A DNA stretch of 64,000 nt, from contig JAKIHM010000007.1 in the NCBI GenBank assembly GCA_021608145.1, forward strand, positions 1 through 64,000, written 5' to 3'. The first letter of the stretch is position 1. Every line of letters starts with the position of its first letter. The notes under the pieces were generated by a model. The model saw nothing but the letters and a program-made list of their open reading frames with translations. It did not search any database and was not told the DNA's origin. The DNA is from Thermovorax subterraneus. Lineage in GTDB: Bacteria; Bacillota; Thermosediminibacteria; Thermosediminibacterales; Thermosediminibacteraceae. Position numbers and translations under genes: made by a program. This document shows positions 1 through 64,000 of this stretch, piece after piece.

Positions 1-194
1 TGAAGCAGAAAAAGATAAAAGAGATAGTAACGGAGATAGCTCAAACGGAGGAGAAAAAGAAAGCAAAAGTAGAAGACATAGAAAAGTGGCTGAAGGTTTC
101 GCTGCCGATTTTAAATGGGCCCCACGCGAGCAAGCCATGGATAAAATATGTGCTTAAGGAATTATGTCGTCCCAACTTTTCGGCAATGATTTAG
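1..194 (+). CDS. C-terminal end of an unrecognised protein (partial)
   Basis: An open frame enters from the left edge and stops at TAG 192-194, leaving about 64 residues. The visible part is Lys/Glu-rich (KKIKEIVTEIAQTEEKKK) and looks helical, then ends with a short Pro/Trp-containing tail (GPHASKPWIKYVLKEL). I do not recognise the family. The composition resembles real coding sequence, but the start lies outside the window. Confidence 0.4.
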   Translation, partial: KQKKIKEIVTEIAQTEEKKKAKVEDIEKWLKVSLPILNGPHASKPWIKYVLKELCRPNFSAMI

Positions 195-518
195 AAGAAA
201 GTATTTGGAAAATGTGGGGAATAGGTTTGAATTAAGTAGTGAGAGGGATAGTGGATAATTGTCAACTTATGCAGTAATTATTTTACATAAATGGCAATAT
301 AATACATCAAATTTATGTCACCTGAACTTAAATAGTGGTGAAGGTCAGCTTAAAAAATTTTTTACCTACAACCTCTTGACACAGACATCGAAGACTCTAA
401 CATTGATGAATACTAAATGTCAAAATTGCTGTAAGAAAGGCTTTTATTTACATGGAATTGCTAATATGTTAATATATAAACAACTTCCAACTGTTTCCGT
501 AATTTGGGGGCGAAGGTC
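195..518. other. AT-rich intergenic stretch
   Basis: No convincing gene is seen here. A reading frame from about 259 to 528 has unusual composition and no SD, and overlaps the next gene, so I treat it as noise. A weak promoter-like pair (TTGACA at 376-381, TAACAT at 398-403, 16-base spacer) could serve the downstream nucleotidyltransferase. Confidence 0.4.
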
Positions 519-872
519 ATGGACATAAAAGCAGAGGAAAAAGATTATAAAACCTTGCTGGAGAAGGAATTGGAAAGAATCACAGCAGAACTAAAAAAGC
601 TCGGAGCGGAAAAAATATTGCTCTTCGGGTCTTATGCCCGGGGGCGTGAGGACCTTTTTACCGATCTTGATATTATAGCTATTTTAAAGAGCGATTTGCC
701 CTTTATCGACCGGATAGGTTTTATCTATAGGAAAATAGCTCCTAGAGTAGCTGCGGATATACTGGTTTATACGCCCGAAGAATGGGAAACTGTGAAGGAA
801 AAGCCCTTTTTCAAGAAGGCTGTAGCTGAAGGGAGGGTGCTGTATGAGAAGGTCGGGGATGGAAGAGGGTAA
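519..872 (+). CDS. MNT-type minimal nucleotidyltransferase (antitoxin-like)
   Basis: This small protein has the nucleotidyltransferase signature GSYARG followed by a D-x-D pair in DLFTDLDIIAI, the metal-binding core of the pol-beta superfamily. In HEPN/MNT pairs this partner modifies or neutralises the HEPN RNase. ATG 519 is preferred over TTG 504 because a G-rich SD (506-510) lies at usable distance. The end overlaps the start of the HEPN gene, as is normal for these pairs. The HEPN partner is damaged, so this gene is probably an orphan antitoxin. The substrate cannot be read from the sequence. Confidence 0.8.
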   Translation: MDIKAEEKDYKTLLEKELERITAELKKLGAEKILLFGSYARGREDLFTDLDIIAILKSDLPFIDRIGFIYRKIAPRVAADILVYTPEEWETVKEKPFFKKAVAEGRVLYEKVGDGRG

Positions 873-1190
873 GAGATGGCTGGAACAAGCAAAAGAAGAC
901 TTAAAGTGGGCAAGGATGCTCGCCGAACAAGGCGGCTACCATATCGCGTGCTTTTTAGCCCAGCAGGTGGCCGAAAAAGCAATTAAGGCTTTTTTGTACG
1001 CTATGGGGGAAACAATCGTCCCGGGCCATTCGGTGAACGTATTAGCCCGGAAAGCCGCTCAATATAATGAAAAAATAGAGGAAAAGTGCGAAAAATGGTC
1101 TGTGCGACGGAAGTTGTGGATTTGGCGGAGGATGCGGTTAATACGGTCGAAGGAATAATGAATGATTTAGAAAATGGAAAGCCGCAATAA
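844..1190 (+). pseudogene. HEPN-domain protein, internally deleted and frameshifted
   Basis: The N-terminal two thirds is a good HEPN domain: an amphipathic helix (WLEQAKEDLKWARMLAE), then the CFLAQQVAEKAIKAFL helix and a GHSV turn. Near 1100-1112 the frame changes and the protein ends as RRKLWIWRRMRLIRSKE. In the next frame a typical HEPN C-terminal helix continues (EVVDLAEDAVNTVEGIMNDL) to TAA 1188-1190. The segment normally between these parts (about 30 residues with a YxxPTRYP-like motif) is absent. I infer one deletion that removed it and broke the frame. The gene overlaps the MNT gene at 844. Confidence 0.75.
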
Positions 1191-1211
1191 ATGGATGGGT
1201 TAGTCGTAGTC

Positions 1212-1240
1212 TTGACAAAGAAATAGCCTGAAGGTAAAAT
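1212..1240 (+). promoter_or_regulatory. Sigma-A promoter of the T-box/valS transcript
   Basis: TTGACA at 1212-1217 and TAAAAT at 1235-1240 are separated by exactly 17 bases. This places transcription start at about 1247, right before the T-box leader. No coding sequence lies between promoter and leader. Confidence 0.8.
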
Positions 1241-1246
1241 ATACAT

Positions 1247-1499
1247 AAAAAAATCGAGAATGTAAAGGCGTTGACGGGGAGGAGTAGAAAGTCCGCCCTT
1301 ATAAAGAGAGGGAGGCCGCCGGCTGAAAGCCTCCTTAAGGGTAGCTTTCGAAGGTCGCCCCTGAGCCGCTTCGGCGAAAAGTAGCCGGAGCCGGTTTTAC
1401 CGTTAGATTTTCGAGAGCCCGGAAATGTCCGGGAATTAAGGTGGTACCGCGAAAGAGGCCTTTCGTCCTTAAATCAGGGCGAAGGGCCTTAAAGTTTTT
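1247..1499 (+). promoter_or_regulatory. T-box riboswitch leader, valine specificity
   Basis: The leader carries the conserved T-box sequence AAGGTGGTACCGCG at about 1438-1451. Stem I features are visible: GGAGTAG near 1280, AGAGAGG near 1304, and GTC at 1354-1356 inside GAAGGTCGCCCCTGAGC, which matches a Val specifier codon. It ends with a 13-bp terminator (1457-1469 with 1476-1488, two G-U pairs) followed by TTAAAGTTTTT. Uncharged tRNA-Val should favour the antiterminator. The Val specifier agrees with valS, which now begins over 2 kb downstream because an insertion element lies between them. Confidence 0.88.
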
Positions 1500-1572
1500 C
1501 TCGAGTATTGAAAGGAGGATTGCAGCAGCTTCAAGAAACTGCACTGTAGTTGACTTTACTTAACTATTTTGC

Positions 1573-1590
1573 TACCATGAAAGCATGGTA
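1573..1590 (+). repeat. Hairpin over the tnpA-like start codon
   Basis: A perfect 7-bp inverted repeat, TACCATG and CATGGTA with an AAAG loop, contains the proposed ATG at 1585. In RNA it would hide the start codon and could limit translation of the transposase fragment. It could also be part of the element's left-end structure. Confidence 0.5.
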
Positions 1591-1763
1591 CTCTTATCCA
1601 TTGGAGAAGCAGCGAAAAGATTAGGCGAACACCCGAACAGGCTTCGTGCATGGGAAAAACAGGGACTGATCAACCCCGTGCGGCTGCCCGGCGGCAAGCT
1701 AGAATCCCCGATTTTCGGGAGCTGATAAGAAATGCCGAAGAAGCAGAAAAAGGACAAATTTAG
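1585..1763 (+). pseudogene. MerR-type HTH fragment of an IS607-like TnpA
   Basis: The frame from ATG 1585 encodes a MerR-like winged helix (LSIGEAAKRLGEHPNRLRAW, then GLINPVRLPGG) typical of the N-terminus of IS607 serine recombinases. It stops at TGA 1723-1725. A one-base frame change near 1700 opens a continuation (RIPDFRELIRNAEEAEKGQI) that ends at 1763 and overlaps tnpB. The serine recombinase catalytic domain is absent. The element therefore cannot move with its own transposase. A short stand-alone DNA-binding regulator of tnpB is an alternative reading. Confidence 0.6.
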
Positions 1764-3420
1764 CATGACGATATGCGGGGAGTTCTTCCCGGAAGTTTAC
1801 CCGGCCTTTCGTTCGCAAAAATGGAGCCGTGGTGAGGAAGACCCCCTTGAGACGGAAATGCGCCTTTTTTCTTCATGTATGCGCTGGGCCTTCAACCGGC
1901 TGCTGGAGGGTATATCCCGGGATGAAATAAAGAAATTGGGGCAAGAACTCTTCGGAATCAACTCCCGATATGCGGACGACGCCAGGCTTAAAGCACAGGC
2001 CCTCCTGGACTCCCAAAAAGAGCTGCTGGAGCTGGAGATTGAGGAGACGAAAAACAAGCTGAGCCGGGCGAGGAAGAAACTCGGCACAGCTATGAGAAAG
2101 CTGGCGAAGGCAGAAGAAAGAGGCAATGCCCCGGATATTGTAGAAAAACTCCGCCTGGCAGTCAAGGGGCAGAACAACCGGGTAGCATCTCTGTAGAAAA
2201 AGCTGGCCGAACTTGAAGTACATCTGAAGAATGGCACGATACCGAAGGTAGTCTTTGGCGGCAGAAAGCTCTGGGAAAAGGTCTGCAAGGGGCTGGCTGC
2301 GCGGGATGAGTGGCAATCATCCCGCAAAAACCGCCTCTACTCCCGGGGAGACGAGACAAAAGGCGGCAACCCTAACATCAAGGTATCCTTTGACGGGCAG
2401 GACTTCCGCCTGGCTGTATCCATATCCCACCTTTCCCAACAGCGAGGCACGGATAAACTTGGCCGCCCGAAGATGAGCAAAGCCCCGAGAGTAGAAGGAA
2501 AGTTGTGGCTGCCGGAGAAGCACCGGGACCTGGTGCGGATATGGCTTGCCATGAAACTGCCCTATACAGTAGAGCTGGTCCATACTCGGGAAGGCCGCTA
2601 TATAGCGCATCTCACGCTGGATTTGGGCGTAATGAAAGAACCCGATTTTACTAAAGGCTGTCTAGCCCTGGACATCAACCCTGACGGCGTAGCCTTATGC
2701 AATACAAACGCCTCAGGCCAGCCCGAGCCGTGGCCGGAAGATTTTAAAATCCCTTGCCCCGGCAACCTGGGCAAGTATGAAGGAGAATTCCAGGTTATCG
2801 CTTACCCGAACGGCTTTCTCTACATCAGGATACCCGACCTGGCCTATACTTGTGGCTTCCGGAGGGACTACCTGATAGGCGTTTTAGCCAAAGTAGTAAT
2901 AGACATAGCCTTCTTCCTGGGCAAATCCATTGCCATGGAGGAACTCAATTTTAACAAAGACAGGCTGGATACCAATAAGAAGTTTAACCGAATGGCTTCA
3001 AACTTCCCATTTGCCAGGATGGTGGAAGCGGTGTGCAGAAGGGCAGTCAAGGAAGGAGTGCCATTTAAGCTCGTATCTGCGCGGCACACATCTACTATAG
3101 GTTACTGGAAGTATACGAAGCGCTATGCCGTTCCGGTGCACTGTGCTGCGGCTCTGAGCATAGGCCGCCGGGCGATGGGTTTTGAGGAACGGGTAACTAA
3201 AGAACTTAAACAACTAATAGTTCAGATCAAGCAAGAGCTGACCTGTAAGGTCGATCCTCATACACCGAGGGAAGGAAGAGGGATGACCCGCAGGGTCAGG
3301 GCCTGCTTGAGGCGGCTGGAGGAAAAGCTCCTTTTGCACAACGGGCTTACCCGGTGGCAGCAGGAGGCGTTTTACTCCGTCTGGCACGACCTCAAGGAAC
3401 TTGCCCTGTCCTTACGGTGA
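1732..3420 (+). pseudogene. tnpB: TnpB-like RNA-guided nuclease, one in-frame amber stop
   Basis: Two frames (1732-2196 and 2473-3420) lie in the same phase and are joined by an unbroken coding stretch apart from TAG 2194-2196. Reading through gives about 562 residues. Order: N-terminal wedge-like region, a coiled coil (residues ~95-150), a beta-rich region, then RuvC-like segments with ALDINPDGVAL (first Asp) and AMEELNF (Glu). The closing segment reads VHCAAALSIGRRAMGF, where a third catalytic Asp is not evident. It belongs to the TnpB-related accessory proteins of Firmicutes. Neighbouring genes use TAG as an ordinary stop, so I score this as a pseudogene. Confidence 0.75.
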
Positions 3421-3660
3421 CCCCGTTTAGCCGGTGTCGGACAAACCGGTAGGCGCCCTAACAGGGCGGTCCGGGCGGCGGTGAGCACACCGCCTCTACT
3501 CCAGTTTACTCCGACCTGCGGGTGTTTTGCGCCCCGCCAGTCCGAGCAGGCGAGCCTGGGGTATGGGGGTAGGATTGACTGCTCCGTCCGGACTCCGGGT
3601 GGGACTCCCGGGCCTAGGCCCCCTGTCGCCCTGCCCCTCGGGGGGCAAATCAAATATTAC
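3421..3660 (+). ncRNA. Candidate omega-RNA (reRNA) region 3' of tnpB
   Basis: The 240 bases after tnpB are much richer in GC than the surroundings and contain several hairpins, for example GCGCCC/GGGCG near 3452-3468, GGCGGTG/CACCGCC near 3476-3493, and GCCCC/GGGGC near 3632-3646 just before an AT-rich boundary. In TnpB systems the guide RNA scaffold occupies this position and its guide is taken from the flanking DNA. Here the flank would be the valS leader. Position, composition and folding support the call; the RNA itself is inferred. Confidence 0.4.
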
Positions 3661-3745
3661 GGAAAGGAGGCGAAAGCCTGGTCTGGGGGCCGGCTTGGCT
3701 GGAGATAAAAACAGTCAAGTTTTTTGAACCAGGAGATGTGTCATA

Positions 3746-6394
3746 ATGGCTTTTTCAGATATTCCTTCTGTTTACGATCCCAAGAGCGTAGAGAATAAAT
3801 GGTACAAGTTCTGGGAAGAAAACGAGTTTTTCAGGGCGAAGATCGAGCCGGAGAAGGAACCTTTCACCATAGTTATCCCTCCGCCCAATGTGACAGGAAA
3901 CCTGCACCTCGGACATGCTCTGAACAATACCATCCAGGACATCCTGATAAGGTATAAAAGAATGAGAGGATATCCGACGCTGTGGCTACCCGGCACCGAC
4001 CACGCGGGAATTGCTACGGAAGCTAAGGTGAAGGAGCAGCTGGCGGAGGAGGGGCTTTCCAAATACGACCTTGGAAGGGAAAAGTTTCTCGAGAGGGTTT
4101 GGGCCTGGAAGGAAAAGTACGGCAACACCATAGTAAACCAGTTGAAAAAACTCGGAGCTTCTTGCGACTGGTCCCGGTTCAGATTCACCCTGGACGAAGG
4201 GCTCAGCCGTGCCGTGAGGGAAGTGTTCGTGAGGCTTTACGAAAAGGGCCTCATATACCGCGGCGACTACATCGTAAACTGGTGTCCGACCTGCAAGACG
4301 ACCCTTTCGGACATAGAGGTCGAGCACGAGGAGAGGACGGATAAGCTCTATTACGTGAGGTATCCCTTCAGCGACGGCTCGGGATATATAACCGTGGCGA
4401 CCACCCGCCCCGAGACGATACTGGGCGATACGGCGGTAGCAGTAAATCCCGCCGATGAAAGGTACAGGGCGTATATCGGAAAGACAGTGATACTGCCGTT
4501 GGTGGGAAGGGAAATTCCTGTAATCGCCGACGAGTACGTGGATATGCAGTTCGGCACCGGTGCCGTGAAGATAACCCCTGGCCATGACCCCAACGACTTT
4601 GAAATAGGCCTCAGGCACGGATTGCCCATAATCAAGGTGATGGATGAAGAAGGGCGGATGAACGAAAGCGCAGGAAAGTTTAAAGGACAAGACAGGTACG
4701 AATGCCGGAAGGCAATAGTAGAAGAATTGAAAGAAAAAGGCTTCATGGCAAAGATAGAAGACCTAACCCACAGCGTCGGCAAGTGTTACAGGTGCGATAC
4801 CGTTGTAGAGCCAATGGTTTCAAAGCAATGGTTCGTCAGGATGAAGCCTCTGGCGGAGCCCGCCATCGAAGTGGTAAAGCAGGGCAGGGTGCAGTTCGTT
4901 CCAGAGAGGTTCACTAAAATTTACATTAACTGGCTTGAGAATATCCACGACTGGTGTATCTCAAGGCAGCTCTGGTGGGGTCACAGGATTCCCGCCTGGT
5001 ATTGCCAGGATTGCGGAGAAACCATAGTTTCTCGGGAAACCCCTGCAAAATGCACAAAATGCGGCGGAACTTCTCTGGAACAGGACCCCGATGTTTTGGA
5101 TACCTGGTTCAGTTCAGCCCTATGGCCTTTCTCCACCCTGGGTTGGCCCGATGAAACGGAGGACCTTAAGTATTTTTATCCGACCACGGTGCTGGTCACC
5201 GGTTACGATATCATATTCTTCTGGGTGGCCCGCATGATATTTATGGCGATGGAGTTCATGAAAAGAGAACCGTTTAAATACGTGGCGATAACCGGCCTTG
5301 TGAGAGACGCTCAGGGTCGCAAGATGAGCAAATCTCTGGGCAACGGCATAGACCCGCTGGAGGTCATAGAAAAATACGGCGCCGATACCCTAAGATTTGC
5401 ACTTTGCACTGGCAACACTCCGGGAAACGATATAAGGTTTTCGTGGGAGAAAGCGGAGCACAGCAGGAATTTTGCCAACAAAATATGGAATGCTTCCCGC
5501 TTCGTCATGATGAACCTGGAAGATTTCACACCGGGAGAGGTAGAAATTGATAAGCTGTCACTGAAGGATCGCTGGATTTTGTCAAGGCTCAACGATGTAA
5601 CGAGAGAAGTTACGGAATTTCTGGAAAGATTTGAGGTCGGGATGGCGGCCCAGAAGGTCTACGACTTTTTCTGGAGCGAGTTTTGCGACTGGTACATCGA
5701 AATGGCAAAAATAGACCTTTACGGCGAGGACGAATCGGCGAAAATGAGAACCAAGCAGGTGCTGTATACGGTGCTGGAGAGGGTTTTGAGGCTGCTGCAT
5801 CCTTTCATGCCCTTTATCACGGAAGAGATATGGCAGCACCTGCCACATGAGGGAAGGAGCATAATGGTGTCAGCTTGGCCGGAATACAGGGCCGATTGGA
5901 GGTTTGAAGACGCGGGGGATATGCAAATCCTCATGGATGCGGTAAGAGGCATCAGAAACATCAGGGCGGAGATGAACGTGCCTCCATCCAAAAAGGCAAA
6001 AGCGGTGGTTAGAACTGGTGATGCAAAAACCCACGAGCTGCTTAGGCAAAACATTGAGATAATAAAGGCTCTGGCGAAAGTTTCCGAAGCAGATTTCATC
6101 CCTGAAGGAAATCCTGCCCCCGGAAAAGCCATGAGCTGCGTCATAAGGGGTGCGGAAATATTCATCCCCATGGAGGGGCTGGTGGACCTGGAAGCGGAAG
6201 TCGCAAGGTTACAAAAGGAAAAGTCGGATTTGGAAAAAGAAATTACGGCAGTCAGGAAAAAACTTTCAAACCACAATTTCCTCGCTAAAGCTCCGAAGGA
6301 CGTGGTGGAAAAGGAAAAGCAAAAGGAAAAGGACTACATCGATATGCTAAAGCGCATAGAGGCTAGATTACAACTCCTGACCGCCAAGAGTTAA
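3746..6394 (+). CDS. valS: Valyl-tRNA synthetase
   Basis: This 882-residue cytoplasmic class I synthetase charges tRNA-Val. The HIGH motif appears as HLGH (residues 54-57, after PPPNVTGN) and the KMSKS motif at residues 526-530. The CP1 editing region lies between them. Cys pairs (CPTC, CYRC, CQDC, CTKC) suggest zinc binding. The end is the family's tRNA-binding coiled coil ([20 protein letters not shown]). Length is normal. The start has an AGGAG SD at 3731-3735. Its T-box leader is separated from it by the TnpB element, so current expression depends on read-through of the element or on a new promoter. folC follows after 33 bases. Confidence 0.98.
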
Positions 6395-6427
6395 TACGTA
6401 TCAAAATTATGGGAAGGGGCTATTCTT

Positions 6428-7732
6428 ATGCTGAGCTACCGCGAGGCTCTGGAGTACATCCACGGGATGACCAAGTTCGGGATAAGACTTGGCCTGGAGA
6501 AAATAAAAAAGCTGCTTGAAATACTGGGAAATCCCCAGGAAGGAATCAACATAGTACACGTGGCCGGCACCAACGGCAAAGGTTCTACCTGCTCTATGAT
6601 AGATTCCATTTTGAGGGCGGCAGGGTACCGGGTAGGGCTTTATACCTCGCCCTACCTGGAAGTGTTCAATGAGAGGATAAAGGTTGACGGCCGAAATATC
6701 CCCGACGATGACATCGCAAGGCTCACTGAAAAGGTGAAAAGCGCGGTCGAAGAGATGGAAAAAAATGGCTGGGGTGCACCCACAGAATTCGAAGCAGTGA
6801 CGGCTCTCGGTTTTCTTTACTTCAAGGAACAAAAGGTAGATTTCCTGGTGCTGGAAGTGGGCATGGGTGGAAGGTTCGATGCGACAAACGTGATAACTCC
6901 TCTTGTCAGCGCCATCACACCCATAAGCTACGACCACCAGCAGTATCTGGGCAGCACGCTGACAGAGATAGCAAGGGAAAAGTGCGGAATAATCAAACCC
7001 GGCAGAGTTACGGTAACTGCACCGCAGAATGAGGAGGCCATGAAGGTTATCGAAGAAACGTGCAGTAAGCTGAACTCACCGCTGGTGAAGGTTGAAAAAG
7101 AGGCGCACTACCGCCTCATAAATTGGGGGGTGGAAGGCCAGACTTTTGACCTCAAGACTTCAAAGCGCGAATACGACCGGCTGAAGATAAGGCTTTTGGG
7201 TGACCATCAGTTGGACAACGCAGCCACGGCGGTGGTTGCGGTGGAAGCCCTGCAGCGCTACGGCATCGAAATACCTCTAGAAGCGGTGAGAAAAGGCCTT
7301 GAAGAAGCCCGCTGGCCGGGGAGATTAGAAATATTGAAAGAAAATCCTTACGTGTTGATTGACGGTGCCCACAACATTGCAGGGATTCAGGTGCTGAAAG
7401 AAGCTCTATTGAAATATTTCCCCGCAAAGAGGATTATACTCGTGATAGGCATTTTAAGTGATAAGGACTACGTGGATATGTTGAGTGAGATAATTCCAAT
7501 AGCAGACTCGATAATTACGACGAGACCCGACAGTCCAAGAGCATTGTCGGCGGCGGAGCTTGCGGAATCTATAAAGCGACTGCCTTTTGAAAAAATTCCG
7601 GAAATATATATCAGCGACGATATAGCAGAAGCCGTCGATGTGGCGTTGAATATGGCGGCTCCCGATGACGTAGTGGTTTTCGCAGGTTCGCTTTACCTGA
7701 TAGGCAAAGTTAGAAGTCTTTTGAAGAATTAG
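6428..7732 (+). CDS. folC: Folylpolyglutamate / dihydrofolate synthase
   Basis: The enzyme adds glutamate to folates, and in many bacteria also makes dihydrofolate from dihydropteroate. The ATP-binding loop is HVAGTNGKGSTCSMI (residues ~40-54), followed by the family motif LEVGMGGRFDATNVI and the C-terminal ligase-domain motif DGAHN. At 434 residues it matches the family. An AAGGGGC SD precedes ATG 6428. valS-folC is a common order in Firmicutes and suggests one transcript, ended by the hairpin at 7753-7797. Confidence 0.97.
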   Translation: MLSYREALEYIHGMTKFGIRLGLEKIKKLLEILGNPQEGINIVHVAGTNGKGSTCSMIDSILRAAGYRVGLYTSPYLEVFNERIKVDGRNIPDDDIARLTEKVKSAVEEMEKNGWGAPTEFEAVTALGFLYFKEQKVDFLVLEVGMGGRFDATNVITPLVSAITPISYDHQQYLGSTLTEIAREKCGIIKPGRVTVTAPQNEEAMKVIEETCSKLNSPLVKVEKEAHYRLINWGVEGQTFDLKTSKREYDRLKIRLLGDHQLDNAATAVVAVEALQRYGIEIPLEAVRKGLEEARWPGRLEILKENPYVLIDGAHNIAGIQVLKEALLKYFPAKRIILVIGILSDKDYVDMLSEIIPIADSIITTRPDSPRALSAAELAESIKRLPFEKIPEIYISDDIAEAVDVALNMAAPDDVVVFAGSLYLIGKVRSLLKN

Positions 7733-7752
7733 TCGAAGTTGGTTGAAGTTTT

Positions 7753-7797
7753 GCCCCCTTCGGTGAATATATATGGATTATAGAAGGGGGCTTTTTT
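7753..7797 (+). terminator. Intrinsic terminator after folC, overlapping the next SD
   Basis: A perfect 9-bp stem, GCCCCCTTC (7753-7761) with GAAGGGGGC (7783-7791), is followed by six T residues. The descending arm contains the AAGGGGG SD of the next gene, whose ATG starts immediately after the T run. The 21-base loop is AT-rich and includes TATATATGGATTATA, possibly a -10 region. Confidence 0.85.
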
Positions 7798-8034
7798 ATG
7801 GCAAAAAAGTGTAACGGTGATCGTCCTAAAAAGGACGATAAATCCATCCTGAAGGAAATTGAGGAAGCGAAAGAGGAACTCCAAATAGCTGAAAAAGCCT
7901 TTCAGTGGGCAAAAAATGAGCCGGAAGAAATAGATGCCGCCATTGCACGCCTGGAAGCGGCTATGATCCGGTATAATGTTCTCATCAGAAAAGCAAAAGA
8001 TATGGGTATAAAAAAAGAGATTTGGCCTCAATGA
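7798..8034 (+). CDS. DUF2508 (YaaL-like) family protein
   Basis: This 78-residue protein is highly charged and helical, with a YaaL/DUF2508 pattern: EEAKEELQIAEKAFQWA, then EEIDAAIARLEAAMIRYNVL. It has no signal or membrane segment. Its function is unknown; relatives occur in spore formers, often near recombination genes, which is not the case here. The SD lies in the terminator arm seven bases before ATG 7798, so transcripts coming from folC would hide it, while a transcript starting inside the loop would not. Confidence 0.8.
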   Translation: MAKKCNGDRPKKDDKSILKEIEEAKEELQIAEKAFQWAKNEPEEIDAAIARLEAAMIRYNVLIRKAKDMGIKKEIWPQ

Positions 8035-8065
8035 TATTGGTACAAAAAAATATTTGATTGAATAT

Positions 8066-8093
8066 TTGAAGGATATCAATTTATTGATATAAT
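8066..8093 (+). promoter_or_regulatory. Promoter for apbE
   Basis: TTGAAG at 8066-8071 and TATAAT at 8088-8093 are separated by 16 bases. The start would be near 8100, giving a leader of about 45 bases that contains the hairpin at 8125-8141. Confidence 0.7.
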
Positions 8094-8124
8094 AGTGTAA
8101 GAAGTTGTGAAAAAGGGGGTGGAT

Positions 8125-8141
8125 GCGACAAGAATTGTCGC
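8125..8141 (+). promoter_or_regulatory. Hairpin between SD and start of apbE
   Basis: GCGACAA (8125-8131) and TTGTCGC (8135-8141) form a perfect 7-bp stem with a three-base loop. A strong SD, AAAGGGGGTGG (8112-8122), lies directly before it and the GTG start directly after it. Folding would bring an otherwise too distant SD to normal spacing. No T run follows, so it is not a terminator. Confidence 0.5.
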
Positions 8142-8144
8142 CTT

Positions 8145-9182
8145 GTGCAGATGAGAAGGAGAATTGTAACATGCATCATCATTTTTGCGCTGATTTTCCT
8201 TGTAACTTCTTGTAGCCGGCCCGAGGACAAGCCGGTGGTGAAAACAAATTTTCAGCTTGATACACTTATCAAAATTTCGGCCTACGGCGATGGGGCATCG
8301 GAAGCGATTGACGCTGCTTTTGAGAGGATCGAACAGATAGACAAAAAGATGAACGCGAGGGCGAGCGACAGCGAGGTTACGGCGGTAAATGAAGCGGCGG
8401 GTAAAAATCCCGTAAAAGTCAGCTCTGATACTTTTTTCGTGATAAAAAGGGGACTTTACTTTTCGGAACTATCCGGTGGAAAGTTTGATATAACCGTCGG
8501 ACCTTTAGTGAATCTGTGGGGTATCGGCACCGATAAGGCGCGCGTACCCGAGAAAAGCGAAATAATAGAAGCCCTTAAGCTTATAAATTATAGGGATGTT
8601 TTGCTCGATGAGAACGAAAAAACTGTGATGCTAAAAAAGCCCGGAATGGCGATAGACCTAGGGGGCATAGCAAAAGGGTATGCAGCGGATGAAGTTATAA
8701 GGGTGTTAAAGGAAAGGGGAATAAAAAGTGCAGTAGCAGACCTCGGCGGCAACGTATACGTGCTCGGGAAAAAGCCGAACGGTCAGCCGTGGAAGATAGG
8801 GATACAGGATCCCTTTAAACAAAGGGGCGAAATCTTTGCCACTATCGAAGCCGAAGACAAGACCCTGGTCACCTCCGGAGTGTACGAAAGGTTTTTCGAG
8901 CAGGGAGGCAAAAGATACCATCATATACTCGACACTTCGACGGGATATCCAGTCGAAAACGGCCTGGTTAGCGTAACAATAATAGGAGATAGTTCTATAG
9001 ATGCCGATGCACTTTCTACTACCGTTTTTTCGTTGGGTTTACAGCGCGGCATGGAACTAGTTGAAAACTTGCCAGATATAGAGGCGATTTTTGTGACGAA
9101 GGATAAAGAAGTGTACGTGTCATCCGGCGTAAATGCGTATAACTTCAAAATAATCGACGATTCTTTTACTCTTAAACAATAA
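8145..9182 (+). CDS. apbE: FAD:protein FMN transferase (ApbE), lipoprotein
   Basis: ApbE attaches FMN covalently to Thr/Ser in flavoproteins such as RnfG and RnfD. The N-terminus is a lipoprotein signal (RRRIVTCIIIFALIFLVTSC, lipobox Cys ~23), placing it outside the membrane. Family motifs are GGIAKGYAADEVI, VADLGGNVYVLG, HILDTSTGYPVENGLVSVT and DADALSTTVFSLG. Length (345) is typical. The likely substrates, rnfG and rnfD, are encoded 10 kb downstream. The start is GTG 8145 or ATG 8151; the SD is distant unless the 8125-8141 hairpin folds. Confidence 0.95.
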   Translation: MQMRRRIVTCIIIFALIFLVTSCSRPEDKPVVKTNFQLDTLIKISAYGDGASEAIDAAFERIEQIDKKMNARASDSEVTAVNEAAGKNPVKVSSDTFFVIKRGLYFSELSGGKFDITVGPLVNLWGIGTDKARVPEKSEIIEALKLINYRDVLLDENEKTVMLKKPGMAIDLGGIAKGYAADEVIRVLKERGIKSAVADLGGNVYVLGKKPNGQPWKIGIQDPFKQRGEIFATIEAEDKTLVTSGVYERFFEQGGKRYHHILDTSTGYPVENGLVSVTIIGDSSIDADALSTTVFSLGLQRGMELVENLPDIEAIFVTKDKEVYVSSGVNAYNFKIIDDSFTLKQ

Positions 9183-9195
9183 TAGGCAAGGCATT

Positions 9196-9213
9196 TTGTT
9201 AAAAAATTAACAA
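9196..9213 (+). promoter_or_regulatory. Rex operator
   Basis: TTGTTAA-AAAA-TTAACAA is a perfect 18-base palindrome and an exact match to the known Rex box pattern. It lies 70 bases before rex, implying autoregulation of the rex-hydrogenase operon by NADH/NAD+. It sits about 27 bases upstream of the best -35 element rather than on it. Confidence 0.88.
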
Positions 9214-9239
9214 ACTTGTGATTTTTTTCTCTTTTAATA

Positions 9240-9268
9240 TTGTAAAAATGAGTGCATTGTGCTAAAAT
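9240..9268 (+). promoter_or_regulatory. Promoter of the rex-hydrogenase operon
   Basis: TTGTAA at 9240-9245 and TAAAAT at 9263-9268 have a 17-base spacer. The -10 lies only 16-22 bases before the TTG start, so the 5' leader would be very short but still includes the AAGGAG SD at 9275-9280. Confidence 0.6.
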
Positions 9269-9283
9269 AATTGCAAGGAGTGG

Positions 9284-9922
9284 TTGAGTTTGTTCAAAAA
9301 ATTTAAAATACCTGAAGCTACTGTAGGAAGGCTTACGGCGTATTCGCGTTTTTTAAAAGAAGCTGACGAAAAAGGAATCTCAACCGTTTCTTCCCAGCAG
9401 ATAGCAAAAGCGACCGGAGTTACTCCCGCCCAGGTGAGGAAAGACCTGGCTTACTTCGGGGAATTTGGCACGAGAGGTGTAGGTTATAATCCCAGGGAGC
9501 TTTACAACTACATCATGAAAATTCTCGGGCTTGACAGGCGTTGGCCCGTGATAATAATAGGTGCAGGGCGCCTGGGAGCAGCCCTCGCCATGTATGGGGG
9601 GTTTGCTGAAAGAGGTTTTGACATAGTCGGCATCTTCGACGTTGACCCTGCAAAGATAGGAAATAAAATCGGCGATATAGAAATAAGACCGCTTGAAGAG
9701 CTGAAAGAGAAGGTAGAGGAGCTTTCGATAAAATTGGGGATAGTGGCGGTACCGGCGGCTTCAGCACAGGAAGTGGTGGATTTCATGGTGGAGTCTGGAA
9801 TTAGGGGAATTATAAATTTTGCGCCGGTAAACGTTTCGGTCCCTGAAGGTGTGGTGTTGAGGAGGGTAGATTTGGCTTCGCAGCTTGAATACCTGACATT
9901 CCATTTGGGTGAATCCCGATGA
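9284..9922 (+). CDS. rex: Redox-sensing transcriptional repressor Rex
   Basis: Rex binds operators when NADH is low and releases them when NADH rises. The N-terminal winged helix contains QQIAKATGVTPAQVRKDLAY and the conserved GEFGTRGVGYN. A Rossmann domain follows (IIIGAGRLGAALA, GFDIVGIFDVDP). Length 212 is normal. The start is TTG 9284, or TTG 9290, which has better spacing from AAGGAG. It is the first gene of the hydrogenase operon, with a perfect Rex box upstream, and its end overlaps the next gene by 4 bases. Confidence 0.95.
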   Translation: MSLFKKFKIPEATVGRLTAYSRFLKEADEKGISTVSSQQIAKATGVTPAQVRKDLAYFGEFGTRGVGYNPRELYNYIMKILGLDRRWPVIIIGAGRLGAALAMYGGFAERGFDIVGIFDVDPAKIGNKIGDIEIRPLEELKEKVEELSIKLGIVAVPAASAQEVVDFMVESGIRGIINFAPVNVSVPEGVVLRRVDLASQLEYLTFHLGESR

Positions 9923-10728
9923 AACTGAAGAAAATAAAGGAGATTCTGCGGGCCGAGGTTCTAACAGGGGATGATGGAGCTTTAGAAGTTGAAGTGACGA
10001 ACGCTTGTGGTGCTGACCTCATCAGCGACATACTGGCGGATATGAAAAAGAACGCAGTTTTGCTGACGGGTCTTACGCACCGGCAGATAATACAGACTGC
10101 CAGCATGTCCGAGTTTGCTGCCATAGTTTTCGTGAGGGGGAAGTGCCCGACTAGCGATGTAATAGAGCTGGCGAGGGAAAGCGGCCTTCCCCTTCTTCGA
10201 ACCGACTTTCCCCTTTACGAAAGTTGTGGCCTCTTGTATGAGGCAGGGTTGAAAGGAGACATTATAGCAAGGAAAGTCCAGGAAAGACAAAACGTTGAAG
10301 AAAAGATACCGGGCACTATGCGCCTAGTATATGAGGTGCACGGCGGAGATTTTGATACGGCTGGGAAGGCTACGGAACAGGCGAAAAAGGTTTTGAAGCA
10401 ATTGGGCGTCAACCCTTCCGTGATGAGAAGGGCTTCCATAGTGGCCTATGAAGCGGAAATGAACATCGTTATTCATGCGTACAATGGGAAGCTGATTTTC
10501 GATATAACTCCTTCTCACATAGAAATTACCGCTGAGGATGAGGGGCCCGGCATAGAGGATATAGAGCTGGCCATGCAGGAGGGATATTCTACAGCTCCGG
10601 AACGCATCAGGGAGATGGGGTTCGGTGCGGGTATGGGGCTGCCGAACATGAAGAAATTTTCGGATGAGTTCGAAATCAATTCCGTTGTTGGAAAAGGCAC
10701 AAAAGTAAAAATGAAAATCTTTTTATAG
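9919..10728 (+). CDS. DRTGG domain fused to anti-sigma-type histidine-kinase-like ATPase
   Basis: Residues ~1-115 form a DRTGG-type domain (IIQTASMSEFAAIVFVRGK, FPLYESCGLLYEAGL). Residues ~130-269 form a GHKL ATPase of the SpoIIAB/RsbW type: an N box (RRASIVAYEAEMNIVIHAY), a DEGPGI G1 box, and GFGAGMGLPNMKKFSDEF. No phosphoacceptor His region is present, so it probably acts as an anti-sigma-like kinase or ATP-dependent switch. It overlaps rex by 4 bases and precedes a sensory-type hydrogenase. Its partner is not visible; a signalling role in redox control is inferred. Confidence 0.85.
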   Translation: MKLKKIKEILRAEVLTGDDGALEVEVTNACGADLISDILADMKKNAVLLTGLTHRQIIQTASMSEFAAIVFVRGKCPTSDVIELARESGLPLLRTDFPLYESCGLLYEAGLKGDIIARKVQERQNVEEKIPGTMRLVYEVHGGDFDTAGKATEQAKKVLKQLGVNPSVMRRASIVAYEAEMNIVIHAYNGKLIFDITPSHIEITAEDEGPGIEDIELAMQEGYSTAPERIREMGFGAGMGLPNMKKFSDEFEINSVVGKGTKVKMKIFL

Positions 10729-10752
10729 TGAGGCTTTATTTTTAGAAAGCTG

Positions 10753-12072
10753 GTGGCACCATTGAATTTTTACCACTCGGTGACGCTGGACATAAAAAAA
10801 TGTAAAGGGTGCACCAACTGCATAAAAGGATGTCCAACAGAGGCCATTAGGGTGAGAAACGGCAAGGCCTTTATAATGCAGGAAAAATGCATCGACTGCG
10901 GCGAGTGCATAAGAATCTGTCCTAACCAGGCGAAGTTTGCTGTAACGGATGACATTGAAAAGTTAAAGTCGTACAAGTTCACGGTTGCCTTGCCAGCTCC
11001 AAGTTTTTACGCCCAATTCAAAGAAGGGACGTCCAAAGAGGCCATCAACGCCGCTTTAAGGGCTTCTGGTTTTGATGAAGTCTATGAAGTTCCTTTGGCG
11101 GCGGAGGAGGTTACCGCCGCTATAAGGGAATATATAAAGAAAAACAGGGACATAAGGCCCTTTATTTCTTCATCATGTCCGGCGGTTTTGCGTCTGATCA
11201 GAGTTCGATTTCCAGGACTCATAAGGAATATAGTGCCGGTAAAGGCTCCGGTGGAAATAGCCGCCAAAAGAGCCAAGGAAACCGTAAAAAGACTGTACGG
11301 ACTGCAGGAGCGGGAAATAGGAGCCTTCTTCATAAGTCCATGCCCAGCAAAAGTGACCGCGGTAAAGCAGCCCATCGGCACTTCTAAGTCTTATGTTGAC
11401 GGGGTACTTTCAATGAGCAAGGTTTATGCAAATGTGCTGAAAAACATCGGCAAAGGGAGACACCATTCTATTTTTGGAACTTCCGGCAAAATGGGGGTTG
11501 GATGGGGACGTGCGGGAGGAGAAAACGAGGCGTTGGATTTCGGCAACCGCCTGTCTGTCGATGGTATACACGATTGCATTGAAGTTCTGGAAGAAGTGGA
11601 ACTGGGAAGGCTCACCGATATAGATTATCTGGAACTGCAGGCATGCAGCGGCGGATGCGTGGGCGGGGTGCTCGCACCCGAAAACAGGTTTATTGCCGGC
11701 GTGAGATTGAAAAAGTTGGCAGAAAAGCTCGCAAGTAAAACGGGGATAAATGAAGCGGCAGTAATAGAGGACTTTAAAAGAGGTTACCACTTTTTGGAAG
11801 AAGAGATAAAACCCGTTCCTGCGATGAAGCTGGACGAAGATATGGCCAAGGCCATTAAGAAGATGGAACTTTTGGAAAGGATCTTGGAAGAATTGCCCGG
11901 ACTTGATTGCGGAAGCTGCGGTTCGCCCAACTGCAGGGCGCTGGCGGAAGACATAGTGCAGGGTAGGGCCAGCGAAACCGACTGCGTTTTCAAACTCAGA
12001 GAAAAGGTGAGGCAGCTCGTGGAGGAAGTGATGGAACTATCCCAGAAATTGCCCCCTACGATGGAAGGGTAA
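10753..12072 (+). CDS. Putative sensory [FeFe]-hydrogenase (group C/D-like)
   Basis: This 439-residue iron-sulfur protein starts with two 4Fe-4S motifs (CKGCTNCIKGCP, CIDCGECIRICP). The H-cluster domain follows: SSSCPAVLRLI, PCPAKVTAVKQP and LQACSGGCVGG. The first motif lacks the second Cys of the catalytic TSCCP signature, as in putative sensory hydrogenases. The C-terminus has a CGSCGSPNCRALAEDI cluster motif like that of corrinoid/iron-sulfur proteins. No PAS domain is seen. Its position between an anti-sigma-like ATPase and DRTGG/PHP genes supports H2 or redox sensing rather than turnover. The start is GTG 10753 or TTG 10762; both SDs are weak. Confidence 0.88.
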   Translation: MAPLNFYHSVTLDIKKCKGCTNCIKGCPTEAIRVRNGKAFIMQEKCIDCGECIRICPNQAKFAVTDDIEKLKSYKFTVALPAPSFYAQFKEGTSKEAINAALRASGFDEVYEVPLAAEEVTAAIREYIKKNRDIRPFISSSCPAVLRLIRVRFPGLIRNIVPVKAPVEIAAKRAKETVKRLYGLQEREIGAFFISPCPAKVTAVKQPIGTSKSYVDGVLSMSKVYANVLKNIGKGRHHSIFGTSGKMGVGWGRAGGENEALDFGNRLSVDGIHDCIEVLEEVELGRLTDIDYLELQACSGGCVGGVLAPENRFIAGVRLKKLAEKLASKTGINEAAVIEDFKRGYHFLEEEIKPVPAMKLDEDMAKAIKKMELLERILEELPGLDCGSCGSPNCRALAEDIVQGRASETDCVFKLREKVRQLVEEVMELSQKLPPTMEG

Positions 12073-12093
12073 GTCGAAAAGGAGGTGAGGGTG

Positions 12094-12444
12094 TTGACTC
12101 TAGAGGAGATAAGGAGGGAGCTTTCACTAAACCTTGTGACAAAGGGAACGAATCTCGAAAGAGTCGTTGCGGGCGCGTATGCATCGGACCTCCTCAGCTG
12201 GGTTATGGGGCACGCGGCTGAAAATCAGGTTTGGATTACGGTGCAGAGCCACCCCAACATAGTGGCTGTGGCCGCCCTCCTCGGTCTCGCTGGGATAATA
12301 GTTGCGGAGGGCGTGGAGATAGAAGAAAATACAGTAAAAAAAGCTGAAGAGGAAAATATACCTATATTTTCCACGAAAAGGCCTGTTTTCGAAATTTGCG
12401 GAATACTGTATAATGTATTGTCCAGGAGCATGGGAAAATGCTGA
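12094..12444 (+). CDS. DRTGG domain protein
   Basis: This protein of about 116 residues consists of one DRTGG domain (VVAGAYASDLLSWVMGHAAE, IVAVAALLGLAGIIVAEGVE, RPVFEICGILYNVLSR), homologous in layout to the first domain of the gene at 9919. DRTGG domains are regulatory modules of uncertain ligand. The SD AAGGAGG at 12079-12085 favours TTG 12094 or GTG 12091 over GTG 12085. The end overlaps the PHP gene by 7 bases, implying translational coupling. Confidence 0.85.
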   Translation: MTLEEIRRELSLNLVTKGTNLERVVAGAYASDLLSWVMGHAAENQVWITVQSHPNIVAVAALLGLAGIIVAEGVEIEENTVKKAEEENIPIFSTKRPVFEICGILYNVLSRSMGKC

Positions 12445-13193
12445 AAGAATTTCCCGCAGACCTTCACGTGCACACGTGCCTTTCTCCATGCGCCGAAGAT
12501 GAGATGGTTCCTCCCAATATTTTAAATATGGCAAGGCTTATGGGTATTAAAATTTTAGGGGTAGCCGACCATAATTCTGCAAAAAACTTACCTGCTATGG
12601 TGGAAGCATCCTGCGGCTTTGACGGATTGATACTCCCGGGAATTGAGGTGCAGACCAGGGAAGAAGTACACGTCCTTTGCTATTTTGAAAGCTTGAAAGT
12701 GGCAATGGAATTCCAGGATTTCATATACGAACACCTTCCGCCTAAGAAAAACGACCCCAGGCGGCTGGGACGTCAGTATCTGGTGGATAAAATGGGGAAC
12801 GTGACCGGTGAGGAAGAGAGGTTGCTCATTGCATCCGCTGACCTTTCTGTGGATGAGGTGGCGGAAAAAGTCTTTGATTTCGGCGGGATTTTTATACCTG
12901 CCCACGTGGAGAGGATGAGTTTTGGCATAATCGGGCAGCTGGGTTTCATACCGGAGGACATGAAAGTACACGCCGTGGAATTTTCTAAAAACGTATCGGT
13001 TGATGAAGCAAGGTATAGATTTCCGGATATATTTGCAAAATACCCGGTTGTATTTTCTTCAGACGCCCACTGCCTTAAAGATATGGTATTTAGAAAAACT
13101 TACTTTCTCTTAGAAAAACCAACCTTTGAAGAAGTAAAGAGAGCCTTCAAAGGCTGGGGTGGAAGGAGGGTTGTCCTTAAGGACAAATTTTAA
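12438..13193 (+). CDS. PHP-domain phosphoesterase
   Basis: The N-terminal metal motif DLHVHTCLSPC, then ADHNSAKN and the late FSSDAHCLKDM, are PHP-superfamily metal ligands (HxH, DH, DxH). Length is 251 residues. PHP enzymes hydrolyse phosphoesters; the substrate here is unknown. Such a gene regularly accompanies DRTGG proteins and [FeFe]-hydrogenases in thermophilic Clostridia, so a role in nucleotide signalling or maturation is possible but inferred. It overlaps the preceding gene. Confidence 0.87.
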   Translation: MLKEFPADLHVHTCLSPCAEDEMVPPNILNMARLMGIKILGVADHNSAKNLPAMVEASCGFDGLILPGIEVQTREEVHVLCYFESLKVAMEFQDFIYEHLPPKKNDPRRLGRQYLVDKMGNVTGEEERLLIASADLSVDEVAEKVFDFGGIFIPAHVERMSFGIIGQLGFIPEDMKVHAVEFSKNVSVDEARYRFPDIFAKYPVVFSSDAHCLKDMVFRKTYFLLEKPTFEEVKRAFKGWGGRRVVLKDKF

Positions 13194-13248
13194 CAACGAG
13201 GATATGTGAAAGTATAAACAATAACATTAATTTAATGCGGGAGGGTTG

Positions 13249-13743
13249 ATGGCCATGGAACTTGCGACCAAAAAGGATACGGATTTGGCAGAAAAACTAA
13301 GAGAAGTCGAAAAGATGCTGGAAAAATACAAAGGGCAAAAGGGTGCGCTTTTGCAGGTCCTGCAGGAAGCTCAAAAAATTGTAGGGTATCTTCCTATAGA
13401 AGTGCAAAAGCTGGTGGCTGAGGCGTTAAACGTAACGCTCAGCGAAGTTTACAGCACAGTTACATTTTATTCGTTTTTCAACTTAAAACCCCGAGGAAAA
13501 TATCAGATAAGAAGCTGTTTGGGCACTGCCTGTTACGTAAAAGGTGCGGACAAAGTTTTGGCAAGGCTGGAACAGGAACTGGGCATAAAGGTAGGGGATA
13601 CCACCGATGACCTGAAATTTTCATTGGATGCATGCAGGTGCGTCGGTGCCTGTGGGCTTGCGCCGGTAGTCATTATAAACGACGATGTTTACGGCCGGAT
13701 GACGCCGGACAAGGTGCCAGAAATTCTGAAAAACTACGAGTGA
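13249..13743 (+). CDS. hydC: Hydrogenase subunit HydC (NuoE-like 2Fe-2S protein)
   Basis: This thioredoxin-like 2Fe-2S protein is the small subunit of the trimeric NAD(P)H/ferredoxin-linked hydrogenase. The four Cys ligands are in CLGTACYVKGA and DACRCVGACGLAP. The N-terminus is helical, as in NuoE. ATG 13249 or ATG 13255 fit the GGGAGGG SD. It forms the soluble electron-transfer complex with the hydB and hydA products downstream. Confidence 0.93.
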   Translation: MAMELATKKDTDLAEKLREVEKMLEKYKGQKGALLQVLQEAQKIVGYLPIEVQKLVAEALNVTLSEVYSTVTFYSFFNLKPRGKYQIRSCLGTACYVKGADKVLARLEQELGIKVGDTTDDLKFSLDACRCVGACGLAPVVIINDDVYGRMTPDKVPEILKNYE

Positions 13744-13748
13744 GCAAG

Positions 13749-14297
13749 ATGAAAGAATTGTCCTTACATGTGCTTGACATCGCAGAAAATTCCCTGAGGG
13801 CGGGTGCCACGGAGGTTGAAATAAAAATAGTGGAGGATTCGAAAGAAGATATTTTGTCAATTGAGGTAAAAGACAACGGCAGCGGAATGGACGATGAAAC
13901 GGCAAAAAAAGCAATCGACCCCTTTTTCACGACGAGAACCGAAAGAAAGGTGGGACTCGGTCTTCCATTGCTGGCACAAGCCGCGAAAGCCACCGGAGGT
14001 GGCATTGCCATACAATCAACTCCCAGCAAGGGAACCACTGTAAGGGCGTGGTTTAAAAAGAGCCACATCGACCTGCAGCCTTTAGGGGACATGGCGAAGA
14101 CGATATCGGCCCTGGTGGCACTTCACCCTGAAGTGGATTTTATATACACCCACGTAAAAGAAGATAGGGTGTTTTGCTTCAGCACAAAAGAGTTGAAAGA
14201 AAGACTTCAGGAAGTGCCGATAAACAATCCTTTAGTAATTGACTGGATTCTAAGATTTTTAAAGGAAAGCTTGAACAAGTTGAGCGGAGGTGCGTAA
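13749..14297 (+). CDS. Histidine-kinase-like ATPase (GHKL domain)
   Basis: The protein of about 182 residues contains an N box (HVLDIAENSLRAGAT), a G1 box (VKDNGSGMDDE), an F-box-like DPFFTTR and a GLGLPLLAQAAKATGGG G2 box. It lacks membrane, sensor and phosphoacceptor regions. GTG 13740 or ATG 13749 is the start; hydC ends at 13743, so translation is coupled. The same ATPase occurs between hydC and hydB in many clostridial operons. Its role is unknown; regulation of the complex or of an anti-sigma pathway is plausible. Confidence 0.85.
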   Translation: MKELSLHVLDIAENSLRAGATEVEIKIVEDSKEDILSIEVKDNGSGMDDETAKKAIDPFFTTRTERKVGLGLPLLAQAAKATGGGIAIQSTPSKGTTVRAWFKKSHIDLQPLGDMAKTISALVALHPEVDFIYTHVKEDRVFCFSTKELKERLQEVPINNPLVIDWILRFLKESLNKLSGGA

Positions 14298-14300
14298 GGG

Positions 14301-14675
14301 ATGGGAGTTATAAAATCCATAGAAGAACTTGAAAAAATTAGAGACCAGGCCCGCGAGCTGATAAATCTGAGGAAGGACAACGAGAATAAAACTCGGATAG
14401 TGGTAGGGATGGGTACCTGCGGCATATCGGCGGGAGCAAGAGAAGTCCTAATGGCGATTTTGGATGAGATAAAAAAGAGAAATCTTACGGATGTCGTGGT
14501 CACCGAGACCGGATGTATAGGCATGTGCAGGTTTGAACCTTTGGTGGATGTCATAAAGCCCAACCAGCCCAAAGTCACTTACGTCAACGTAAATCCCGAA
14601 AAGGCAAGGCAAATAGTGGCAAGGCACGTGGTAAACAACCAGGTCATCGACGAATGGGTAATTCCGAATATATAA
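14301..14675 (+). CDS. Thioredoxin-like 2Fe-2S ferredoxin
   Basis: This 124-residue protein has a charged N-terminal helix and a thioredoxin-like 2Fe-2S fold. The Cys ligands lie in GMGTCGISAGA and ETGCIGMCRFEP. It resembles the N-terminal extension of HydB (14706), probably reflecting duplication. It likely transfers electrons within or to the hydrogenase complex. It lies 3 bases after the ATPase gene. Confidence 0.88.
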   Translation: MGVIKSIEELEKIRDQARELINLRKDNENKTRIVVGMGTCGISAGAREVLMAILDEIKKRNLTDVVVTETGCIGMCRFEPLVDVIKPNQPKVTYVNVNPEKARQIVARHVVNNQVIDEWVIPNI

Positions 14676-14705
14676 AAAAATATTTTACACTCGGAGGGGA
14701 TTAAA

Positions 14706-16499
14706 ATGGAGTTTTATAGGGCGCATGTGCTCGTTTGCAGGGGAACCGGATGCACGGCTTCCGGAAGCGAGTCCGTTATGGAAGCCTTTGAAAAGGAGAT
14801 AGAAAAAAGGGGTCTTTCAAAAGAGGTAAAGGTGTTGTTAACTGGTTGTCTGGGCCTTTGCGAACTCGGGCCTAATATCATAATTTATCCGGAAGGCACT
14901 TACTATTGTAAGGTAAAGGCAGAGGATGTACCGGAAATAGTCGAGGAACATCTGGTAAAGGGCAGGATAGTGGAGAGGCTCCTCTATAAAGAGCGCACGG
15001 CAGAGGAGAGGATGAGGGCCCTAACCGACATAAACTTTTACAAGAGGCAAAAAAGAATCGCTCTTAGAAACTGCGGCCTTATAAACCCCGAAGTCATAGA
15101 AGAATATATAGCAAACGACGGCTACATGGCTCTTGCCAAGGTTTTAACAGAGATGACGCCTCAGCAGGTTATCGACGAGGTTACAAAATCGGGTCTCAGG
15201 GGCAGAGGAGGCGGAGGCTTCCCGACGGGTAAAAAATGGCAGTTTGCGAAAGACGCGCCAGGAGACGTAAAATACGTGGTATGCAACGGAGACGAAGGAG
15301 ACCCCGGTGCTTTCATGGACAGGAGCATCCTCGAGGGAGACCCCCATACGGTCCTGGAAGCAATGGCTATTGCTGGGTACGCCATAGGGGCAAGAGAAGG
15401 TTATATATACGTCCGCGCTGAATACCCACTGGCAGTAAAGAGGCTTGAAATTGCCATTGAACAGGCGAGAGAGAGGGGACTTTTGGGCAAAAACATCCTC
15501 GGAACGGGATTCGACTTTGATATTTTCCTGCGGCTTGGGTCTGGAGCATTTGTGTGCGGTGAAGAGACTGCACTACTGGCGTCGATTGAAGGTAGGAGGG
15601 GCGAGCCTAGGCCAAGGCCCCCGTTCCCGGCGATAGAAGGGCTGTGGGGCAAACCGACCTTGATAAACAACGTGGAAACTTTCGCCAACATCCCGCCGAT
15701 AATACTAAACGGTGCCGAATGGTTTGCCAGCATTGGAACCGAAAGAAGCAAGGGTACAAAGGTGTTTGCAATAGGCGGAAAGATAAACAACACGGGACTG
15801 GTGGAAATCCCAATGGGGATGACTCTTAGAGAAGTAATATACGATATCGGCGGTGGCATCCCGAACGGCAAGAAATTCAAGGCAGTTCAGACCGGTGGAC
15901 CTTCGGGAGGTTGTATACCGGCAGAACTCCTTGATATGCCGATAGAATACGATACTTTGACGCAGGCCGGGTCGATGATGGGTTCAGGCGGTATGATAGT
16001 GATGGACGAAGATACCTGTATGGTGGATATAGCCAAGTTCTTCCTAACGTTCACCCAGGACGAGTCCTGCGGCAAGTGTCCGCCCTGCAGGATCGGCACG
16101 AAGAGGATGCTCGAAATTCTAGAGAGGATAACCAATGGCGAAGGTCGAGAAGGAGATATCGAGCTTTTGGAGACATTGGCCAAGAATATAAAGGCTTCGG
16201 CACTATGCGGTTTGGGTCAGACGGCACCGAACCCAGTGCTTTCGACGCTCAGGTATTTCAGGCACGAGTATGAAGCCCACATAAAGGAAAAGAAATGTCC
16301 AGCAGGTGCCTGCCGCGCACTTATAACCTACGAAATAATAGCGGAAAAATGTAAAGGATGCGGGCTTTGCGCCAAAGTCTGTCCGGTTGGGGCGATTTCC
16401 GGTGAGCGCAGGCAACCGCACGTGATAGATAAAGAAAAATGCATAAAGTGCAACAGCTGTATAGAAAGATGTCCGTTCGGAGCTATTGTGAAAAAATAA
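14706..16499 (+). CDS. hydB: Hydrogenase subunit HydB (NuoF-like, FMN and NADH binding)
   Basis: HydB carries FMN and binds NAD(H), and is central to electron bifurcation or confurcation in HydABC. Domain order over 597 residues: N-terminal thioredoxin-like 2Fe-2S domain (CRGTGCTASG, LTGCLGLCELGP), the NuoF core with GLRGRGGGGFPTGKKW and CGEETALLASIEG, the 4Fe-4S motif ESCGKCPPCRIG with a later Cys in ALCGLGQ, and two C-terminal 4Fe-4S motifs (CKGCGLCAKVCP, CIKCNSCIERCP). Length is typical. Confidence 0.96.
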   Translation: MEFYRAHVLVCRGTGCTASGSESVMEAFEKEIEKRGLSKEVKVLLTGCLGLCELGPNIIIYPEGTYYCKVKAEDVPEIVEEHLVKGRIVERLLYKERTAEERMRALTDINFYKRQKRIALRNCGLINPEVIEEYIANDGYMALAKVLTEMTPQQVIDEVTKSGLRGRGGGGFPTGKKWQFAKDAPGDVKYVVCNGDEGDPGAFMDRSILEGDPHTVLEAMAIAGYAIGAREGYIYVRAEYPLAVKRLEIAIEQARERGLLGKNILGTGFDFDIFLRLGSGAFVCGEETALLASIEGRRGEPRPRPPFPAIEGLWGKPTLINNVETFANIPPIILNGAEWFASIGTERSKGTKVFAIGGKINNTGLVEIPMGMTLREVIYDIGGGIPNGKKFKAVQTGGPSGGCIPAELLDMPIEYDTLTQAGSMMGSGGMIVMDEDTCMVDIAKFFLTFTQDESCGKCPPCRIGTKRMLEILERITNGEGREGDIELLETLAKNIKASALCGLGQTAPNPVLSTLRYFRHEYEAHIKEKKCPAGACRALITYEIIAEKCKGCGLCAKVCPVGAISGERRQPHVIDKEKCIKCNSCIERCPFGAIVKK

Positions 16500-16519
16500 G
16501 GGCAAGGGGGAGGATTAAT

Positions 16520-18271
16520 ATGGAAATGGTCAATTTGACGATAGATGGCGAAAAGGTTCAGGTTCCGAAAGGTACAACCGTCCTTGAGGCTGCCCGAAAA
16601 ATAGGCAAAAAAATTCCCACGCTCTGTTTTCTCAAAGGTATAAACGAAATCGGCGCGTGCCGAATGTGCGTGGTGGAAGTCAAAGGCGCGAGAGCCCTCC
16701 AGGCGGCCTGCGTTTACCCCGTATCGGAAGGCATGGAGGTGTATACCAACACCCCGGCGGTAAGGGAAGCAAGGAAGGTTACGCTGGAACTGCTTTTGTC
16801 CGACCACAATCTCGAGTGCCCGACCTGCGTGCGCAACCTGAACTGCGAACTCCAAAAACTGGCGGAGGAACTGGGAATAAAGTCGATTCGGTTTACCGGC
16901 GAAAAACACAAAGCGAAATACGATGATTTCTCACCGTCTATTGTAAGGGATACTTCAAAATGCATCCTGTGCCGCCGCTGCGTTAGCACTTGCCACAACG
17001 TGCAGGGCGTCGGGGTAATCTCGCCCAACCACCGTGGATTTGAGACTATGGTGGCTCCGGTTTACGACATGAGTCTGGCGGAAGTGGCTTGCGTAAACTG
17101 CGGCCAGTGCATACTGGCGTGTCCGGTGGGAGCTTTGAAGGAAAAGGACGATACCGACAAAGTCTGGCAGGCCTTGCAGGACCCCGAAAAGCACGTCATA
17201 GTGCAGATAGCACCGGCTGTAAGGGTATCCTTGGGTGAGGAATTCGGGCTAGGAAGGGGAGCCATAGTCACCAAAAAAATCCCGGCAGCCCTCAGGAGAC
17301 TCGGTTTCGACAGAGTTTTCGATACTGATTTTGGTGCCGACCTTACAATAATGGAGGAAGGGCACGAGTTTTTGGAGAGGTTAGAGCATGGAGGGAAACT
17401 CCCCCTTATTACGTCCTGCAGCCCAGGGTGGATAAAATTCTGCGAGCATTACTACCCCGAGTTTTTGGAAAACCTGTCCACCTGTAAGTCGCCGCAGCAG
17501 ATGTTTGGTGCCGTTGCAAAAACTTACTACGCTCAGAAGATGGGAATAGACCCATCCAAGATTTTCGTGGTGTCCATCATGCCCTGCACTGCCAAAAAGT
17601 ACGAGTGCCAGCGGCCCGAGATGAGGTCCAGCGGATACCAGGATGTGGATGCGGTGCTCACCACCCGCGAGATAGCCAGGATGCTCAAAGAGGCCGGCAT
17701 AAACCTTGCGGCGATGCCGGACGAGGAATTCGACGAGCCCCTCGGCATTTCCACGGGAGCGGGAGCAATATTCGGCGCCACCGGCGGGGTGATGGAAGCA
17801 GCTCTGAGGACGGTCTACGAAGTCGTGACAGGAAAGGAACTAGAAAATATCGAATTTACCGGCGTTCGGGGAGTGGAGGGGATAAAGGAGGCCGTCGTTG
17901 AAATAAACGGCATGAAAATAAAAGTGGCGGTTGCTCACGGCCTCGCGAATGCAAGAAAACTTTTGGACAGGGTAAAAAATAAAGAAGCTGAATACCACTT
18001 CATCGAAATTATGGCCTGTCCCGGAGGATGCGTAGGCGGAGGTGGCCAGCCGATATTGAGTGCCGACGAGCGATTTGATGTGGACTACCGTGCCATTCGC
18101 GGCAACGCCATCTATGAAGTAGATCGGAAGATGCCGTTGAGGAAGTCTCACGAAAATCCAGCGGTTCAGCAGCTTTATAAGGAATTTTTGGGTAAGCCGC
18201 TGAGCGAAAAATCCCACGAACTCTTGCACACTCATTATACGCCAAGGCCGAGATATCCGGAAGCCGAGTAA
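16520..18271 (+). CDS. hydA: Catalytic [FeFe]-hydrogenase subunit HydA
   Basis: HydA makes or oxidises H2 at the H-cluster. Order over 583 residues: plant-type 2Fe-2S domain (CFLKGINEIGACRMC), His-ligated 4Fe-4S (DHNLECPTCVRNLNC), two 4Fe-4S motifs (CILCRRCVSTCHNVQ, CVNCGQCILACP), then the H domain with TSCSPGWIKFCE, MPCTAKKYE and EIMACPGGCVGGGGQP. The second Cys of the canonical TSCCP motif, normally the proton relay, is Ser. ATG 16520 has a GGGGAGGA SD. It ends the hydrogenase operon before a strong terminator. Confidence 0.97.
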   Translation: MEMVNLTIDGEKVQVPKGTTVLEAARKIGKKIPTLCFLKGINEIGACRMCVVEVKGARALQAACVYPVSEGMEVYTNTPAVREARKVTLELLLSDHNLECPTCVRNLNCELQKLAEELGIKSIRFTGEKHKAKYDDFSPSIVRDTSKCILCRRCVSTCHNVQGVGVISPNHRGFETMVAPVYDMSLAEVACVNCGQCILACPVGALKEKDDTDKVWQALQDPEKHVIVQIAPAVRVSLGEEFGLGRGAIVTKKIPAALRRLGFDRVFDTDFGADLTIMEEGHEFLERLEHGGKLPLITSCSPGWIKFCEHYYPEFLENLSTCKSPQQMFGAVAKTYYAQKMGIDPSKIFVVSIMPCTAKKYECQRPEMRSSGYQDVDAVLTTREIARMLKEAGINLAAMPDEEFDEPLGISTGAGAIFGATGGVMEAALRTVYEVVTGKELENIEFTGVRGVEGIKEAVVEINGMKIKVAVAHGLANARKLLDRVKNKEAEYHFIEIMACPGGCVGGGGQPILSADERFDVDYRAIRGNAIYEVDRKMPLRKSHENPAVQQLYKEFLGKPLSEKSHELLHTHYTPRPRYPEAE

Positions 18272-18275
18272 AAAT

Positions 18276-18300
18276 AGCCCGGTGAGTTTCACCGGGCTTT
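18276..18300 (+). terminator. Terminator of the hydrogenase operon
   Basis: AGCCCGGTGA (18276-18285) pairs with TCACCGGGCT (18289-18298), a 10-bp stem with a 3-base loop followed by a short T-rich tract. Confidence 0.88.
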
Positions 18301-18318
18301 TATCTTTGAATAATTAAA

Positions 18319-18347
18319 TTGTCAGTATAAACTTAACAGGCGATAAT
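18319..18347 (+). promoter_or_regulatory. Candidate promoter of the rnf operon
   Basis: TTGTCA (18319-18324) and GATAAT (18342-18347) have a 17-base spacer. A leader of about 170 AT-rich bases follows before rnfC, containing another possible -10 (TATAAT near 18384). Which of them is used cannot be decided here. Confidence 0.5.
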
Positions 18348-18525
18348 TATATAATTATTATAGAAAAAAGCGTAATTTTGTTGTATAATTTTGATGAGCA
18401 GTTTAGCCTATTTTGTATACTTTGTACACTTTGTGAAAAAATTATTTTTTTTGCTTTAAAAGGGTTTGAGGAAAAAATGTAGAATTATTATTAGGTTTTT
18501 CTCATACCGGAGGGAGAGGTGAAGC

Positions 18526-19842
18526 ATGTTAAAAACTTTTAAAGGAGGCATTCATCCTCCTTACAACAAGGAATTGACAAAGCACAAACCGGTGGAAAAG
18601 GCAAAACTACCGCAAAAAGTCGTCATTCCCATGAGCCAGCATGTGGGGGCGCCTTGCGAACCCGTAGTTAAAGTGGGTGACCATGTTAAAGTCGGCCAGA
18701 AAATCGGCGAGGCAAAAGCCTTTGTGTCGGCTCCAGTCCACGCTAGCGTCTCCGGGAAAGTGGTGGCTGTCGAACCGAGGCCCCACGCTAGCGGTGCGCA
18801 TGTTTTGTCTGTCGTAATAGAGTCCGACGGCATGGATGAAGTATACGAAGGTGTAAAGCCGCCGAAACCTTTAGAAGAACTCACGCCCGATGAGATAAAA
18901 AATCTCATTCGGGAAGCAGGGATTGTCGGAATGGGCGGAGCGGGTTTCCCAACCCAGGTAAAACTTTCGCCGCCTGCGGATAAGAAAATCGACACGATAA
19001 TCGTAAACGGCGCCGAATGCGAGCCCTATCTTACCGCAGATCACCGGCTCATGGTGGAAAGGCCCGAGGACGTGGTGCTAGGACTTCGGGCCATAATGAA
19101 GGCGACCGGGGTAAGCAAAGCTTTCATCGGAATAGAGGACAACAAACCCGATGCCATCGAAGCTATGAAAGAGGCTGTAAAAGGCTTTAGCGATATCGAG
19201 GTGGTTCCGCTTGCTACAAAGTATCCTCAGGGGGGAGAAAAGCAGCTGATAAACGCCATAACCGGTAGGGAGGTTCCGTCTGGAGGGCTTCCCATGGATG
19301 TCGGCGTAATAGTGGATAATGCCGGTACCTGTGCCGCCATAGCCAACGTTTTAAAGACCGGTATGCCGCTTATCGAGAGGATAACGACGGTTACGGGGGC
19401 CGGAGTAAAAGAACCCAAGAATCTGCTGGCGAGGATAGGGACTCCTGTGGGAGAATTAATAGAGCAATGCGGCGGATTTGCGGGCGAGCCCGGCAAGGTC
19501 ATCATGGGCGGGCCGATGATGGGGATTTCCCAATCTTCGCTGGAAGTGCCCGTGATGAAGGGAACGTCAGGGGTGCTGGTGCTTCAAAAATCCGAGGTGA
19601 AGGCTGTAGAGCCGATGCCTTGCATAAAGTGCGCAAGGTGCGTGGATGCATGTCCAATACATCTTTTGCCTACTTATCTTGCCAAATTCGCAGAAAGAGG
19701 CATGTGGGACGAAGCCGAGCGGTACCACGCACTGGATTGCATCGAATGCGGTTGTTGTGCCTATGTTTGCCCGGCGAATATTCCGCTTACCCAGCTCATC
19801 AGGCTTGCCAAGAACCGCATATTGGCTTCTAAAAAGAAGTAA
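18526..19842 (+). CDS. rnfC: Rnf complex subunit RnfC
   Basis: RnfC is the peripheral NADH-binding subunit of the ferredoxin:NAD+ oxidoreductase that pumps Na+ or H+. The NuoF-like nucleotide-binding region appears as GMGGAGFPTQVKLSPP and NGAECEPYLTADHRLM, and two 4Fe-4S motifs lie near the C-terminus (CIKCARCVDACPIHLLP, CIECGCCAYVCPANIPL). Length 438 is normal. A GGAGGGAGAGG SD precedes ATG 18526. First gene of rnfCDGEAB. Confidence 0.97.
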   Translation: MLKTFKGGIHPPYNKELTKHKPVEKAKLPQKVVIPMSQHVGAPCEPVVKVGDHVKVGQKIGEAKAFVSAPVHASVSGKVVAVEPRPHASGAHVLSVVIESDGMDEVYEGVKPPKPLEELTPDEIKNLIREAGIVGMGGAGFPTQVKLSPPADKKIDTIIVNGAECEPYLTADHRLMVERPEDVVLGLRAIMKATGVSKAFIGIEDNKPDAIEAMKEAVKGFSDIEVVPLATKYPQGGEKQLINAITGREVPSGGLPMDVGVIVDNAGTCAAIANVLKTGMPLIERITTVTGAGVKEPKNLLARIGTPVGELIEQCGGFAGEPGKVIMGGPMMGISQSSLEVPVMKGTSGVLVLQKSEVKAVEPMPCIKCARCVDACPIHLLPTYLAKFAERGMWDEAERYHALDCIECGCCAYVCPANIPLTQLIRLAKNRILASKKK

Positions 19843-19924
19843 AAGGTAATATAGTTTTATTGCGAAAACTTAAAACAAAAAGCACCGAACTGGTAAAAAA
19901 GCTTAAGTCAGGAGGTCTTTTCCG

Positions 19925-20848
19925 ATGGGAGAATATAAGTTTTTGACCACGTCTTCTCCGCACATTCATTCTGGAGAAAGCGTGCAGAGAATAATGTTCA
20001 GCGTAGCCGGAGCGTTACTCCTGCCGACTATAGCCGGAGTTTACTTTTTTGGGATTCGAGCCCTCATCCTGGTGTTAACTACAACTTTGGCGGCTGTGGC
20101 CACTGAGGCTATCTTTCAGGTACTAAGGGGAAAGCCGGTAACCATTTGGGATGGAAGTGCTATCGTAACCGGAATACTTTTGGCACTTAACCTGCCGCCG
20201 GGATTGCCGCTTTGGATGGCAGTGGTAGGATCAGTCGTTGCCATAGGCCTTGGGAAGATGATTTACGGCGGATTGGGGATGAATCCATTTAATCCGGCAC
20301 TGGTAGGGCGTGTCTTTCTTACCGTAACATTTCCCGTGCAGATGACCACCTGGATAAATCCCGTAGATGGTACGACGGGAGCTACACCTCTTGCACTTAT
20401 GAAGATGCAGGGAATATCCACCGATTATGTTCGGCTTTTTATCGGAAATGTGGGAGGGTCCATAGGCGAGACCTCTGCTCTTGCGATCATACTTGGAGGG
20501 CTTTACCTCATCTACAGGGGTTATGTGGATTGGAGAATTCCGGCAAGTTATCTTGGCACCGTGGCGGTTTTATCATTTATCCTTGGGAAAGACCCGATAT
20601 TTCACCTTTTGGCCGGAGGCTTGATGTTGGGAGCCTTCTTCATGGCTACCGATATGGTGACAACACCAGTGACAAAACTTGGAAGAATAATCTTCGGTAT
20701 AGGAGCCGGAATTTTTGTTGTGCTAATTAGACTTTACGGAGGATATCCGGAGGGAGTTTCCTTCTCGATACTTTTGATGAACGCCTTTACTCCCATAATT
20801 AATAGGCTCACGATTCCCAGGATTTACGGAGAGGTGAAGACCAGGTGA
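19925..20848 (+). CDS. rnfD: Rnf complex subunit RnfD
   Basis: RnfD is an integral membrane subunit with about nine to ten hydrophobic helices that carries covalently bound FMN. The flavinylation motif appears as DGTTGATPLA (Thr acceptor), the site modified by ApbE. GMNPFNPALVGR is a conserved loop. Length 307 is usual. An AGGAGG SD precedes ATG 19925. The end overlaps rnfG by 4 bases. Confidence 0.96.
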   Translation: MGEYKFLTTSSPHIHSGESVQRIMFSVAGALLLPTIAGVYFFGIRALILVLTTTLAAVATEAIFQVLRGKPVTIWDGSAIVTGILLALNLPPGLPLWMAVVGSVVAIGLGKMIYGGLGMNPFNPALVGRVFLTVTFPVQMTTWINPVDGTTGATPLALMKMQGISTDYVRLFIGNVGGSIGETSALAIILGGLYLIYRGYVDWRIPASYLGTVAVLSFILGKDPIFHLLAGGLMLGAFFMATDMVTTPVTKLGRIIFGIGAGIFVVLIRLYGGYPEGVSFSILLMNAFTPIINRLTIPRIYGEVKTR

Positions 20849-21387
20849 ACCAGTACGCAAGAATGATAGTTGTTCTTTTGATATTTTCGGTATTATCGGG
20901 TGCGGTCCTTGGTTTTTCCTATGAGATAGCAAATCCCAAGATTCAGGAACAGGCAAAGAAAGACCTGGAAGCTTCCATAAAAAACGTGCTTCCAGGAATA
21001 ACGAAGTACGAGCAGGTGGAAAAAGAGGGCATTACCTTTTACATTGGCCTTGACGATCAGGGGAACAAAAAAGGGATAGCTTTTAAAGCTACGGGGCAAG
21101 GGTTCGGAGGACCCATCGAGATGATGGTGGGATATGATCCCAAAGAAGGAAAACTTACCGGACTCCAAATCCTTTCAATGTCAGAAACGCCAGGCCTCGG
21201 CGCCAGGATAAAGGAGCCGGCCTTTACGGAACAGTTCAAGGGCAAGTCCGTAAATGACCCGTTCATACCGAAAAAGGACGTTCAGGTTATTACGGGTGCA
21301 ACCATATCACCGGCGGGAGTTGCCAGCGGAATAAAATCCGCACTGGAAAAGGTCACTAAAATATACCCGGTGGGAGGCGACTATTGA
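20845..21387 (+). CDS. rnfG: Rnf complex subunit RnfG
   Basis: RnfG has one N-terminal membrane helix (IVVLLIFSVLSGAVLGFSYEI) and an extracytoplasmic FMN-binding domain. The covalent FMN site is VITGATISPAGVASGI near the C-terminus. Conserved SETPGLGARI precedes it. GTG 20845 overlaps rnfD. The 180-residue length is normal. FMN attachment would be made by the apbE product encoded at 8145. Confidence 0.95.
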   Translation: MNQYARMIVVLLIFSVLSGAVLGFSYEIANPKIQEQAKKDLEASIKNVLPGITKYEQVEKEGITFYIGLDDQGNKKGIAFKATGQGFGGPIEMMVGYDPKEGKLTGLQILSMSETPGLGARIKEPAFTEQFKGKSVNDPFIPKKDVQVITGATISPAGVASGIKSALEKVTKIYPVGGDY

Positions 21388-22001
21388 TGTACCAGCTGGT
21401 TAAGGATTTCTTTAATGGTTTGTGGAACGAGAACCCCACATTCAGGATGATAATAGGTATGTGCCCCACGCTGGCGGTTACCACCGCTGCCATGAATGGC
21501 ATAGCCATGGGTCTTGCTACGACCTTTGTCCTCATGTTTTCAAGTCTCTTGATCTCGCTGCTCAGGAACTTTATCCCGGCAAAGGTCAGGATACCGTGCT
21601 ATATAATTGTCATAGCCACTTTCGTTACTGTGGTGGACCTTTTTATGGCGGGATATTTCCCGGCAATGTATAAAATCCTTGGCCTTTACATCCCGTTAAT
21701 CGTGGTAAACTGTATAATAATGGCAAGGGCTGAGGCGTTTGCGTCAAAGGTGACACCGCTGAGGGCAATAGCCGATGCTCTGGGTATGGGTATCGGTTTC
21801 ACCTGGGCTATTACCCTGATAGGAGCCGTAAGGGAGCTTATGGGTTCTGGCACCCTGTTCGGCTATCATGTGCTGAGCGAAAATGCAACCCACTGGGTCA
21901 TAATGCTTCTGCCACCCGGTGCCTTTTTAACAATGGGTATTCTCCTCGGCATCATGAATGTGATCACGCGCAAAAACGTCAGGGATACCCAATGCCACTG
22001 A
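21387..22001 (+). CDS. rnfE: Rnf complex subunit RnfE
   Basis: RnfE is one of two related membrane subunits (six helices) that form the core of the complex with RnfA. Typical segments are NPTFRMIIGMCPTLAVTTAA near the N-terminus and ITLIGAVRELMGSGTLFGY near the C-terminus. ATG 21387 is favoured by the GGGAGG SD; TTG 21384 is an alternative. It overlaps the end of rnfG, consistent with coupled translation. Confidence 0.95.
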   Translation: MYQLVKDFFNGLWNENPTFRMIIGMCPTLAVTTAAMNGIAMGLATTFVLMFSSLLISLLRNFIPAKVRIPCYIIVIATFVTVVDLFMAGYFPAMYKILGLYIPLIVVNCIIMARAEAFASKVTPLRAIADALGMGIGFTWAITLIGAVRELMGSGTLFGYHVLSENATHWVIMLLPPGAFLTMGILLGIMNVITRKNVRDTQCH

Positions 22002-22016
22002 TAGGGGGTGAATCGT

Positions 22017-22601
22017 GTGAAGGAACTGTTTTTTATAATAGCCGGGTCTGTGCTTGTTAACAATTTTGTGCTATCGAGATTCCTTGGAGAGTGCCCTTTT
22101 CTTGGTGTTTCCAGGAAGCTGGAAACCGCCGTCAGCATGGGTATTGCCACGACCTTCGTGCTGACAATGACATCGGTTGCAACCTATTTCATACAATTTT
22201 ATATTCTGGAACCCTTTGGACTGTCCCGCTTTTTGCAGATCGTATCTTTCATACTGGTAATAGCCTCATTGGTACAGCTGGTGGAAATGGTCATATTGAA
22301 GACAAGTCCCGCTCTATACAAGGCACTGGGCATTTACCTGCCCCTTATAACCACCAACTGCGCGGTGTTAGGTCTTGCGCTGTTGATCGCTATAAAGCGT
22401 TACAACCTAATACAGAGCGTTGCTTTTGGGCTCGGGGCCGGTATCGGCTTTACGCTAGCAATGGCGTTAATGGCAGGGATTAGGGAGGAAATGGAGTTCG
22501 CCGATATTCCTGAAGCTCTGCAGGGAGCCGCTATCGTTTTAATAACGGCGGGACTATTGTCCATGGCATTTTTAGGGTTTTCAGGATTAATTCCGATGTA
22601 A
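22017..22601 (+). CDS. rnfA: Rnf complex subunit RnfA
   Basis: RnfA is the inverted-topology partner of RnfE, with six predicted helices. Recognisable segments are NNFVLSRFLGECPFLGVSRK, then PLITTNCAVLGLALL, and a C-terminal MAGIREEMEFADIP. GTG 22017 fits the AGGGGG SD at 22003-22008 better than GTG 22008. The central Cys residues correspond to the membrane iron-sulfur site shared by RnfA and RnfE. Confidence 0.95.
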   Translation: MKELFFIIAGSVLVNNFVLSRFLGECPFLGVSRKLETAVSMGIATTFVLTMTSVATYFIQFYILEPFGLSRFLQIVSFILVIASLVQLVEMVILKTSPALYKALGIYLPLITTNCAVLGLALLIAIKRYNLIQSVAFGLGAGIGFTLAMALMAGIREEMEFADIPEALQGAAIVLITAGLLSMAFLGFSGLIPM

Positions 22602-22626
22602 TAGTCGCGATGAGGAGGTGAAAGTC

Positions 22627-23664
22627 ATGGCCAATGTGATCCTCGTTTCGGTTCTTAGCATGGGAGGGCTGAGCCTCCTTTTGGGAGCGGGGCTTGCCTA
22701 TGCGTCGAAAAAGTTTGCCGTCGAAACGGATCCGAGAGTTGATGAAATAAATGAAGTGCTGCCGGGAGCAAACTGCGGTGCCTGTGGGTATCCCGGATGT
22801 TCGGGCCTTGCAGGAGCTATAGTTGAAGGAAAGGCACCAGTCAACGCGTGTCTCGTGGGCGGGCCCGCCGTTGCGCAAAAGATAGCCGAGATTATGGGAG
22901 TTTCTGCCGTAGAAGATACAAAGGAAAAGAAGGTTGCAAGGGTATTATGCCAGGGTGGAATCAATGAAGCTAAATTCAAGGCGGATTATCACGGAGTAAA
23001 AACTTGCAGGGCCGCGGCCATGGTAAACGGTGGGCCTAAGGCGTGTCCTTTTGCCTGCATAGGATTCGGAGATTGCGCGAAGGTTTGTCCCGTAGGGGCC
23101 ATTACGATGAGCGAAAACGGCCTTCCCGTAATAGATGAAGAAAAGTGCACGGGCTGCGGACTTTGCGTAAAAGAATGCCCGAAGATGGTGATATCCCTTT
23201 CGCCGGAGAGAAATGAAGTTCACGTGCGCTGCAGAGCCACCCTGAAGGGCAAGGATACCAGGGATGTCTGTAAAGTGGGGTGCATTGCCTGCAAGCAATG
23301 CGAAAAGGTATGTCCCTTCGATGCCATTCACGTGGTCAATAACGTGGCAGTAATAGATTATGATAAATGCCGTAATTGCATGTTGTGCGTCGAAAAATGT
23401 CCGACCAAGACCATTACTTCTCTTTTCCCAGCAAGGAAAAAAGCGGTTATAAACGATAACTGCATAGGATGTACCATCTGCGCAAAGAACTGTCCGGTAA
23501 ACGCCATATCGGGCGAGGTAAAGAAAAAGCACGAGGTAAATCAGGAGCTTTGCATAGGCTGCAGCATCTGCGCTGAAAAATGTCCCAAGGATGCGATAGT
23601 GATGGTTCGCGAAAAATATAACAAAAACGGCGGCAGCTGTGGCGATTGCGCTGAGGCGAAATAG
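22627..23664 (+). CDS. rnfB: Rnf complex subunit RnfB, polyferredoxin
   Basis: RnfB receives electrons from reduced ferredoxin. It has an N-terminal membrane helix, an ACS-type cluster motif (NCGACGYPGCSGLAGAI), and then six further 4Fe-4S motifs: FACIGFGDCAKVCP, CTGCGLCVKECP, CIACKQCEKVCP, CRNCMLCVEKCP, CIGCTICAKNCP and CIGCSICAEKCP. A Cys pair closes the protein (GGSCGDCAEAK). This is at the cluster-rich end for the family. ATG 22627 has a GGAGG SD eight bases upstream. Last gene of the operon. Confidence 0.95.
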   Translation: MANVILVSVLSMGGLSLLLGAGLAYASKKFAVETDPRVDEINEVLPGANCGACGYPGCSGLAGAIVEGKAPVNACLVGGPAVAQKIAEIMGVSAVEDTKEKKVARVLCQGGINEAKFKADYHGVKTCRAAAMVNGGPKACPFACIGFGDCAKVCPVGAITMSENGLPVIDEEKCTGCGLCVKECPKMVISLSPERNEVHVRCRATLKGKDTRDVCKVGCIACKQCEKVCPFDAIHVVNNVAVIDYDKCRNCMLCVEKCPTKTITSLFPARKKAVINDNCIGCTICAKNCPVNAISGEVKKKHEVNQELCIGCSICAEKCPKDAIVMVREKYNKNGGSCGDCAEAK

Positions 23665-23670
23665 GTTTTA

Positions 23671-23699
23671 AAAAGCGGGAGGTTTCTCCTCCCGCTTTT
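23671..23699 (+). terminator. Terminator of the rnf operon
   Basis: AAAAGCGGGAGG (23671-23682) pairs perfectly with CCTCCCGCTTTT (23688-23699), loop TTTCT. The flanking A and T runs make it usable on both strands, so it may also serve the reverse-strand remnant that follows. Confidence 0.9.
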
Positions 23700-23730
23700 A
23701 CTTTTCTTTATTTTTGCTCTTCCGGGATGG

Positions 23731-23952
23731 CTACTCTTTGTTCGGAGATGCTATGATCATTTTAAGGTAAAATTCCATATTGCTTCCGGTTCCAACACCC
23801 ACTTCCAAAATCTTGCCTGAGGTTCCATCCCAGAGCCTTTTCCTCCACTTTCTCAATGTATGCCCGAAAAGGCCTTCTACTACTAAATCATACAAGGGGG
23901 CTATCCTTTCAAATCTGTGTTTTATCAATTCTGTCAGCAACCTGTCCATCAA
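23731..23952 (-). pseudogene. N-terminal remnant of a class I methyltransferase
   Basis: The 73-residue reverse-strand frame begins like UbiE/Methyltransf_11 proteins: RFERIAPLYDLVVEGLFG, RKWRKRLWDG, then the SAM-binding motif I GKILEVGVGTGSNMEFY. It ends soon after motif I, where about 130 further residues are expected. It is cut off by rearrangement or loss and is boxed in between the rnf terminator and the next promoter. Confidence 0.7.
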
Positions 23953-24025
23953 AAAACTCCCTTATAGTTTCTTGTTTTTTTATCGATTATAAAACTGCTT
24001 TTTTTATAGGTCAATATATCTAAAC

Positions 24026-24054
24026 TTGACAAATGATTTGCGGTTTTATATTAT
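24026..24054 (+). promoter_or_regulatory. Promoter of the corrinoid methyltransferase operon
   Basis: TTGACA (24026-24031) and TATTAT (24049-24054) with a 17-base spacer form a good sigma-A promoter about 50 bases before the TTG start of the corrinoid protein gene. Confidence 0.75.
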
Positions 24055-24106
24055 TATAGTAAACCCTATTATTCATATCAAAATACTAGGAATTGGAGGG
24101 TCAAAT

Positions 24107-24769
24107 TTGGAAACCGCAAAGTTATTAAAAACCATTGCGGATAGCGTTTTAAACATGGATGAAGAAGCTGCAGCAAAGTACGTAAAACAAGCACTGGAAG
24201 CCGGCATAGATCCAATGGTAATAATCAACGAAGGCCTAATAGCTGGGATGAACCAAGCCGGGAAGCTGTTTGAAGAAAATGAGTATTTCGTGCCCGAACT
24301 GCTGCTTTGCTCTGACGCTATGTATGCAGGATTAAACGTGGTAACCCCACATATAAAAAGGGAAGAGAATCTATATTATGGTTCAGTCGTGATCGGCGTT
24401 GTGGAAGGAGATACCCATGATATTGGTAAGAATTTGGTAAAGGTGATGCTGGAAGCCTCGGGTTTTCGCGTATACGACCTGGGCAGGAATGTACCGGCGA
24501 AGACCTTTGTTGAGAAGGTAAAGGAAACCAGAGCAGACCTTCTGTGCCTTTCTACTCTAATGACGACAACCATGGGAGAAATGAAAAAAGTTATTGACTT
24601 ATTGGAAGAGGAAAAGATCAGAGGTAATGTAAAAGTACTGGTTGGAGGTGGACCCGTTTCTTCTAGCTTTGCGCGGTCCATCGGTGCGGACGGATACGGT
24701 GAAAATGCTGCAGGGGCTGTAAGGGTTGCAAAAGAAGTGCTTGGCATACCTCAGACAAGGGCGTCGTAA
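24107..24769 (+). CDS. Corrinoid (methyl-carrier) protein, MtaC/MtbC-like
   Basis: This 220-residue protein carries a methyl group on cobalamin. Residues ~1-85 form the helical cap (B12-binding_2) and the rest the Rossmann-like B12 domain with DTHDIGKN (axial His) and VGGGPVSSSFARSIGADGY near the end. TTG 24107 is chosen because GGAGGG lies six bases before it. It opens an operon with three UroD-fold methyltransferases and a broken activator. The natural methyl donor cannot be told; no MttB- or MtaB-type gene is nearby. Confidence 0.92.
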   Translation: METAKLLKTIADSVLNMDEEAAAKYVKQALEAGIDPMVIINEGLIAGMNQAGKLFEENEYFVPELLLCSDAMYAGLNVVTPHIKREENLYYGSVVIGVVEGDTHDIGKNLVKVMLEASGFRVYDLGRNVPAKTFVEKVKETRADLLCLSTLMTTTMGEMKKVIDLLEEEKIRGNVKVLVGGGPVSSSFARSIGADGYGENAAGAVRVAKEVLGIPQTRAS

Positions 24770-24780
24770 GGGGGATAACT

Positions 24781-25809
24781 ATGGCTCTCAGCGAAAAGAC
24801 CAGGCTCATAAACGTGCTGGAAGGCAAACCGGTAGACCGGGTGCCAGTCATATGCCCCGGAGGTATGATGAATATGGCAGTCCTCGAGGTAATGATGGCG
24901 ACAGGGTACGCATGGCCGAAAGCCCATCTTTACCCCAAGGATATGGCGATGCTTTCCCTGGGGGTGAGGGATCTCGCGGAGATTGAAAATGTGGGAGTAC
25001 CCTTTTGTATGACTGTCGAAGCGGAAGCGATGGGTGCGCAAATTGATATCGGCACCGAAACAACAGAACCGCGGGTAGCAAGTTATCCGATTCAACAAAT
25101 TGAAGAATGGGAAAAGTTACCTTCACTGACTGAAAACCATTACAGAGTTTCGGTGGTTCTGGAGGCAATAAGCATACTGAAGGAGAGATGCCCGGAAACC
25201 CCAGTGATAGGAAACATAACCGGGCCCATAAGCCTTGCCACATCCTTGATTGAACCAATGGTGTTTTTCAGAGCCCTCAGGAGAAAACCAAAAGTCGCTC
25301 TTGATTTTCTCGATTTTGTCACCGAAAACTTGATAGTCTTTGCCAGAGCAATGCTCAAAGCTGGGGCGGATATAATAAACATCGCTGACCCCAGCGGTAC
25401 CGGTGAAATCCTGGGCCCCGAGACTTTTTCAGAAGCTGTGGTGCCTTACCTCAACAAAATTACCGAGGCTATCCATGCTTCCTCAGGATACGCTATGGTT
25501 CACATCTGTGGTCGCTTATCGCCGGTGCTTCCTGAGCTTAAAAAATTAAAAGCGCCAGTTTTGAGCATCGACGCAGTTACCGCACTTCGAAAGGTGAAGG
25601 AAAACCTTCCCGAAAAGGTGATCATGGGAAACGTAAGCACGTACCTTCTGGGAAAAGCGGATCCTCAGAAGGTAGCTAAAGCTGCAAAAATGTCAATCAA
25701 ACAGGGAGCTGGCATTTTAGCCCCTGCTTGCGGCATAAGTCCTCTAACGCCCTTGGAAAACATACGGGCAATGGCAAGGGTGGTGAAAGGAGATTACGGT
25801 GATTGCTAA
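24781..25809 (+). CDS. UroD-family methyltransferase (MtaA/CmuA-like), zinc-site intact
   Basis: The 342-residue protein has the uroporphyrinogen-decarboxylase fold used by corrinoid:CoM/THF-type methyltransferases. The zinc motif H-x-C...C is present as AMVHICGRL and LAPACGISP. A true UroD role is unlikely because there are no heme genes here and the gene follows a corrinoid protein. It probably moves the methyl group to or from the corrinoid protein. The end overlaps the next gene by 11 bases. Confidence 0.87.
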   Translation: MALSEKTRLINVLEGKPVDRVPVICPGGMMNMAVLEVMMATGYAWPKAHLYPKDMAMLSLGVRDLAEIENVGVPFCMTVEAEAMGAQIDIGTETTEPRVASYPIQQIEEWEKLPSLTENHYRVSVVLEAISILKERCPETPVIGNITGPISLATSLIEPMVFFRALRRKPKVALDFLDFVTENLIVFARAMLKAGADIINIADPSGTGEILGPETFSEAVVPYLNKITEAIHASSGYAMVHICGRLSPVLPELKKLKAPVLSIDAVTALRKVKENLPEKVIMGNVSTYLLGKADPQKVAKAAKMSIKQGAGILAPACGISPLTPLENIRAMARVVKGDYGDC

Positions 25810-26665
25810 AAAAGACAGGGTAAAGGCCGCTTTAGAAGGCCGGCTCCTTGACATGCCTCCCTGCGGTGAAATAGCTCTGATGGACCTATCTTTCGAGAAA
25901 AGGATGGAATTGCTCGGCGCTTTAAGAGCCGATTTGGTAGTGGTGCACCTTTACCCCGATTTCCCGGGAAATGAGAGATTCTACGCCGGTCTTGACGAGC
26001 TGAAATATTATATAGAGCATACGGATTATTTTGTAATTGCTGGCCTGCCGGGGCTTTTCTGGCAGAGCATCGAAGAAATATCTCTTGAAGTGGCGGTCCG
26101 GCTGATTAAAAAAGTCCCGGAAAAATACTGCCGGCTCCTGAAAAATATGAGAAAGAGGCGAGAAATGGTTTTGGAACGATTGAAAACCCTTGGTGTGGAC
26201 GGCGTCTTCATTTTAGATGATTTGGCGGGGAAAAATGGGCCATTTATTTCGCCCGGTGATTTCAGGAAATTCATATTGCCTGAACTTGAGGAGCTTGTCC
26301 GAATGGTAAAACAGATAGGCAAACCAATTTTTTTCCACTCAGACGGCAATATAAAACCGATACTGAAGGATTTGACTGAGCTGGGGTTTGACGTGATTCA
26401 CGGTTTTGATGGAATGGATATTGTAGGACTGGAAGAAATAAGGGAAATAATCGACGGCAAAGCGGCCTTTATGGGCAATTTTAGCCTGCACTTTAAAAAT
26501 GATGACATAAAATCTTTGCTGGCAAACTTGAAAAGTGTGGCAGAACTTTTTGAAAAAACCGGCTACATCTTTTCTAGTGACGGCGGTTTTACACCCGGTG
26601 CCATTGAAAATCTGGTTTTACTTTACCAATATTTTCACCAGTGCTGGGAGGGGAAAAATGCTTGA
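25799..26665 (+). CDS. UroD-fold methyltransferase-like protein without the zinc cysteines
   Basis: This 288-residue paralogue keeps the TIM-barrel pattern (DDLAGKNGPFISPGDFRK, IFFHSDGNIKPILKDL, FSSDGGFTPGAIEN), but the H-x-C...C zinc site is replaced by HSD and SSDGG. Relatives of this type act as methyltransferase I enzymes for methoxylated compounds in acetogens, or have unknown roles. GTG 25799 overlaps the preceding gene and has an AAAGGAG SD. Its position implies it works with the corrinoid protein, possibly at the methyl-donor end. Confidence 0.82.
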   Translation: MIAKKDRVKAALEGRLLDMPPCGEIALMDLSFEKRMELLGALRADLVVVHLYPDFPGNERFYAGLDELKYYIEHTDYFVIAGLPGLFWQSIEEISLEVAVRLIKKVPEKYCRLLKNMRKRREMVLERLKTLGVDGVFILDDLAGKNGPFISPGDFRKFILPELEELVRMVKQIGKPIFFHSDGNIKPILKDLTELGFDVIHGFDGMDIVGLEEIREIIDGKAAFMGNFSLHFKNDDIKSLLANLKSVAELFEKTGYIFSSDGGFTPGAIENLVLLYQYFHQCWEGKNA

Positions 26666-27447
26666 CGCACTTGTAACCGTAAGGCCTCATGGCATGAAAA
26701 TAAAGGCAAGGGCTGGAGAAAACCTTAATTGCGTAAACGACCTCCTCGAAAAAGCTTCTCAAAAGGCAAGTATTGATAAAAAACACATCTACGAAATAGC
26801 AGTGGCTGCAAATACTACTATGACTCATCTTTTCCTAAGTGTAAATCCCGAATCCATAGGTTATGCCCCCTATAGCCCGGTATTGGCCGGAGGAATCGAT
26901 GTAAAAGCCAAAAGTCTGGGGCTTGATATTTCACCCTTCGGCGGAGTTTACTGCGTGCCTGCAATTTCCGGCTATGTAGGCGGGGATATAGTCGCTGGTA
27001 TTATTGCTAGCGGGTTTTACAAAAAAGGCGAAGTTGCCTTATTTATAGATATAGGTACCAACGGAGAGATAGTTCTTTTCGACGGCTGCGAAATGGTGGC
27101 ATGTTCATGTGCTGCAGGACCTGCTCTAGAAGGGGTCAACATAAGCTGCGGCATGAGAGCAGCAAGCGGTGCCATCGATGAAGTGACGTGGCAGGAGCTT
27201 TTGGAGCTCACCTTCGCCCTCAAAGTCTTTCCCGAATCGGGATGATAGCTGCTGAATGGGAAGAGCGCCTGGTTTTTGTCGGAAACACCTCTAAAGCTGG
27301 AGCTTTAATGTGCCTTATTTCGAGAACGATGAGAGAGGAAGCCGAGAGATAGCCCGAAAGGTAAAGTGCCTCGAACTTTCCACATTGGAGGGGTTTGACC
27401 GCCTTTTTGCAGATAGCTTGAAGTTTCCGGAAGGAGATAGGTCATGA
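26658..27447 (+). pseudogene. RACo-type corrinoid activator, degraded
   Basis: RACo proteins (2Fe-2S plus ASKHA domain, DUF4445) reduce inactive Co(II) corrinoid using ATP, and usually exceed 500 residues. Here about 20 residues resembling the 2Fe-2S domain start are fused to the middle ASKHA region (ANTTMTHLFL, GYVGGDIVAGIIASG, FIDIGTNGEIVLFDG, SCAAGPALEGVNISCGMRAA). The frame closes at 27245. Homology resumes in a second frame (EWEERLVFVGNTSKAGALMC) and a third (REIARKVKCLELSTLEGF) to TGA 27445-27447. The ancestral ATGA overlap with the next gene is preserved. Two deletions and two frame changes make function impossible. Confidence 0.88.
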
Positions 27448-28451
27448 ACGGGAAACAAAGAGTTTTTAAAATGTTAAAGGGCGAGCGCATTCGGGCTTGC
27501 TCCGTTTTTGCTACCGAGTTCTGGGTTTTAAACCGGCGGGGCTACAGTTTAAAAAAGTTTTTGGAAGACCCCGATGGGATGTTGCCCTTGATTGCCCAAG
27601 AAGCCCAAAGTATCGATTCCGACATATTTTTCTTCTTGGCAGGGTTGACCTGCCTTCCTATGTTGGCGCTGGGAGCGAGGTATGAATTTCCCGAAAAGGG
27701 GGCGCCCTTTTCTGAAACACCTATTGTAAGAGACCGGCGTGACCTTGAAAACCTCGACCTTGGGAAAATAGCCGAGGATGAGAGGGTGAAAAAAATCTGG
27801 GAAGTGGCGAGGAAATTAAGCCGGATTTTAAAAGACAAAGTGGTAGCAGTGAATGTAAGGGCGCCCTTTACCCAGGCGGCTCAGATGGTGGGGCCAGAAA
27901 ATTTCATGAGGCTTTTGCACAAAGATGAAAAATACGTATTTGAACTCATTGAAAAATCAACTGAAATATTTATGGCATACGGGCTTCCATTTATCGAAAA
28001 CGGAGTGGAAATGATCTATATTTCGGATCCCACTGCTTCGGGAGACCTTATATCCCGCAAGCACTTTGAAAAATACGTTTTACCTACCCTCAAAAAGGTA
28101 GTGTCGATTATAAGAGAAAAAGGGGTTCCCGTGCTGCTTCACATCTGCGGGGATATCGGCGACCGCTTGGACCTTATCAGGGAAATCGGCCCGGACATAA
28201 TGTCGGTCGACCACAAGGTGGACTTGCAAAAGGCCGGTGAGGTCTTGGGCGAGGAGATTTGCCTTGCCGGCAATGTGGACCCGTCAGAGGTAATGGAATA
28301 CGGAAGCATGGAGGAAGTTGAAAGGAAGGCGCAAGAATGCATTGAGAAGGCCGGGAATCGAAAGTTTTTGCTCTTGCCAGGATGCGAGATTTCTCCTAAT
28401 ACACCGATAGAAAATATAAAGACATTCCTGACAGTCGGTCATGGTGCATAA
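27444..28451 (+). CDS. UroD-family methyltransferase (MtaA-like), second zinc-type copy
   Basis: This 335-residue protein has the UroD barrel with the zinc motif VLLHICGDIGD and LLPGCEISPNTP, and ISDPTASGDLISRKHFEKYV in the middle. It differs enough from the 24781 product to suggest another substrate or acceptor. ATG 27444 overlaps the stop of the ruined activator (ATGA), with GGAGATAGG as SD. Last methyltransferase gene of the block. Confidence 0.88.
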   Translation: MNGKQRVFKMLKGERIRACSVFATEFWVLNRRGYSLKKFLEDPDGMLPLIAQEAQSIDSDIFFFLAGLTCLPMLALGARYEFPEKGAPFSETPIVRDRRDLENLDLGKIAEDERVKKIWEVARKLSRILKDKVVAVNVRAPFTQAAQMVGPENFMRLLHKDEKYVFELIEKSTEIFMAYGLPFIENGVEMIYISDPTASGDLISRKHFEKYVLPTLKKVVSIIREKGVPVLLHICGDIGDRLDLIREIGPDIMSVDHKVDLQKAGEVLGEEICLAGNVDPSEVMEYGSMEEVERKAQECIEKAGNRKFLLLPGCEISPNTPIENIKTFLTVGHGA

Positions 28452-28480
28452 AAAATTCCATTATATGGGAGGTAATGGAA

Positions 28481-29410
28481 ATGGTAGGACCGGTAGTCGA
28501 CGATATAAAACAGCTCATAGGCAATACTCCTCTCTTAAGGATAACCCGTTTTCCAATTCCAGAAGGGATCAACATATACGCCAAGCTGGAGTACTTTAAC
28601 CCGGGGGGAAGTGTGAAGGATCGGATAGGCATTTTTATGTTGGACGAAGCTGAAAAGGCGGGGGTTTTAAAGCCGGGTGGAACCATAATAGAGCCTACCG
28701 CGGGAAACACCGGTATTGGTCTTGCAATAGCCGCGCTGGGCAGGGGTTACAGGATTATATTTGTAGTGCCGGAAAAATTCTCCGTAGAAAAGCAGGAGCT
28801 TATGAAAGCCCTAGGTGCGGAAATTGTTCACACACCTACTGAGGCGGGCATGGAAGGCGCTATTGAGAAAGCCCTGGAACTAAGCCGACAAATAGACGGA
28901 GCCTTTATACCAAACCAATTCGAAAATATGGCAAACCCCATGGCTCACTACAAAACAACGGGTCCTGAGATTTACGAGCAGCTTGGGGGGAAGATAGACT
29001 ATTTTGTGGCCGGGGTAGGGAGCGGCGGCACCTTTTCCGGTGTGGCCCGGTACCTCAAAGAGAAAAAACCGGCGATAAAAGCCGTAGCTGTAGAGCCCGA
29101 AGGTTCGATTTTGGGTGGAGGTCCGAAAGGACCGCATAAGACCGAGGGAATCGGTGTTGAATTTATACCGAAAACGCTGGATGTGAGCTTAATCGATGAA
29201 GTGGTCACTGTAATGGACGAAGATGCCTTTGAAATGGTGAAGGAACTCGCCCGCAGGGAGGGAGTGCTGGTGGGCAGTTCCTCGGGGGCGGCCTTTTTTG
29301 CGGCATATCAGATCGCGAAAAAAATAAAAGGTCCGGCCAATATCGTTACTATATTTCCCGATGGCAGCGAGAGGTACCTGAGCAAGAAGATTTACCAGGG
29401 GGGAATTTAA
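28481..29410 (+). CDS. cysK: Cysteine synthase / PLP-dependent beta-synthase
   Basis: This fold-type II PLP enzyme forms cysteine from O-acetylserine and sulfide (or cystathionine from serine and homocysteine). The PLP Lys lies in [11 protein letters not shown], the substrate loop is EPTAGNTGIG, and the phosphate-binding loop is GVGSGGTFSGV. Length about 309 is typical. ATG 28481 fits GGGAGG better than ATG 28475. The next gene, a cystathionine gamma-synthase/lyase, begins 2 bases after the stop; the pair fits reverse transsulfuration (homocysteine to cysteine). A second cysK-type gene is at 39027. Confidence 0.92.
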   Translation: MVGPVVDDIKQLIGNTPLLRITRFPIPEGINIYAKLEYFNPGGSVKDRIGIFMLDEAEKAGVLKPGGTIIEPTAGNTGIGLAIAALGRGYRIIFVVPEKFSVEKQELMKALGAEIVHTPTEAGMEGAIEKALELSRQIDGAFIPNQFENMANPMAHYKTTGPEIYEQLGGKIDYFVAGVGSGGTFSGVARYLKEKKPAIKAVAVEPEGSILGGGPKGPHKTEGIGVEFIPKTLDVSLIDEVVTVMDEDAFEMVKELARREGVLVGSSSGAAFFAAYQIAKKIKGPANIVTIFPDGSERYLSKKIYQGGI

Positions 29411-29412
29411 CC

Positions 29413-30561
29413 GTGAAGCCCGATACAAAAGTTCTCCATACGGGTTTCGAAATGGATGTAAGGACCGGGGCTGTAAGCTATCCGATTTATCAGACCTCAA
29501 CTTACAGGCAGGAAGCTCCAGGGGTACACCTGGGGTACGAATATTCGCGTACCGGGAATCCGACTCGAGAGGCTCTGGAAAACATAGTAGCGAGTTTGGA
29601 GGAAGGTATAAGGGGATTTGCATTTTCTTCAGGAATGGCCGCCATATCGGCGGTACTATCGCTTTTTTCTGCAGGAGATCACCTGGTGGTCTCGGAGGAC
29701 GTCTATGGAGGGACCTACCGGGTGTTGAGCAAAGTCTTTTCCAGGGCGGGCATTGAGGTTTCATACGTGGATACCTCGGAGGTAGCAAATATAGAAAAAG
29801 CAATCAAGAAAAATACACGGGCTGTATTTATTGAAACGCCTACCAATCCCCTGCTCAGGATAACCGACATAAAAGCCGTGGCCCAATTGTGCAAAGACAG
29901 GGAGCTTTTGTTCGTCGTAGACAACACTTTCATGACGCCTTATTGGCAAAAACCACTCGCGATGGGGGCCGATATTGTGATCCACAGCGCCACAAAATAT
30001 CTTGGCGGGCACAGCGACGTAGTGGCAGGTCTTGTGGCAGTGAAAGACCCTGACCTGGGTGAAAAGCTTCACTTCATCCAAAATTCCACCGGCGGTGTTC
30101 TAGGCCCCTTTGATTCGTGGCTTTTGATGAGAGGGATAAAGACGCTGGGAATCCGGATGGAGCGTCATGAAAAGAATGCAAACGAACTTGCCCGCTGGCT
30201 TGGTACCCTCCCGCAAGTAAAAAAAGTGTATTACCCGGGCCTTCCTGAGCACCCGGGCCATGAAATTCACAAAAATCAGGCCGGCGGGTTCGGCGGCATG
30301 ATTTCCTTCGAGCTGGAATCGGGAGAAGTGGCCGAACGGATGGTGCGAAAATTAAAACTCATAACCCTGGCAGAAAGTCTTGGAGCTGTCGAGAGCCTTA
30401 TAAGCATACCGTCTCTTATGACCCATGCCTCGATACCCGAAGAGGAGCGCGTGAAGCGGGGTATAAAAAACAGCCTGGTGCGGCTTTCTGTCGGCATAGA
30501 AAACGTGGACGATTTGAAAGAAGATATCCTGACGGCGATCCAACAAGCGGGAAATTTGTGA
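29413..30561 (+). CDS. Cystathionine gamma-synthase / gamma-lyase
   Basis: This Cys/Met-metabolism PLP enzyme of 382 residues has the PLP Lys in VIHSATKYLGGHSDVVAG. Other family motifs are YEYSRTGNPTREALE, FSSGMAAISAVLSLF and AESLGAVESLISIPSLMTHA. Sequence alone does not separate synthase from lyase. Pairing with the adjacent beta-synthase favours reverse transsulfuration, and homocysteine supply would link it to methyl metabolism. GTG 29413 follows the upstream stop by 2 bases. Confidence 0.92.
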   Translation: MKPDTKVLHTGFEMDVRTGAVSYPIYQTSTYRQEAPGVHLGYEYSRTGNPTREALENIVASLEEGIRGFAFSSGMAAISAVLSLFSAGDHLVVSEDVYGGTYRVLSKVFSRAGIEVSYVDTSEVANIEKAIKKNTRAVFIETPTNPLLRITDIKAVAQLCKDRELLFVVDNTFMTPYWQKPLAMGADIVIHSATKYLGGHSDVVAGLVAVKDPDLGEKLHFIQNSTGGVLGPFDSWLLMRGIKTLGIRMERHEKNANELARWLGTLPQVKKVYYPGLPEHPGHEIHKNQAGGFGGMISFELESGEVAERMVRKLKLITLAESLGAVESLISIPSLMTHASIPEEERVKRGIKNSLVRLSVGIENVDDLKEDILTAIQQAGNL

Positions 30562-30589
30562 GGATTTTATGAGAATGCTCTATGCATAA

Positions 30590-30618
30590 TTGACACTGAG
30601 AGGTAAATGTTATAAAAT
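30590..30618 (+). promoter_or_regulatory. Promoter of the small metal-membrane gene cluster
   Basis: TTGACA (30590-30595) and TAAAAT (30613-30618) are separated by 17 bases. A CsoR-like operator lies just downstream at 30636-30655. Confidence 0.75.
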
Positions 30619-30635
30619 AAATGTAGCAGATAACC

Positions 30636-30655
30636 ATTACCCCGTATAGGTATAC
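30636..30655 (+). promoter_or_regulatory. CsoR-like copper operator
   Basis: ATTACCCCGTATAGGTATAC contains TACCCC...GGTATA, matching 12 of 17 positions with the operator before copA (TACCCCCATAGGGTATA). Both lie between the -10 and the first start codon, where a bound repressor would block transcription. No csoR gene is in the window. Confidence 0.6.
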
Positions 30656-30669
30656 AGAGGAGGGAACTT

Positions 30670-30927
30670 ATGAACAAAAACAATAGGGGGCTCCTTCACG
30701 GTTTTTTAATGGCACTCGGCTGCGTTTTTATGATCGTGGCGGTTGCACTTTTGGCGAGGAGGTTCGGAACAGCCGGAAATATTCTAAGTTACGCGCTTGT
30801 ATTGCTGTGCCCGCTGATGCACGTATTCATGATGCTGGGCATGCACGGCGGCCATGGCAAACACGCGGGCCACGAGGACGAAAGACCAAATAGAGATAAA
30901 GTAGAAGGGCTGAAGGAAAATGCATAA
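30670..30927 (+). CDS. Small His-rich membrane protein (DUF2933-like)
   Basis: The 85-residue protein has two hydrophobic helices (FLMALGCVFMIVAVALLARR, LSYALVLLCPLMHVFMMLGM) followed by a His/Gly tail (HGGHGKHAGHED) that probably binds metal. This pattern fits DUF2933-type proteins near copper exporters. An AGAGGAGGG SD precedes ATG 30670. A CsoR-like operator upstream supports copper-responsive expression. Confidence 0.8.
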   Translation: MNKNNRGLLHGFLMALGCVFMIVAVALLARRFGTAGNILSYALVLLCPLMHVFMMLGMHGGHGKHAGHEDERPNRDKVEGLKENA

Positions 30928-30985
30928 ATACGGCACGTGGTTAGTTGCCTTCGCTGTGATTCTTGCGGCATTGACTTTTTTGTAA
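30920..30985 (+). CDS. Possible 21-residue membrane peptide
   Basis: ATG 30920 overlaps the end of the DUF2933-like gene and opens a short frame (MHKYGTWLVAFAVILAALTFL) that is one hydrophobic helix. The upstream GAAGG could be an SD. Length and composition alone do not prove translation. Confidence 0.3.
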   Translation: MHKYGTWLVAFAVILAALTFL

Positions 30986-31038
30986 AAAATGATTTTGCCG
31001 TATAAATTGCCCTTCGGCATGTGAAAAGAGGGGTATAA

Positions 31039-31769
31039 ATGAAAGTACTTTTCAGAATAGGCCCTCTTAACATCTATAAATTAAATTAGGATTTTTTACA
31101 GCTATAGGGCTTCTTGCGGGGTTATATATAGCTATGAAAGAGGCCAGCAGAAAGGGAATAAAAGAAGACGAAATACTAACATTTGCTCAGGTTATAGTCA
31201 TTGCAGGATTTTTGGGCGCTAGGCTCCTTTTCGTGCTGCTAAATTTGCCTTATTATATAAAAAATCCGAGCATGATTTGGCGTGTATCCGAAGGAGGGCT
31301 TTCTTTTCACGGAGCAGTGCTCGGTGGATTGCTGGCTGGGATAATATACGCCCGGTACAAAAAGGTGTCCTTCTTTAAGCTGTCGGACGTAGTTTCTCCT
31401 GGCCTTGCTCTCGGATATTCCATAGGACGTATAGGATGCGATATCTATGGAAAAGCTACAAAAGTGCCATGGGCCGTGACGGTGGATGGGATACCCAGGC
31501 ATCCGGTTCAGTTTTATTCCGCTTTATCCGGCTTAATCATCTTTTGTATTCTCTGGATGCGCCGGAAAACAATTCAATACGATGGGGAATTGTTTTTGAA
31601 TTTCGTGCTGCTGTATTCCGTTTACCGGTTCTTTGTAGAATTCTTTAGAGAGAGCATGATGATTGGTCCCTTGTCTATTGCACAATGGGTCAGCCTTTTT
31701 CTTATATTCGGCAGCTTTTGGTACAGCCATGTTATTAACGTAAAGAAGTTGACAAAGAATGTTTCTTAA
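31039..31769 (+). pseudogene. lgt: Lgt-like prolipoprotein diacylglyceryl transferase, frameshifted near the start
   Basis: An SD (AGAGGGG) and ATG 31039 begin a typical Lgt N-terminus (MKVLFRIGPLNIY), but TAG 31087 closes that frame. The rest continues in another frame from about 31080 (GFFTAIGLLAGLYIAMKEAS), with Lgt signatures AGFLGARLLFVLL, GLSFHGAVLGGLLAG, GRIGCDIYG and a C-terminal YSVYRFFVEFFRES. A one-base loss near 31078-31086 explains it. If translation restarts at ATG 31134 the product (211 residues) lacks the first helix. Lgt moves diacylglycerol to lipoprotein Cys; this is probably a paralogue of the main copy. Sequencing error cannot be excluded. Confidence 0.7.
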
Positions 31770-31789
31770 AAGGCAAAGGAGGAATTGAT

Positions 31790-32056
31790 GTGGTTTCTAA
31801 TATATTACTGCTATTGATCGGAGCAGTTCTGCTTTTTTTAATGATGAGAGGAGGCGGGTGCTGTGGAGGCCATGGCGGACATGGAGGTCATTCTGCCGGT
31901 GGTCATGACCATCACAGGTCAGACGGCAGTGACGAATATGCCGTGGACCCTGTCTGCGGCATGAGAGTGTCAAAGAGGAACGCCATCACCAAGCAGATAA
32001 ACGGAAAAACTTATTATTTTTGCAGTGAGGAGTGTGCAAATTCTTTTAGAGGATAA
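31790..32056 (+). CDS. Membrane-anchored His-rich YHS-domain metal-binding protein
   Basis: The 88-residue protein has an N-terminal membrane helix (NILLLLIGAVLLFLMMRGGG), a Cys/His/Gly-rich linker (CCGGHGGHGGHSAGGHDHH) and a YHS domain (DPVCGMRV...YYFCSEECANSFRG) whose Cys residues bind metal ions. Such proteins accompany copper transport genes. GTG 31790 follows an AAAGGAGG SD. The stop is directly followed by a remnant of another gene. Confidence 0.85.
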   Translation: MVSNILLLLIGAVLLFLMMRGGGCCGGHGGHGGHSAGGHDHHRSDGSDEYAVDPVCGMRVSKRNAITKQINGKTYYFCSEECANSFRG

Positions 32057-32155
32057 ATGAAGCTAAATTGTCCCGGATGGTCTACGGGCCCACACCTGGA
32101 TTTTGTGGTGATAAAAGATGGAAATCACGTAAATCCCTGGAATTGTCTTAGATAA
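32057..32155 (+). pseudogene. C-terminal remnant of an M23 peptidase
   Basis: The 32-residue frame immediately after the YHS stop matches the end of M23 (lysostaphin-type) endopeptidases: GWSTGPHLDFVVIKDGNHVN corresponds to the usual STGPHLHFEVRKNGxxVNP signature. The second catalytic His of PHLHF is Asp here. All upstream parts of the peptidase are missing. Confidence 0.55.
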
Positions 32156-32271
32156 GACCACAACATATTTATCATGTATATTAGGGAATAATAATCCTGA
32201 GTCAAGACGTTACTTCATTTATATCTTAAAACTTTTTGCCCCATTTCCAAATGAAAGTGAGGTGGCAATAA

Positions 32272-32529
32272 ATGATGCACTGGTTCTACCCCGGGTGGGG
32301 TTACGATGGAGGCATGATAATGTATCTGGGGATGTTCCTGTGGGTCTTGTTCTGGGCGGCTGTGATATATTTTATATTCAGATTGATAAAGTTAATTCCA
32401 ATAAATGCAGCCTCGGAAAGGCGAAATTTCACCGAAACGCCGCTGGACATCCTTAAAAAGCGCTATGCCGCGGGAGAAATAACAAAAGAGGAGTTTGAGA
32501 AGATAAAGGAGGATCTGAACAGGAACTGA
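32272..32529 (+). CDS. SHOCT-domain small membrane protein
   Basis: This 85-residue protein has a Trp/Gly-rich start, one membrane helix (MIMYLGMFLWVLFWAAVIYF) and a C-terminal SHOCT motif (DILKKRYAAGEITKEEFEKIKEDL). SHOCT segments are short oligomerisation or interaction modules, often beside copper-responsive genes in Firmicutes. AGTGAGGTGG is the SD of ATG 32272. A strong terminator follows. Confidence 0.85.
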   Translation: MMHWFYPGWGYDGGMIMYLGMFLWVLFWAAVIYFIFRLIKLIPINAASERRNFTETPLDILKKRYAAGEITKEEFEKIKEDLNRN

Positions 32530-32546
32530 TTTTATGGAGAATGATT

Positions 32547-32576
32547 AAAGAGGCGCCTTAACAAAGGCGCCTCTTT
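32547..32576 (+). terminator. Terminator after the SHOCT gene
   Basis: AAAGAGGCGCCTT (32547-32559) pairs with AAGGCGCCTCTTT (32564-32576). A/T runs on both sides make it usable from either strand, so it may also end the reverse-strand gene at 32581. Confidence 0.85.
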
Positions 32577-32580
32577 GTTA

Positions 32581-32745
32581 TCACATATTCGCTAAATTTT
32601 TGCATTCCTGAGCACACTGGCGGCAGATATCAGCACACTGCTGACAATGTGCATCTTTAAACATTTCGCATTCTCTGGCGCAGGCTTCGCAGATGTTTGC
32701 ACATAGAGAGCAGATTAGTTTTGCGAAAGCACTATCCCTTGCCAT
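32581..32745 (-). pseudogene. C-terminal half of a four-helix-bundle copper-storage-type protein (DUF326)
   Basis: The 54-residue frame is Cys-rich in the DUF326 spacing: FAKLICSLCANICEACAREC, then AHCQQCADICRQCAQECKNL. Cys lining a four-helix bundle binds Cu(I). Related proteins are about 110 residues; here the N-terminal two helices are gone. Codons just upstream of ATG 32745 still encode family-like ASQF before a TAG, so the reading frame was longer. It is probably a remnant, although a half-size product could in theory dimerise. Confidence 0.65.
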
Positions 32746-32836
32746 GAACTGGGAAGCCTATTTTTTAAATCATTAGATATTATTTGAAAACATCTTTAGA
32801 GTTATACTACTCTTGTTGCTTTTTTTTGGCGACAAA

Positions 32837-32868
32837 AAAATAAGCACCTTAGAATCGGTGCTTATTTT
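32837..32868. terminator. Bidirectional terminator
   Basis: AAAATAAGCACC (32837-32848) pairs perfectly with GGTGCTTATTTT (32857-32868), loop TTAGAATC. It lies downstream of the reverse-strand YHS gene and upstream of the DUF326 remnant. Confidence 0.75.
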
Positions 32869-32967
32869 ATTTAGGAACAAAGTTTATCAATAGCAATTAT
32901 TTTGCCGTTCTGTGAATAATCCTGTGCTTTTTCGCATTCCGACTGTTCCTATCGATTTTCACTAAAA

Positions 32968-33147
32968 CTAACAACAGCAGTGATGATGACCTTTATCCTC
33001 TTTATTTTTCAGATATTTTTCAGGATTTTTGTCGAAAGCTATTTGGCAGTGTTTGGAGCAGAAATAGTAGGTTTGGCCATTGTAAGTAGATGTGGCGAAA
33101 GCGTCATTTTCATTTACCTTCATGCCGCATACCGGATCGATAGCCAT
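32968..33147 (-). CDS. YHS-domain protein with HHHCCC tail
   Basis: This short reverse-strand gene encodes 59 residues: MAIDPVCGMKV starts a YHS domain, TYYFCSKHCQIAFDKNPEKY completes it, and the protein ends in GHHHCCC, a likely metal-binding tail. It is cytoplasmic, without a membrane segment. A strong AGGAGGTGA SD precedes ATG 33147. It probably handles copper or a similar soft metal. The stop is CTA at 32968-32970 on the forward strand. Confidence 0.85.
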   Translation of the reverse strand: MAIDPVCGMKVNENDAFATSTYNGQTYYFCSKHCQIAFDKNPEKYLKNKEDKGHHHCCC

Positions 33148-33169
33148 ATTTTCACCTCCTGCACTTGTA

Positions 33170-34693
33170 ATGCTTTCTGGCTTTCTATTTTCCCTGGAAT
33201 TTCTTTTTACGCGGATTTTTTCGTTTCTCGTATGGTATCATTTTGCATTTATCATAATTTCAACAGCTATCCTCGGCCTGGGGCTGGCCAGTCTGTGGGT
33301 TCAGAAAAGGCTAGCCGATAATCAAGAAAAATCGAACTCCATATCCTTAATTCGGCTCCAGTGGGTTTTATTACTGGCTTATGGAGCTATCATACTGCTC
33401 CTTTACATTAACTTATTTAACTTCTTTCCCATGTTATATATGTTATTGAGCATTCTACCTTTTGCCGTCGGAGGAGCTATAATGTCGACTATTTATGTTC
33501 GCATGTCGCATTATGCTCACACGCTTTATTTTACCGATTTAATAGGTGCGATTACCTTTGGATTGCTGACTTTTTTAATTCTCGATAAGAATGGCATGAT
33601 AGTCACCTTACTATTCCTATTGATGACACTTTTTATTATCCAAATGCTGTTTTCGTATGTATGCAAAAATATAAAAATATTCCTTTTGTCGGCATTGCTG
33701 ATAGCAGCGGCTATTTCTGCATCGACATTAAACCTGACTAGCTTTGAGCGGCGCTTTGGCGAGCTCTTAGCCATGAACAAGGTAAAGCTTTACAGCATAG
33801 AAAAAGATGGAAAAACCAGAATAGAGTATACGAAGTGGGATTCCTTTTCAAGAACCGATGTAGTCGATACTGGAGATGAAAAGAGCAAAATTATTTTTAT
33901 AGACGGCGGTGCTGCTTCAGAAATGTACAGATTTGACGGTAATCTGGAGTCAATATCGTGGCTAAAAAGTACCCCTGGCTTCCTGCCCTTTACACTGCAA
34001 AAGAAGCCCAAAACTTTGGTCATAGGCCCAGGTGGCGGTAAGGATATCCTTCTTGCCCTCCTGGCCGGGAGTGAGGATATAACAGCCGTAGAGATCAATA
34101 AAAGCAGTATTCGGGCTGTTAAAGCATTTGCTCCTTTCACAGGCGATATTTATAATCTTCCGCAGGTAAAGACATATGCAGGGGATGGGAGAAACTTCAT
34201 CGAGCAGACGAAGGAAAAATACGATACTATTTTCCTGTCGCTAGTGATGACAGAAGCTGCCGGGTCAGGCGGCCTTGCCCTTACGGAAAATTATAGCTTG
34301 GGGAGTTTGGCTAGCAAAAAGTTTAAAAGTTTAAGAAAAGATTTGCCCCTTGTTTTGGCCGGTGGAATAGTCATGATGGCGATCTTGTACCGAGCGGTGT
34401 TTCCGGGTTTTCTCGGGAAATCCTTTTATTTTAAGCTATCTATTGTGACTTTGATCTTGATTCCCATAGGCTTTCTCATGGGCGTCTTCTTCCCTGCTGG
34501 AATTGAAAAGGTCCGGCAGTTAGGGAAACCTTCACTAATACCGTTGATGTGGGGAATAAACGGCGTTGCTTCATTGTTGGGCTCTACTCTAGCTATTGTA
34601 ATTGCGGGGCTTTTCGGTTTTACTTATTCTATGTTATTAAGCGCTGCCGCTTATTCTCTATTAATTTTTTCTATCCGGGATATGTGGATGTGA
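33170..34693 (+). pseudogene. Membrane-bound spermidine-synthase-like protein, 5'-truncated and internally deleted
   Basis: The first ~190 residues are membrane helices like those of SpeE-fused membrane proteins (FLFTRIFSFLVWYHFAFIII). A Rossmann methyltransferase-like core follows (TLVIGPGGGKDILLALLAG, ITAVEINKSSI, AGDGRNFI, LALTENYS). Directly after LALTENYS the sequence jumps to basic and membrane segments, skipping the remaining core. No SD precedes ATG 33170; upstream lies the SD of the divergent YHS gene. The family is usually about 700-800 residues, this is 507. I infer a decaying gene; a functional short form is less likely. Confidence 0.65.
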
Positions 34694-34739
34694 CAAGAAG
34701 CATCACTTTCTAGAATCGGCAGATACTATAAATAAAATG

Positions 34740-34768
34740 TTGACATTTTACTCGCTGAAGAATATAAT
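34740..34768 (+). promoter_or_regulatory. copA promoter
   Basis: Consensus TTGACA (34740-34745) and TATAAT (34763-34768) are separated by 17 bases, followed by the CsoR-like operator at 34778-34794. Confidence 0.9.
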
Positions 34769-34777
34769 GGAATTGAG

Positions 34778-34794
34778 ATACCCCCATAGGGTAT
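34778..34794 (+). promoter_or_regulatory. CsoR-like copper operator of copA
   Basis: ATACCC-CCATA-GGGTAT is a perfect interrupted palindrome matching known CsoR operator style (TACCC...GGGTA). It sits 9 bases after the -10, so bound repressor would overlap the transcription start. A related site is found at 30636. Confidence 0.8.
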
Positions 34795-34825
34795 ATATTT
34801 GGGGGAAATTAGGAGGGGATAAGAT

Positions 34826-37225
34826 ATGCCGGAAGCTGTAAAGAAAGCAACATTGAATATAAAAGGAATGACCTGCGCTTCTTGCGCAGCCCGCATTGAA
34901 AAAGGCCTTTCGAAGATGGCCGGAGTTCATGAGGTAAATATAAACTTTGCAGCTGAAAAGGCCAGCATCACTTACGATCCCAAAGAGGTTTCAGTACTGG
35001 ATTTTGTCCAAAAAATAAGGGATCTCGGCTATGACATCTTGGCGGACAAGGTGGAGCTGGGGCTAAAAAATATGAGCTGCGCCTCCTGCGCCGCCCGCAT
35101 AGAAAAGGCCCTATCTCGGGCTCCGGGAGTTTTAAAAGCTTCGGTGAATTTCGCCGCTGAGACCGCCACGGTCGAATATTTAAGCAGCTTGACCGATGTG
35201 AAGAACCTCATCAAAGTTATTCGGGACATAGGCTACGATGCTTACGAAAAGACCGAAATGGATGTTGATAGGGAAAAACAGGAAAGAGACAGGGAAATCC
35301 GGTCTCTGGGCAGGTTGGTGGTAATTTCAGCTATCCTCACTGCGCCACTGGTACTGTCGATGATTTACAGGGTTATGGGCTGGTATGGAGGTATCCTTGA
35401 CAATCCGTGGTTTCAGATAGGACTTGCTACACCGGTGCAGTTTGTAATCGGCTACAGGTATTACCGTGGGGCTTATCATACTCTGAAGAACGGATCGGCC
35501 AATATGGATGTGCTGATCGCCATGGGTACCACCGCAGCGTACTTTTACAGTTTGTATAATGTCCTCACTCTTCCCATGGAAATGATTCACAACTACCTTT
35601 ACTTTGAAGCATCGGCGGTTATCATTACTCTCATTACCCTGGGCAAGTATCTGGAAGCAGTAGCTAAAGGCAAGACGTCTGAAGCTATAAGAAAATTACT
35701 TGGCCTGCAGGCCAAGACAGCTCGGGTGATAAGAAACGGCGAAGAAATAGAGGTACCTGTCGAACAGGTAGAAGTGGGAGATATCGTGGTGGTAAGGCCC
35801 GGCGAGAAGATACCGGTAGACGGTGTCATCATTGAAGGTTATTCTTCAGTGGATGAATCCATGCTCACGGGGGAAAGCATCCCCGTGGAGAAGAGAGTAG
35901 GAGACGAAGTAATAGGTGCCACCATCAATAAAACTGGTACCTTCAAGTTTAAAGCTACTAAAATCGGCAAGGATACCGTGCTTGCCCAGATCGTGAAACT
36001 GGTGGAAGAAGCCCAGGGGTCCAAGGCGCCGATTCAAAAGCTGGCCGACCAGATATCGGGGGTTTTCGTACCTGTGGTCATTGCCATTGCACTCATAACT
36101 TTTGCGGTTTGGTATTTCGTATATGGTAACTTTACCGCAGGCCTCATAAACGCCGTAGCGGTGCTGGTAATAGCGTGTCCATGTGCCCTGGGTCTTGCGA
36201 CGCCTACCTCGGTAATGGTAGGAACTGGTAAGGGCGCCGAGTACGGCGTGCTTATCAAGGGCGGTGAACACCTGGAGAGAGCGCACCGGATCAAAGCTAT
36301 CGTGCTCGACAAGACTGGAACCATTACTAAAGGAAAACCGGAGGTTACCGATATTATTCCAACCGGCAATTTAATGGAAGAGGAAATCTTAAGTTTTGCG
36401 GCTATAGCAGAAAAAAATTCCGAACATCCTTTGGGTGAAGCCATTGTAAATAAAGCTAAAGAGAAAGGGGTTGAACTTCCCGATCCTGAAAATTTCGAGG
36501 CTATACCCGGCCACGGCATATATGCAAAAATCAAAGGTAGGGAAGTGTACCTGGGTAACCGCAGACTCATGAAGGCAAAAAATATTTCCACGGAAAGTGT
36601 AGAAGATCTGCTGACGAAGCTTGAAAATGAAGGTAAAACTGCGATGATTATGGCTATTGACGGGACTCTTGAAGGTATTGTGGCTGTAGCCGATACTGTA
36701 AAGGAAAATTCCAAAGAAGCCATCGACGAGCTGAAGAAAATGGGTATCGAAGTCTGGATGATAACCGGAGACAACGAGCGCACTGCCAAGGCCATAGCCC
36801 GGCAGGTTGGAATAGATAAAGTCATGGCCGAAGTACTTCCGGAGCATAAGGCCGAAGAAGTGGAAAAGCTGAAGAAACAGGGCAAAATTACCGCAATGGT
36901 TGGAGACGGCATCAATGATGCACCGGCGCTGGCGGCAGCCGACGTCGGAATAGCCATCGGCACCGGCACCGACGTGGCTATCGAGACGGCAGATATAACG
37001 CTCATGAGCGGAGACCTGAAGGGGATTGTAACCGCTATAAAACTCAGCCGCGCCACCATGAGGAACATAAAGCAAAACTTATTCTGGGCGTTCATCTATA
37101 ACACCCTTGGTATTCCGTTTGCTGCCCTCGGATATTTAAGCCCCGCAATAGCAGGAGCCGCCATGGCATTCAGTTCGGTTTCCGTGGTGACTAACGCTCT
37201 GAGGCTGAAAAAATTTAAACCCTAA
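34826..37225 (+). CDS. copA: Copper-exporting P1B-type ATPase
   Basis: This 799-residue membrane ATPase exports Cu(I). Two N-terminal HMA domains carry [15 protein letters not shown] and [15 protein letters not shown]. Next come membrane helices, the TGES actuator motif, the metal-site CPC ([13 protein letters not shown]), the DKTGT phosphorylation motif, the [10 protein letters not shown] motif, and [12 protein letters not shown]. The last helices hold the YN and MxxSS motifs ([23 protein letters not shown]). AGGAGGGG precedes ATG 34826. It is controlled by a consensus promoter with a CsoR-like operator and is followed by an LDCC-type small protein. Confidence 0.97.
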
Positions 37226-37239
37226 GGAGGTGTGTTACA

Positions 37240-37395
37240 ATGGTGGGATGGATAAGCAGGTTTCTGGAGAATTTAGCTAAAGCCAGTGAAAGAGAATTCG
37301 CCGGTAAGAAGATGGATTGCTGTGAGTTACATCGAACTCAGGAAAAACGCCCGGTGCATAATAACACGGCGCATAATAATAAGAATAAAAAATGA
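37240..37395 (+). CDS. Small LDCC-motif putative metal-binding protein
   Basis: The 51-residue protein starts with an amphipathic helix (MVGWISRFLENLAKASEREF) and then KKMDCCELH, matching the small LDCC-motif family found after copA in Firmicutes. The vicinal Cys pair and nearby His residues suggest metal binding. AAGGAGG starts in the copA stop region, 10 bases before ATG 37240. The tail is Asn/Lys-rich and low in complexity. Confidence 0.75.
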   Translation: MVGWISRFLENLAKASEREFAGKKMDCCELHRTQEKRPVHNNTAHNNKNKK

Positions 37396-37441
37396 TTCAT
37401 TATATCGGAGCTGTAAGTTATAAATTTATTTTCGGCGTGTC

Positions 37442-37473
37442 AAAGAGCCTCTTTAAAAAAAGGGGCTCTTTTT
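37442..37473 (+). terminator. Terminator of the copA transcript
   Basis: AAAGAGCCTCTT (37442-37453) pairs with AAGGGGCTCTTT (37460-37471), one G-U pair on this strand, followed by T residues. Confidence 0.8.
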
Positions 37474-37477
37474 CGCT

Positions 37478-37509
37478 AAAAAAACGACCTCTTTTTTGCA
37501 AAAGAGGCC
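37478..37509 (-). terminator. Terminator of the cotJ operon
   Basis: Read on the reverse strand, GGCCTCTTTT and AAAAGAGGTC form a 10-bp stem with a GCAA loop (37486-37509), one G-U pair, followed by GTTTTTTT. It starts 18 bases after the cotJC stop. Confidence 0.82.
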
Positions 37510-37526
37510 TTTTTTTTGCGCCGTGG

Positions 37527-38102
37527 CTAGCAAAATATGTGTTTGTGCTGGTAGTGCTCCTGGACCTGCATCAGCGCCTCGCCGAATCTCTGGAAGTGGA
37601 CTACTTCCCTTTCCCTGAGGAAGGAGAGCGTTGCAATAACCCCGTCGTCGTCGGTGAGGGAGATAAGGTGTTCGTATGTTGTGCGGGCTTTCTGTTCGGC
37701 AGCCATGTTTTCGTGGAGGTCGGTTATTGGATCTCCCGTAGCCTGGATATAGGCGGCGGTCCAGGGTACTCCGGCAGCGTCATGGGGATAAAGGGCTTTG
37801 TCGTGCTGTGCGAAATGGTCCCCAAGGCCGGCCTCTCTCAACTGCTCGGGTGTGGCGTCTTCGGTAAGTTTATATATGAGCGTACCTATAATTTCCCAGT
37901 GAGCCATCTCCTCGGTTCCGATGTCGGTAAGGAGGGCCTTAGCCTGGGGTATCGGCATCGTATATCGCTGGGTGAGGTATCTCACCGCGGCGGAAAGTTC
38001 GCTGTCAGGGCCGCCGTACTGGGCGAAGAGGAATTTTGCCATGGCTAAATCGCAGCGCCTCACGTTGGCAGGGTACTGCAGTTTTTTCTCGTAAAACCAC
38101 AT
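37527..38102 (-). CDS. cotJC: Spore coat protein CotJC (manganese-catalase-like)
   Basis: CotJC is a spore coat component of the Mn-catalase fold; some members remove H2O2. The 191-residue product starts MWFYEKKLQYP and shows di-metal ligands in the helical bundle (DIGTEEMAHWEIIGTLI, MAAEQKARTTYEHL, REREVVHFQRFGEAL). ATG 38102 is chosen because GGAGGTGG precedes it and the family begins there; the longer upstream frame overlaps cotJB. Last gene of cotJABC on the reverse strand. Confidence 0.95.
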   Translation of the reverse strand: MWFYEKKLQYPANVRRCDLAMAKFLFAQYGGPDSELSAAVRYLTQRYTMPIPQAKALLTDIGTEEMAHWEIIGTLIYKLTEDATPEQLREAGLGDHFAQHDKALYPHDAAGVPWTAAYIQATGDPITDLHENMAAEQKARTTYEHLISLTDDDGVIATLSFLREREVVHFQRFGEALMQVQEHYQHKHIFC

Positions 38103-38118
38103 TTTTGCCACCTCCTGC

Positions 38119-38376
38119 TCAATATTGGATTTCCCAGGGCCACGGGTCGTTGATGTAGCGATAGGGATAGGGAGATTCGGAGTCGAGTCTAAGCGGCCCG
38201 TATCTATCTTCAAAAGCTTTTCTGAGCTGATTTAATCTACTTACGAGTCGGTTGTGGTCTTCTAATGCTCTCCTGTCGCCCGGGTGGGTATCCAAAAACA
38301 GGGCAAGTTCATAAACACCAAATTCCAGTGCCTGGATTTCCTTGAGCAACTCCACCATTGACCTGTAATCATGCAT
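38119..38376 (-). CDS. cotJB: Spore coat protein CotJB
   Basis: This 85-residue helical protein follows the CotJB pattern: MVELLKEIQALEFGVYELAL, FLDTHPGDRRALEDHN, and a C-terminal DSESPYPYRYINDPWPWE. It is needed for assembly of CotJA and CotJC into the coat in Bacillus. It sits 16 bases before cotJC, in the usual cotJA-cotJB-cotJC order. GAGGTGAAGTGGG is its SD. Confidence 0.93.
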   Translation of the reverse strand: MHDYRSMVELLKEIQALEFGVYELALFLDTHPGDRRALEDHNRLVSRLNQLRKAFEDRYGPLRLDSESPYPYRYINDPWPWEIQY

Positions 38377-38402
38377 CCCACTTCACCTCGCAATAACGCT
38401 GA

Positions 38403-38579
38403 TTATTGTGGGTTCCTGTGAACGGGCCGGTACGGCCTGTATAATTCGGGGAAAATGGTTCCGTACATCAGAGCGTTTTTCAGGTCGAAAGTTTCGCCGT
38501 AAGTTTGAATCGGAATATAAACCTCTGCAAGCCTCATTCCACCTTGGTATCCTTTTGGCGAGTTTTCTGTTCTGTTCAT
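38403..38579 (-). CDS. cotJA: Spore coat associated protein CotJA
   Basis: The 58-residue frame encodes the CotJA signature: GMRLAEVYIPIQTYGETFDL and a Pro/Tyr-rich end (FPELYRPYRPVHRNPQ). ATG 38579 has an AGGGGGT SD. It starts the cotJ operon 45 bases after a candidate sporulation promoter. Other frames in this span are antisense or shifted shadows. Confidence 0.9.
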   Translation of the reverse strand: MNRTENSPKGYQGGMRLAEVYIPIQTYGETFDLKNALMYGTIFPELYRPYRPVHRNPQ

Positions 38580-38626
38580 TTATCACTACCCCCTAGAGGA
38601 GTTATTTCAATTTGATTTCTTTTCGG

Positions 38627-38666
38627 TACCATACTATGCACCCTTTGCACTTTCCGTTACAGAAAA
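38627..38666 (-). promoter_or_regulatory. Candidate SigE/SigK-type promoter of cotJABC
   Basis: On the reverse strand the sequence reads TTTTCTGTAAC, 17 bases, CATAGTATGGTA. The CATA-type -10 and AAC at -35 resemble sporulation sigma promoters (SigE or SigK). The same two blocks with the same 17-base spacer occur before the small gene at 38709. Confidence 0.65.
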
Positions 38667-38668
38667 GG

Positions 38669-38700
38669 GTTAAGGGCCGCGCCTGAGCGCGACCCTTAAC
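38669..38700 (-). terminator. Terminator of the small spore-type gene
   Basis: On the reverse strand GTTAAGGGTCGCGC pairs with GCGCGGCCCTTAAC, a 14-bp stem with one U-G pair and a TCAG loop, followed by CCTTTT. The wobble pair is only stable in reverse-strand RNA, confirming direction. Confidence 0.8.
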
Positions 38701-38708
38701 GCAGAGAT

Positions 38709-38822
38709 TTACAACCACCAGTCTCCCATAAGAAGGAGTATCAGTATCAGAAAAACTATAAAAGCCTGGCGGTTGCGGCGATCACGGCCATCGAAGAAAC
38801 CGCCACCGGCTATTTCTCCCAT
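38709..38822 (-). CDS. Small YjcZ-like spore membrane protein
   Basis: This 37-residue protein has a Gly-rich charged start (MGEIAGGGFFDGRDRRNRQ) and one membrane helix (AFIVFLILILLLMGDWWL). It resembles small single-helix spore proteins of the YjcZ kind in size and layout. AGGAGGTGG lies eight bases before ATG 38822. It has its own sporulation-type promoter and terminator directly upstream of cotJA. Confidence 0.7.
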   Translation of the reverse strand: MGEIAGGGFFDGRDRRNRQAFIVFLILILLLMGDWWL

Positions 38823-38849
38823 GCATATCCACCTCCTCCTATATTTCAA

Positions 38850-38889
38850 TACCATAGTATGTGAAGGAGGTTGAGCAGGTTACAGAAAA
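38850..38889 (-). promoter_or_regulatory. Candidate SigE/SigK-type promoter of the small spore gene
   Basis: On the reverse strand: TTTTCTGTAAC, 17 bases, CATACTATGGTA. CATACTAT is close to the SigE -10. It shares both blocks and spacing with the cotJA promoter; the spacer sequences are unrelated. Confidence 0.65.
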
Positions 38890-38994
38890 CCATTATTGGT
38901 AGAACATTTTACAAAATAATATTTGTTGTGGAAAATCAAAGGGAAAATTTTTATCCCTAAAATGCTTTTCGGTTAATAGGTAAATAAAAAGAAA

Positions 38995-39014
38995 AAGAGG
39001 GATTAATCCCTCTT
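38995..39014 (-). terminator. Terminator of the thiF-cysK transcript
   Basis: A palindromic stem, AAGAGGGA/TCCCTCTT with loop TTAA, is followed on the reverse strand by TTTTCTTTTTA. It lies 13 bases after the reverse-strand cysK stop. Confidence 0.8.
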
Positions 39015-39026
39015 GGATTTTGTTAA

Positions 39027-39965
39027 TCACTCAGAAGGAAAGAGCCCTTCTACGCTTAAGTAGCGTTCGCCTGTATCAGGAAGGACCGTAACTACCAGGT
39101 TACCTGGTCTAAAATTGCGGGCCACTTTTTGTGCTGCGAAAACCGCAGCACCTGCGGAAATTCCGGCAAGAATTCCCTCTTTTGTTGAAAGCTCTCGGGC
39201 AGTTTCAAAAGCTTCTTCATTGGTTACTGTTATAATTTCGTCAATTAGGTCAAGGTCCAATACTTTCGGTATGAAACCGGCACCTATTCCCTGAATTTTG
39301 TGGATTCCTGGCTTTCCTCCTGACAGCACTGGTGACGATGCCGGTTCTACTGCCACTATCTTCAGATTGGGAAATTCTTTTTTTAACACCCGCGCGACAC
39401 CGGTTATCGTGCCTCCAGTGCCTACCCCGGCTACAAAAGCGTCAAGTTTCCCTCCGGTCTGCTCTAATATTTCTAAAGCTGTTGTTTTTTCATGGATATC
39501 AGGATTAGCTGGGTTCTCGAATTGCTGAGGCATGAAAGAATCCTTGATTTCCTTTGTTAGTTCCAAAGCCTTTTCTACAGCTCCCCTCATTCCCAATTCT
39601 GGAGGAGTAAGGACGAATTCGGCGCCATAGGCCTTCAAAAGCTTGCGCCTCTCTACGCTCATTGAAGCAGGCATCACCAATATCAACCGGTATCCTTTAA
39701 CGGCACATACCATTGCAAGGCCTATGCCTGTATTACCGCTGGTTGGTTCTATAATCGTTGAGCCCGGTTTTAAAATCCCCTTTTTTTCGGCGTCTAATAT
39801 CATGCTGTAAGCTATTCGATCTTTTACACTCCCGCCGGGGTTAAAGGATTCGAGTTTTGCTGCAATGATTGCTCCCTCCTTTGGCGATAACTTCGAGAGC
39901 CGGACCATAGGAGTGCTGCCGATAAGATCCAAAATGGAATTAAAAATGCGGTTTGTCCTTTCCAT
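39027..39965 (-). CDS. cysK: Cysteine synthase, second copy
   Basis: This fold-type II PLP enzyme of 312 residues has the PLP Lys in [13 protein letters not shown], the substrate loop [13 protein letters not shown], and the phosphate loop [15 protein letters not shown]. It is closer to classic CysK/CysM than the 28481 copy. GAGGAGGTG precedes ATG 39965. It lies 14 bases after a ThiF/MoeB-type fusion gene, which suggests that its sulfur may come from a thiocarboxylated carrier protein (as for CysM with CysO) rather than only free sulfide. No carrier gene is seen here. Confidence 0.94.
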
Positions 39966-39979
39966 AAGTATTCACCTCC

Positions 39980-41359
39980 TCAATTATTTTTGCAAACAAA
40001 ATCGTAGTTTCCACCTAAATCTTTTATTGAAGGATTTTCGCCACATATTGGGCATTTGTCATTTTTCGATAGAACAGGTGTAATAAAGTTAAGTTCTAGT
40101 GAATCGAAAATTAAAAATCTCCCAGATAAAAGCTTCCCACAGCCTCCAAAAATTTTTACGGCTTCTATAGCCTCAATAGTTCCCATTACTCCAGGTACTG
40201 GTCCTAACACGCCAGTTTCGGCGCAGGATAGAACGGCTCCTGCTTGGGGCATTTTAGGGAAAACGCACCGGTAGCACGGGCCTTTTCCTGGCAAAATTGT
40301 CATCGCTATTCCTTCGAATCTCAGTACTGCGGCTTCGGCAAGAGGCTTTCCTGCAAGGACACAGGCGTCGTTTAAGAGATAGCGGCTTGGCAGGTTATCG
40401 ACGCCGTCAACTATGATGTCATAATCCTTTATTATTTCAAGGGCATTTTTGTTGTTGAAACGAACATTGTACTTCTCAATATTTATTCCGGAATTTATTT
40501 TTTTCAAAAACATTTCAGCGGATTCAGCTTTAGGGATTCCTATGCGTGAAGTCGAATGAAGAATTTGCCTATTTAAGTTGCTCATCTCTACAATATCGCT
40601 GTCTAAAAGGCCGATATTTTTAACCCCTGCCAATGCGAGGGAAAAGGCAGCCGGAGAGCCGAGCCCGCCACTTCCGACTATGAGGACTTTCAAAGTGGAA
40701 AGGTTTTTTCCCCTGAGTGGGTCTTCCGTTGATATTTCTTCAAGGGGTTTAAAGTCTTTTATGGATTTAAATTCCATATCCAGCAAGTTGTAATAAAGAG
40801 GTTCTTCCAATGTCCTTCCCAGGTTTAAACAGATTTTTATAGCCTCTATCGCCGAAATTGTCCCTGCAAAAAAACGAGAAAATACGAGGCCCGGAGAGTT
40901 TTCGCAAGAACCTTTCATTTTTTGTGGAAAAGTAAGCTTATTACTTCCGCAGTCTTTTGCCGTCATTAAGCATCCGTTCCAGGGACGGATGAAGCTTAGG
41001 ATTTTAGGTACTCCTTTTAGTCGCTCAGATTCCTCGAAGTCGTCTGTAAAAAGGGCAAAGCTGATTTTTTCCATATTTTTAAAATTCGGAATATCACTGT
41101 AAAACTCGACTTCCAGGTCAGGATTTAGGTCTAGTAGACCTGCTTTGAGTTCGGAAAACTCCTCTTTTTTCTTCAAAATTACATAAAGATGCCCTATGCC
41201 TGATGCGGCCAGATAATAAAGCAGCGAAAGGATGTCTTCGACGGAATCGGCCACCACTATACCTTCCGACTCCAACAGTTTTTTTTGCCCAGGGCCGCTG
41301 ATTTCAGGCATGATAATATGTCTCATATACCTTGTTATTTGTTCCTTTGAGAGGATCAC
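39980..41359 (-). CDS. Fused ThiF/MoeB-type E1 enzyme: inactive plus active domain
   Basis: E1-like enzymes adenylate the C-terminus of ubiquitin-like sulfur carriers (ThiS, MoaD, CysO). Residues ~1-215 start like MoeB/ThiF with an Arg-finger segment (RYMRHIIMPEISGPGQKKLL) and end like one (FAGTISAIEAIKICL, LDMEFKS), but GxGGLG is replaced by VADSVEDIL and the Asp/Cys motifs are gone. Residues ~220-459 form an intact domain: LIVGSGGLGSPAAF, DSDIVEMSNLNRQILH, VDGVDNLPSRYLLND, CYRC and CPIC zinc pairs, and the catalytic Cys of SCAETGVLGPVPG. This half lacks its own Arg-finger helix. GTG 41359 has an AGGGGTGG SD. The partner carrier is not in the window. Confidence 0.9.
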   Translation of the reverse strand: MILSKEQITRYMRHIIMPEISGPGQKKLLESEGIVVADSVEDILSLLYYLAASGIGHLYVILKKKEEFSELKAGLLDLNPDLEVEFYSDIPNFKNMEKISFALFTDDFEESERLKGVPKILSFIRPWNGCLMTAKDCGSNKLTFPQKMKGSCENSPGLVFSRFFAGTISAIEAIKICLNLGRTLEEPLYYNLLDMEFKSIKDFKPLEEISTEDPLRGKNLSTLKVLIVGSGGLGSPAAFSLALAGVKNIGLLDSDIVEMSNLNRQILHSTSRIGIPKAESAEMFLKKINSGINIEKYNVRFNNKNALEIIKDYDIIVDGVDNLPSRYLLNDACVLAGKPLAEAAVLRFEGIAMTILPGKGPCYRCVFPKMPQAGAVLSCAETGVLGPVPGVMGTIEAIEAVKIFGGCGKLLSGRFLIFDSLELNFITPVLSKNDKCPICGENPSIKDLGGNYDFVCKNN

Positions 41360-41412
41360 AGCACCACCCCTCAAAATAATTCCGTGTAAACTGATAAAAA
41401 TATTATACTTTA

Positions 41413-41441
41413 ATTATAAAGTTAACTATATAGATTGTCAA
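41413..41441 (-). promoter_or_regulatory. Promoter of thiF-cysK
   Basis: On the reverse strand TTGACA (41441-41436), 17 bases, TATAAT (41418-41413): a consensus sigma-A promoter about 55 bases before the GTG start. Confidence 0.88.
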
Positions 41442-41449
41442 ACAAAAAA

Positions 41450-41474
41450 AGAGAACCTTCGTGTGAGGTTCTCT
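41450..41474 (-). terminator. Terminator of bioY
   Basis: AGAGAACCT and AGGTTCTCT (41450-41458, 41466-41474) form a 9-bp stem, followed on the reverse strand by TTTTTTTG. It begins 5 bases past the bioY stop. Confidence 0.88.
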
Positions 41475-41478
41475 ATCA

Positions 41479-42036
41479 TTAGCTGTTTGAAACCCTTTGG
41501 AAAATATTATTTTTTCTCAGCGGAAAAGCTATAAGAGATACGAGCAGTGCTTTTGCAATATCCCCAGGGATAAAAGGCAGCACCCCGGCTGTTATTGCGG
41601 AAATCATATCCATCCCGGTTACAAATGCAAGGTGCGAAGTTCCTATAATATAAACGATTACAATGCCGCCTAATACATTTGAAAATAGCAGTTTAGCAAA
41701 AGTGGTATTTCCTCTTTTAAGTAACGAAGCTATTATGTATGCTGCAAGGGGCCAGCTCATTATATAACCGCCTGTAGGACCTAAAAGTACTCCGATTCCC
41801 GCTGTTCCAAGGGCAAAAAATGGTATTCCGGCAATTCTCATAAGGATGTAAACTATAAGACTTAAAAGAGCAGTTTTAGGTGGTAAAAGGCTCCCTGCCA
41901 ACATGACCGCTAGGGTTTGCAATGTTATGGGAACAGGGCTGAAAGGGAGGGGAATTCGTATGTAGCTAAATACCGCCGTGAGCGAGGCAAAAAGTGAGCA
42001 GAAAGCAATCTCTTTTGCCGTGAGTTTTTTGTTCAT
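41479..42036 (-). CDS. bioY: Biotin transporter substrate-binding subunit BioY
   Basis: BioY is the membrane S-component of an ECF biotin transporter. The 185-residue protein has about six helices and the family motifs IPLPFSPVPITLQTLAVMLA near the N-terminus and GPTGGYIMSWPLAAYI in the middle. The ECF ATPases and T-component are not nearby. A BirA-type operator covers its promoter, so biotin should repress it. Single-gene transcript with its own terminator. Confidence 0.94.
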   Translation of the reverse strand: MNKKLTAKEIAFCSLFASLTAVFSYIRIPLPFSPVPITLQTLAVMLAGSLLPPKTALLSLIVYILMRIAGIPFFALGTAGIGVLLGPTGGYIMSWPLAAYIIASLLKRGNTTFAKLLFSNVLGGIVIVYIIGTSHLAFVTGMDMISAITAGVLPFIPGDIAKALLVSLIAFPLRKNNIFQRVSNS

Positions 42037-42075
42037 AGAGGTTTAAACTCCTTTCACAGTTATTTTTTTAAGGAT

Positions 42076-42104
42076 ATTTTAATATTTACCAAAGAAATTG
42101 TCAA
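42076..42104 (-). promoter_or_regulatory. bioY promoter
   Basis: On the reverse strand TTGACA (42104-42099), 17 bases, TAAAAT (42081-42076). The -35 overlaps one half of the BirA-like operator. Confidence 0.8.
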
Positions 42105-42129
42105 CTAAATACAAAGATAAAGTTAACAA
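42098..42129. promoter_or_regulatory. BirA-like biotin operator
   Basis: TTGTCAAC (42098-42105), 16 bases, GTTAACAA (42122-42129): an inverted repeat with one mismatch, in the style of BirA operators of Firmicutes. It overlaps the bioY -35 element, which fits repression by biotin-bound BirA. Confidence 0.72.
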
Positions 42130-42234
42130 ATAATTTTCCAATCGTAATTAAATCCCTGTTATAACCTGTTATAAATAAAAAAAATAAGGTAAAATAAAAA
42201 GAGGATTTTTAGAGAAACCGCAAAGGGGGAATTA

Positions 42235-42447
42235 ATGATGCCGGACATTACTTTGAAAGTTTTAGGCATGTCCTGTATGCACTGCAAACACGCTGTAGAG
42301 TCAGCGGTAAAGGCCCTGCCCGGCATAGAAAAAGTTGAGGCGAAGGTGGAGGAAGGAAAGGTTGAGGTCTCCTTTGACCCTTCAAAAGTTTCCATTGAAC
42401 AAATTACATCCGCGATAGAGGATGCAGGGTACGATGTGGAAAAATAA
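42235..42447 (+). CDS. copZ: Copper chaperone CopZ
   Basis: This 70-residue HMA protein has the metal site GMSCMHCKHAVESAV and the usual beta-alpha-beta fold ending IEDAGYDVEK. It carries Cu(I) to CopA, which is encoded 7 kb away rather than next to it. GGGGGAA is the SD for ATG 42235 (or 42238). No CsoR-like operator is visible; the upstream region has a tandem CCTGTTATAA repeat. It ends with its own terminator. Confidence 0.92.
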   Translation: MMPDITLKVLGMSCMHCKHAVESAVKALPGIEKVEAKVEEGKVEVSFDPSKVSIEQITSAIEDAGYDVEK

Positions 42448-42458
42448 TTGACAGATTC

Positions 42459-42490
42459 AGATTTTATGCTCCTTATGGGGCATAAAATCT
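42459..42490 (+). terminator. Terminator of copZ
   Basis: AGATTTTATGC (42459-42469) pairs with GCATAAAATCT (42480-42490), followed by seven T residues. Confidence 0.88.
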
Positions 42491-42583
42491 TTTTTTATTG
42501 CTTAAAAACTAGGGGTATTTTCCACTTGTCTTGCTCCGAACAAATATGGTACACTATAAATAATGTGGAGGAAGGCGGTTTTT

Positions 42584-42967
42584 ATGCTGACTAAGGGCGA
42601 TAAGATTTTAATTGCAACGGTAATTTTGGTGGCGTTTGTAATTTTTACAGGATTTCAAATTTATGGCTTTACTGGCGGGAAAACCTATGCCGTTATAGAA
42701 ATAAATGGGAAAGAATATCAAAAGATTTCTCTTGGTAAAGATGGACCCAAGATGCAGTTAAAGGTAGCAGGATTTATAGGCGATGTTGTACTTGAAATTG
42801 ATAGAGACAAGGTCAGGGTAGTTGCTTCTGATTGCCCTGATAAGGATTGTGTACGTCAAGGGTGGGTGTCCAAGCCTGGACAGACGCTGGTATGTCTTCC
42901 TAATAGAGTTGTCGTTAAGATTCAAAACACGGAATCCACGAATGAGGTGGATGGCGTAAGCTTTTAA
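42584..42967 (+). CDS. NusG domain II-like secreted/membrane protein
   Basis: The protein of about 127 residues has an N-terminal membrane helix (ILIATVILVAFVIFTGFQIY) and an extracytoplasmic NusG_II-type beta domain with a conserved Cys pair (ASDCPDKDCVRQGWVSKPGQ) and the ending VCLPNRVVVKI. Its role is unknown; it usually sits next to a Gx-type transporter gene and apbE, suggesting redox or flavin-linked transport. ATG 42584 fits the GGAGGAAGGCGG SD better than ATG 42563. The transporter gene follows after 25 bases. Confidence 0.85.
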   Translation: MLTKGDKILIATVILVAFVIFTGFQIYGFTGGKTYAVIEINGKEYQKISLGKDGPKMQLKVAGFIGDVVLEIDRDKVRVVASDCPDKDCVRQGWVSKPGQTLVCLPNRVVVKIQNTESTNEVDGVSF

Positions 42968-42992
42968 GCAATTATTTACAGGGATGATTTTT

Positions 42993-43523
42993 ATGGCAAA
43001 AACAAAAAAATTAGTATATCTGTCGTTGCTGGTAGCCGGAGGAGTTGCCCTCCACGTAATAGAGAGCATGATACCGGTGCCTTTCCCGGTGCCCGGCGCA
43101 AAGCTAGGCCTTGCCAATATCATTTCTCTGCTAGCGATAGTACTTTACGGAACTAGAGAAGGGTTAGAAGTAAACATCTTGCGTTGCTTAATAGGCTCAT
43201 TTTTGGGAGGTTCAATGTCAAGTCTGATTTACAGCCTTTCAGGAGCAATATCAAGTACTCTGGTGATGGGATTTGCCGTTAAGTACTTTGAAAAAGTTTT
43301 TAGCCTAGTTGGCGTGAGCATACTAGGGAGCATAACCCATAATTTTGCCCAGGTGACTGTGGCCAGCGTCGTCCTTTCCACCTTTGGGATATATTCCTAC
43401 CTGCCTTTTTTAATGGTTGTGGGACTTCTAACTGGGGGCTTCACCGGGCTTGCGGCAAATTTTGCAAAGGAAAAACTCTCCGGAAGCGTCGGCCTTATGG
43501 AGACGGTTGACAGAAGGAGATGA
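42993..43523 (+). CDS. Gx transporter family / heptaprenyl diphosphate synthase component I-like membrane protein
   Basis: This protein of about 176 residues has five or six membrane helices with the family pattern LHVIESMIPVPFPVPGAKLG and GLANIISLLAIVLYG, then LGSITHNFAQVTVASVVL. It resembles ECF-type S components and is commonly annotated as Hpre_diP_synt_I. The substrate is unknown. It partners by position with the NusG_II protein. ATG 42993 is preferred to ATG 42984 because of SD spacing. maf follows after 6 bases. Confidence 0.85.
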   Translation: MAKTKKLVYLSLLVAGGVALHVIESMIPVPFPVPGAKLGLANIISLLAIVLYGTREGLEVNILRCLIGSFLGGSMSSLIYSLSGAISSTLVMGFAVKYFEKVFSLVGVSILGSITHNFAQVTVASVVLSTFGIYSYLPFLMVVGLLTGGFTGLAANFAKEKLSGSVGLMETVDRRR

Positions 43524-43529
43524 ACCATA

Positions 43530-44123
43530 GTGTCCAACAACAACCTCGGTCCCAGGCTGATTTTAGCTTCGGCTTCTCCTAGAAGAAAGGAGCTTTTAAA
43601 GCAGATCGGGCTCGATTTTGAAATAATGCCGAGTGCCATCGATGAAACGGTGCCGCCCGGGATTGCGCCGGCTGTAGCAGCGGTGAAACTGGCCGAAAAT
43701 AAAGCTTTAAATGTGGCAAGTCGCATAGAAGATGGAATAGTCATAGCCGCTGATACCATTGTCGCTTTAGGCGATAGAATTTTGGGAAAACCCAAGGACG
43801 AAGAGGAAGCGAGGAAGATGCTCGAAAGTTTAAGCGGAAGGTGGCATAAGGTTTTTACGGGTATCGCCGTAATCGACAGTTCCTTATCAAGAAAAATTAC
43901 GGACTGCGAAGAGAGCCGGGTAAAATTCAAAAACCTTTCTTCTAGCGAAATAGAAAATTATATAAAAACTGGCGAGCCCATGGACAAAGCAGGAGCTTAC
44001 GGAATCCAGGGGAAAGGGGCATTGCTTGTAGAGAAGATAGAAGGATGTTATTATAATATCGTGGGACTGCCGGTTTTCAAATTAAGCCTTTTACTTTCGA
44101 ATTTTGGAATAAGAATTCTTTGA
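43530..44123 (+). CDS. maf: Maf-like nucleoside triphosphate pyrophosphatase
   Basis: Maf hydrolyses non-canonical or excess dTTP/UTP-type nucleotides and is linked to septum control. The 197-residue protein shows ILASASPRRKELLKQIG at the N-terminus, AADTIVALGDRILGKP in the middle and DKAGAYGIQGKGALLVEKI near the end. GTG 43530 is the start. It opens the maf-radC-mreBCD series common in Firmicutes. Confidence 0.95.
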   Translation: MSNNNLGPRLILASASPRRKELLKQIGLDFEIMPSAIDETVPPGIAPAVAAVKLAENKALNVASRIEDGIVIAADTIVALGDRILGKPKDEEEARKMLESLSGRWHKVFTGIAVIDSSLSRKITDCEESRVKFKNLSSSEIENYIKTGEPMDKAGAYGIQGKGALLVEKIEGCYYNIVGLPVFKLSLLLSNFGIRIL

Positions 44124-44138
44124 TCAGGAGGAAATTTC

Positions 44139-44831
44139 GTGTCATCTTTAAAGATTAAAGACCTGCCTCGAGAGGCAAGACCGCGGGAGCGCATGCAAAA
44201 ATATGGGGCTGCTGCTTTAAGCGATGCGGAACTTCTTGCACTTTTGATAAGAACCGGTACCAAGGCCGAATCAGCTTTGGTGTTGGCCCAAAGGGTTTTA
44301 AAGGGAGACGGAGGAAAAACCGGCCTGGAATTTGTGGCAGAGGCAAGCTTAGAGGAGCTTTCAAAAGTTAAAGGAATCGGCCTTGCAAAGGCAGTCCAGA
44401 TAAAGGCAGCCGTCGAACTAGGGCGCAGGATTTCATCCTGCTTCAAGGATTATGATGTAGTAATATCCTCACCAGTTGACGTGAAAAAATTATTAATGGA
44501 AGAAATGCGTTATTTAGACAAGGAATATTTCAAAATAGTCATGCTCAATGTTAAAAACCGCGTCATATCGGTGGAAAATATTTCAATAGGCAGTCTTAAT
44601 TCGTCTATAGTTCACCCGAGAGAAGTGTTCAAGCCTGCAATTAAAAGGAGTAGTGCAGCCGTTATACTGGTTCACAACCATCCTAGCGGAGACACGACGC
44701 CAAGCAGGGAAGATATAGAAATAACTCGCCGGCTGGTAGAAGCAGGCAAAATCCTCGGGATAGAAGTATTAGATCACATTATTTTCGGCAACTCGGATTA
44801 CCTGAGCTTCAAAGAAAAAGGGCTTCTTTAA
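44139..44831 (+). CDS. radC: RadC-family (JAB1/MPN) protein
   Basis: The protein of 230 residues has an N-terminal helix-hairpin-helix region (LSKVKGIGLAKAVQIKAAVE) and a JAB1/MPN metalloprotease-like core with VHNHPSGDTTPS and EVLDHIIFG. Its cellular function is unsettled despite the repair-related name. AGGAGG precedes GTG 44139. It lies between maf and mreB, the usual place in Firmicutes. Confidence 0.94.
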   Translation: MSSLKIKDLPREARPRERMQKYGAAALSDAELLALLIRTGTKAESALVLAQRVLKGDGGKTGLEFVAEASLEELSKVKGIGLAKAVQIKAAVELGRRISSCFKDYDVVISSPVDVKKLLMEEMRYLDKEYFKIVMLNVKNRVISVENISIGSLNSSIVHPREVFKPAIKRSSAAVILVHNHPSGDTTPSREDIEITRRLVEAGKILGIEVLDHIIFGNSDYLSFKEKGLL

Positions 44832-44871
44832 AAAGAAAAATTCAACCAATAATGGAAAGGAGTAGCAGTAC

Positions 44872-45906
44872 ATGTTTGGACTTTTCAAGGCTCTTTCGAA
44901 AGATATAGGAATAGACCTTGGCACGGCTAACACGCTCGTGCACGTAAAAGGGAAAGGGATAGTGCTTAGAGAGCCGTCGGTAGTCGCAATTCAAAGGGAT
45001 ACGGGGACCATTTTAGCGGTGGGTGAAGAAGCAAAGCACATGATAGGGAGAACGCCCGGCAATATTGTGGCCATACGGCCGTTGAAAGACGGCGTAATTG
45101 CCGATTTTGATGTGACCCAAGCAATGCTGAAGCATTTCATAACGAAGGCATTGAAGACGAGGAGCTTTGTAAAACCCCGAGTGGTGGTTGGAATACCTTC
45201 CGGTGTTACCGAAGTGGAAAAGAGGGCCGTCATAGATGCGACGCTACAGGCAGGGGCCAGGGAAGCATATCTCATCGAAGAACCTATGGCTGCGGCCATA
45301 GGAGCAGGGCTCGAGGTGCAGGAGCCCACAGGAAATATGGTTGTGGACATCGGCGGTGGCACTACGGAAGTTGCCATCATATCCCTTGGAGGAATTGTGA
45401 CTAGCAAGTCTATCCGTGTAGGCGGAGATGAAATGGATGAAGCGATAGTAAACTACATCAAGAAAGAATACAACCTCATGATAGGAGAAAGGACTGCGGA
45501 AGAAATCAAAATAACGATTGGGTCTGCTTTCCCTAAACCCAAAGAAGAGACCATGGAGGTAAGGGGAAGAGACTTGGTGACTGGCCTTCCAAAGACGATA
45601 AAGGTGAACTCTGAAGAGATAAGGGAGGCCCTTGCTGAACCGGTAAACAGCATTTTGGACGCGATAAAGGTCACGCTTGAAAAAAGTCCTCCTGAACTTG
45701 CAGCAGATATAATGGACCGGGGGATAGTCATGACAGGAGGCGGTGCGCTGCTTTACGGCCTTGACAAGCTGGTAAACCACGAAACGGGAATGCCAGTTCA
45801 TATTGCCGAAAATCCCATGGACTGTGTGGCGCTCGGAACGGGAAAAGCCCTTGAGGAACTGGACCTTTTAAAGCGCGTGCAGGTCTTATCGAAAAAAGTT
45901 GTTTAA
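44872..45906 (+). CDS. mreB: Rod shape-determining protein MreB
   Basis: MreB is the bacterial actin that guides side-wall synthesis. The 344-residue protein has the phosphate-1 loop [27 protein letters not shown], the phosphate-2 loop [13 protein letters not shown] and the adenosine motif [12 protein letters not shown]. An N-terminal amphipathic stretch ([10 protein letters not shown]) fits membrane binding. GGAAAGGAG is the SD. First of mreB-mreC-mreD-mrdA-minCDE. Confidence 0.98.
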
Positions 45907-45921
45907 AGGGTGTGGTGCTTT

Positions 45922-46770
45922 TTGCTGCACCTTAGGAGATATAAAAAAGCTTTTTTCCTTATATTGATAGTGGTTGCCCTGAGCTTTGCAGTAAATTCTA
46001 CGGTGCACAACAGGTCTTTATTCGGTGTACTGGAGCGTCCTGTGATTTTCGTGGTAAAACCCTTACATGAAGCCTTCTCATGGATTTCCCACGGGGTGAG
46101 GGAAGCCGTTACTTCGGTTTCCCAGGTGTTTTACCTAAAGAGGGAGAATGAGGCTTTAAAGAAAGAGGTACAAGAACTTTTAGAATACAAACATAAATTT
46201 TTAGAATACAGCGCAGAAAACGCAAGGCTTCGAAGAATGCTGGAGTTCAAGGAAAAAAATTTACAATACAATATGGTGGCTGCTGAAGTAATAGGTAGAG
46301 ACCCTGGCAACTGGTTTAACGTAATAATCATCGATAAAGGTAAGAAAAACGGTATAACGGAAAATATGGCGGTAGTTACCGAGAAGGGCTTAGTCGGATA
46401 CACGATGGACGTAGGGGATGACTGGGCTAAGGTGCTGATGCTTTTGGACAATAGAATGTCTGTAAGTGCGATGATACAAAGAACGAGGGACAACGGTATT
46501 CTCAAGGGTAATATCGCTCCAGCTCCTCCGGGGTATATAAAAATGGTTTTTTTGCCTGCTGACTCTCGCATCGTGAAAGGGGATGTAGTTATATCCTCCG
46601 GTTTAGGTGGTATAGTGCCAAAAGGTATATTGATTGGAGAAGTGGTTGAAGTGAGGAAGGAATCAGACAATTTGACCCAGTACGCAATTGTAAGGCCGGC
46701 TGTGGATTTTCAAAAGTTGGAAGAAGTTTTCGTCATCAAAGGGCAAAGGGCCGTGCCGGGGGGTGAATAG
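45922..46770 (+). CDS. mreC: Rod shape-determining protein MreC
   Basis: MreC spans the membrane once (AFFLILIVVALSFAVNSTVH), then forms a coiled coil (FYLKRENEALKKEVQELLEY) and two beta domains outside, linking MreB to the wall synthases. Conserved segments are VIGRDPGNWFNVIIIDKG and GDVVISSGLGGIVPKGILIG. The start is TTG 45922 or GTG 45910; the SD AAAGGGTG suits the former. It overlaps mreD by 8 bases. Confidence 0.95.
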   Translation: MLHLRRYKKAFFLILIVVALSFAVNSTVHNRSLFGVLERPVIFVVKPLHEAFSWISHGVREAVTSVSQVFYLKRENEALKKEVQELLEYKHKFLEYSAENARLRRMLEFKEKNLQYNMVAAEVIGRDPGNWFNVIIIDKGKKNGITENMAVVTEKGLVGYTMDVGDDWAKVLMLLDNRMSVSAMIQRTRDNGILKGNIAPAPPGYIKMVFLPADSRIVKGDVVISSGLGGIVPKGILIGEVVEVRKESDNLTQYAIVRPAVDFQKLEEVFVIKGQRAVPGGE

Positions 46771-47275
46771 CGGCTTGAGAGTACTTGCCTATTTCGCGAT
46801 AGCTGTTTTGCTGATGGCAGCCCAGTCCACCCTGGGGGTGCTTTTTCAAATCGGCACCATTAAACCCGATTTCGTACTGGTATTGGTGCTTTGCGTGGCG
46901 TTAATTAAGGGAGAGAATGCGGGAGCCGTATACGGCCTTACAATAGGACTTCTCGAGGATATAGTTTACGGAAGTTTTCTCGGATTTAACGCACTGATAA
47001 AGTTCCTGACCGGTTATGTGGTAGGTTACGGAACGAGAGATTTATTTAAAGGTCCCGTGGCGTTGACCATGGGCTTTGTTTTCGTTGGGACGCTGCTTTA
47101 CAATCTGATATTTTTGGTAGCGTGCTGGGTTTTCGTCCCCGGGTACACCACCGGCCTTTTGGTGCCGAAAGCAGTATCTTCGGCCTTTTATAACGCGCTG
47201 ATAAGCCCTTTTGTGTACGGGGCCGTTATGAGGTTGGAAAAATTTCTGAATTTTTATTTTGAGACGAAATATTAA
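46763..47275 (+). CDS. mreD: Rod shape-determining protein MreD
   Basis: MreD is an integral membrane protein of about five helices in the elongasome. The family pattern is GTIKPDFVLVLVLCVALIKG and GAVYGLTIGLLEDIVYGSFL. GTG 46763 overlaps the end of mreC; TTG 46775 is an alternative with better SD distance. mrdA follows after 18 bases. Confidence 0.93.
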   Translation: MNSGLRVLAYFAIAVLLMAAQSTLGVLFQIGTIKPDFVLVLVLCVALIKGENAGAVYGLTIGLLEDIVYGSFLGFNALIKFLTGYVVGYGTRDLFKGPVALTMGFVFVGTLLYNLIFLVACWVFVPGYTTGLLVPKAVSSAFYNALISPFVYGAVMRLEKFLNFYFETKY

Positions 47276-47293
47276 ATCCAGGGGAGAATTGCC

Positions 47294-49393
47294 GTGGATG
47301 TTAAGAAAATGGAGAAAAGGTTGCACATATTCACGTGGGTTGCGGTGGGAGTTTTCCTTTTTCTAAGCATAGGCCTGTTCATGCTCCAGATAGTCCACGG
47401 TGTTGAGTACGAAAAACTCGCTCAGGAAAATAGAATCAGGATAGTGCCTGTCACGGCGCCGAGAGGAGTTTTTAAAGATAGAAACGGCAAGGAATTGGTT
47501 AACAGTAAGCCAAGCTATACTGTTTCTTACATGAACGTAAATTCAACTCCTAGTGAACAGGAAAGGGTATTCAAAGAATTGAGCGAGATTTTAAACATCC
47601 CGGAAATCACCCGTGTGGTGAAAGAAAGGTACACTGTGGGTGAAAATGGAGAAATAGTTCTGGAAAAGCTCCCTTTGCAGGACATAAGTGGCGATGGAAA
47701 GGTGGATGCAGGCGACATCGAAGTAATTAACGAAAGAACGCAGAAAAGCGTCAACATAAAGAGCATTGAAGTCTCCACGGGCAAGGTAATTCTCGATGCC
47801 CCTAAAGGTGAAGCAGTGTTCGTTTCGTACTCTTATAACACCTTTAAGAATAAAATACGGGACCTGGGATATAAAAGGTATATGCCGGTCAGGCTGAAGA
47901 CCAACGTCGATATGGAGACGGTGGCGAAAATCGAAGAAAGGCGACTCCCTGGCGTTTATATCGAAGTGGAACCCATAAGAAATTATATCTATGGAAGCCT
48001 TGCCGCTCATGTCTTTGGTTACGTAGGAGAAATTAATCAGGAAGAGCTGAAAGCCCTCAGAGATAAGGGTTACCGGCCAGGGGATCTTGTGGGGAAAATG
48101 GGGCTGGAAAAGGTATTAGAGACTTATTTAAAAGGCGAGAACGGGGGCCGGCAGGTAGAGGTGACGGCGACGGGAAAACCCATACGCACTCTTGGTGAAA
48201 AGCCGGCGATTCCGGGAGCTACGGTCAATCTCACGTTAGACCTGAAACTGCAGCAAGTGGCGGAAAAGGCCTTAGAAGAACAGCTTAAAAAGCTTCAGAC
48301 GGACAAGAGAAATCCGTTGCCCAATGCAAAAAGAGGTGCAGTAGTAGTATTGAATGTAAAAACGGGCGAAGTACTGGCAATGGCAAGCTATCCGAGCTTC
48401 GATCCCAACATGTTTGCGAGGGGTATAACCCAGAAGGAGTGGGAAAGCCTGGCCAGCAATCCCTTAAGGCCGATGGTGAATATAGCTATATCTGAAGTAT
48501 ATCCACCCGGTTCGGTTTTTAAAATGGTCACGGCTACAGCAGCGTTGGAGGAAAAGGTGACCGATGAAAATGAGAAGATTCGCGACCGGGGAGTATACTG
48601 GACGATAGCGCCGAAAAAAGACTGGAAACCCGGAGGGCACGGCATCGTCGATATGGTAAAGGCCATTGCCGAATCCTGCAACATTTATTTTTATGAAATG
48701 GGCAGGAGGCTGGGAATAGATACCATAGAAAAATATGCGAGGATGTATGGCCTGGGGAAACCGACGGGCATCGAACTTCCCGGTGAAAAATCGGGAAATG
48801 TGGCAAGCAGAGAATACAAGCAAAAAGTCTTCAGTAGGCCGGAGGACAAGATATGGTATCCTGCTGAAACCTTGGATGCGGCGATAGGACAGGGCTACCA
48901 CCAGTATACGCCCCTTCAAATAGCGACTTACATTTCTGCAATCGCCAATGAGGGTTACTGGATGAAGCCGTACCTTGTGAAGAGCATCGTAGATTCAAAA
49001 GGAAATGTGGTTTATGAGAGGAAACCAGAGGTTGCGGGTAAAGTTCAGGTGTCGAAGAAGACTTTTGAAATCATAAAAAGGGGTATGAGAGGGGTCGTGC
49101 TGCCGGGAGGAACGGCCTACTCCGTATTTTCTGATTTCCCTATTGCCGTCGGAGCAAAGACTGGAACGGCACAATGGGATGTAAAAAAGACGCCCCACGG
49201 CTGGTTTGTGGCTTTCGCACCTTTTGATGATCCAGAGGTGGCTGTTGTGGTATTCATAGAGCAGGCTGGAACGGGAGGAACTACTGGAGGCCCCGTGGCT
49301 AAGGCCGTGTTGAGTGCTTATTTTAATCTAGATTTGGGACAAGAAGAAAAGGATGGCAGTGAAGAACATCCCGGAGTTCAGGTTGTCGAATAA
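47294..49393 (+). CDS. mrdA: Penicillin-binding protein 2, elongasome transpeptidase
   Basis: PBP2 cross-links peptidoglycan during elongation. Order over 699 residues: membrane helix (~12-32), pedestal domain starting TAPRGVFKDRNGKELVNSKP, and the transpeptidase domain with PPGSVFKMVTA (SxxK Ser), ESCNIYFYE (SxN) and GAKTGTAQW (KTG). Residues 130-147 (DISGDGKVDAGDIEVINE) form a dockerin/EF-hand-like calcium loop inside the pedestal, followed by a beta segment; this insert is not a standard PBP2 feature. GTG 47294 has an AGGGGAG SD. It is followed by a terminator. Confidence 0.96.
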   Translation: MDVKKMEKRLHIFTWVAVGVFLFLSIGLFMLQIVHGVEYEKLAQENRIRIVPVTAPRGVFKDRNGKELVNSKPSYTVSYMNVNSTPSEQERVFKELSEILNIPEITRVVKERYTVGENGEIVLEKLPLQDISGDGKVDAGDIEVINERTQKSVNIKSIEVSTGKVILDAPKGEAVFVSYSYNTFKNKIRDLGYKRYMPVRLKTNVDMETVAKIEERRLPGVYIEVEPIRNYIYGSLAAHVFGYVGEINQEELKALRDKGYRPGDLVGKMGLEKVLETYLKGENGGRQVEVTATGKPIRTLGEKPAIPGATVNLTLDLKLQQVAEKALEEQLKKLQTDKRNPLPNAKRGAVVVLNVKTGEVLAMASYPSFDPNMFARGITQKEWESLASNPLRPMVNIAISEVYPPGSVFKMVTATAALEEKVTDENEKIRDRGVYWTIAPKKDWKPGGHGIVDMVKAIAESCNIYFYEMGRRLGIDTIEKYARMYGLGKPTGIELPGEKSGNVASREYKQKVFSRPEDKIWYPAETLDAAIGQGYHQYTPLQIATYISAIANEGYWMKPYLVKSIVDSKGNVVYERKPEVAGKVQVSKKTFEIIKRGMRGVVLPGGTAYSVFSDFPIAVGAKTGTAQWDVKKTPHGWFVAFAPFDDPEVAVVVFIEQAGTGGTTGGPVAKAVLSAYFNLDLGQEEKDGSEEHPGVQVVE

Positions 49394-49397
49394 CCAG

Positions 49398-49426
49398 CCA
49401 GAATCTGTAAGATTCTGGTTTTTTTG
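49398..49426 (+). terminator. Terminator after mrdA
   Basis: CCAGAATC (49398-49405) pairs with GATTCTGG (49411-49418), loop TGTAA, followed by seven T residues. It separates the mre genes from min genes. Confidence 0.88.
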
Positions 49427-49496
49427 TTTTAACAAGAAGGAATTGGCTTTTTTTTGAAGAATATTGATAAAAGACGAAGCTGCGGAGGGAATATCG

Positions 49497-50105
49497 ATGA
49501 GTCAAAAGATGGTAGTAATAAAAGGTACAAGGGATGGGATTTCAATAATATTGCGCCGCCGTTCGGATTTTGAAACCGTAAAAAATACAATCCTTGAAAA
49601 ACTCCAAAAAGGAGGCGACTTTTTCAAAGGTGGCGAAGCGCGCCTATTAGTCAAAGAAGGACATATAAGCCAAGAAGAGATAAATCAGCTTGAGACGATG
49701 TTGAAAGAATACGGTTTAAAACTTAAGAAAGACCATCCGCTTTATACCATTCAATTCCCAACACCTCCGTTGCCTGAAACCCTAATTTTGAAAAAAACCT
49801 TGCGCTCGGGACAGAGAATTTCGTATGGCGGCAATGTGGTTATAATAGGCGACGTAAATCCAGGAAGCGAAGTGATAGCAAAAGGGGATATCTTGGTTTT
49901 CGGTACGCTGCGAGGCATGGCACATGCAGGAGCGGAGGGGGATGAAAACTCTATAGTAGCGGCGTACAGGTTGCAGCCTACTCAGCTCAGGATAGCCGGA
50001 GTAATTTCAAGGCCACCGGAGGGGAAAAGTACAGTTCCCCAGGTGCCAGAAGTGGCCCGTTTGAAAGACGGTGTCATAGTTATTGAACCCTATTATTTTC
50101 ATTAA
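49497..50105 (+). CDS. minC: Septum site-determining protein MinC
   Basis: MinC inhibits FtsZ ring formation away from mid-cell. Residues ~1-95 are the MinC_N domain, and the C-terminal beta-helix shows LRSGQRISYGGNVVIIGDVN, GDILVFGTLRGMAHAG and ENSIVAAYRLQPTQLRIAG. ATG 49497 is chosen because GGAGGGA precedes it and the longer frame lacks an SD. Length about 202 is usual. minD follows after 26 bases. Confidence 0.95.
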   Translation: MSQKMVVIKGTRDGISIILRRRSDFETVKNTILEKLQKGGDFFKGGEARLLVKEGHISQEEINQLETMLKEYGLKLKKDHPLYTIQFPTPPLPETLILKKTLRSGQRISYGGNVVIIGDVNPGSEVIAKGDILVFGTLRGMAHAGAEGDENSIVAAYRLQPTQLRIAGVISRPPEGKSTVPQVPEVARLKDGVIVIEPYYFH

Positions 50106-50131
50106 AGAGGTTTATATTAGGAGGGGAAGCG

Positions 50132-50938
50132 ATGGGTCAGGTAATTGTAGTTACTTCCGGGAAAGGGGGCGTGGGAAAAACCACCACGACTGCCAACATT
50201 GGGACTGGTCTTGCTCTTTTAAAGCACAGGAAGGTAGTGATGATCGACGCTGACATTGGACTTAGGAATCTGGATGTGGTTATGGGATTGGAAAACCGCA
50301 TCGTGTACGATCTGGTCGATGTGGTACAAGGTGTGTGCAGGCTGAAACAGGCTCTCATAAGGGACAAGCGCTTCGAAAACCTTTACCTTTTGCCTGCTGC
50401 TCAGACGAAGGACAAGACTGCGGTATCGCCTGAACAGATGAAAAATTTGTGTGACCAACTGAAGGAAGAATTCGATTATGTTTTGGTGGATTGTCCTGCA
50501 GGTATCGAGCAAGGTTTTAAAAATGCAATAGCCGGGGCGGAGAAAGCTATTATTGTTACGACGCCGGAAGTCTCTGCAGTTCGCGATGCCGACAGAGTTA
50601 TAGGACTTCTTGAAGCCGCAGGTTTTGAAGAACCTCAGTTGATAATTAACCGCATAAGGCCAGATATGGTAAAACGCGGCGACATGATGGATATTGACGA
50701 CATAATAGATATACTCGCCATCGACCTTTTGGGAGTAATTCCCGAAGACGAGAGGATAGTAATTTCTACCAACAGGGGTGAGCCAGCAGTGGCTGACGAA
50801 AGTTCGAAAGCTGGGCAAGCCTATAGGAATGTAACCCGCAGGTTAGAGGGGGAAAATGTACCCCTGATGTCGTTAGATGTAGAGCCCACTTTGATGGAAA
50901 AAATTAAAATGCTTTTTGGCCTTAGGGCAAGAAGATAA
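50132..50938 (+). CDS. minD: Septum site-determining ATPase MinD
   Basis: MinD is the membrane-binding ATPase that recruits MinC. The deviant Walker A is VTSGKGGVGKTTTTANIG, Walker B is VLVDCPAGIEQG, and the switch region is MIDADIGLRNLDVVMG. The C-terminal amphipathic tail (MEKIKMLFGLRARR) is the membrane anchor. AGGAGGGGAAG precedes ATG 50132. 268 residues, normal. Confidence 0.98.
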   Translation: MGQVIVVTSGKGGVGKTTTTANIGTGLALLKHRKVVMIDADIGLRNLDVVMGLENRIVYDLVDVVQGVCRLKQALIRDKRFENLYLLPAAQTKDKTAVSPEQMKNLCDQLKEEFDYVLVDCPAGIEQGFKNAIAGAEKAIIVTTPEVSAVRDADRVIGLLEAAGFEEPQLIINRIRPDMVKRGDMMDIDDIIDILAIDLLGVIPEDERIVISTNRGEPAVADESSKAGQAYRNVTRRLEGENVPLMSLDVEPTLMEKIKMLFGLRARR

Positions 50939-50953
50939 AGGGGGGCATGAGCG

Positions 50954-51235
50954 ATGGATTTTCTTAGACTTTTTAGTAGGGATGATGTATCAAGCAAAGA
51001 TATAGCAAAAGAAAGATTAAGACTCATCCTGGTGCACGATAGGGCCAACGTTTCACCGCAATTCCTAGAAATGATAAAGAGCCAGATCATCAACATTATT
51101 TCAGACTACGTCGATATAGAAGAAGAAGGGCTGGAGGTTAAGCTTACGAGAATGAAAAAGGATGAGGATGCGACCGTGCCCGCTTTGGTTGCCAACATAC
51201 CCATAAAGAGGATAAAACACGTTGCCCGTGCTTGA
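50954..51235 (+). CDS. minE: Cell division topological specificity factor MinE
   Basis: MinE stimulates MinD ATPase and drives its relocalisation. The 93-residue protein starts MDFLRLFSRDD (membrane-targeting helix), then AKERLRLILVHDRANVSPQF (anti-MinCD helix/strand) and IINIISDYVDIEEEGLEVKL (dimer domain). Presence of MinE rather than DivIVA-only control is typical of Clostridia. It is 15 bases after minD. Confidence 0.95.
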   Translation: MDFLRLFSRDDVSSKDIAKERLRLILVHDRANVSPQFLEMIKSQIINIISDYVDIEEEGLEVKLTRMKKDEDATVPALVANIPIKRIKHVARA

Positions 51236-51258
51236 AAAAGGAGGAAATCTTTTTGTAA

Positions 51259-53022
51259 ATGAGTGGAGAAGTTTTTGCCCTCGATATAGGGACGAGGACC
51301 ATAGTGGGGGTTGTTTTGTGCAAAAGCGGGAGAGAATTTTCAATAAAGGACTACGAAGTTTTGGAGCACGAAACGAGAGCGATGTACGACGGACAGGTGC
51401 ATGACGTGGAACTTGTGGCCGATGGCGTTCGGCGGTTAAAAGAATCGCTAGAGAGCAGGTTGGGTTACGAATTGAAAAAGGCGGCGGTGGCTGCAGCCGG
51501 GAGGAGTTTAGTTACGATAGAGACCAGGGTTGAAAAACGGCTCTCACCTTATAGAGAAATAGAACGAGACGATATACGAAATCTTACGGTTGAGGCTTTG
51601 GAAAAGGCCATTGAAGCAATCTCAGGGAAAAGCGCAAAAGAAGGATTTATTGAGTATCATTGCGTTGGGTACAGCGTGGTCAGATGGTACCTGGAAGGTA
51701 ATCCGATAGAAAATCTGCTGGGCCAGAAAGGGAGGAGTGCCACTGTAGATATTGTTGCGACTTTTCTCCCGCGTTCGGTGGTTGAAGGCCTAATTTCTGT
51801 TTTAAAAAGATGTGACTTAGAATTGGAAAGCATTACTTTGGAACCCATTGCTGCAAGTTGTATCGCAGTTCCTCCCAGCATGAGGAAACTCAATATCGCC
51901 CTGGTTGACATAGGTGCGGGCACCTCAGACATAGCAATTTCGAAGGATGGGAGCATCTTTGCTTATGGGATGGTTCCAACAGCTGGAGATGAAATAACGG
52001 AAAAAATATGCGAGGCATTTCTTTTGGACTTTCAGGAAGGTGAAAGGATAAAAAGGCAGCTATTAAACAGCACCTTCTTAGAATTTACGGATGTTTTGGG
52101 GATTGAAAGACAAGTAGAGACAAGGGAAGTAATGGAAGCTATAAAAGAGGCGGTTTGGGACCTATCGGCCAAAATAGCCGGGAAGATTTTAGAGCTAAAC
52201 GGGAAACCCCCGGCGGCGGTAATCTGCATAGGAGGAGGGAGTTTGCTGCCGGGGCTTCCTGAAGCTATTGCGGCAAATCTGGAGATTCCAAAGGAAAGAG
52301 TAGGGGTCAAAAACTTAGAGTCCATAAACTTTATCAAAGGTGGCAAGGCAGGCTTATCTGGGCCCTTTGCCATAACGCCTGTGGGTATAGGTGTCAATGC
52401 GATAGAAGGGACAACCCTTTCCTTTATCAGGGTTTGGGTAAACGGCGAAATGGTGCATGTGCTGGGGAAAGACGAACCCACTATTTTTCAAGTTTTAGTG
52501 CAGGCAGGATATCCTTCTTCAAGAATTTTAGGCCTCCCAGGTCCTGCTCTAACTTTTGAACTCAACGGAAAATTGAAGGTAGTGCCGGGAAAACTTGGGG
52601 TACCTGCGGTGATTACAGTGGATGGGCGTCCAGTGAGCCTCGATGATCGTGTAAAAGACGGTGCGAGAATACAAATCGAAGAAGCAAAGCCCGGGGCACC
52701 AGGCAGGGCTTGGATTAGGGATTTTATAAAAGATGAGGACAAGGTCTTTATATTCGTCAATGGCAGAAAAATTTCAGTGGAACCGCATGCGTTCATCAAT
52801 GGCAAGAGTGCCAGTTACGATGATGAGATACCCCCCGATTCGTCGGTGGAGATAAAAAAGCCCGACCTCATCGTGAACGATATTTTTAATATAATAGACT
52901 TTGATTTAGACGGATTCAGGGGATACCTGGACATAAAGGTAAACGGCATGCCGGCAACTTTGACTACTGCTCTTGAAAACGGGGATTCGGTGGAGCTTTC
53001 TTGGAAAAATATACATGGCTAA
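51259..53022 (+). CDS. FtsA-related actin-fold protein with long C-terminal extension
   Basis: Residues 1-388 resemble FtsA: EVFALDIGTRTIVGVVL, an SHS2-like insert (~80-180), VDIGAGTSDIAI and CIGGGSLLPGLPEAIA. Residues ~389-587 add a beta-rich extension not present in standard FtsA (about 420 residues). It seems to contain three ubiquitin-like/beta-grasp-type repeats: VWVNGEMVHVLGKDEP, IFVNGRKISVEPHAF and IKVNGMPATLTTALENGD, each a VNG-containing strand pair. The FtsA membrane helix is not evident at the C-terminus. ATG 51259 has an AAGGAGGA SD at 13 bases. It probably joins division or wall machinery, given minCDE and rodA neighbours. Confidence 0.82.
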   Translation: MSGEVFALDIGTRTIVGVVLCKSGREFSIKDYEVLEHETRAMYDGQVHDVELVADGVRRLKESLESRLGYELKKAAVAAAGRSLVTIETRVEKRLSPYREIERDDIRNLTVEALEKAIEAISGKSAKEGFIEYHCVGYSVVRWYLEGNPIENLLGQKGRSATVDIVATFLPRSVVEGLISVLKRCDLELESITLEPIAASCIAVPPSMRKLNIALVDIGAGTSDIAISKDGSIFAYGMVPTAGDEITEKICEAFLLDFQEGERIKRQLLNSTFLEFTDVLGIERQVETREVMEAIKEAVWDLSAKIAGKILELNGKPPAAVICIGGGSLLPGLPEAIAANLEIPKERVGVKNLESINFIKGGKAGLSGPFAITPVGIGVNAIEGTTLSFIRVWVNGEMVHVLGKDEPTIFQVLVQAGYPSSRILGLPGPALTFELNGKLKVVPGKLGVPAVITVDGRPVSLDDRVKDGARIQIEEAKPGAPGRAWIRDFIKDEDKVFIFVNGRKISVEPHAFINGKSASYDDEIPPDSSVEIKKPDLIVNDIFNIIDFDLDGFRGYLDIKVNGMPATLTTALENGDSVELSWKNIHG

Positions 53023-53039
53023 CCGGATGGCAGATGGCT

Positions 53040-53068
53040 TTCAAGGGTGGTTTAAGATATGGTATAAT
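53040..53068 (+). promoter_or_regulatory. Possible rodA promoter with extended -10
   Basis: TGGTATAAT (53060-53068) is an extended -10. The matching -35 position (53040-53045) holds TTCAAG, a weak element. The start would be 25 bases before rodA. Confidence 0.45.
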
Positions 53069-53098
53069 GGATAATGGATTCTCTGGGGGAGGCTCGCT

Positions 53099-54193
53099 AT
53101 GGATCCGAGGCTTTTAAAAAATCTGGACTACAGGATTATAGTAGTAATAACGATGCTGGCAGCACTCAGCATATTGACAATCAGCAGCGCCACCCATGTA
53201 ACTGCCCCCGGGGGAAGTTTCCATTATACCAAAATGCAATTTTTATGGTTTCTCCTGGGACTTGGGGCGATGGCGTTTTGCATAGTGGTGGATTACCATA
53301 CTGTCGCAATGCTTTCAAATGTTATATATGTGGTAAATTTATTATTGCTCGTTATAGTGCTGTTTCTGGGAAGAACGACGATGGGCGCTCAGCGGTGGAT
53401 AGACATAGGTCCTTTTGGCTTTCAACCTTCCGAATTTAGCAAGCTTGCGGTTATAATTACTTTGGCAAATTTTTTGGATAAAAAGAAAGTCGTCGGTTTG
53501 AAGGATTTACTTCAAATATTCATTCACGTAGGGATACCGATGTTGCTCATAGTAAAACAGCCAGACCTGGGGACATCTCTAGTATTGATAGCAATAATGT
53601 TCGGCATGATATTTGTTGCAGGGGTCAGCACCAAGCTCATTTTGGGAACTGTAGCGGCAGGAGTGGCTGCATTTCCGGTATTGTGGCATTTTCTGCACGA
53701 TTACCAGAGGATGAGGCTTTTGATTTTTATAAATCCAAATCTGGACCCTTTGGGTTTTGGATACCACGTGATTCAGTCAAAAATAGCCATTGGTTCCGGG
53801 AGGTTTTTGGGAAAAGGTCTTTTCAAAGGGACTCAGAACCAGCTGGATTTTATACCTGAGCAGCAGACTGACTTTATTTTTGCCGTGCTGGCAGAAGAAC
53901 TAGGATTTGTCGGTGGGATGTTTCTTTTATCTTTATTTTTCACCTTGGTATATCTCACAATAAGAATAGCTTTCAAATCCCGCGACAAACTTGGAACTTA
54001 TATGGCTGCTGGTGTAGCAACAATGTGGATATTTCAGATATTGGTAAACGTAGGCATGACGATGGGGCTTATGCCCGTCACAGGGATACCTCTTCCGTTC
54101 ATGAGTTATGGCGGGAGTTCGTTTTTGATGAACATGATGGCTGTGGGCCTTGTACTGGGAATAGGGATGCGAAGACAGAAGATCCTTTTTTAA
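53099..54193 (+). CDS. rodA: Peptidoglycan glycosyltransferase RodA (SEDS family)
   Basis: RodA polymerises glycan strands with PBP2. The 364-residue protein has about ten helices and the SEDS motifs GAQRWIDIGPFGFQPSEF, ILVKQPDLGTSLVL-type KQPDLGTS, ENYL-like DFIFAVLAEELGFVG, and TGIPLPFMSYGGSS near the end. ATG 53099 follows a GGGGGAGG SD. The length matches RodA rather than longer FtsW forms, and the partner mrdA is encoded 4 kb upstream. Confidence 0.93.
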   Translation: MDPRLLKNLDYRIIVVITMLAALSILTISSATHVTAPGGSFHYTKMQFLWFLLGLGAMAFCIVVDYHTVAMLSNVIYVVNLLLLVIVLFLGRTTMGAQRWIDIGPFGFQPSEFSKLAVIITLANFLDKKKVVGLKDLLQIFIHVGIPMLLIVKQPDLGTSLVLIAIMFGMIFVAGVSTKLILGTVAAGVAAFPVLWHFLHDYQRMRLLIFINPNLDPLGFGYHVIQSKIAIGSGRFLGKGLFKGTQNQLDFIPEQQTDFIFAVLAEELGFVGGMFLLSLFFTLVYLTIRIAFKSRDKLGTYMAAGVATMWIFQILVNVGMTMGLMPVTGIPLPFMSYGGSSFLMNMMAVGLVLGIGMRRQKILF

Positions 54194-54225
54194 AGGCCGG
54201 GGAAATTTTTCCTTGGCCTTTTGTC
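54192..54225 (+). terminator. Terminator after rodA
   Basis: AAAGGCCGGGGAA (54192-54204) pairs with TTCCTTGGCCTTT (54209-54221), two G-U pairs, followed by TGTCTTTG. It overlaps the rodA stop. Confidence 0.75.
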
Positions 54226-54293
54226 TTTGTTGTAATAAACGGGCTTAGCTCGCCATAGATATATATATCGAGATTTAAGCTGGAGGGGGAACC

Positions 54294-54995
54294 ATGTGGT
54301 GGCACAGAGAACGTGATCCGTATGCCCAATATTATGAGAATTCAGAAGAAATGAGCATAAAGCGTTTTGTGAACCTCCAAAAGGTTCTAATTGCCTTTGC
54401 TATATTATGTGTTATGCTTTTTTTAAAAAAAATTAATTTGCCACCAGCCTCCGCAATAATTACAAGGGTCCGTAGTGCTGTAACTTATGAAGTGAACCCG
54501 GCAGAAATTTTAGAAAAGATAAAATACCAGAAATTTATAAGGGATATACCCGCCTTGAAAAGTATTTTTGGGGAGGAGACTTCTTCTTTGCCTTCGAGAG
54601 GATTTATTGCCCCTCTGAATGGGAAGGTTACTTCGGGCTTTGGGCAAAGATTTCATCCCCTCCTGAAAGTAGAACGAATGCACAATGGAATTGACATAGA
54701 GCAGCTCGAGGGAACACCTGTCAAAGCTGCGTCAAGCGGAATGGTGATACAGGCGGCGCAAGACCCGGAGCTAGGTCGGCTGATAAAGATAAAGCACGAA
54801 GGGGACGTGGTGACGGTATATGCCCATCTTAAAGATGTCTACGTAAAGACTGGAGACAGAGTGACTCAGGGGGAAGTAATAGGAACGGTCGGTAAAACTG
54901 GACTTGCCGAAAATCCTCACCTTCACTTTGAAATCTGGGAAAAAGGAGAGGCACAGGACCCGGAAAAGTGGCTGGAAATTTCCGCAAAGCCTTAG
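54294..54995 (+). CDS. spoIVFA: Stage IV sporulation protein FA-like M23 peptidase
   Basis: SpoIVFA holds the SpoIVFB protease inactive until the forespore signals. The 233-residue protein has a basic N-terminus, one membrane helix (VLIAFAILCVMLFLKKINLP), and a C-terminal M23 (LytM) domain with MHNGIDIEQLEGTPVKAASS, VYAHLKDV and NPHLHFEIW. AGGGGGAACC precedes ATG 54294. The adjacent spoIVFB-like gene begins 11 bases after its stop, which identifies the pair better than the domain does alone. Confidence 0.87.
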   Translation: MWWHRERDPYAQYYENSEEMSIKRFVNLQKVLIAFAILCVMLFLKKINLPPASAIITRVRSAVTYEVNPAEILEKIKYQKFIRDIPALKSIFGEETSSLPSRGFIAPLNGKVTSGFGQRFHPLLKVERMHNGIDIEQLEGTPVKAASSGMVIQAAQDPELGRLIKIKHEGDVVTVYAHLKDVYVKTGDRVTQGEVIGTVGKTGLAENPHLHFEIWEKGEAQDPEKWLEISAKP

Positions 54996-55006
54996 GGGGA
55001 TACACA

Positions 55007-55873
55007 ATGTTTTTTTTAATCGGCAAAGTGAAGGTAAGACTTCATTTTTTGTTTATCGCGATAGTGGCTGCTGGCCTTTTTGGAGGGGCATACAAAGAGA
55101 TAATAGCTGCTGTGTTGGCAATACTGGTTCACGAGATTTCGCACGTTTTGGCAGCGCGGATGCTTGATATAAAAGTGGACGAACTGGAACTATTGCCTTT
55201 TGGTGGCAGGATAAATATTAAAAGGTTTTACCAATATTCCCGCGAAGGCGAGGTACTCGTTTTGCTCGCAGGGCCTGTTGGAAACTTGCTCCTGGCCGCT
55301 GTTTTCATGTCCCTAGCTTATAATAGACTTATACCTTATGGCATTATGTATTTTTTTCTAAGATACCAGCTTATTTTAGGACTTTTCAATATGTTGCCGG
55401 CCCTACCTCTAGATGGAGGAAAGATATTCATGTTATGGCTAAGCCAAACCGTGAGTTTTATAAAAGCGGTGCGCATAGCGGCCAGGGTGGGGAAGGTTTT
55501 GGCGTTTTTTTTATTTGCTTTATTTTTGGTTATGGCTGCAAACTCTAATTTAAGTCCGGCGCTTGTGGTGACGGGAATTTTTCTTTTCTGGGCAGCCAGC
55601 GATGAGGAAAGACATGCTCCCCTTATGTTTATGAGTTATATGGCGCATAAAAAAGAAAACCTAATTGAAAAAGGGGTATTACCTGTTCAGTCTATCGTAG
55701 CCTTTGTCAAAGTGCCAGTAAAACAGGTTATCTTTCGTCTAAACCCCCAGAATTTTTACCTCATCTACATTGTAGACAATAACAACAGATTAAAAAAATG
55801 CTTGACCGAAACGGAAATTTTTGACACTATTATAGAAAAAGGATTGGATATAAAGGTGGAAGACCTGTTATAA
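55007..55873 (+). CDS. spoIVFB: Stage IV sporulation protein FB-like site-2 protease (M50)
   Basis: SpoIVFB cleaves pro-SigK inside the membrane. The 288-residue protein has the zinc motif LVHEISHVLAARML and the third ligand region NMLPALPLDGGKIFM, within about six helices. The last ~90 residues form a CBS-like domain (VLPVQSIVAFVKVP...NFYLIYIVDNNNRL), as in B. subtilis SpoIVFB. AGGGGGA precedes ATG 55007; the longer frame overlaps spoIVFA and is not used. Confidence 0.92.
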   Translation: MFFLIGKVKVRLHFLFIAIVAAGLFGGAYKEIIAAVLAILVHEISHVLAARMLDIKVDELELLPFGGRINIKRFYQYSREGEVLVLLAGPVGNLLLAAVFMSLAYNRLIPYGIMYFFLRYQLILGLFNMLPALPLDGGKIFMLWLSQTVSFIKAVRIAARVGKVLAFFLFALFLVMAANSNLSPALVVTGIFLFWAASDEERHAPLMFMSYMAHKKENLIEKGVLPVQSIVAFVKVPVKQVIFRLNPQNFYLIYIVDNNNRLKKCLTETEIFDTIIEKGLDIKVEDLL

Positions 55874-55909
55874 TATAAAAGGCACAAAGCGACGAGGAGG
55901 AATAAGACT

Positions 55910-57772
55910 TTGGAGATAGAAAATATAAATATTCTCGATGAAATTCTGCCAAAAGTTTCAAAACCGATGAGGTACGTAGGTAATGAGTTAAACAGCGTCA
56001 AAAAGGATAAAAACGATATCAAGGTCCATATCGCACTGGCATTTCCAGACGTATACGAGGTAGGTATGTCCCATCTGGGACTCAGGATTTTGTACCACCT
56101 ACTGAATGAACGAGAGGATGTCTATGCAGAGAGGGTATTTGCGCCGTGGATTGACATGGAGGATATACTGAGACAAAAGAAAATTCCTCTATTTAGCCTC
56201 GAAAGCAAGACCCCCCTTTCTGAATTTGACATGATCGGTTTTTCGTTGCAATACGAGATGAGTTACAGCAACGTATTGAATATGTTGGAGCTTTCGGGAG
56301 TCCCTATTTTTTCATCAGAGCGCAAGGAAAACGACCCTATAGTGATTGCCGGAGGTCCCTGTGCTTACAATCCGGAGCCCCTTGCTGAAATTATCGACCT
56401 TTTTGTAATAGGAGAAGCCGAAGAGTCAATTTTGGAATTGGTGGACCTTTATATAGATTGGAAAGAATGCTCGGCTAAAAGGAGTGAGTTTTTGGAGGGG
56501 GCTACCCAAATTCCCGGAATTTACGTTCCGTCCCTTTACCGGGTGACGTACCACGAAGACGGAACAGTGAGGGAAATCTTACCCAGAAAAGAGGGTGTTC
56601 CAGAAAGGGTGAAAAAACGCTTTATTGAGGACCTCGATAAGGTATATTATCCCACGAAACTGATTGTCCCTTATACGGACATCGTCCACGACAGGGCGGT
56701 GCTGGAGATTTTCAGAGGATGCACCAGGGGTTGCCGCTTTTGCCAGGCGGGGATGATATACAGGCCCGTTAGGGAAAAATCGGCGGAAAAATTGGCGGAC
56801 ATTGCCCGGAAAATGATAGATGCTACTGGTTATGAAGAAATTTCGTTAGCTTCGCTTAGCACCAGCGATTACTCGGATTTGAAAAGGCTGGTAGAAATAT
56901 TAACAGCCGAGTTCAAAGACCAGAGGGTAGGCATTTCGCTGCCGTCGCTTCGCATCGATTCGTTTACGCTGGAGTTGGCCCGCAGGATAATGGAGATTAA
57001 AAAAAGCGGGCTTACCTTTGCTCCCGAAGCCGGTACCCAGAGACTTAGAGACGTCATTAACAAGGGCGTTACGGAAGAGGACTTGCTGAACTCAGTGAGG
57101 GGAGCTTTTGAGGCCGGCTGGAACTCGGTTAAACTTTATTTCATGATAGGACTTCCGACGGAAACTTACGAGGATTTAGAAGGGATTGTAGACCTTGCTC
57201 ATAAAGTGGTGGATGTTTACCGCGAGGTAAAAGGGAAGAGCAAAGGACTCAGGGTTACCGTGAGCACCTCTACTTTTGTGCCTAAGCCCTTTACTCCATT
57301 TCAGTGGGAGGCACAAATTACTTTAGAAGAGATAAACGAACGCCAGAAATTTTTAAAGAAAAAGCTCAAGAACCCCCATATAATTTACAACTGGCACGAC
57401 GGCCGATTGAGTTTCCTAGAGGCGGTTTTTTCAAGGGGAGACCGGCGGCTGAATTTAGTGCTCAAAAAAGCCCGTGAAAAGGGGTGCAGGTTTGACGGGT
57501 GGAGCGACATTTTTGATTTTTCAAAGTGGATGGAGGCTTTCAGCGAAGCGGGGTTAGACCCCGGATTTTACGCCAATAGGCCGCGCCTTGAAGGGGAATT
57601 TTTCCCCTGGGAGGTCATAGATCCGGGAATAGATAGACACTTCCTTTTGAGGGAGCTGAAGAAAGCGAAAATGGCACAGCCGACCCCCGACTGTCGCGTC
57701 AGTAGGTGCCAAGGGTGCGGGATAATCAAAATAAAAGGCGGGATTCGATGTGAAGTTAAGAATGAGGATTAG
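55910..57772 (+). CDS. TIGR03960-type B12-binding/radical SAM protein
   Basis: The 620-residue protein has an N-terminal B12-binding-like domain (VYEVGMSHLGLRILYHLLNE, GGPCAYNPEPLAEIIDLFV) and a radical SAM core with FRGCTRGCRFCQAGMIYRPV (CxxxCxxC). A C-terminal Cys cluster (DCRVSRCQGCG) may hold another metal site. The function is unknown; in Firmicutes it almost always precedes a DUF2344 gene and rng, suggesting RNA or ribosome-linked chemistry, which is inference. TTG 55910 follows GAGGAGG. It overlaps the next gene by 23 bases. Confidence 0.9.
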   Translation: MEIENINILDEILPKVSKPMRYVGNELNSVKKDKNDIKVHIALAFPDVYEVGMSHLGLRILYHLLNEREDVYAERVFAPWIDMEDILRQKKIPLFSLESKTPLSEFDMIGFSLQYEMSYSNVLNMLELSGVPIFSSERKENDPIVIAGGPCAYNPEPLAEIIDLFVIGEAEESILELVDLYIDWKECSAKRSEFLEGATQIPGIYVPSLYRVTYHEDGTVREILPRKEGVPERVKKRFIEDLDKVYYPTKLIVPYTDIVHDRAVLEIFRGCTRGCRFCQAGMIYRPVREKSAEKLADIARKMIDATGYEEISLASLSTSDYSDLKRLVEILTAEFKDQRVGISLPSLRIDSFTLELARRIMEIKKSGLTFAPEAGTQRLRDVINKGVTEEDLLNSVRGAFEAGWNSVKLYFMIGLPTETYEDLEGIVDLAHKVVDVYREVKGKSKGLRVTVSTSTFVPKPFTPFQWEAQITLEEINERQKFLKKKLKNPHIIYNWHDGRLSFLEAVFSRGDRRLNLVLKKAREKGCRFDGWSDIFDFSKWMEAFSEAGLDPGFYANRPRLEGEFFPWEVIDPGIDRHFLLRELKKAKMAQPTPDCRVSRCQGCGIIKIKGGIRCEVKNED

Positions 57773-58421
57773 AAAAGGCCGGGAGGTAAAATTTATATCC
57801 CAGCTCGATATGATGAGGGCCTTGGAGCGGGCCATGAGAAGAGCCAGGCTCCCCGTAAAATTTACGGAGGGCTTTAACCCCCGGCCTAAAATGAGTTTTA
57901 CCCCGGCCATACCGGTCGGGATTACCAGCGATGCGGAATACGTGGACGTGGAATTCACGAGAGAACTTGCTTTGGAAGAAATTTATGACAGCTTGAACTC
58001 AACACTGCCACCCGGCATTGCCCTGTTAAAAGTGGGAGATGCCGAAGGCAAACTGCCCCTTTCATCGGTTAACAGGGCGCTTTATACGGTCGTTGTAGGC
58101 CTGGGAGGTGCTTCGAGAGAAGCACTGGAAGAGGCAATCGGAAAAATCCTTTCTTCAACCGAAATAAAAATGGTCAAAAAATCTAAAGGAAAAGAGAAAG
58201 AGGTGAATATCGCCTCAGGAATTTACGGGATAAAAATAAACACCGCTGAAAACGACAGGTTTACGCTCAAGATGGAACTTGCCGCCGGGCAGGATGCAAG
58301 CGTAACTCCGTTTATGGTGGTTGATGCGTTGAGGGAGTACCTCCCTTCTCTTAATGTGCTGGGCGTTAATAAGGATGAGCTGTTTGTTTTCGACAGAGGC
58401 AGGAAAATTCTTCCTCTTTAG
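57750..58421 (+). CDS. DUF2344 / TIGR03936 family protein
   Basis: This 223-residue protein starts with the family signature MRIRKGREVKFISQLDMMRA and FTEGFNPRPKMSFTPAIPVG. It is the obligate neighbour of the TIGR03960 radical SAM protein, and the two occur fused in some genomes, so it probably acts in the same reaction. GTG 57750 lies inside the preceding gene. rng follows after 18 bases. Function unknown. Confidence 0.9.
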   Translation: MKLRMRIRKGREVKFISQLDMMRALERAMRRARLPVKFTEGFNPRPKMSFTPAIPVGITSDAEYVDVEFTRELALEEIYDSLNSTLPPGIALLKVGDAEGKLPLSSVNRALYTVVVGLGGASREALEEAIGKILSSTEIKMVKKSKGKEKEVNIASGIYGIKINTAENDRFTLKMELAAGQDASVTPFMVVDALREYLPSLNVLGVNKDELFVFDRGRKILPL

Positions 58422-58439
58422 GTTCCGCAAGGGAGATGA

Positions 58440-59717
58440 ATGTCCATGAAAAAAGAGATAGTTGCTGATGTGGGCAAAGATGAGGTGATGGTGGGGATTT
58501 TAGAGGATGGAAAACTGGTGGAGTTTTTTGTAGAACGGAAAATAAGCGGTAGCATAGCCGGAAATATATACAAGGGAAAAGTGGCTAACGTCCTTCCGGG
58601 TATGCAGGCTGCTTTTGTGGACATAGGCCTGGAAAAGAATGCCTTTTTATATGTGGACGATGTTAATCTGGAATCGCTGGGAAATCTTGATGAACGGTCG
58701 GAATGGAATGTAGAAAAACCTTCTATACAGGATATATTAAAGCCGGGGCAGGAAATACTAGTGCAGGTAGTGAAAGAGCCCATTGGTTCGAAAGGGGCCA
58801 GGGTCTCAACAAATATAACTCTGGCAGGTCGGTACCTTGTACTTATGCCCAGGCTAGATCATGTAGGAATATCGAGGAGGATAGAAAAAGAGGAGGAAAG
58901 AGCACGCTTAAAAGCTTTGGCAGAGGAATTGCGCCCTTGTCGAATGGGTATTATTGTGAGAACGGCTGCTGAGAACAGGGGAGAAGACGAAATAAAGGCT
59001 GAGATGGATTATTTGAAAAATTTATGGGAAGAGATTCAGGAGAAAGGGCAAACTTCCTGGGCTCCTAGACTGATTTACAAGGACATGGACCTAATAGAGA
59101 GGATAGTGAGGGATGTATTCACGCCTGAGGTGACGTGTTTTTACATCAATACAAAAGAAGCTTTTGAAAGGGTAGTCGATGTTGTATCGGCAATTGCTCC
59201 AGGTTTGGAAGACAGAGTAAGCTTGTATACCGGCGAAAAAAATATCTTTCAATGTTTCGATATAGCACCGGAAATCGAAAAGGCCCTGCAGCGCAAGGTG
59301 TGGCTTAAATCGGGTGGTTATATCGTTATAGATAAGACCGAAGCACTGACAGCAATAGATGTTAATACGGGCAAATTCACAGGCAATAAGGACCTGGAGG
59401 ATACCGTTTTGAAGACCAACTTAGAAGCTGCAAAGGAAATAGCAAGGCAGATAAGGTTGCGGGATATAGGGGGGATTATAATTATAGATTTCATAGATAT
59501 GAGTTCGCAGGAACATAGAAAAATGGTCCTCGATGCCCTTGAGATGGAACTCAAAAAAGACAGGACAAGGACCCATATTCTTGGGATAACTTCTCTAGGC
59601 CTAGTGGAGATGACGAGGAAAAAAGTAAGGCAAAGTCTTGACGAAATTTTAGAAAAGGTATGTCCTTATTGTGAGGGCAAGGGTAAGTTACGAATTTTGA
59701 ATAACTTATGGACGTAG
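58440..59717 (+). CDS. rng: Ribonuclease E/G
   Basis: RNase E/G cleaves single-stranded AU-rich RNA and matures 5' ends. The 425-residue protein shows an S1 domain (KGKVANVLPGMQAAFVDIGL), a 5' sensor/RNase H-like region, the catalytic Asp segment KTEALTAIDVNTGKFTG with IIIDFIDM, and the zinc link CPYCEGKG at the end. It is the RNase G-like short form. ATG 58440 or 58446 is the start. A terminator follows directly. Confidence 0.95.
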   Translation: MSMKKEIVADVGKDEVMVGILEDGKLVEFFVERKISGSIAGNIYKGKVANVLPGMQAAFVDIGLEKNAFLYVDDVNLESLGNLDERSEWNVEKPSIQDILKPGQEILVQVVKEPIGSKGARVSTNITLAGRYLVLMPRLDHVGISRRIEKEEERARLKALAEELRPCRMGIIVRTAAENRGEDEIKAEMDYLKNLWEEIQEKGQTSWAPRLIYKDMDLIERIVRDVFTPEVTCFYINTKEAFERVVDVVSAIAPGLEDRVSLYTGEKNIFQCFDIAPEIEKALQRKVWLKSGGYIVIDKTEALTAIDVNTGKFTGNKDLEDTVLKTNLEAAKEIARQIRLRDIGGIIIIDFIDMSSQEHRKMVLDALEMELKKDRTRTHILGITSLGLVEMTRKKVRQSLDEILEKVCPYCEGKGKLRILNNLWT

Positions 59718-59718
59718 A

Positions 59719-59739
59719 GCCGTGCGAGAGCACGGCTTT
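59719..59739 (+). terminator. Terminator of rng
   Basis: AGCCGTGC (59719-59726) pairs with GCACGGCT (59731-59738) over a GAGA tetraloop, with a modest T-rich tail. Confidence 0.7.
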
Positions 59740-60109
59740 AAGTATTTTTTCCCTTTTCTTCTGTACCTTTTATTTCCTTGCTCTCTGCAGTTTGGGCCTC
59801 ACTGGCGGAAAGGGCTTTTGCAAGATTTAAGAGTGCTGCAGGATTTATCTTTTTGTCGGAACTGGTCCCTAACATTGTAAGTAAGGTCGATGCCAGGTCT
59901 TTTACGTCTGAAGGAGCAGGTTTGGAAAGAACTGAATTTTTTATGCCGATTTTGAGTTCCTGAGAATTTAGGAAGGTCAATATACCCAGGATGTTGCTCA
60001 ATGCCAGGAGGCTTACCACTTCATTGATGTTACCCCCGCGCTTTCCCTGAATTACTTCCGCCACCATTTCCAACAGGCTGAAGTCGGACCTTGTGGTTTC
60101 TTCGGACAT
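59738..60109 (-). CDS. Unrecognised small protein
   Basis: The 123-residue protein is acidic at the start (MSEETTRSDFSLLEMVAEVI), has a moderately hydrophobic middle (INEVVSLLALSNILGILTFL) and a Lys/Glu-rich tail. I recognise no family. No clear signal peptide is seen. A GGGGGTGAAAC SD precedes ATG 60109. It is the last of three reverse-strand unknown genes between rng and sleB. Confidence 0.7.
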   Translation of the reverse strand: MSEETTRSDFSLLEMVAEVIQGKRGGNINEVVSLLALSNILGILTFLNSQELKIGIKNSVLSKPAPSDVKDLASTLLTMLGTSSDKKINPAALLNLAKALSASEAQTAESKEIKGTEEKGKNT

Positions 60110-60200
60110 TGTTTCACCCCCCCTGTTAACTTAGTATATGATTTCGGCAAATAAAAAAGAATAAAAAAGGGCCATTAAAGCCCTGGATAAAAATCAAATT

Positions 60201-60503
60201 TTATTCCTTTTTTTCTCTTTCGGCCAACGTATTTAATAAATTTTCCAGTTGTTTTGTCTTTTTGGAATCCTCCGCAGGTGCAATTTCAACATCTTCTTCT
60301 ATTTTTTCTTCCGGTGGGGTAACTACGATGGAGAGCAATGAGTTTAAAGCTTCTAAGTTAATCTTCTCTTCAGGTTTTGATGGCCTGAAGACGTTGAGAA
60401 CTGTGGAAAAAATTTCTATGACTTCCTGGCCTTTTGGGCTCAGAAAAGGTTTCAGGGCCCCCAAGAGCTTCAAATCGTCATCGGATACCGAAAGAAGCTT
60501 CAT
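60201..60503 (-). CDS. Unrecognised small protein
   Basis: The 100-residue protein begins MKLLSVSDDDLKLLGALKPF, contains a helical middle (EVIEIFSTVLNVF, INLEALNSLLSIVV) and ends in a charged tail. Its layout (helical core, acidic low-complexity linker, basic end) resembles that of the 59738 product without clear similarity. ATG 60503 overlaps the stop of the gene before it by 4 bases, so the two are translationally coupled. Function unknown. Confidence 0.7.
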   Translation of the reverse strand: MKLLSVSDDDLKLLGALKPFLSPKGQEVIEIFSTVLNVFRPSKPEEKINLEALNSLLSIVVTPPEEKIEEDVEIAPAEDSKKTKQLENLLNTLAEREKKE

Positions 60504-60676
60504 TTGTTTAATGCACCCCCTTTGATATTTTTTGATGAAACCGGTGCTTCGAAAGACTTAACGAGGAGAATCAGTATTAAAAAAAGCAAATAAGGGTTGT
60601 ATGAGGTTTTTTTCCCGTTTTTTTCGAGCTTTTTCTCATCGTGGCTGTGCTCATTGCCCTTTTTATTTTCATCCAT
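60500..60676 (-). CDS. Small single-helix membrane protein
   Basis: The 58-residue protein has a hydrophilic Lys/Glu/His start (MDENKKGNEHSHDEKKLE), then one membrane helix (NPYLLFLILILLVKSF) and a short basic end. ATG 60676 is chosen because GTAGGTG lies before it. It heads the three-gene reverse-strand operon. The helix resembles those of the small proteins at 38709 and 62728. Spore membrane location is possible but not shown. Confidence 0.65.
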   Translation of the reverse strand: MDENKKGNEHSHDEKKLEKNGKKTSYNPYLLFLILILLVKSFEAPVSSKNIKGGALNK

Positions 60677-60801
60677 CGTTTCGCACCTACTTTTCATAGA
60701 TTTTTCTAAAATATTATATGTTTATTTTGTTGAAGAAGTGAGGGAATAAAGGATGCGGGGATCACCAAAACTAAAAATGACAAGTTTGAGGAGGTGATAA
60801 A

Positions 60802-61290
60802 GTGGACGGATTTGTAAAAAAGGTGAGGCTCGTTACCGCTCTTGCGTTAATGTTAATCCTCGGAGGCAGCATCTTTTTAGAAAGTAGAGAGCGCTCAGCC
60901 AAAGAAGTAGCTGCCGGCTATTTAGTTGCAGCAAGGGCAAGCGACATAGAATTATTAGCTCGCCTAGTATCAGGGGAAGCGGCTGGAGAGCCGTATATAG
61001 GTCAGGTTGCCGTTGCAGCCGTTGTCTTAAACAGGGTGAAGAGCTCTAAATTTCCAGATTCAATCCCCGAAGTAATTTATCAGCCGAGGGCTTTTGAGTC
61101 GGTGAGCAACGGACAAATATGGGCTAGGAATCCAAGTAGGGAAAATTACAATGCTGCTCGCGATGCCTTAAATGGCTGGGACCCTACTTACGGAAGCCTC
61201 TTTTTCTGGAACCCATACAAAAGAGTTAGCCCCTGGATATGGACCCGCCGGATAATCACCCAGATAGGAAGACACGTATTTGCAAGGTGA
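60802..61290 (+). CDS. sleB: Spore cortex-lytic enzyme SleB-type hydrolase
   Basis: SleB cuts muramic-delta-lactam cortex during germination. The 162-residue protein has a signal/anchor helix (LVTALALMLILGGSIFL) and a Hydrolase_2 domain: IELLARLVSGEAAGEPYIGQ (catalytic Glu), VAVAAVVLNRVKSSKFPDSI, and FFWNPYKRVSPWIW. It lacks the N-terminal peptidoglycan-binding domain of B. subtilis SleB. GAGGAGGTGA precedes GTG 60802. The next gene, ypeB, supports the SleB assignment. Confidence 0.9.
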   Translation: MDGFVKKVRLVTALALMLILGGSIFLESRERSAKEVAAGYLVAARASDIELLARLVSGEAAGEPYIGQVAVAAVVLNRVKSSKFPDSIPEVIYQPRAFESVSNGQIWARNPSRENYNAARDALNGWDPTYGSLFFWNPYKRVSPWIWTRRIITQIGRHVFAR

Positions 61291-61304
61291 AGGGAGATGA
61301 TGAA

Positions 61305-62657
61305 TTGAAAAGAAACTATGTTTTGTGGACATTATTAGTGCTGCTCGTAGCTTTGGCGGTGTTTAGCCTTTGGAGCATGCGAAGCCGGGCGTATTCTGCG
61401 GAAAACCTTCTGGAGGCGGGTTATCAAAAGGCTTTTTATAACCTTCTTGAAAACGTCAATAACATTAACATACTATTATCCAAAGGGCTTGTGACGTCGT
61501 CGGAAGGCCAGAGGATTATGCTTTTAACCAGCGTCTGGCACGAGGCGGAAAAGGCCCGTTCCAATCTTTCTTCCCTGCCTTTGGGAAGCAGGGATATGAC
61601 CAATATGCAGAAATTCTTTGCCCAATTGGGGGACTTTTCCCACACCATTGCCGAAAAAGTAGCGCAGGCTCAGACGGTTACCCAAAGGGAGTGGAATATT
61701 CTCCGGCAGTTCAAGAAAAATACTCAGAACCTGAACCGGTACCTACGGGAGCTTTCAGATGATGTGGCAAGAGGACGGGTAAACTGGGAGAAAGGTTCTT
61801 TTGCCATGGGTATGAGCAGGAGGGTCGGGCAGGTGATGGCCGATAAATTCGTGGCAATAGACCAGCGGCTCAAGGAAGAAGCCCCGACCATCACCTATGA
61901 CGGCCCGTTTTCCGACCACGTGGAAGAGATAAAACCGAAGGCCATAACAGGTTCGCTCATAACCGAACGGGAAGCCGTTGAAATAGGAAGGAAATTCATA
62001 GATAACCCGCGGAACGTGCGGTACGATGTTTCGGTGACCGCACGAACAAAGGGGACTATAGATGCCTACACCCTCAGCTTCAAGAAAGCCGGAACGAACG
62101 ATATTGATATTGTAATGGATGTAAGCCGGCAGGGAGGGCATGTCATCTGGTTTTTAAATTCGAGAGACGTCGAGCAGCAGAAAATCGACATAAAAACCGC
62201 CGTCGAAAAGGCGAAAAAATTTATCGCGGCCAGAGGTTACGAGAATATGGAACCCACAGGGTCACTGCGGGAGAACAATACAATTAATGTGACCTTTGCT
62301 TACAAACAGGATGATGTTCTCGTATACCCGGATTTTGTGAAGGTAAAGGTAGCCATGGATAACGGAGACGTAGTGGGCTTTGATGCCCTCGGGTATCTCA
62401 CAAATCACACGGAAAGAAAAATCCCAGAATTTAAAATTAGCGAAGAGGAGGTAAGGGATAATTTTGAAAAGAGACTTACGGTAAATAGAATCCGCAAAGT
62501 GATAATACCCGATGAGGCTTTGAGGGAAATCTTCTGCTACGAGGTCGACGGGAGATTGGAAGACGAGCGCTATCTCATTTACATCAACGCTCAGAACGGT
62601 CGTGAAGAGAGAATATTGAAAGTTGTGGAAACCGACAGAGGCACCATGACCATGTAA
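61305..62657 (+). CDS. ypeB: Germination protein YpeB
   Basis: YpeB is required for SleB localisation and stability in spores. The protein of about 450 residues has an N-terminal membrane anchor (YVLWTLLVLLVALAVFSLWS), a helical domain, and C-terminal PepSY-type repeats (ITEREAVEIGRKFIDNPRNV, IDIKTAVEKAKKFIAARGY). TTG 61305 is chosen for its GGGAGA SD; the longer frame overlaps sleB. The sleB-ypeB order is the standard germination operon. Confidence 0.93.
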   Translation: MKRNYVLWTLLVLLVALAVFSLWSMRSRAYSAENLLEAGYQKAFYNLLENVNNINILLSKGLVTSSEGQRIMLLTSVWHEAEKARSNLSSLPLGSRDMTNMQKFFAQLGDFSHTIAEKVAQAQTVTQREWNILRQFKKNTQNLNRYLRELSDDVARGRVNWEKGSFAMGMSRRVGQVMADKFVAIDQRLKEEAPTITYDGPFSDHVEEIKPKAITGSLITEREAVEIGRKFIDNPRNVRYDVSVTARTKGTIDAYTLSFKKAGTNDIDIVMDVSRQGGHVIWFLNSRDVEQQKIDIKTAVEKAKKFIAARGYENMEPTGSLRENNTINVTFAYKQDDVLVYPDFVKVKVAMDNGDVVGFDALGYLTNHTERKIPEFKISEEEVRDNFEKRLTVNRIRKVIIPDEALREIFCYEVDGRLEDERYLIYINAQNGREERILKVVETDRGTMTM

Positions 62658-62727
62658 GGATGAGAACAAATTTAGTTAGGAATGAATAGCCTATTACTAG
62701 CAATAGTGGGGCAAAGGGGGGTCTTCG

Positions 62728-62805
62728 TTGCTTCTTTCCGTGGAAACCAGGAGGGATGTCTTCGTAGTATTTTTAGTTCTGATATTGCTTTTACTTGCAG
62801 ATTAG
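62728..62805 (+). CDS. Possible 25-residue single-helix peptide
   Basis: A strong SD (AAAGGGGGG) precedes TTG 62728. The frame encodes a short polar start (LLSVETRRDV) and a helix (FVVFLVLILLLLAD) before TAG 62803-62805. A terminator follows at once, which argues for a real small transcript after ypeB. It resembles other short spore membrane proteins in layout. Confidence 0.5.
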   Translation: MLLSVETRRDVFVVFLVLILLLLAD

Positions 62806-62830
62806 GCGGGGGAATACCCCGCTTATTAAT
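62806..62830 (+). terminator. Terminator after the small ypeB-linked peptide
   Basis: GCGGGG (62806-62811) pairs with CCCCGC (62817-62822), loop GAATA, followed by TTATTAATTTTTTC. Confidence 0.65.
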
Positions 62831-62904
62831 TTTTTCTTGCAACACATAAGTGGGAAGGGAGTGAATATTATAATTTAAAGATTAACTTTTTGGAGGGATC
62901 TTTT

Positions 62905-63270
62905 GTGTCTTTAACCCGTGACCTCATCGAAAATATATACCGGCAGGATGAATATTCGCTCGTATATCTGTTACTTATAGCGAACGCACTGAGCCTTGCG
63001 GTTTTCCTGTCCAAAGAAGTAGGAGCAAAATCCGTGCCAGGGAAGTTTAACGCCGGGGAAAAGGGAACACCTGATGATTCGAACAAAACTCCAGAAACTC
63101 CAAGGACACCGACACAACAGTCTTCAAAAAAAACCATATCGGTTGCCGCAAGCGGTGGAATTGAATTGCCTACCCCGGGAAAACAGGTAGGGCAGTCCCA
63201 AAAAGAAAAAGTGATAGACCTTGAGAAAGTCCGATCAAAACCCCTGGTGTGGCGCTTCCCCAACAACTGA
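62905..63270 (+). CDS. Unrecognised protein with N-terminal membrane helix
   Basis: The 121-residue protein starts VSLTRDLIENIYRQDEYS, has one hydrophobic segment (LVYLLLIANALSLAVFLSK), and continues with a long polar, Pro/Thr/Lys-rich, probably disordered tail. I recognise no family. GGAGGG precedes GTG 62905. Its place after sleB-ypeB hints at a spore or envelope role, but nothing in the sequence proves it. Confidence 0.6.
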   Translation: MSLTRDLIENIYRQDEYSLVYLLLIANALSLAVFLSKEVGAKSVPGKFNAGEKGTPDDSNKTPETPRTPTQQSSKKTISVAASGGIELPTPGKQVGQSQKEKVIDLEKVRSKPLVWRFPNN

Positions 63271-63394
63271 ATTACTTTACAGGGTATTTCCATAAGTCCG
63301 CCGGGTATGAAAGACAGAGGAGACATTATCAAATACATATGATAAAATGGAAGTTAAAGTGAAGGATTATTGGTACCACCAAGGAGGAAGTTTT

Positions 63395-64000
63395 ATGAAA
63401 TATGAAATCCGGGGAGATACATTACCCGTGGTTATCCTGACCTTGGAAGAAGGGGAGAGTATCTTTACGGAATCCGGCGGTATGGCCTGGATGAGCGACG
63501 GATTCGAAATGAAGACCAATATGGAGGGGGGACTTTTTGGAGGTATCGCTAGGAAGCTGGCGGGAGAAACCATTTTTATGACCACTTATACCTGCAAAAA
63601 GCATAATGGTATTATTGCTTTCGCATCGTCCTTTCCGGGGAAGATAATCCCGCTGCAACTTTCCGCAGGACAGTCCATTATATGCCAAAAGAAGGCTTTT
63701 TTATGTGCGGAAAGAACCGTAAAACTGGAGATTTTCTTTAGGAAGAAACTGGGGGCGGGCCTTTTCGGCGGAGAAGGCTTTATTCTGGAAAAAGTGACGG
63801 GGCCGGGAATGTGTTTTATTGAAATGGACGGAGAAGTGGTGGAATACAACCTGGCACCGGGAGAAATTATGAAGGTTGACACCGGCCATGTAGCCATGTT
63901 TGAACCCACCGTTAATTTTGACATAGAGATGATAAGAGGATTCACAAACATACTGTTTGGCGGTGAAGGCCTATTTTTATCTACTCTAAGAGGGCCTGGC
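63395..64000 (+). CDS. AIM24/TIGR00266 family protein (partial)
   Basis: The gene runs off the right edge after 202 residues. It shows the AIM24 pattern: VVILTLEEGESIFTESGGMA, MEGGLFGGIARKLAGE, GFILEKVTGPGMCFIEMDGE and VDTGHVAMFEP, ending in NILFGGEGLFLSTLRGPG. The family is a trimeric double beta-barrel of unknown function. ATG 63395 has AAGGAGG eight bases upstream. Nearly all of the protein (usually ~220-250 residues) is present. Confidence 0.9.
   Translation, partial: MKYEIRGDTLPVVILTLEEGESIFTESGGMAWMSDGFEMKTNMEGGLFGGIARKLAGETIFMTTYTCKKHNGIIAFASSFPGKIIPLQLSAGQSIICQKKAFLCAERTVKLEIFFRKKLGAGLFGGEGFILEKVTGPGMCFIEMDGEVVEYNLAPGEIMKVDTGHVAMFEPTVNFDIEMIRGFTNILFGGEGLFLSTLRGPG

What the first reader, a model, noticed from the sequence alone, without database searches (positions are those of the whole stretch)
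39980..41359. A bacterial ThiF protein built like an asymmetric eukaryotic E1
Seen: one protein holds two head-to-tail E1-like domains. The first keeps the N-terminal Arg-finger helix (RYMRHIIMPE) but has lost the nucleotide loop and catalytic residues. The second keeps GSGGLGSP, catalytic Cys, Asp and zinc Cys pairs, but lacks the Arg-finger helix. Known: in MoeB/ThiF homodimers the Arg finger comes from the partner subunit, and in eukaryotic E1s an inactive half supplies it to the active half. Inference: this is an independent pseudo-heterodimer, possibly a dedicated activator of a sulfur carrier feeding the adjacent cysteine synthase.
Basis: partly seen in the sequence, partly recalled or inferred. 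Interest (0 to 1): 0.8.

Follow-up and report, generated by a model that had tools for sequence, protein, structure and literature searches.

The report
Lopsided sulfur-carrier E1 enzyme
A bacterial enzyme that probably switches on small ubiquitin-like sulfur carriers appears to have turned one of its two matching halves into an inactive helper joined to the working half, the arrangement seen in the enzymes that start ubiquitin tagging in our own cells.

Summary
The minus-strand protein (459 aa, GTG start) is a degenerate E1 domain (residues 1-204) fused to an active-type MoeB/ThiF domain (218-459). The N half is E1 by profile comparison (E 3.5e-32) and predicted fold. In 24 of 24 fusions aligned it keeps the finger Arg (R13) but no nucleotide loop; the C half keeps the ATP-site residues (24 of 24) but no finger helix. 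The full model (pTM 0.90) aligns across both halves with a bacterial E1 (8tyz) and with Uba1. In one genome of the class the halves are separate overlapping genes; elsewhere a NifU domain is fused in front.

Best reading: an asymmetric pseudo-heterodimeric E1 inside the sulfur-carrier (MoeB/ThiF) branch, the helper half lending its Arg finger to the one active site.

'Dedicated to cysteine synthase' is not supported: no carrier near cysK, no Mec+-type JAB over cut-off. The own genome's six carriers lie beside TtuA (tRNA thiolation) or aldehyde oxidoreductase genes, and in a one-contig relative the fusion is the only ThiF-family protein for one carrier of each kind. A bacterial IAD-AAD E1 is known (BilD), so this is a new variant. 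Activity and substrates are inferred.

The parts
39980..41359 (-). Pseudo-E1/E1 fusion protein, 459 aa, GTG start
40748..41359 (-). N half, residues 1-204: degenerate (inactive) E1 domain that keeps the N-terminal Arg-finger helix
   Evidence: hhalign E 3.5e-32 to MoeB; fold Z 16.5 to MoeB; dN/dS 0.11-0.25 in 6 pairs
41321..41323 (-). Codon of Arg13, the finger; invariant in 24 of 24 fusions; aligns with Arg18 of Uba4, which the second subunit supplies
   Evidence: PMC7527816 (passages)
39983..40708 (-). C half, residues 218-459: active-type MoeB/ThiF adenylation domain without N-terminal finger helix
   Evidence: Pfam ThiF 3e-74; MoeB 1jw9 E 1.4e-45
40397..40675 (-). Span of the ATP site of the C half: GxGGxG loop (229-234), Arg264, Lys277, Asp321; each invariant in 24 of 24
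40223..40225 (-). Codon of Cys379, crossover-loop catalytic-type Cys; kept in 19 of 24 fusions
40043..40276 (-). Span holding the two zinc-type Cys pairs (362/365 and 436/439), 24 of 24
41413..41441 (-). 12-of-12 sigma-70-type promoter match (TTGACA-17-TATAAT) in front of the fusion gene
   Evidence: TTGACA kept in 7 of 7 aligned upstream regions of one family
41450..41474 (-). Terminator-like hairpin between bioY and the fusion-cysK unit
   Evidence: 7 such sites found, 4.2 expected, so a pattern match only
39027..39965 (-). cysK, cysteine synthase A, 14 bases after the fusion gene
   Evidence: TIGR01139 465.5 bits, cut-off 351; adjacency in 14 of 16
38995..39014 (-). Terminator-like hairpin after cysK

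Best explanation
This is a single-chain, asymmetric E1-like adenylyltransferase for ubiquitin-like sulfur carriers. The C half binds ATP and the carrier's C-terminal Gly-Gly and makes the acyl-adenylate. The N half is a pseudo-E1: it has lost the ATP site but packs against the C half as the second subunit of a MoeB/ThiF dimer would, and its N-terminal helix puts Arg13 into the C half's ATP site. One active site thus remains per pseudo-dimer, as in Uba1. Sulfur is then put on the activated carrier by a cysteine desulfurase, perhaps helped by a NifU-like protein. In this organism the likely carriers are a TtuB-like protein (tRNA 2-thiolation with TtuA) and the MoaD/ThiS-like proteins encoded beside aldehyde ferredoxin oxidoreductases (tungsten enzymes); cysK would supply cysteine. 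Shown by sequence and prediction: the fold of both halves, the split of conserved residues, the pseudo-dimer arrangement, the separate-gene form, the genomes with no other ThiF-family protein. Inferred: catalysis, the Arg finger's action, the substrates, the sulfur donor.
For: Profile match of the N half to MoeB; Pfam ThiF hit of the separately encoded N half. Whole-protein model pLDDT 84.6, pTM 0.90, aligned across both halves with 8tyz_A (Z 34.0, 383 residues, rmsd 3.1) and with Uba1, Uba6 and Uba7 chains (Z 27.0-30.4 in the rows shown, 374-414 residues, rmsd 2.9-3.5). The five ATP-site residues named for Uba4 (Gly45, Arg77, Lys90, Asp134 of one subunit, Arg18 of the other; PMC7527816, passages) map to G232, R264, K277, D321 and R13 through the alignment, each 24 of 24. 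Two-gene version with ATGA overlap in G025. Both halves under purifying selection. G006 (one contig, 99% complete) has one ThiF-family match, one AOR with an adjacent carrier and one TtuA with an adjacent carrier, and no other PF02597 match. AOR in 15 of 17 fusion/split genomes and 2 of 9 others. A shared E1 for several carriers is known in Thermus (TtuC; PMC3980101, passages) and presumed in Thermococcus (PMC11323500, passages).
Against: No coordinates were at hand, so the distance of Arg13 to the ATP site in the model was not measured; the first 20 residues have pLDDT of about 61-62. The same residues would fit two chains swapping halves. G019 has the fusion but no detected carrier or AOR (88% complete), and G002 no AOR (81% complete). 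G000, G004 and other fusion genomes have further ThiF-family proteins, so there the fusion is not alone. MoaE was not found in any of 26 genomes, so the pterin route is not standard. The cysK link is not explained by the proposed substrates.
Confidence: 0.76

Rival explanations
1. Dedicated activator of a CysO-like carrier that feeds CysK: a thiocarboxylated carrier donates sulfur to O-acetylserine on CysK and a protease frees cysteine.
For: Fusion and cysK are 14 bases apart with a promoter match before and a hairpin after, and are neighbours in 14 of 16 fusion genomes of the class. A distant single-domain relative sits in a run of MoeB, sulfite-reductase-like, TusA-like, ThiS and cysK genes (L146).
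Against: No Gly-Gly-ending small ORF near the fusion in 24 loci (carriers with extra tail residues would be missed) and no PF02597 match on the contig; no JAB over cut-off in the genome; the genome's six carriers lie with AOR or TtuA; no cysK beside the split form or in L036-L038, nor seen by eye in the short flanks of L195-L199.
Confidence: 0.08
2. The protein works as an intermolecular dimer: two chains pair C half to C half like MoeB, or swap halves, and the N half is a regulatory or scaffold domain (for NifU, desulfurase or CysK) rather than the Arg donor.
For: A NifU_N gene stands directly upstream in L036 and L037 and a NifU_N domain is fused in front in L195, which puts the N half close to a sulfur-relay partner; a monomer prediction cannot show oligomers.
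Against: The C half lacks the RYxR helix in 24 of 24, so a C-C dimer would have no such finger; the N half keeps that Arg in 24 of 24; the model has the Uba1-like intramolecular arrangement.
Confidence: 0.1
3. The N half is a decaying remnant without function after a tandem duplication.
For: It evolves faster than the C half: dN/dS 0.11-0.25 against 0.05-0.12 in 6 pairs; part of the E1 core is deleted.
Against: dN/dS well under 1 (some pairs have dS above 1.4 and are rough); R10, R13, G24 and Q25 invariant in 24 of 24; kept in 17 of 26 genomes of the class, once as its own gene, and in 8 sequences outside it.
Confidence: 0.03
4. It is a Bil-like E1 for covalent protein conjugation rather than sulfur transfer.
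For: Best fold match is the bacterial E1-E2-Ubl complex 8tyz; TtuB is also conjugated to proteins in Thermus, with TtuC required (PMC3980101, passages).
Against: No separate catalytic Cys domain; the crossover-loop Cys is missing in 5 of 24 fusions; no JAB over cut-off in the genome; carriers lie with AOR and TtuA. E2 was not searched.
Confidence: 0.03

Closest known systems
MoeB / ThiF / TtuC (homodimeric bacterial sulfur-carrier E1s)
   Same: Active half is MoeB/ThiF-type by sequence, with the same ATP residues and Cys pairs and MoaD/ThiS/TtuB-type carriers in the genome; TtuC is the only E1 for several carriers in Thermus (PMC3980101, passages).
   Different: One of the two subunits has become an inactive domain, fused to the active one or, in G025, encoded beside it.
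BilD (E1 of the bacterial Bil system; PDB 8tyz/8tz0 'bacterial E1-E2-Ubl complex')
   Same: N-terminal inactive plus C-terminal active adenylation domain as a pseudo-dimer (PMC11354881 section 3.3); best structural match, Z 34.0. That 8tyz is a BilD is my inference from its title.
   Different: BilD has an about 80-residue Cys domain and a Bil operon; neither was seen here. The N-half profile did not list 8tyz at E <= 0.1.
Eukaryotic Uba1 / NAE1-UBA3 / SAE1-SAE2
   Same: Inactive plus active adenylation domain; the whole model aligns with Uba1-type chains over 374-414 residues in the rows shown; the N half alone matches SAE1 and a chain of APPBP1-UBA3.
   Different: No FCCH/SCCH Cys domains and no ubiquitin-fold domain (459 aa in all); sulfur-carrier context.
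HesA-like second E1 of the same genome (L002)
   Same: ThiF family, 181.5 bits.
   Different: Single E1 domain matched from ThiF position 1, so with its own N-terminal part; no CxxC pair seen by eye; in G004 its counterpart lies in a MoaD-AOR run (L166). The label HesA-like is recalled.

Membership tests
MoeB/ThiF-type sulfur-carrier E1 | ThiF adenylation domain with intact ATP-site residues | tested here: met
   C half only:
MoeB/ThiF-type sulfur-carrier E1 | Finger Arg helix directly in front of the same domain (27 residues before GxGGxG) | tested here: not met
   214-257 residues in 24 of 24 fusions against 27 in 76 selected controls
MoeB/ThiF-type sulfur-carrier E1 | Curated NCBIfam cut-offs | tested here: inconclusive
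   subfamily PRK05690.1 passed (270.1 against 266); TIGR02355 moeB (214.4 against 376.6), TIGR02356 thiF (230.6 against 275.3), PRK08762.1 (336.1 against 449) and UbaA (305.2 against 450) not passed
MoeB/ThiF-type sulfur-carrier E1 | Symmetric homodimer with two active sites | not testable with these tools
   sequence argues against it: one GxGGxG per chain
Asymmetric IAD-AAD E1 (structural class) | Inactive E1-fold domain followed by active E1-fold domain in a pseudo-dimer | tested here: met
   (prediction, not experiment)
Canonical eukaryotic E1 | Separate catalytic Cys half-domains and C-terminal ubiquitin-fold domain | tested here: not met
   459 aa; the C half aligns with MoeB to its end with gaps of 1-2 residues; no further domain over cut-off in Pfam
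BilD | About 80-residue Cys domain in the AAD | tested here: not met
   no such insertion against MoeB
BilD | Operon with Ubl, E2 and JAB genes | tested here: not met
   neighbours are bioY and cysK; no JAB over cut-off in the genome; E2 was not searched
TtuC-like shared E1 (by function) | Genome holds a TtuA-carrier pair and other carriers with this as the only E1 | tested here: met
   In G003, G005, G006 and G008 (98-99% complete): one ThiF protein over cut-off each, TtuA with adjacent carrier, and further carriers and AOR genes. Not so in the window's own genome, which has a second, HesA-like E1.
[quoted passage not shown]
   no assay
ThiF of thiamine synthesis | ThiG present in the genome | tested here: not met
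   PF05690 matched in 26 of 26 genomes, many over the nominal cut-off of 23 bits, but the best is 37 bits and each listed match covers only part (about 42-108 of 247 positions); I read these as other TIM barrels. ThiG proteins were not looked at one by one.

The most novel reading that the evidence does not exclude
A further, independent invention of the inactive-plus-active E1 architecture, this time inside the sulfur-carrier branch, with its stages still extant: homodimeric MoeB, two-gene heterodimer (G025), single-chain fusion (this protein), and a NifU-pseudoE1-E1 chain (G252) that would join sulfur supply and carrier activation. It would show that the asymmetric design does not need ubiquitin conjugation or a transthiolation step to evolve.
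Probability: 0.6. Interest if true: 0.78.

Novelty: new variant of a known kind. Interest (0 to 1): 0.68.

Why it matters
[quoted passage not shown] similar on homodimers in passages of PMC12355090), with BilD as a bacterial case (PMC11354881). A sulfur-carrier E1 with that arrangement would mean that asymmetry need not have arisen for conjugation and that one active site per pseudo-dimer can serve several carriers. The split and fused relatives make the path from homodimer to asymmetric E1 testable with bacterial proteins of modest size.

Tried and rejected
Considered and rejected: N half unrelated to E1; assembly or sequencing artefact (fusion in 16 genomes of the class plus 8 sequences outside it); the split in G025 as a frameshift error (not favoured: ribosome-site-like stretches before both genes and an ATGA overlap, but not excluded from one assembly); thiamine role (no convincing ThiG); CysO/Mec+ route. 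The split C half falls apart from the fused C halves in the tree; holding all 25 C halves together was not rejected (p-AU 0.408; one search was the unfinished first run), so nothing follows from it. N-half branches are long and the program warned that long branches meet, so the branching inside the N-half group is unsure.

Led nowhere: PADLOC gave only generic E1-E2 matches for the C half, one weak one for the split N half and none for the window's N half. Literature: ten searches. In the listings, and in the passages read of seven papers, I noticed no report of a pseudo-E1 in a sulfur-carrier enzyme; the library is open-access papers only, and Burroughs et al. 2009 on the E1-like superfamily (recalled, not read) may mention such proteins. 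PMC1779556 was seen in 12 of 26 passages, which speak of operons of E1, carrier and cysteine synthase, not of a tandem inactive E1. Fisher tests ignore shared ancestry. No 8tyz-type chain is among the 50 rows shown for the N half alone; that is no evidence of absence. In one search single MoeB, ThiF and Uba4 chains were aligned to model residues from about 150 on, that is to the C half plus the end of the N half.

Of 130 genomes matched I counted as fusions only the 15 with E <= 1e-30; at most 7 candidates per genome were scored there; of the other 115 I read five loci (L200-L204), all single-domain. Of 13 upstream regions printed, 7 were aligned. Three genomes without the fusion (G022-G024) were not searched for carriers.

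The small-ORF scan for carriers first gave an empty list; because that could have been a fault I repeated it with known carriers as controls: found in 6 of 6 control loci, still none near the fusion.

Full report
What is there. The finding lies on the minus strand, window 41359 to 39980, 459 residues from a GTG with GAGGGGTGG in front. It looks like the first gene of a two-gene unit: a terminator-like hairpin after bioY (41474-41450), a 12-of-12 promoter match (41441-41413), the fusion gene, 14 bases, cysK (39965-39027), a second hairpin (39014-38995) (pattern matches, with 7 hairpins found where 4.2 are expected). TTGACA recurs in 7 of 7 aligned upstream regions, all of one family; 13 regions were printed and the other 6 were not aligned.

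The C half is an ordinary MoeB/ThiF-type domain. Pfam ThiF 3e-74 on residues 218-437; E. coli MoeB is the top solved match (1.4e-45). [quoted passage not shown] Through the phmmer alignment to 6yub these fall on G232, R264, K277, D321 and R13; the one-residue offset between chain index and published numbering is my inference and is the same for all five. In 24 aligned fusions (19 and 5) all five are invariant, as are the four Cys of the two CxxC pairs; the crossover-loop Cys is kept in 19 of 24.

The N half is a pseudo-E1. Pfam does not see it in this sequence, but hhalign of 20 N halves against 20 single-domain MoeBs gives E 3.5e-32 over 200 columns. In that alignment the template's stretch from D-x-D through N-L-Q-R-Q faces a gap, and its Lys faces a Glu, so the ATP-binding middle is gone. 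A profile of the 20 N halves finds ThiF (2.2e-13), MoeB (1.1e-9) and Uba4 (3e-9 to 7e-9) among solved structures; the eighth and last match at E <= 0.1 is unrelated, and no Uba1 or 8tyz-type chain is listed. Folded alone from six sequences it gives a moderate model (pLDDT 64.9, pTM 0.67) whose best matches are MoeB (Z 16.5), a long chain of the APPBP1-UBA3 complex (16.5; APPBP1 by its length) and ThiF and SAE1 (16.2-16.1); rows within 1 of each other are tied. APPBP1 and SAE1 are the inactive subunits of eukaryotic E1s (established knowledge). Foldseek ranks ThiF first (6.7e-11).

The two halves divide the machinery. In 24 of 24 fusions RYxR[HQN] occurs once, in the N half, and GxGGxG once, in the C half, 214-257 residues apart; in 76 single-domain proteins, picked for having both motifs within 60 residues, the spacing was always 27. 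Both halves are under purifying selection in the six pairs tested (dN/dS N 0.11-0.25, C 0.05-0.12; some dS values exceed 1.4 and are rough). The full-length model from 25 aligned sequences (6 full-length, 19 covering only the C half) has pLDDT 84.6 and pTM 0.90; the first 20 residues are less sure (about 61-62). VIA-align places it on 8tyz_A and 8tz0_A ('bacterial E1-E2-Ubl complex') with Z 34.0 and 33.7, 383 residues, rmsd 3.1, and on Uba1-, Uba6- and Uba7-type chains with Z 27.0-30.4 over 374-414 residues at rmsd 2.9-3.5 in the rows shown. A match across both halves at that rmsd means that the predicted arrangement is that of a Uba1-like pseudo-dimer. I had no coordinates and did not measure the Arg13 distance.

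Distribution and history. In the class, 16 of 26 genomes have the fusion and one, G025, has the halves as two genes. In G025 the first gene (209 aa) has the Arg helix and no GxGGxG, the second (243 aa) has GxGGxG and no Arg helix, and they overlap by ATGA with a ribosome-site-like stretch before each. Among 398 genomes drawn from the phylum, 15 match the N-half profile at E <= 1e-30, 10 of them of the class and 5 from elsewhere; among 80 loci from named genome records, 5 are fusions: two close relatives, an Aminicenantes bin, a Bacillota bin and a Clostridiales bin. In G252 a NifU_N domain (144.6 bits) stands in front of the fusion in one 586-aa chain, and NifU_N genes stand directly upstream in L036 and L037. 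In the tree the 25 N halves form one group (100/99) and the 24 fused C halves one group (100/98); the split C half falls elsewhere without firm support, and holding all C halves together is not rejected (p-AU 0.408). This fits one origin of the pair and a later fusion, but does not prove the order.

What it acts on. No carrier lies beside the fusion: no PF02597 match on its contig, and no Gly-Gly-ending ORF of 50-130 aa in the window or in 23 relatives' neighbourhoods, while the same scan finds the known carriers in 6 of 6 control loci. The own genome has seven PF02597 matches; one is the TGS region of a RelA/SpoT protein. Of the six carriers, five stand beside AOR genes; the sixth, ending SGG, stands before a TtuA-like gene. 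That gene matches TtuA at 3.1e-88 and the carrier matches TtuB at 4.2e-13; the NCBIfam TtuA equivalog cut-off is not reached (314 against 450). The TtuA gene is present in 9 of 9 genomes of the family and one other of the class, and by coordinates a carrier lies 15-20 bases before it in all nine. Of 17 fusion or split genomes 15 have AOR and 16 have at least one true carrier; of 9 without the fusion 2 have AOR, and these two, G022 and G024, have another full-length ThiF-family match. Carriers were searched in 6 of those 9, with nothing beyond RelA-type frames. Fisher p 0.0016 and 7e-5, ignoring ancestry. In G003, G005, G006 and G008 (98-99% complete) the fusion is the only ThiF protein over cut-off. 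G006, one contig, has one AOR with a carrier, one TtuA with a carrier, and no other carrier match, hence one E1 for two kinds of carrier. A common E1 is known: TtuC serves TtuB, MoaD and ThiS in Thermus (PMC3980101, passages), and a single E1 is presumed to serve tungsten cofactor and tRNA thiolation in Thermococcus (PMC11323500, abstract and passages). Against a simple story: no MoaE in 26 genomes, a second HesA-like E1 in G000 and G004, further ThiF-family proteins in G007 and in the second family, no carrier in G019.

cysK. It is the next gene in 14 of 16 fusion genomes of the class, not beside the split form and not in L036-L038, and not seen by eye in the short flanks of L195-L199. The genome has no JAB protease over the Pfam cut-off, which the known CysO route needs (recalled). 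Cysteine is the usual sulfur source for carrier thiocarboxylates through cysteine desulfurase (PMC3980101, passages), so a shared unit with cysK is reasonable without a dedicated route. Operons with E1, carrier and cysteine synthase were described in 2006 (PMC1779556, passages).

Novelty. The review passages I read describe MoeB/ThiF as having only an active domain (PMC12687455) or as homodimers (PMC12355090), and BilD as a bacterial IAD-AAD pseudo-dimer (PMC11354881, section 3.3 read whole). In my searches I noticed no report of an inactive partner in a sulfur-carrier E1, within an open-access library only. Hence: new variant of a known kind, probably of independent origin, with mechanism and substrates still to be tested at the bench.

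Noticed in passing
L146:7495-10762 (G027): A run of MoeB-type E1, sulfite-reductase-like protein, TusA-like protein (by eye), a 67-aa ThiS whose chain ends GGGI, and cysK: a candidate carrier-linked sulfite-to-cysteine route (the sulfite-reductase call is from its counterpart in L145).
   Followed up: partly
26 genomes of the class: No MoaE in any of 26 genomes although 17 have AOR genes; how the dithiolene is made without MoaE is open.
   Followed up: partly
L195:1063-2823: A 586-aa chain: NifU_N domain, pseudo-E1, E1; NifU_N genes also stand directly upstream of the fusion in L036 and L037.
   Followed up: partly
fusions L019, L038, L196, L197, L198: The crossover-loop Cys of the active half is lost in these 5 of 24 fusions while the ATP residues stay, which points to adenylation without a Cys-bound intermediate.
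   Followed up: no
L124:6229-6429 (own genome): ThiS-like carrier beside an AOR-family gene ends in Gly-Gly-Cys rather than Gly-Gly; relatives at L167 and L170 end in Gly-Gly.
   Followed up: no
L002:1516-2529 (own genome): Second E1, HesA-like, whose ThiF match begins only at residue 114; in G004 its counterpart follows a MoaD-like gene and an AOR end (L166), but no carrier match lies there in G000.
   Followed up: partly
window 37527-38376: Mn-catalase and CotJB genes (spore-coat type) lie beyond cysK.
   Followed up: no
window 41400-41430: An A+T-rich palindrome (ACTTTA-TAAT-TAAAGT) overlaps the -10 box of the fusion promoter; a possible operator, only partly kept in relatives.
   Followed up: partly
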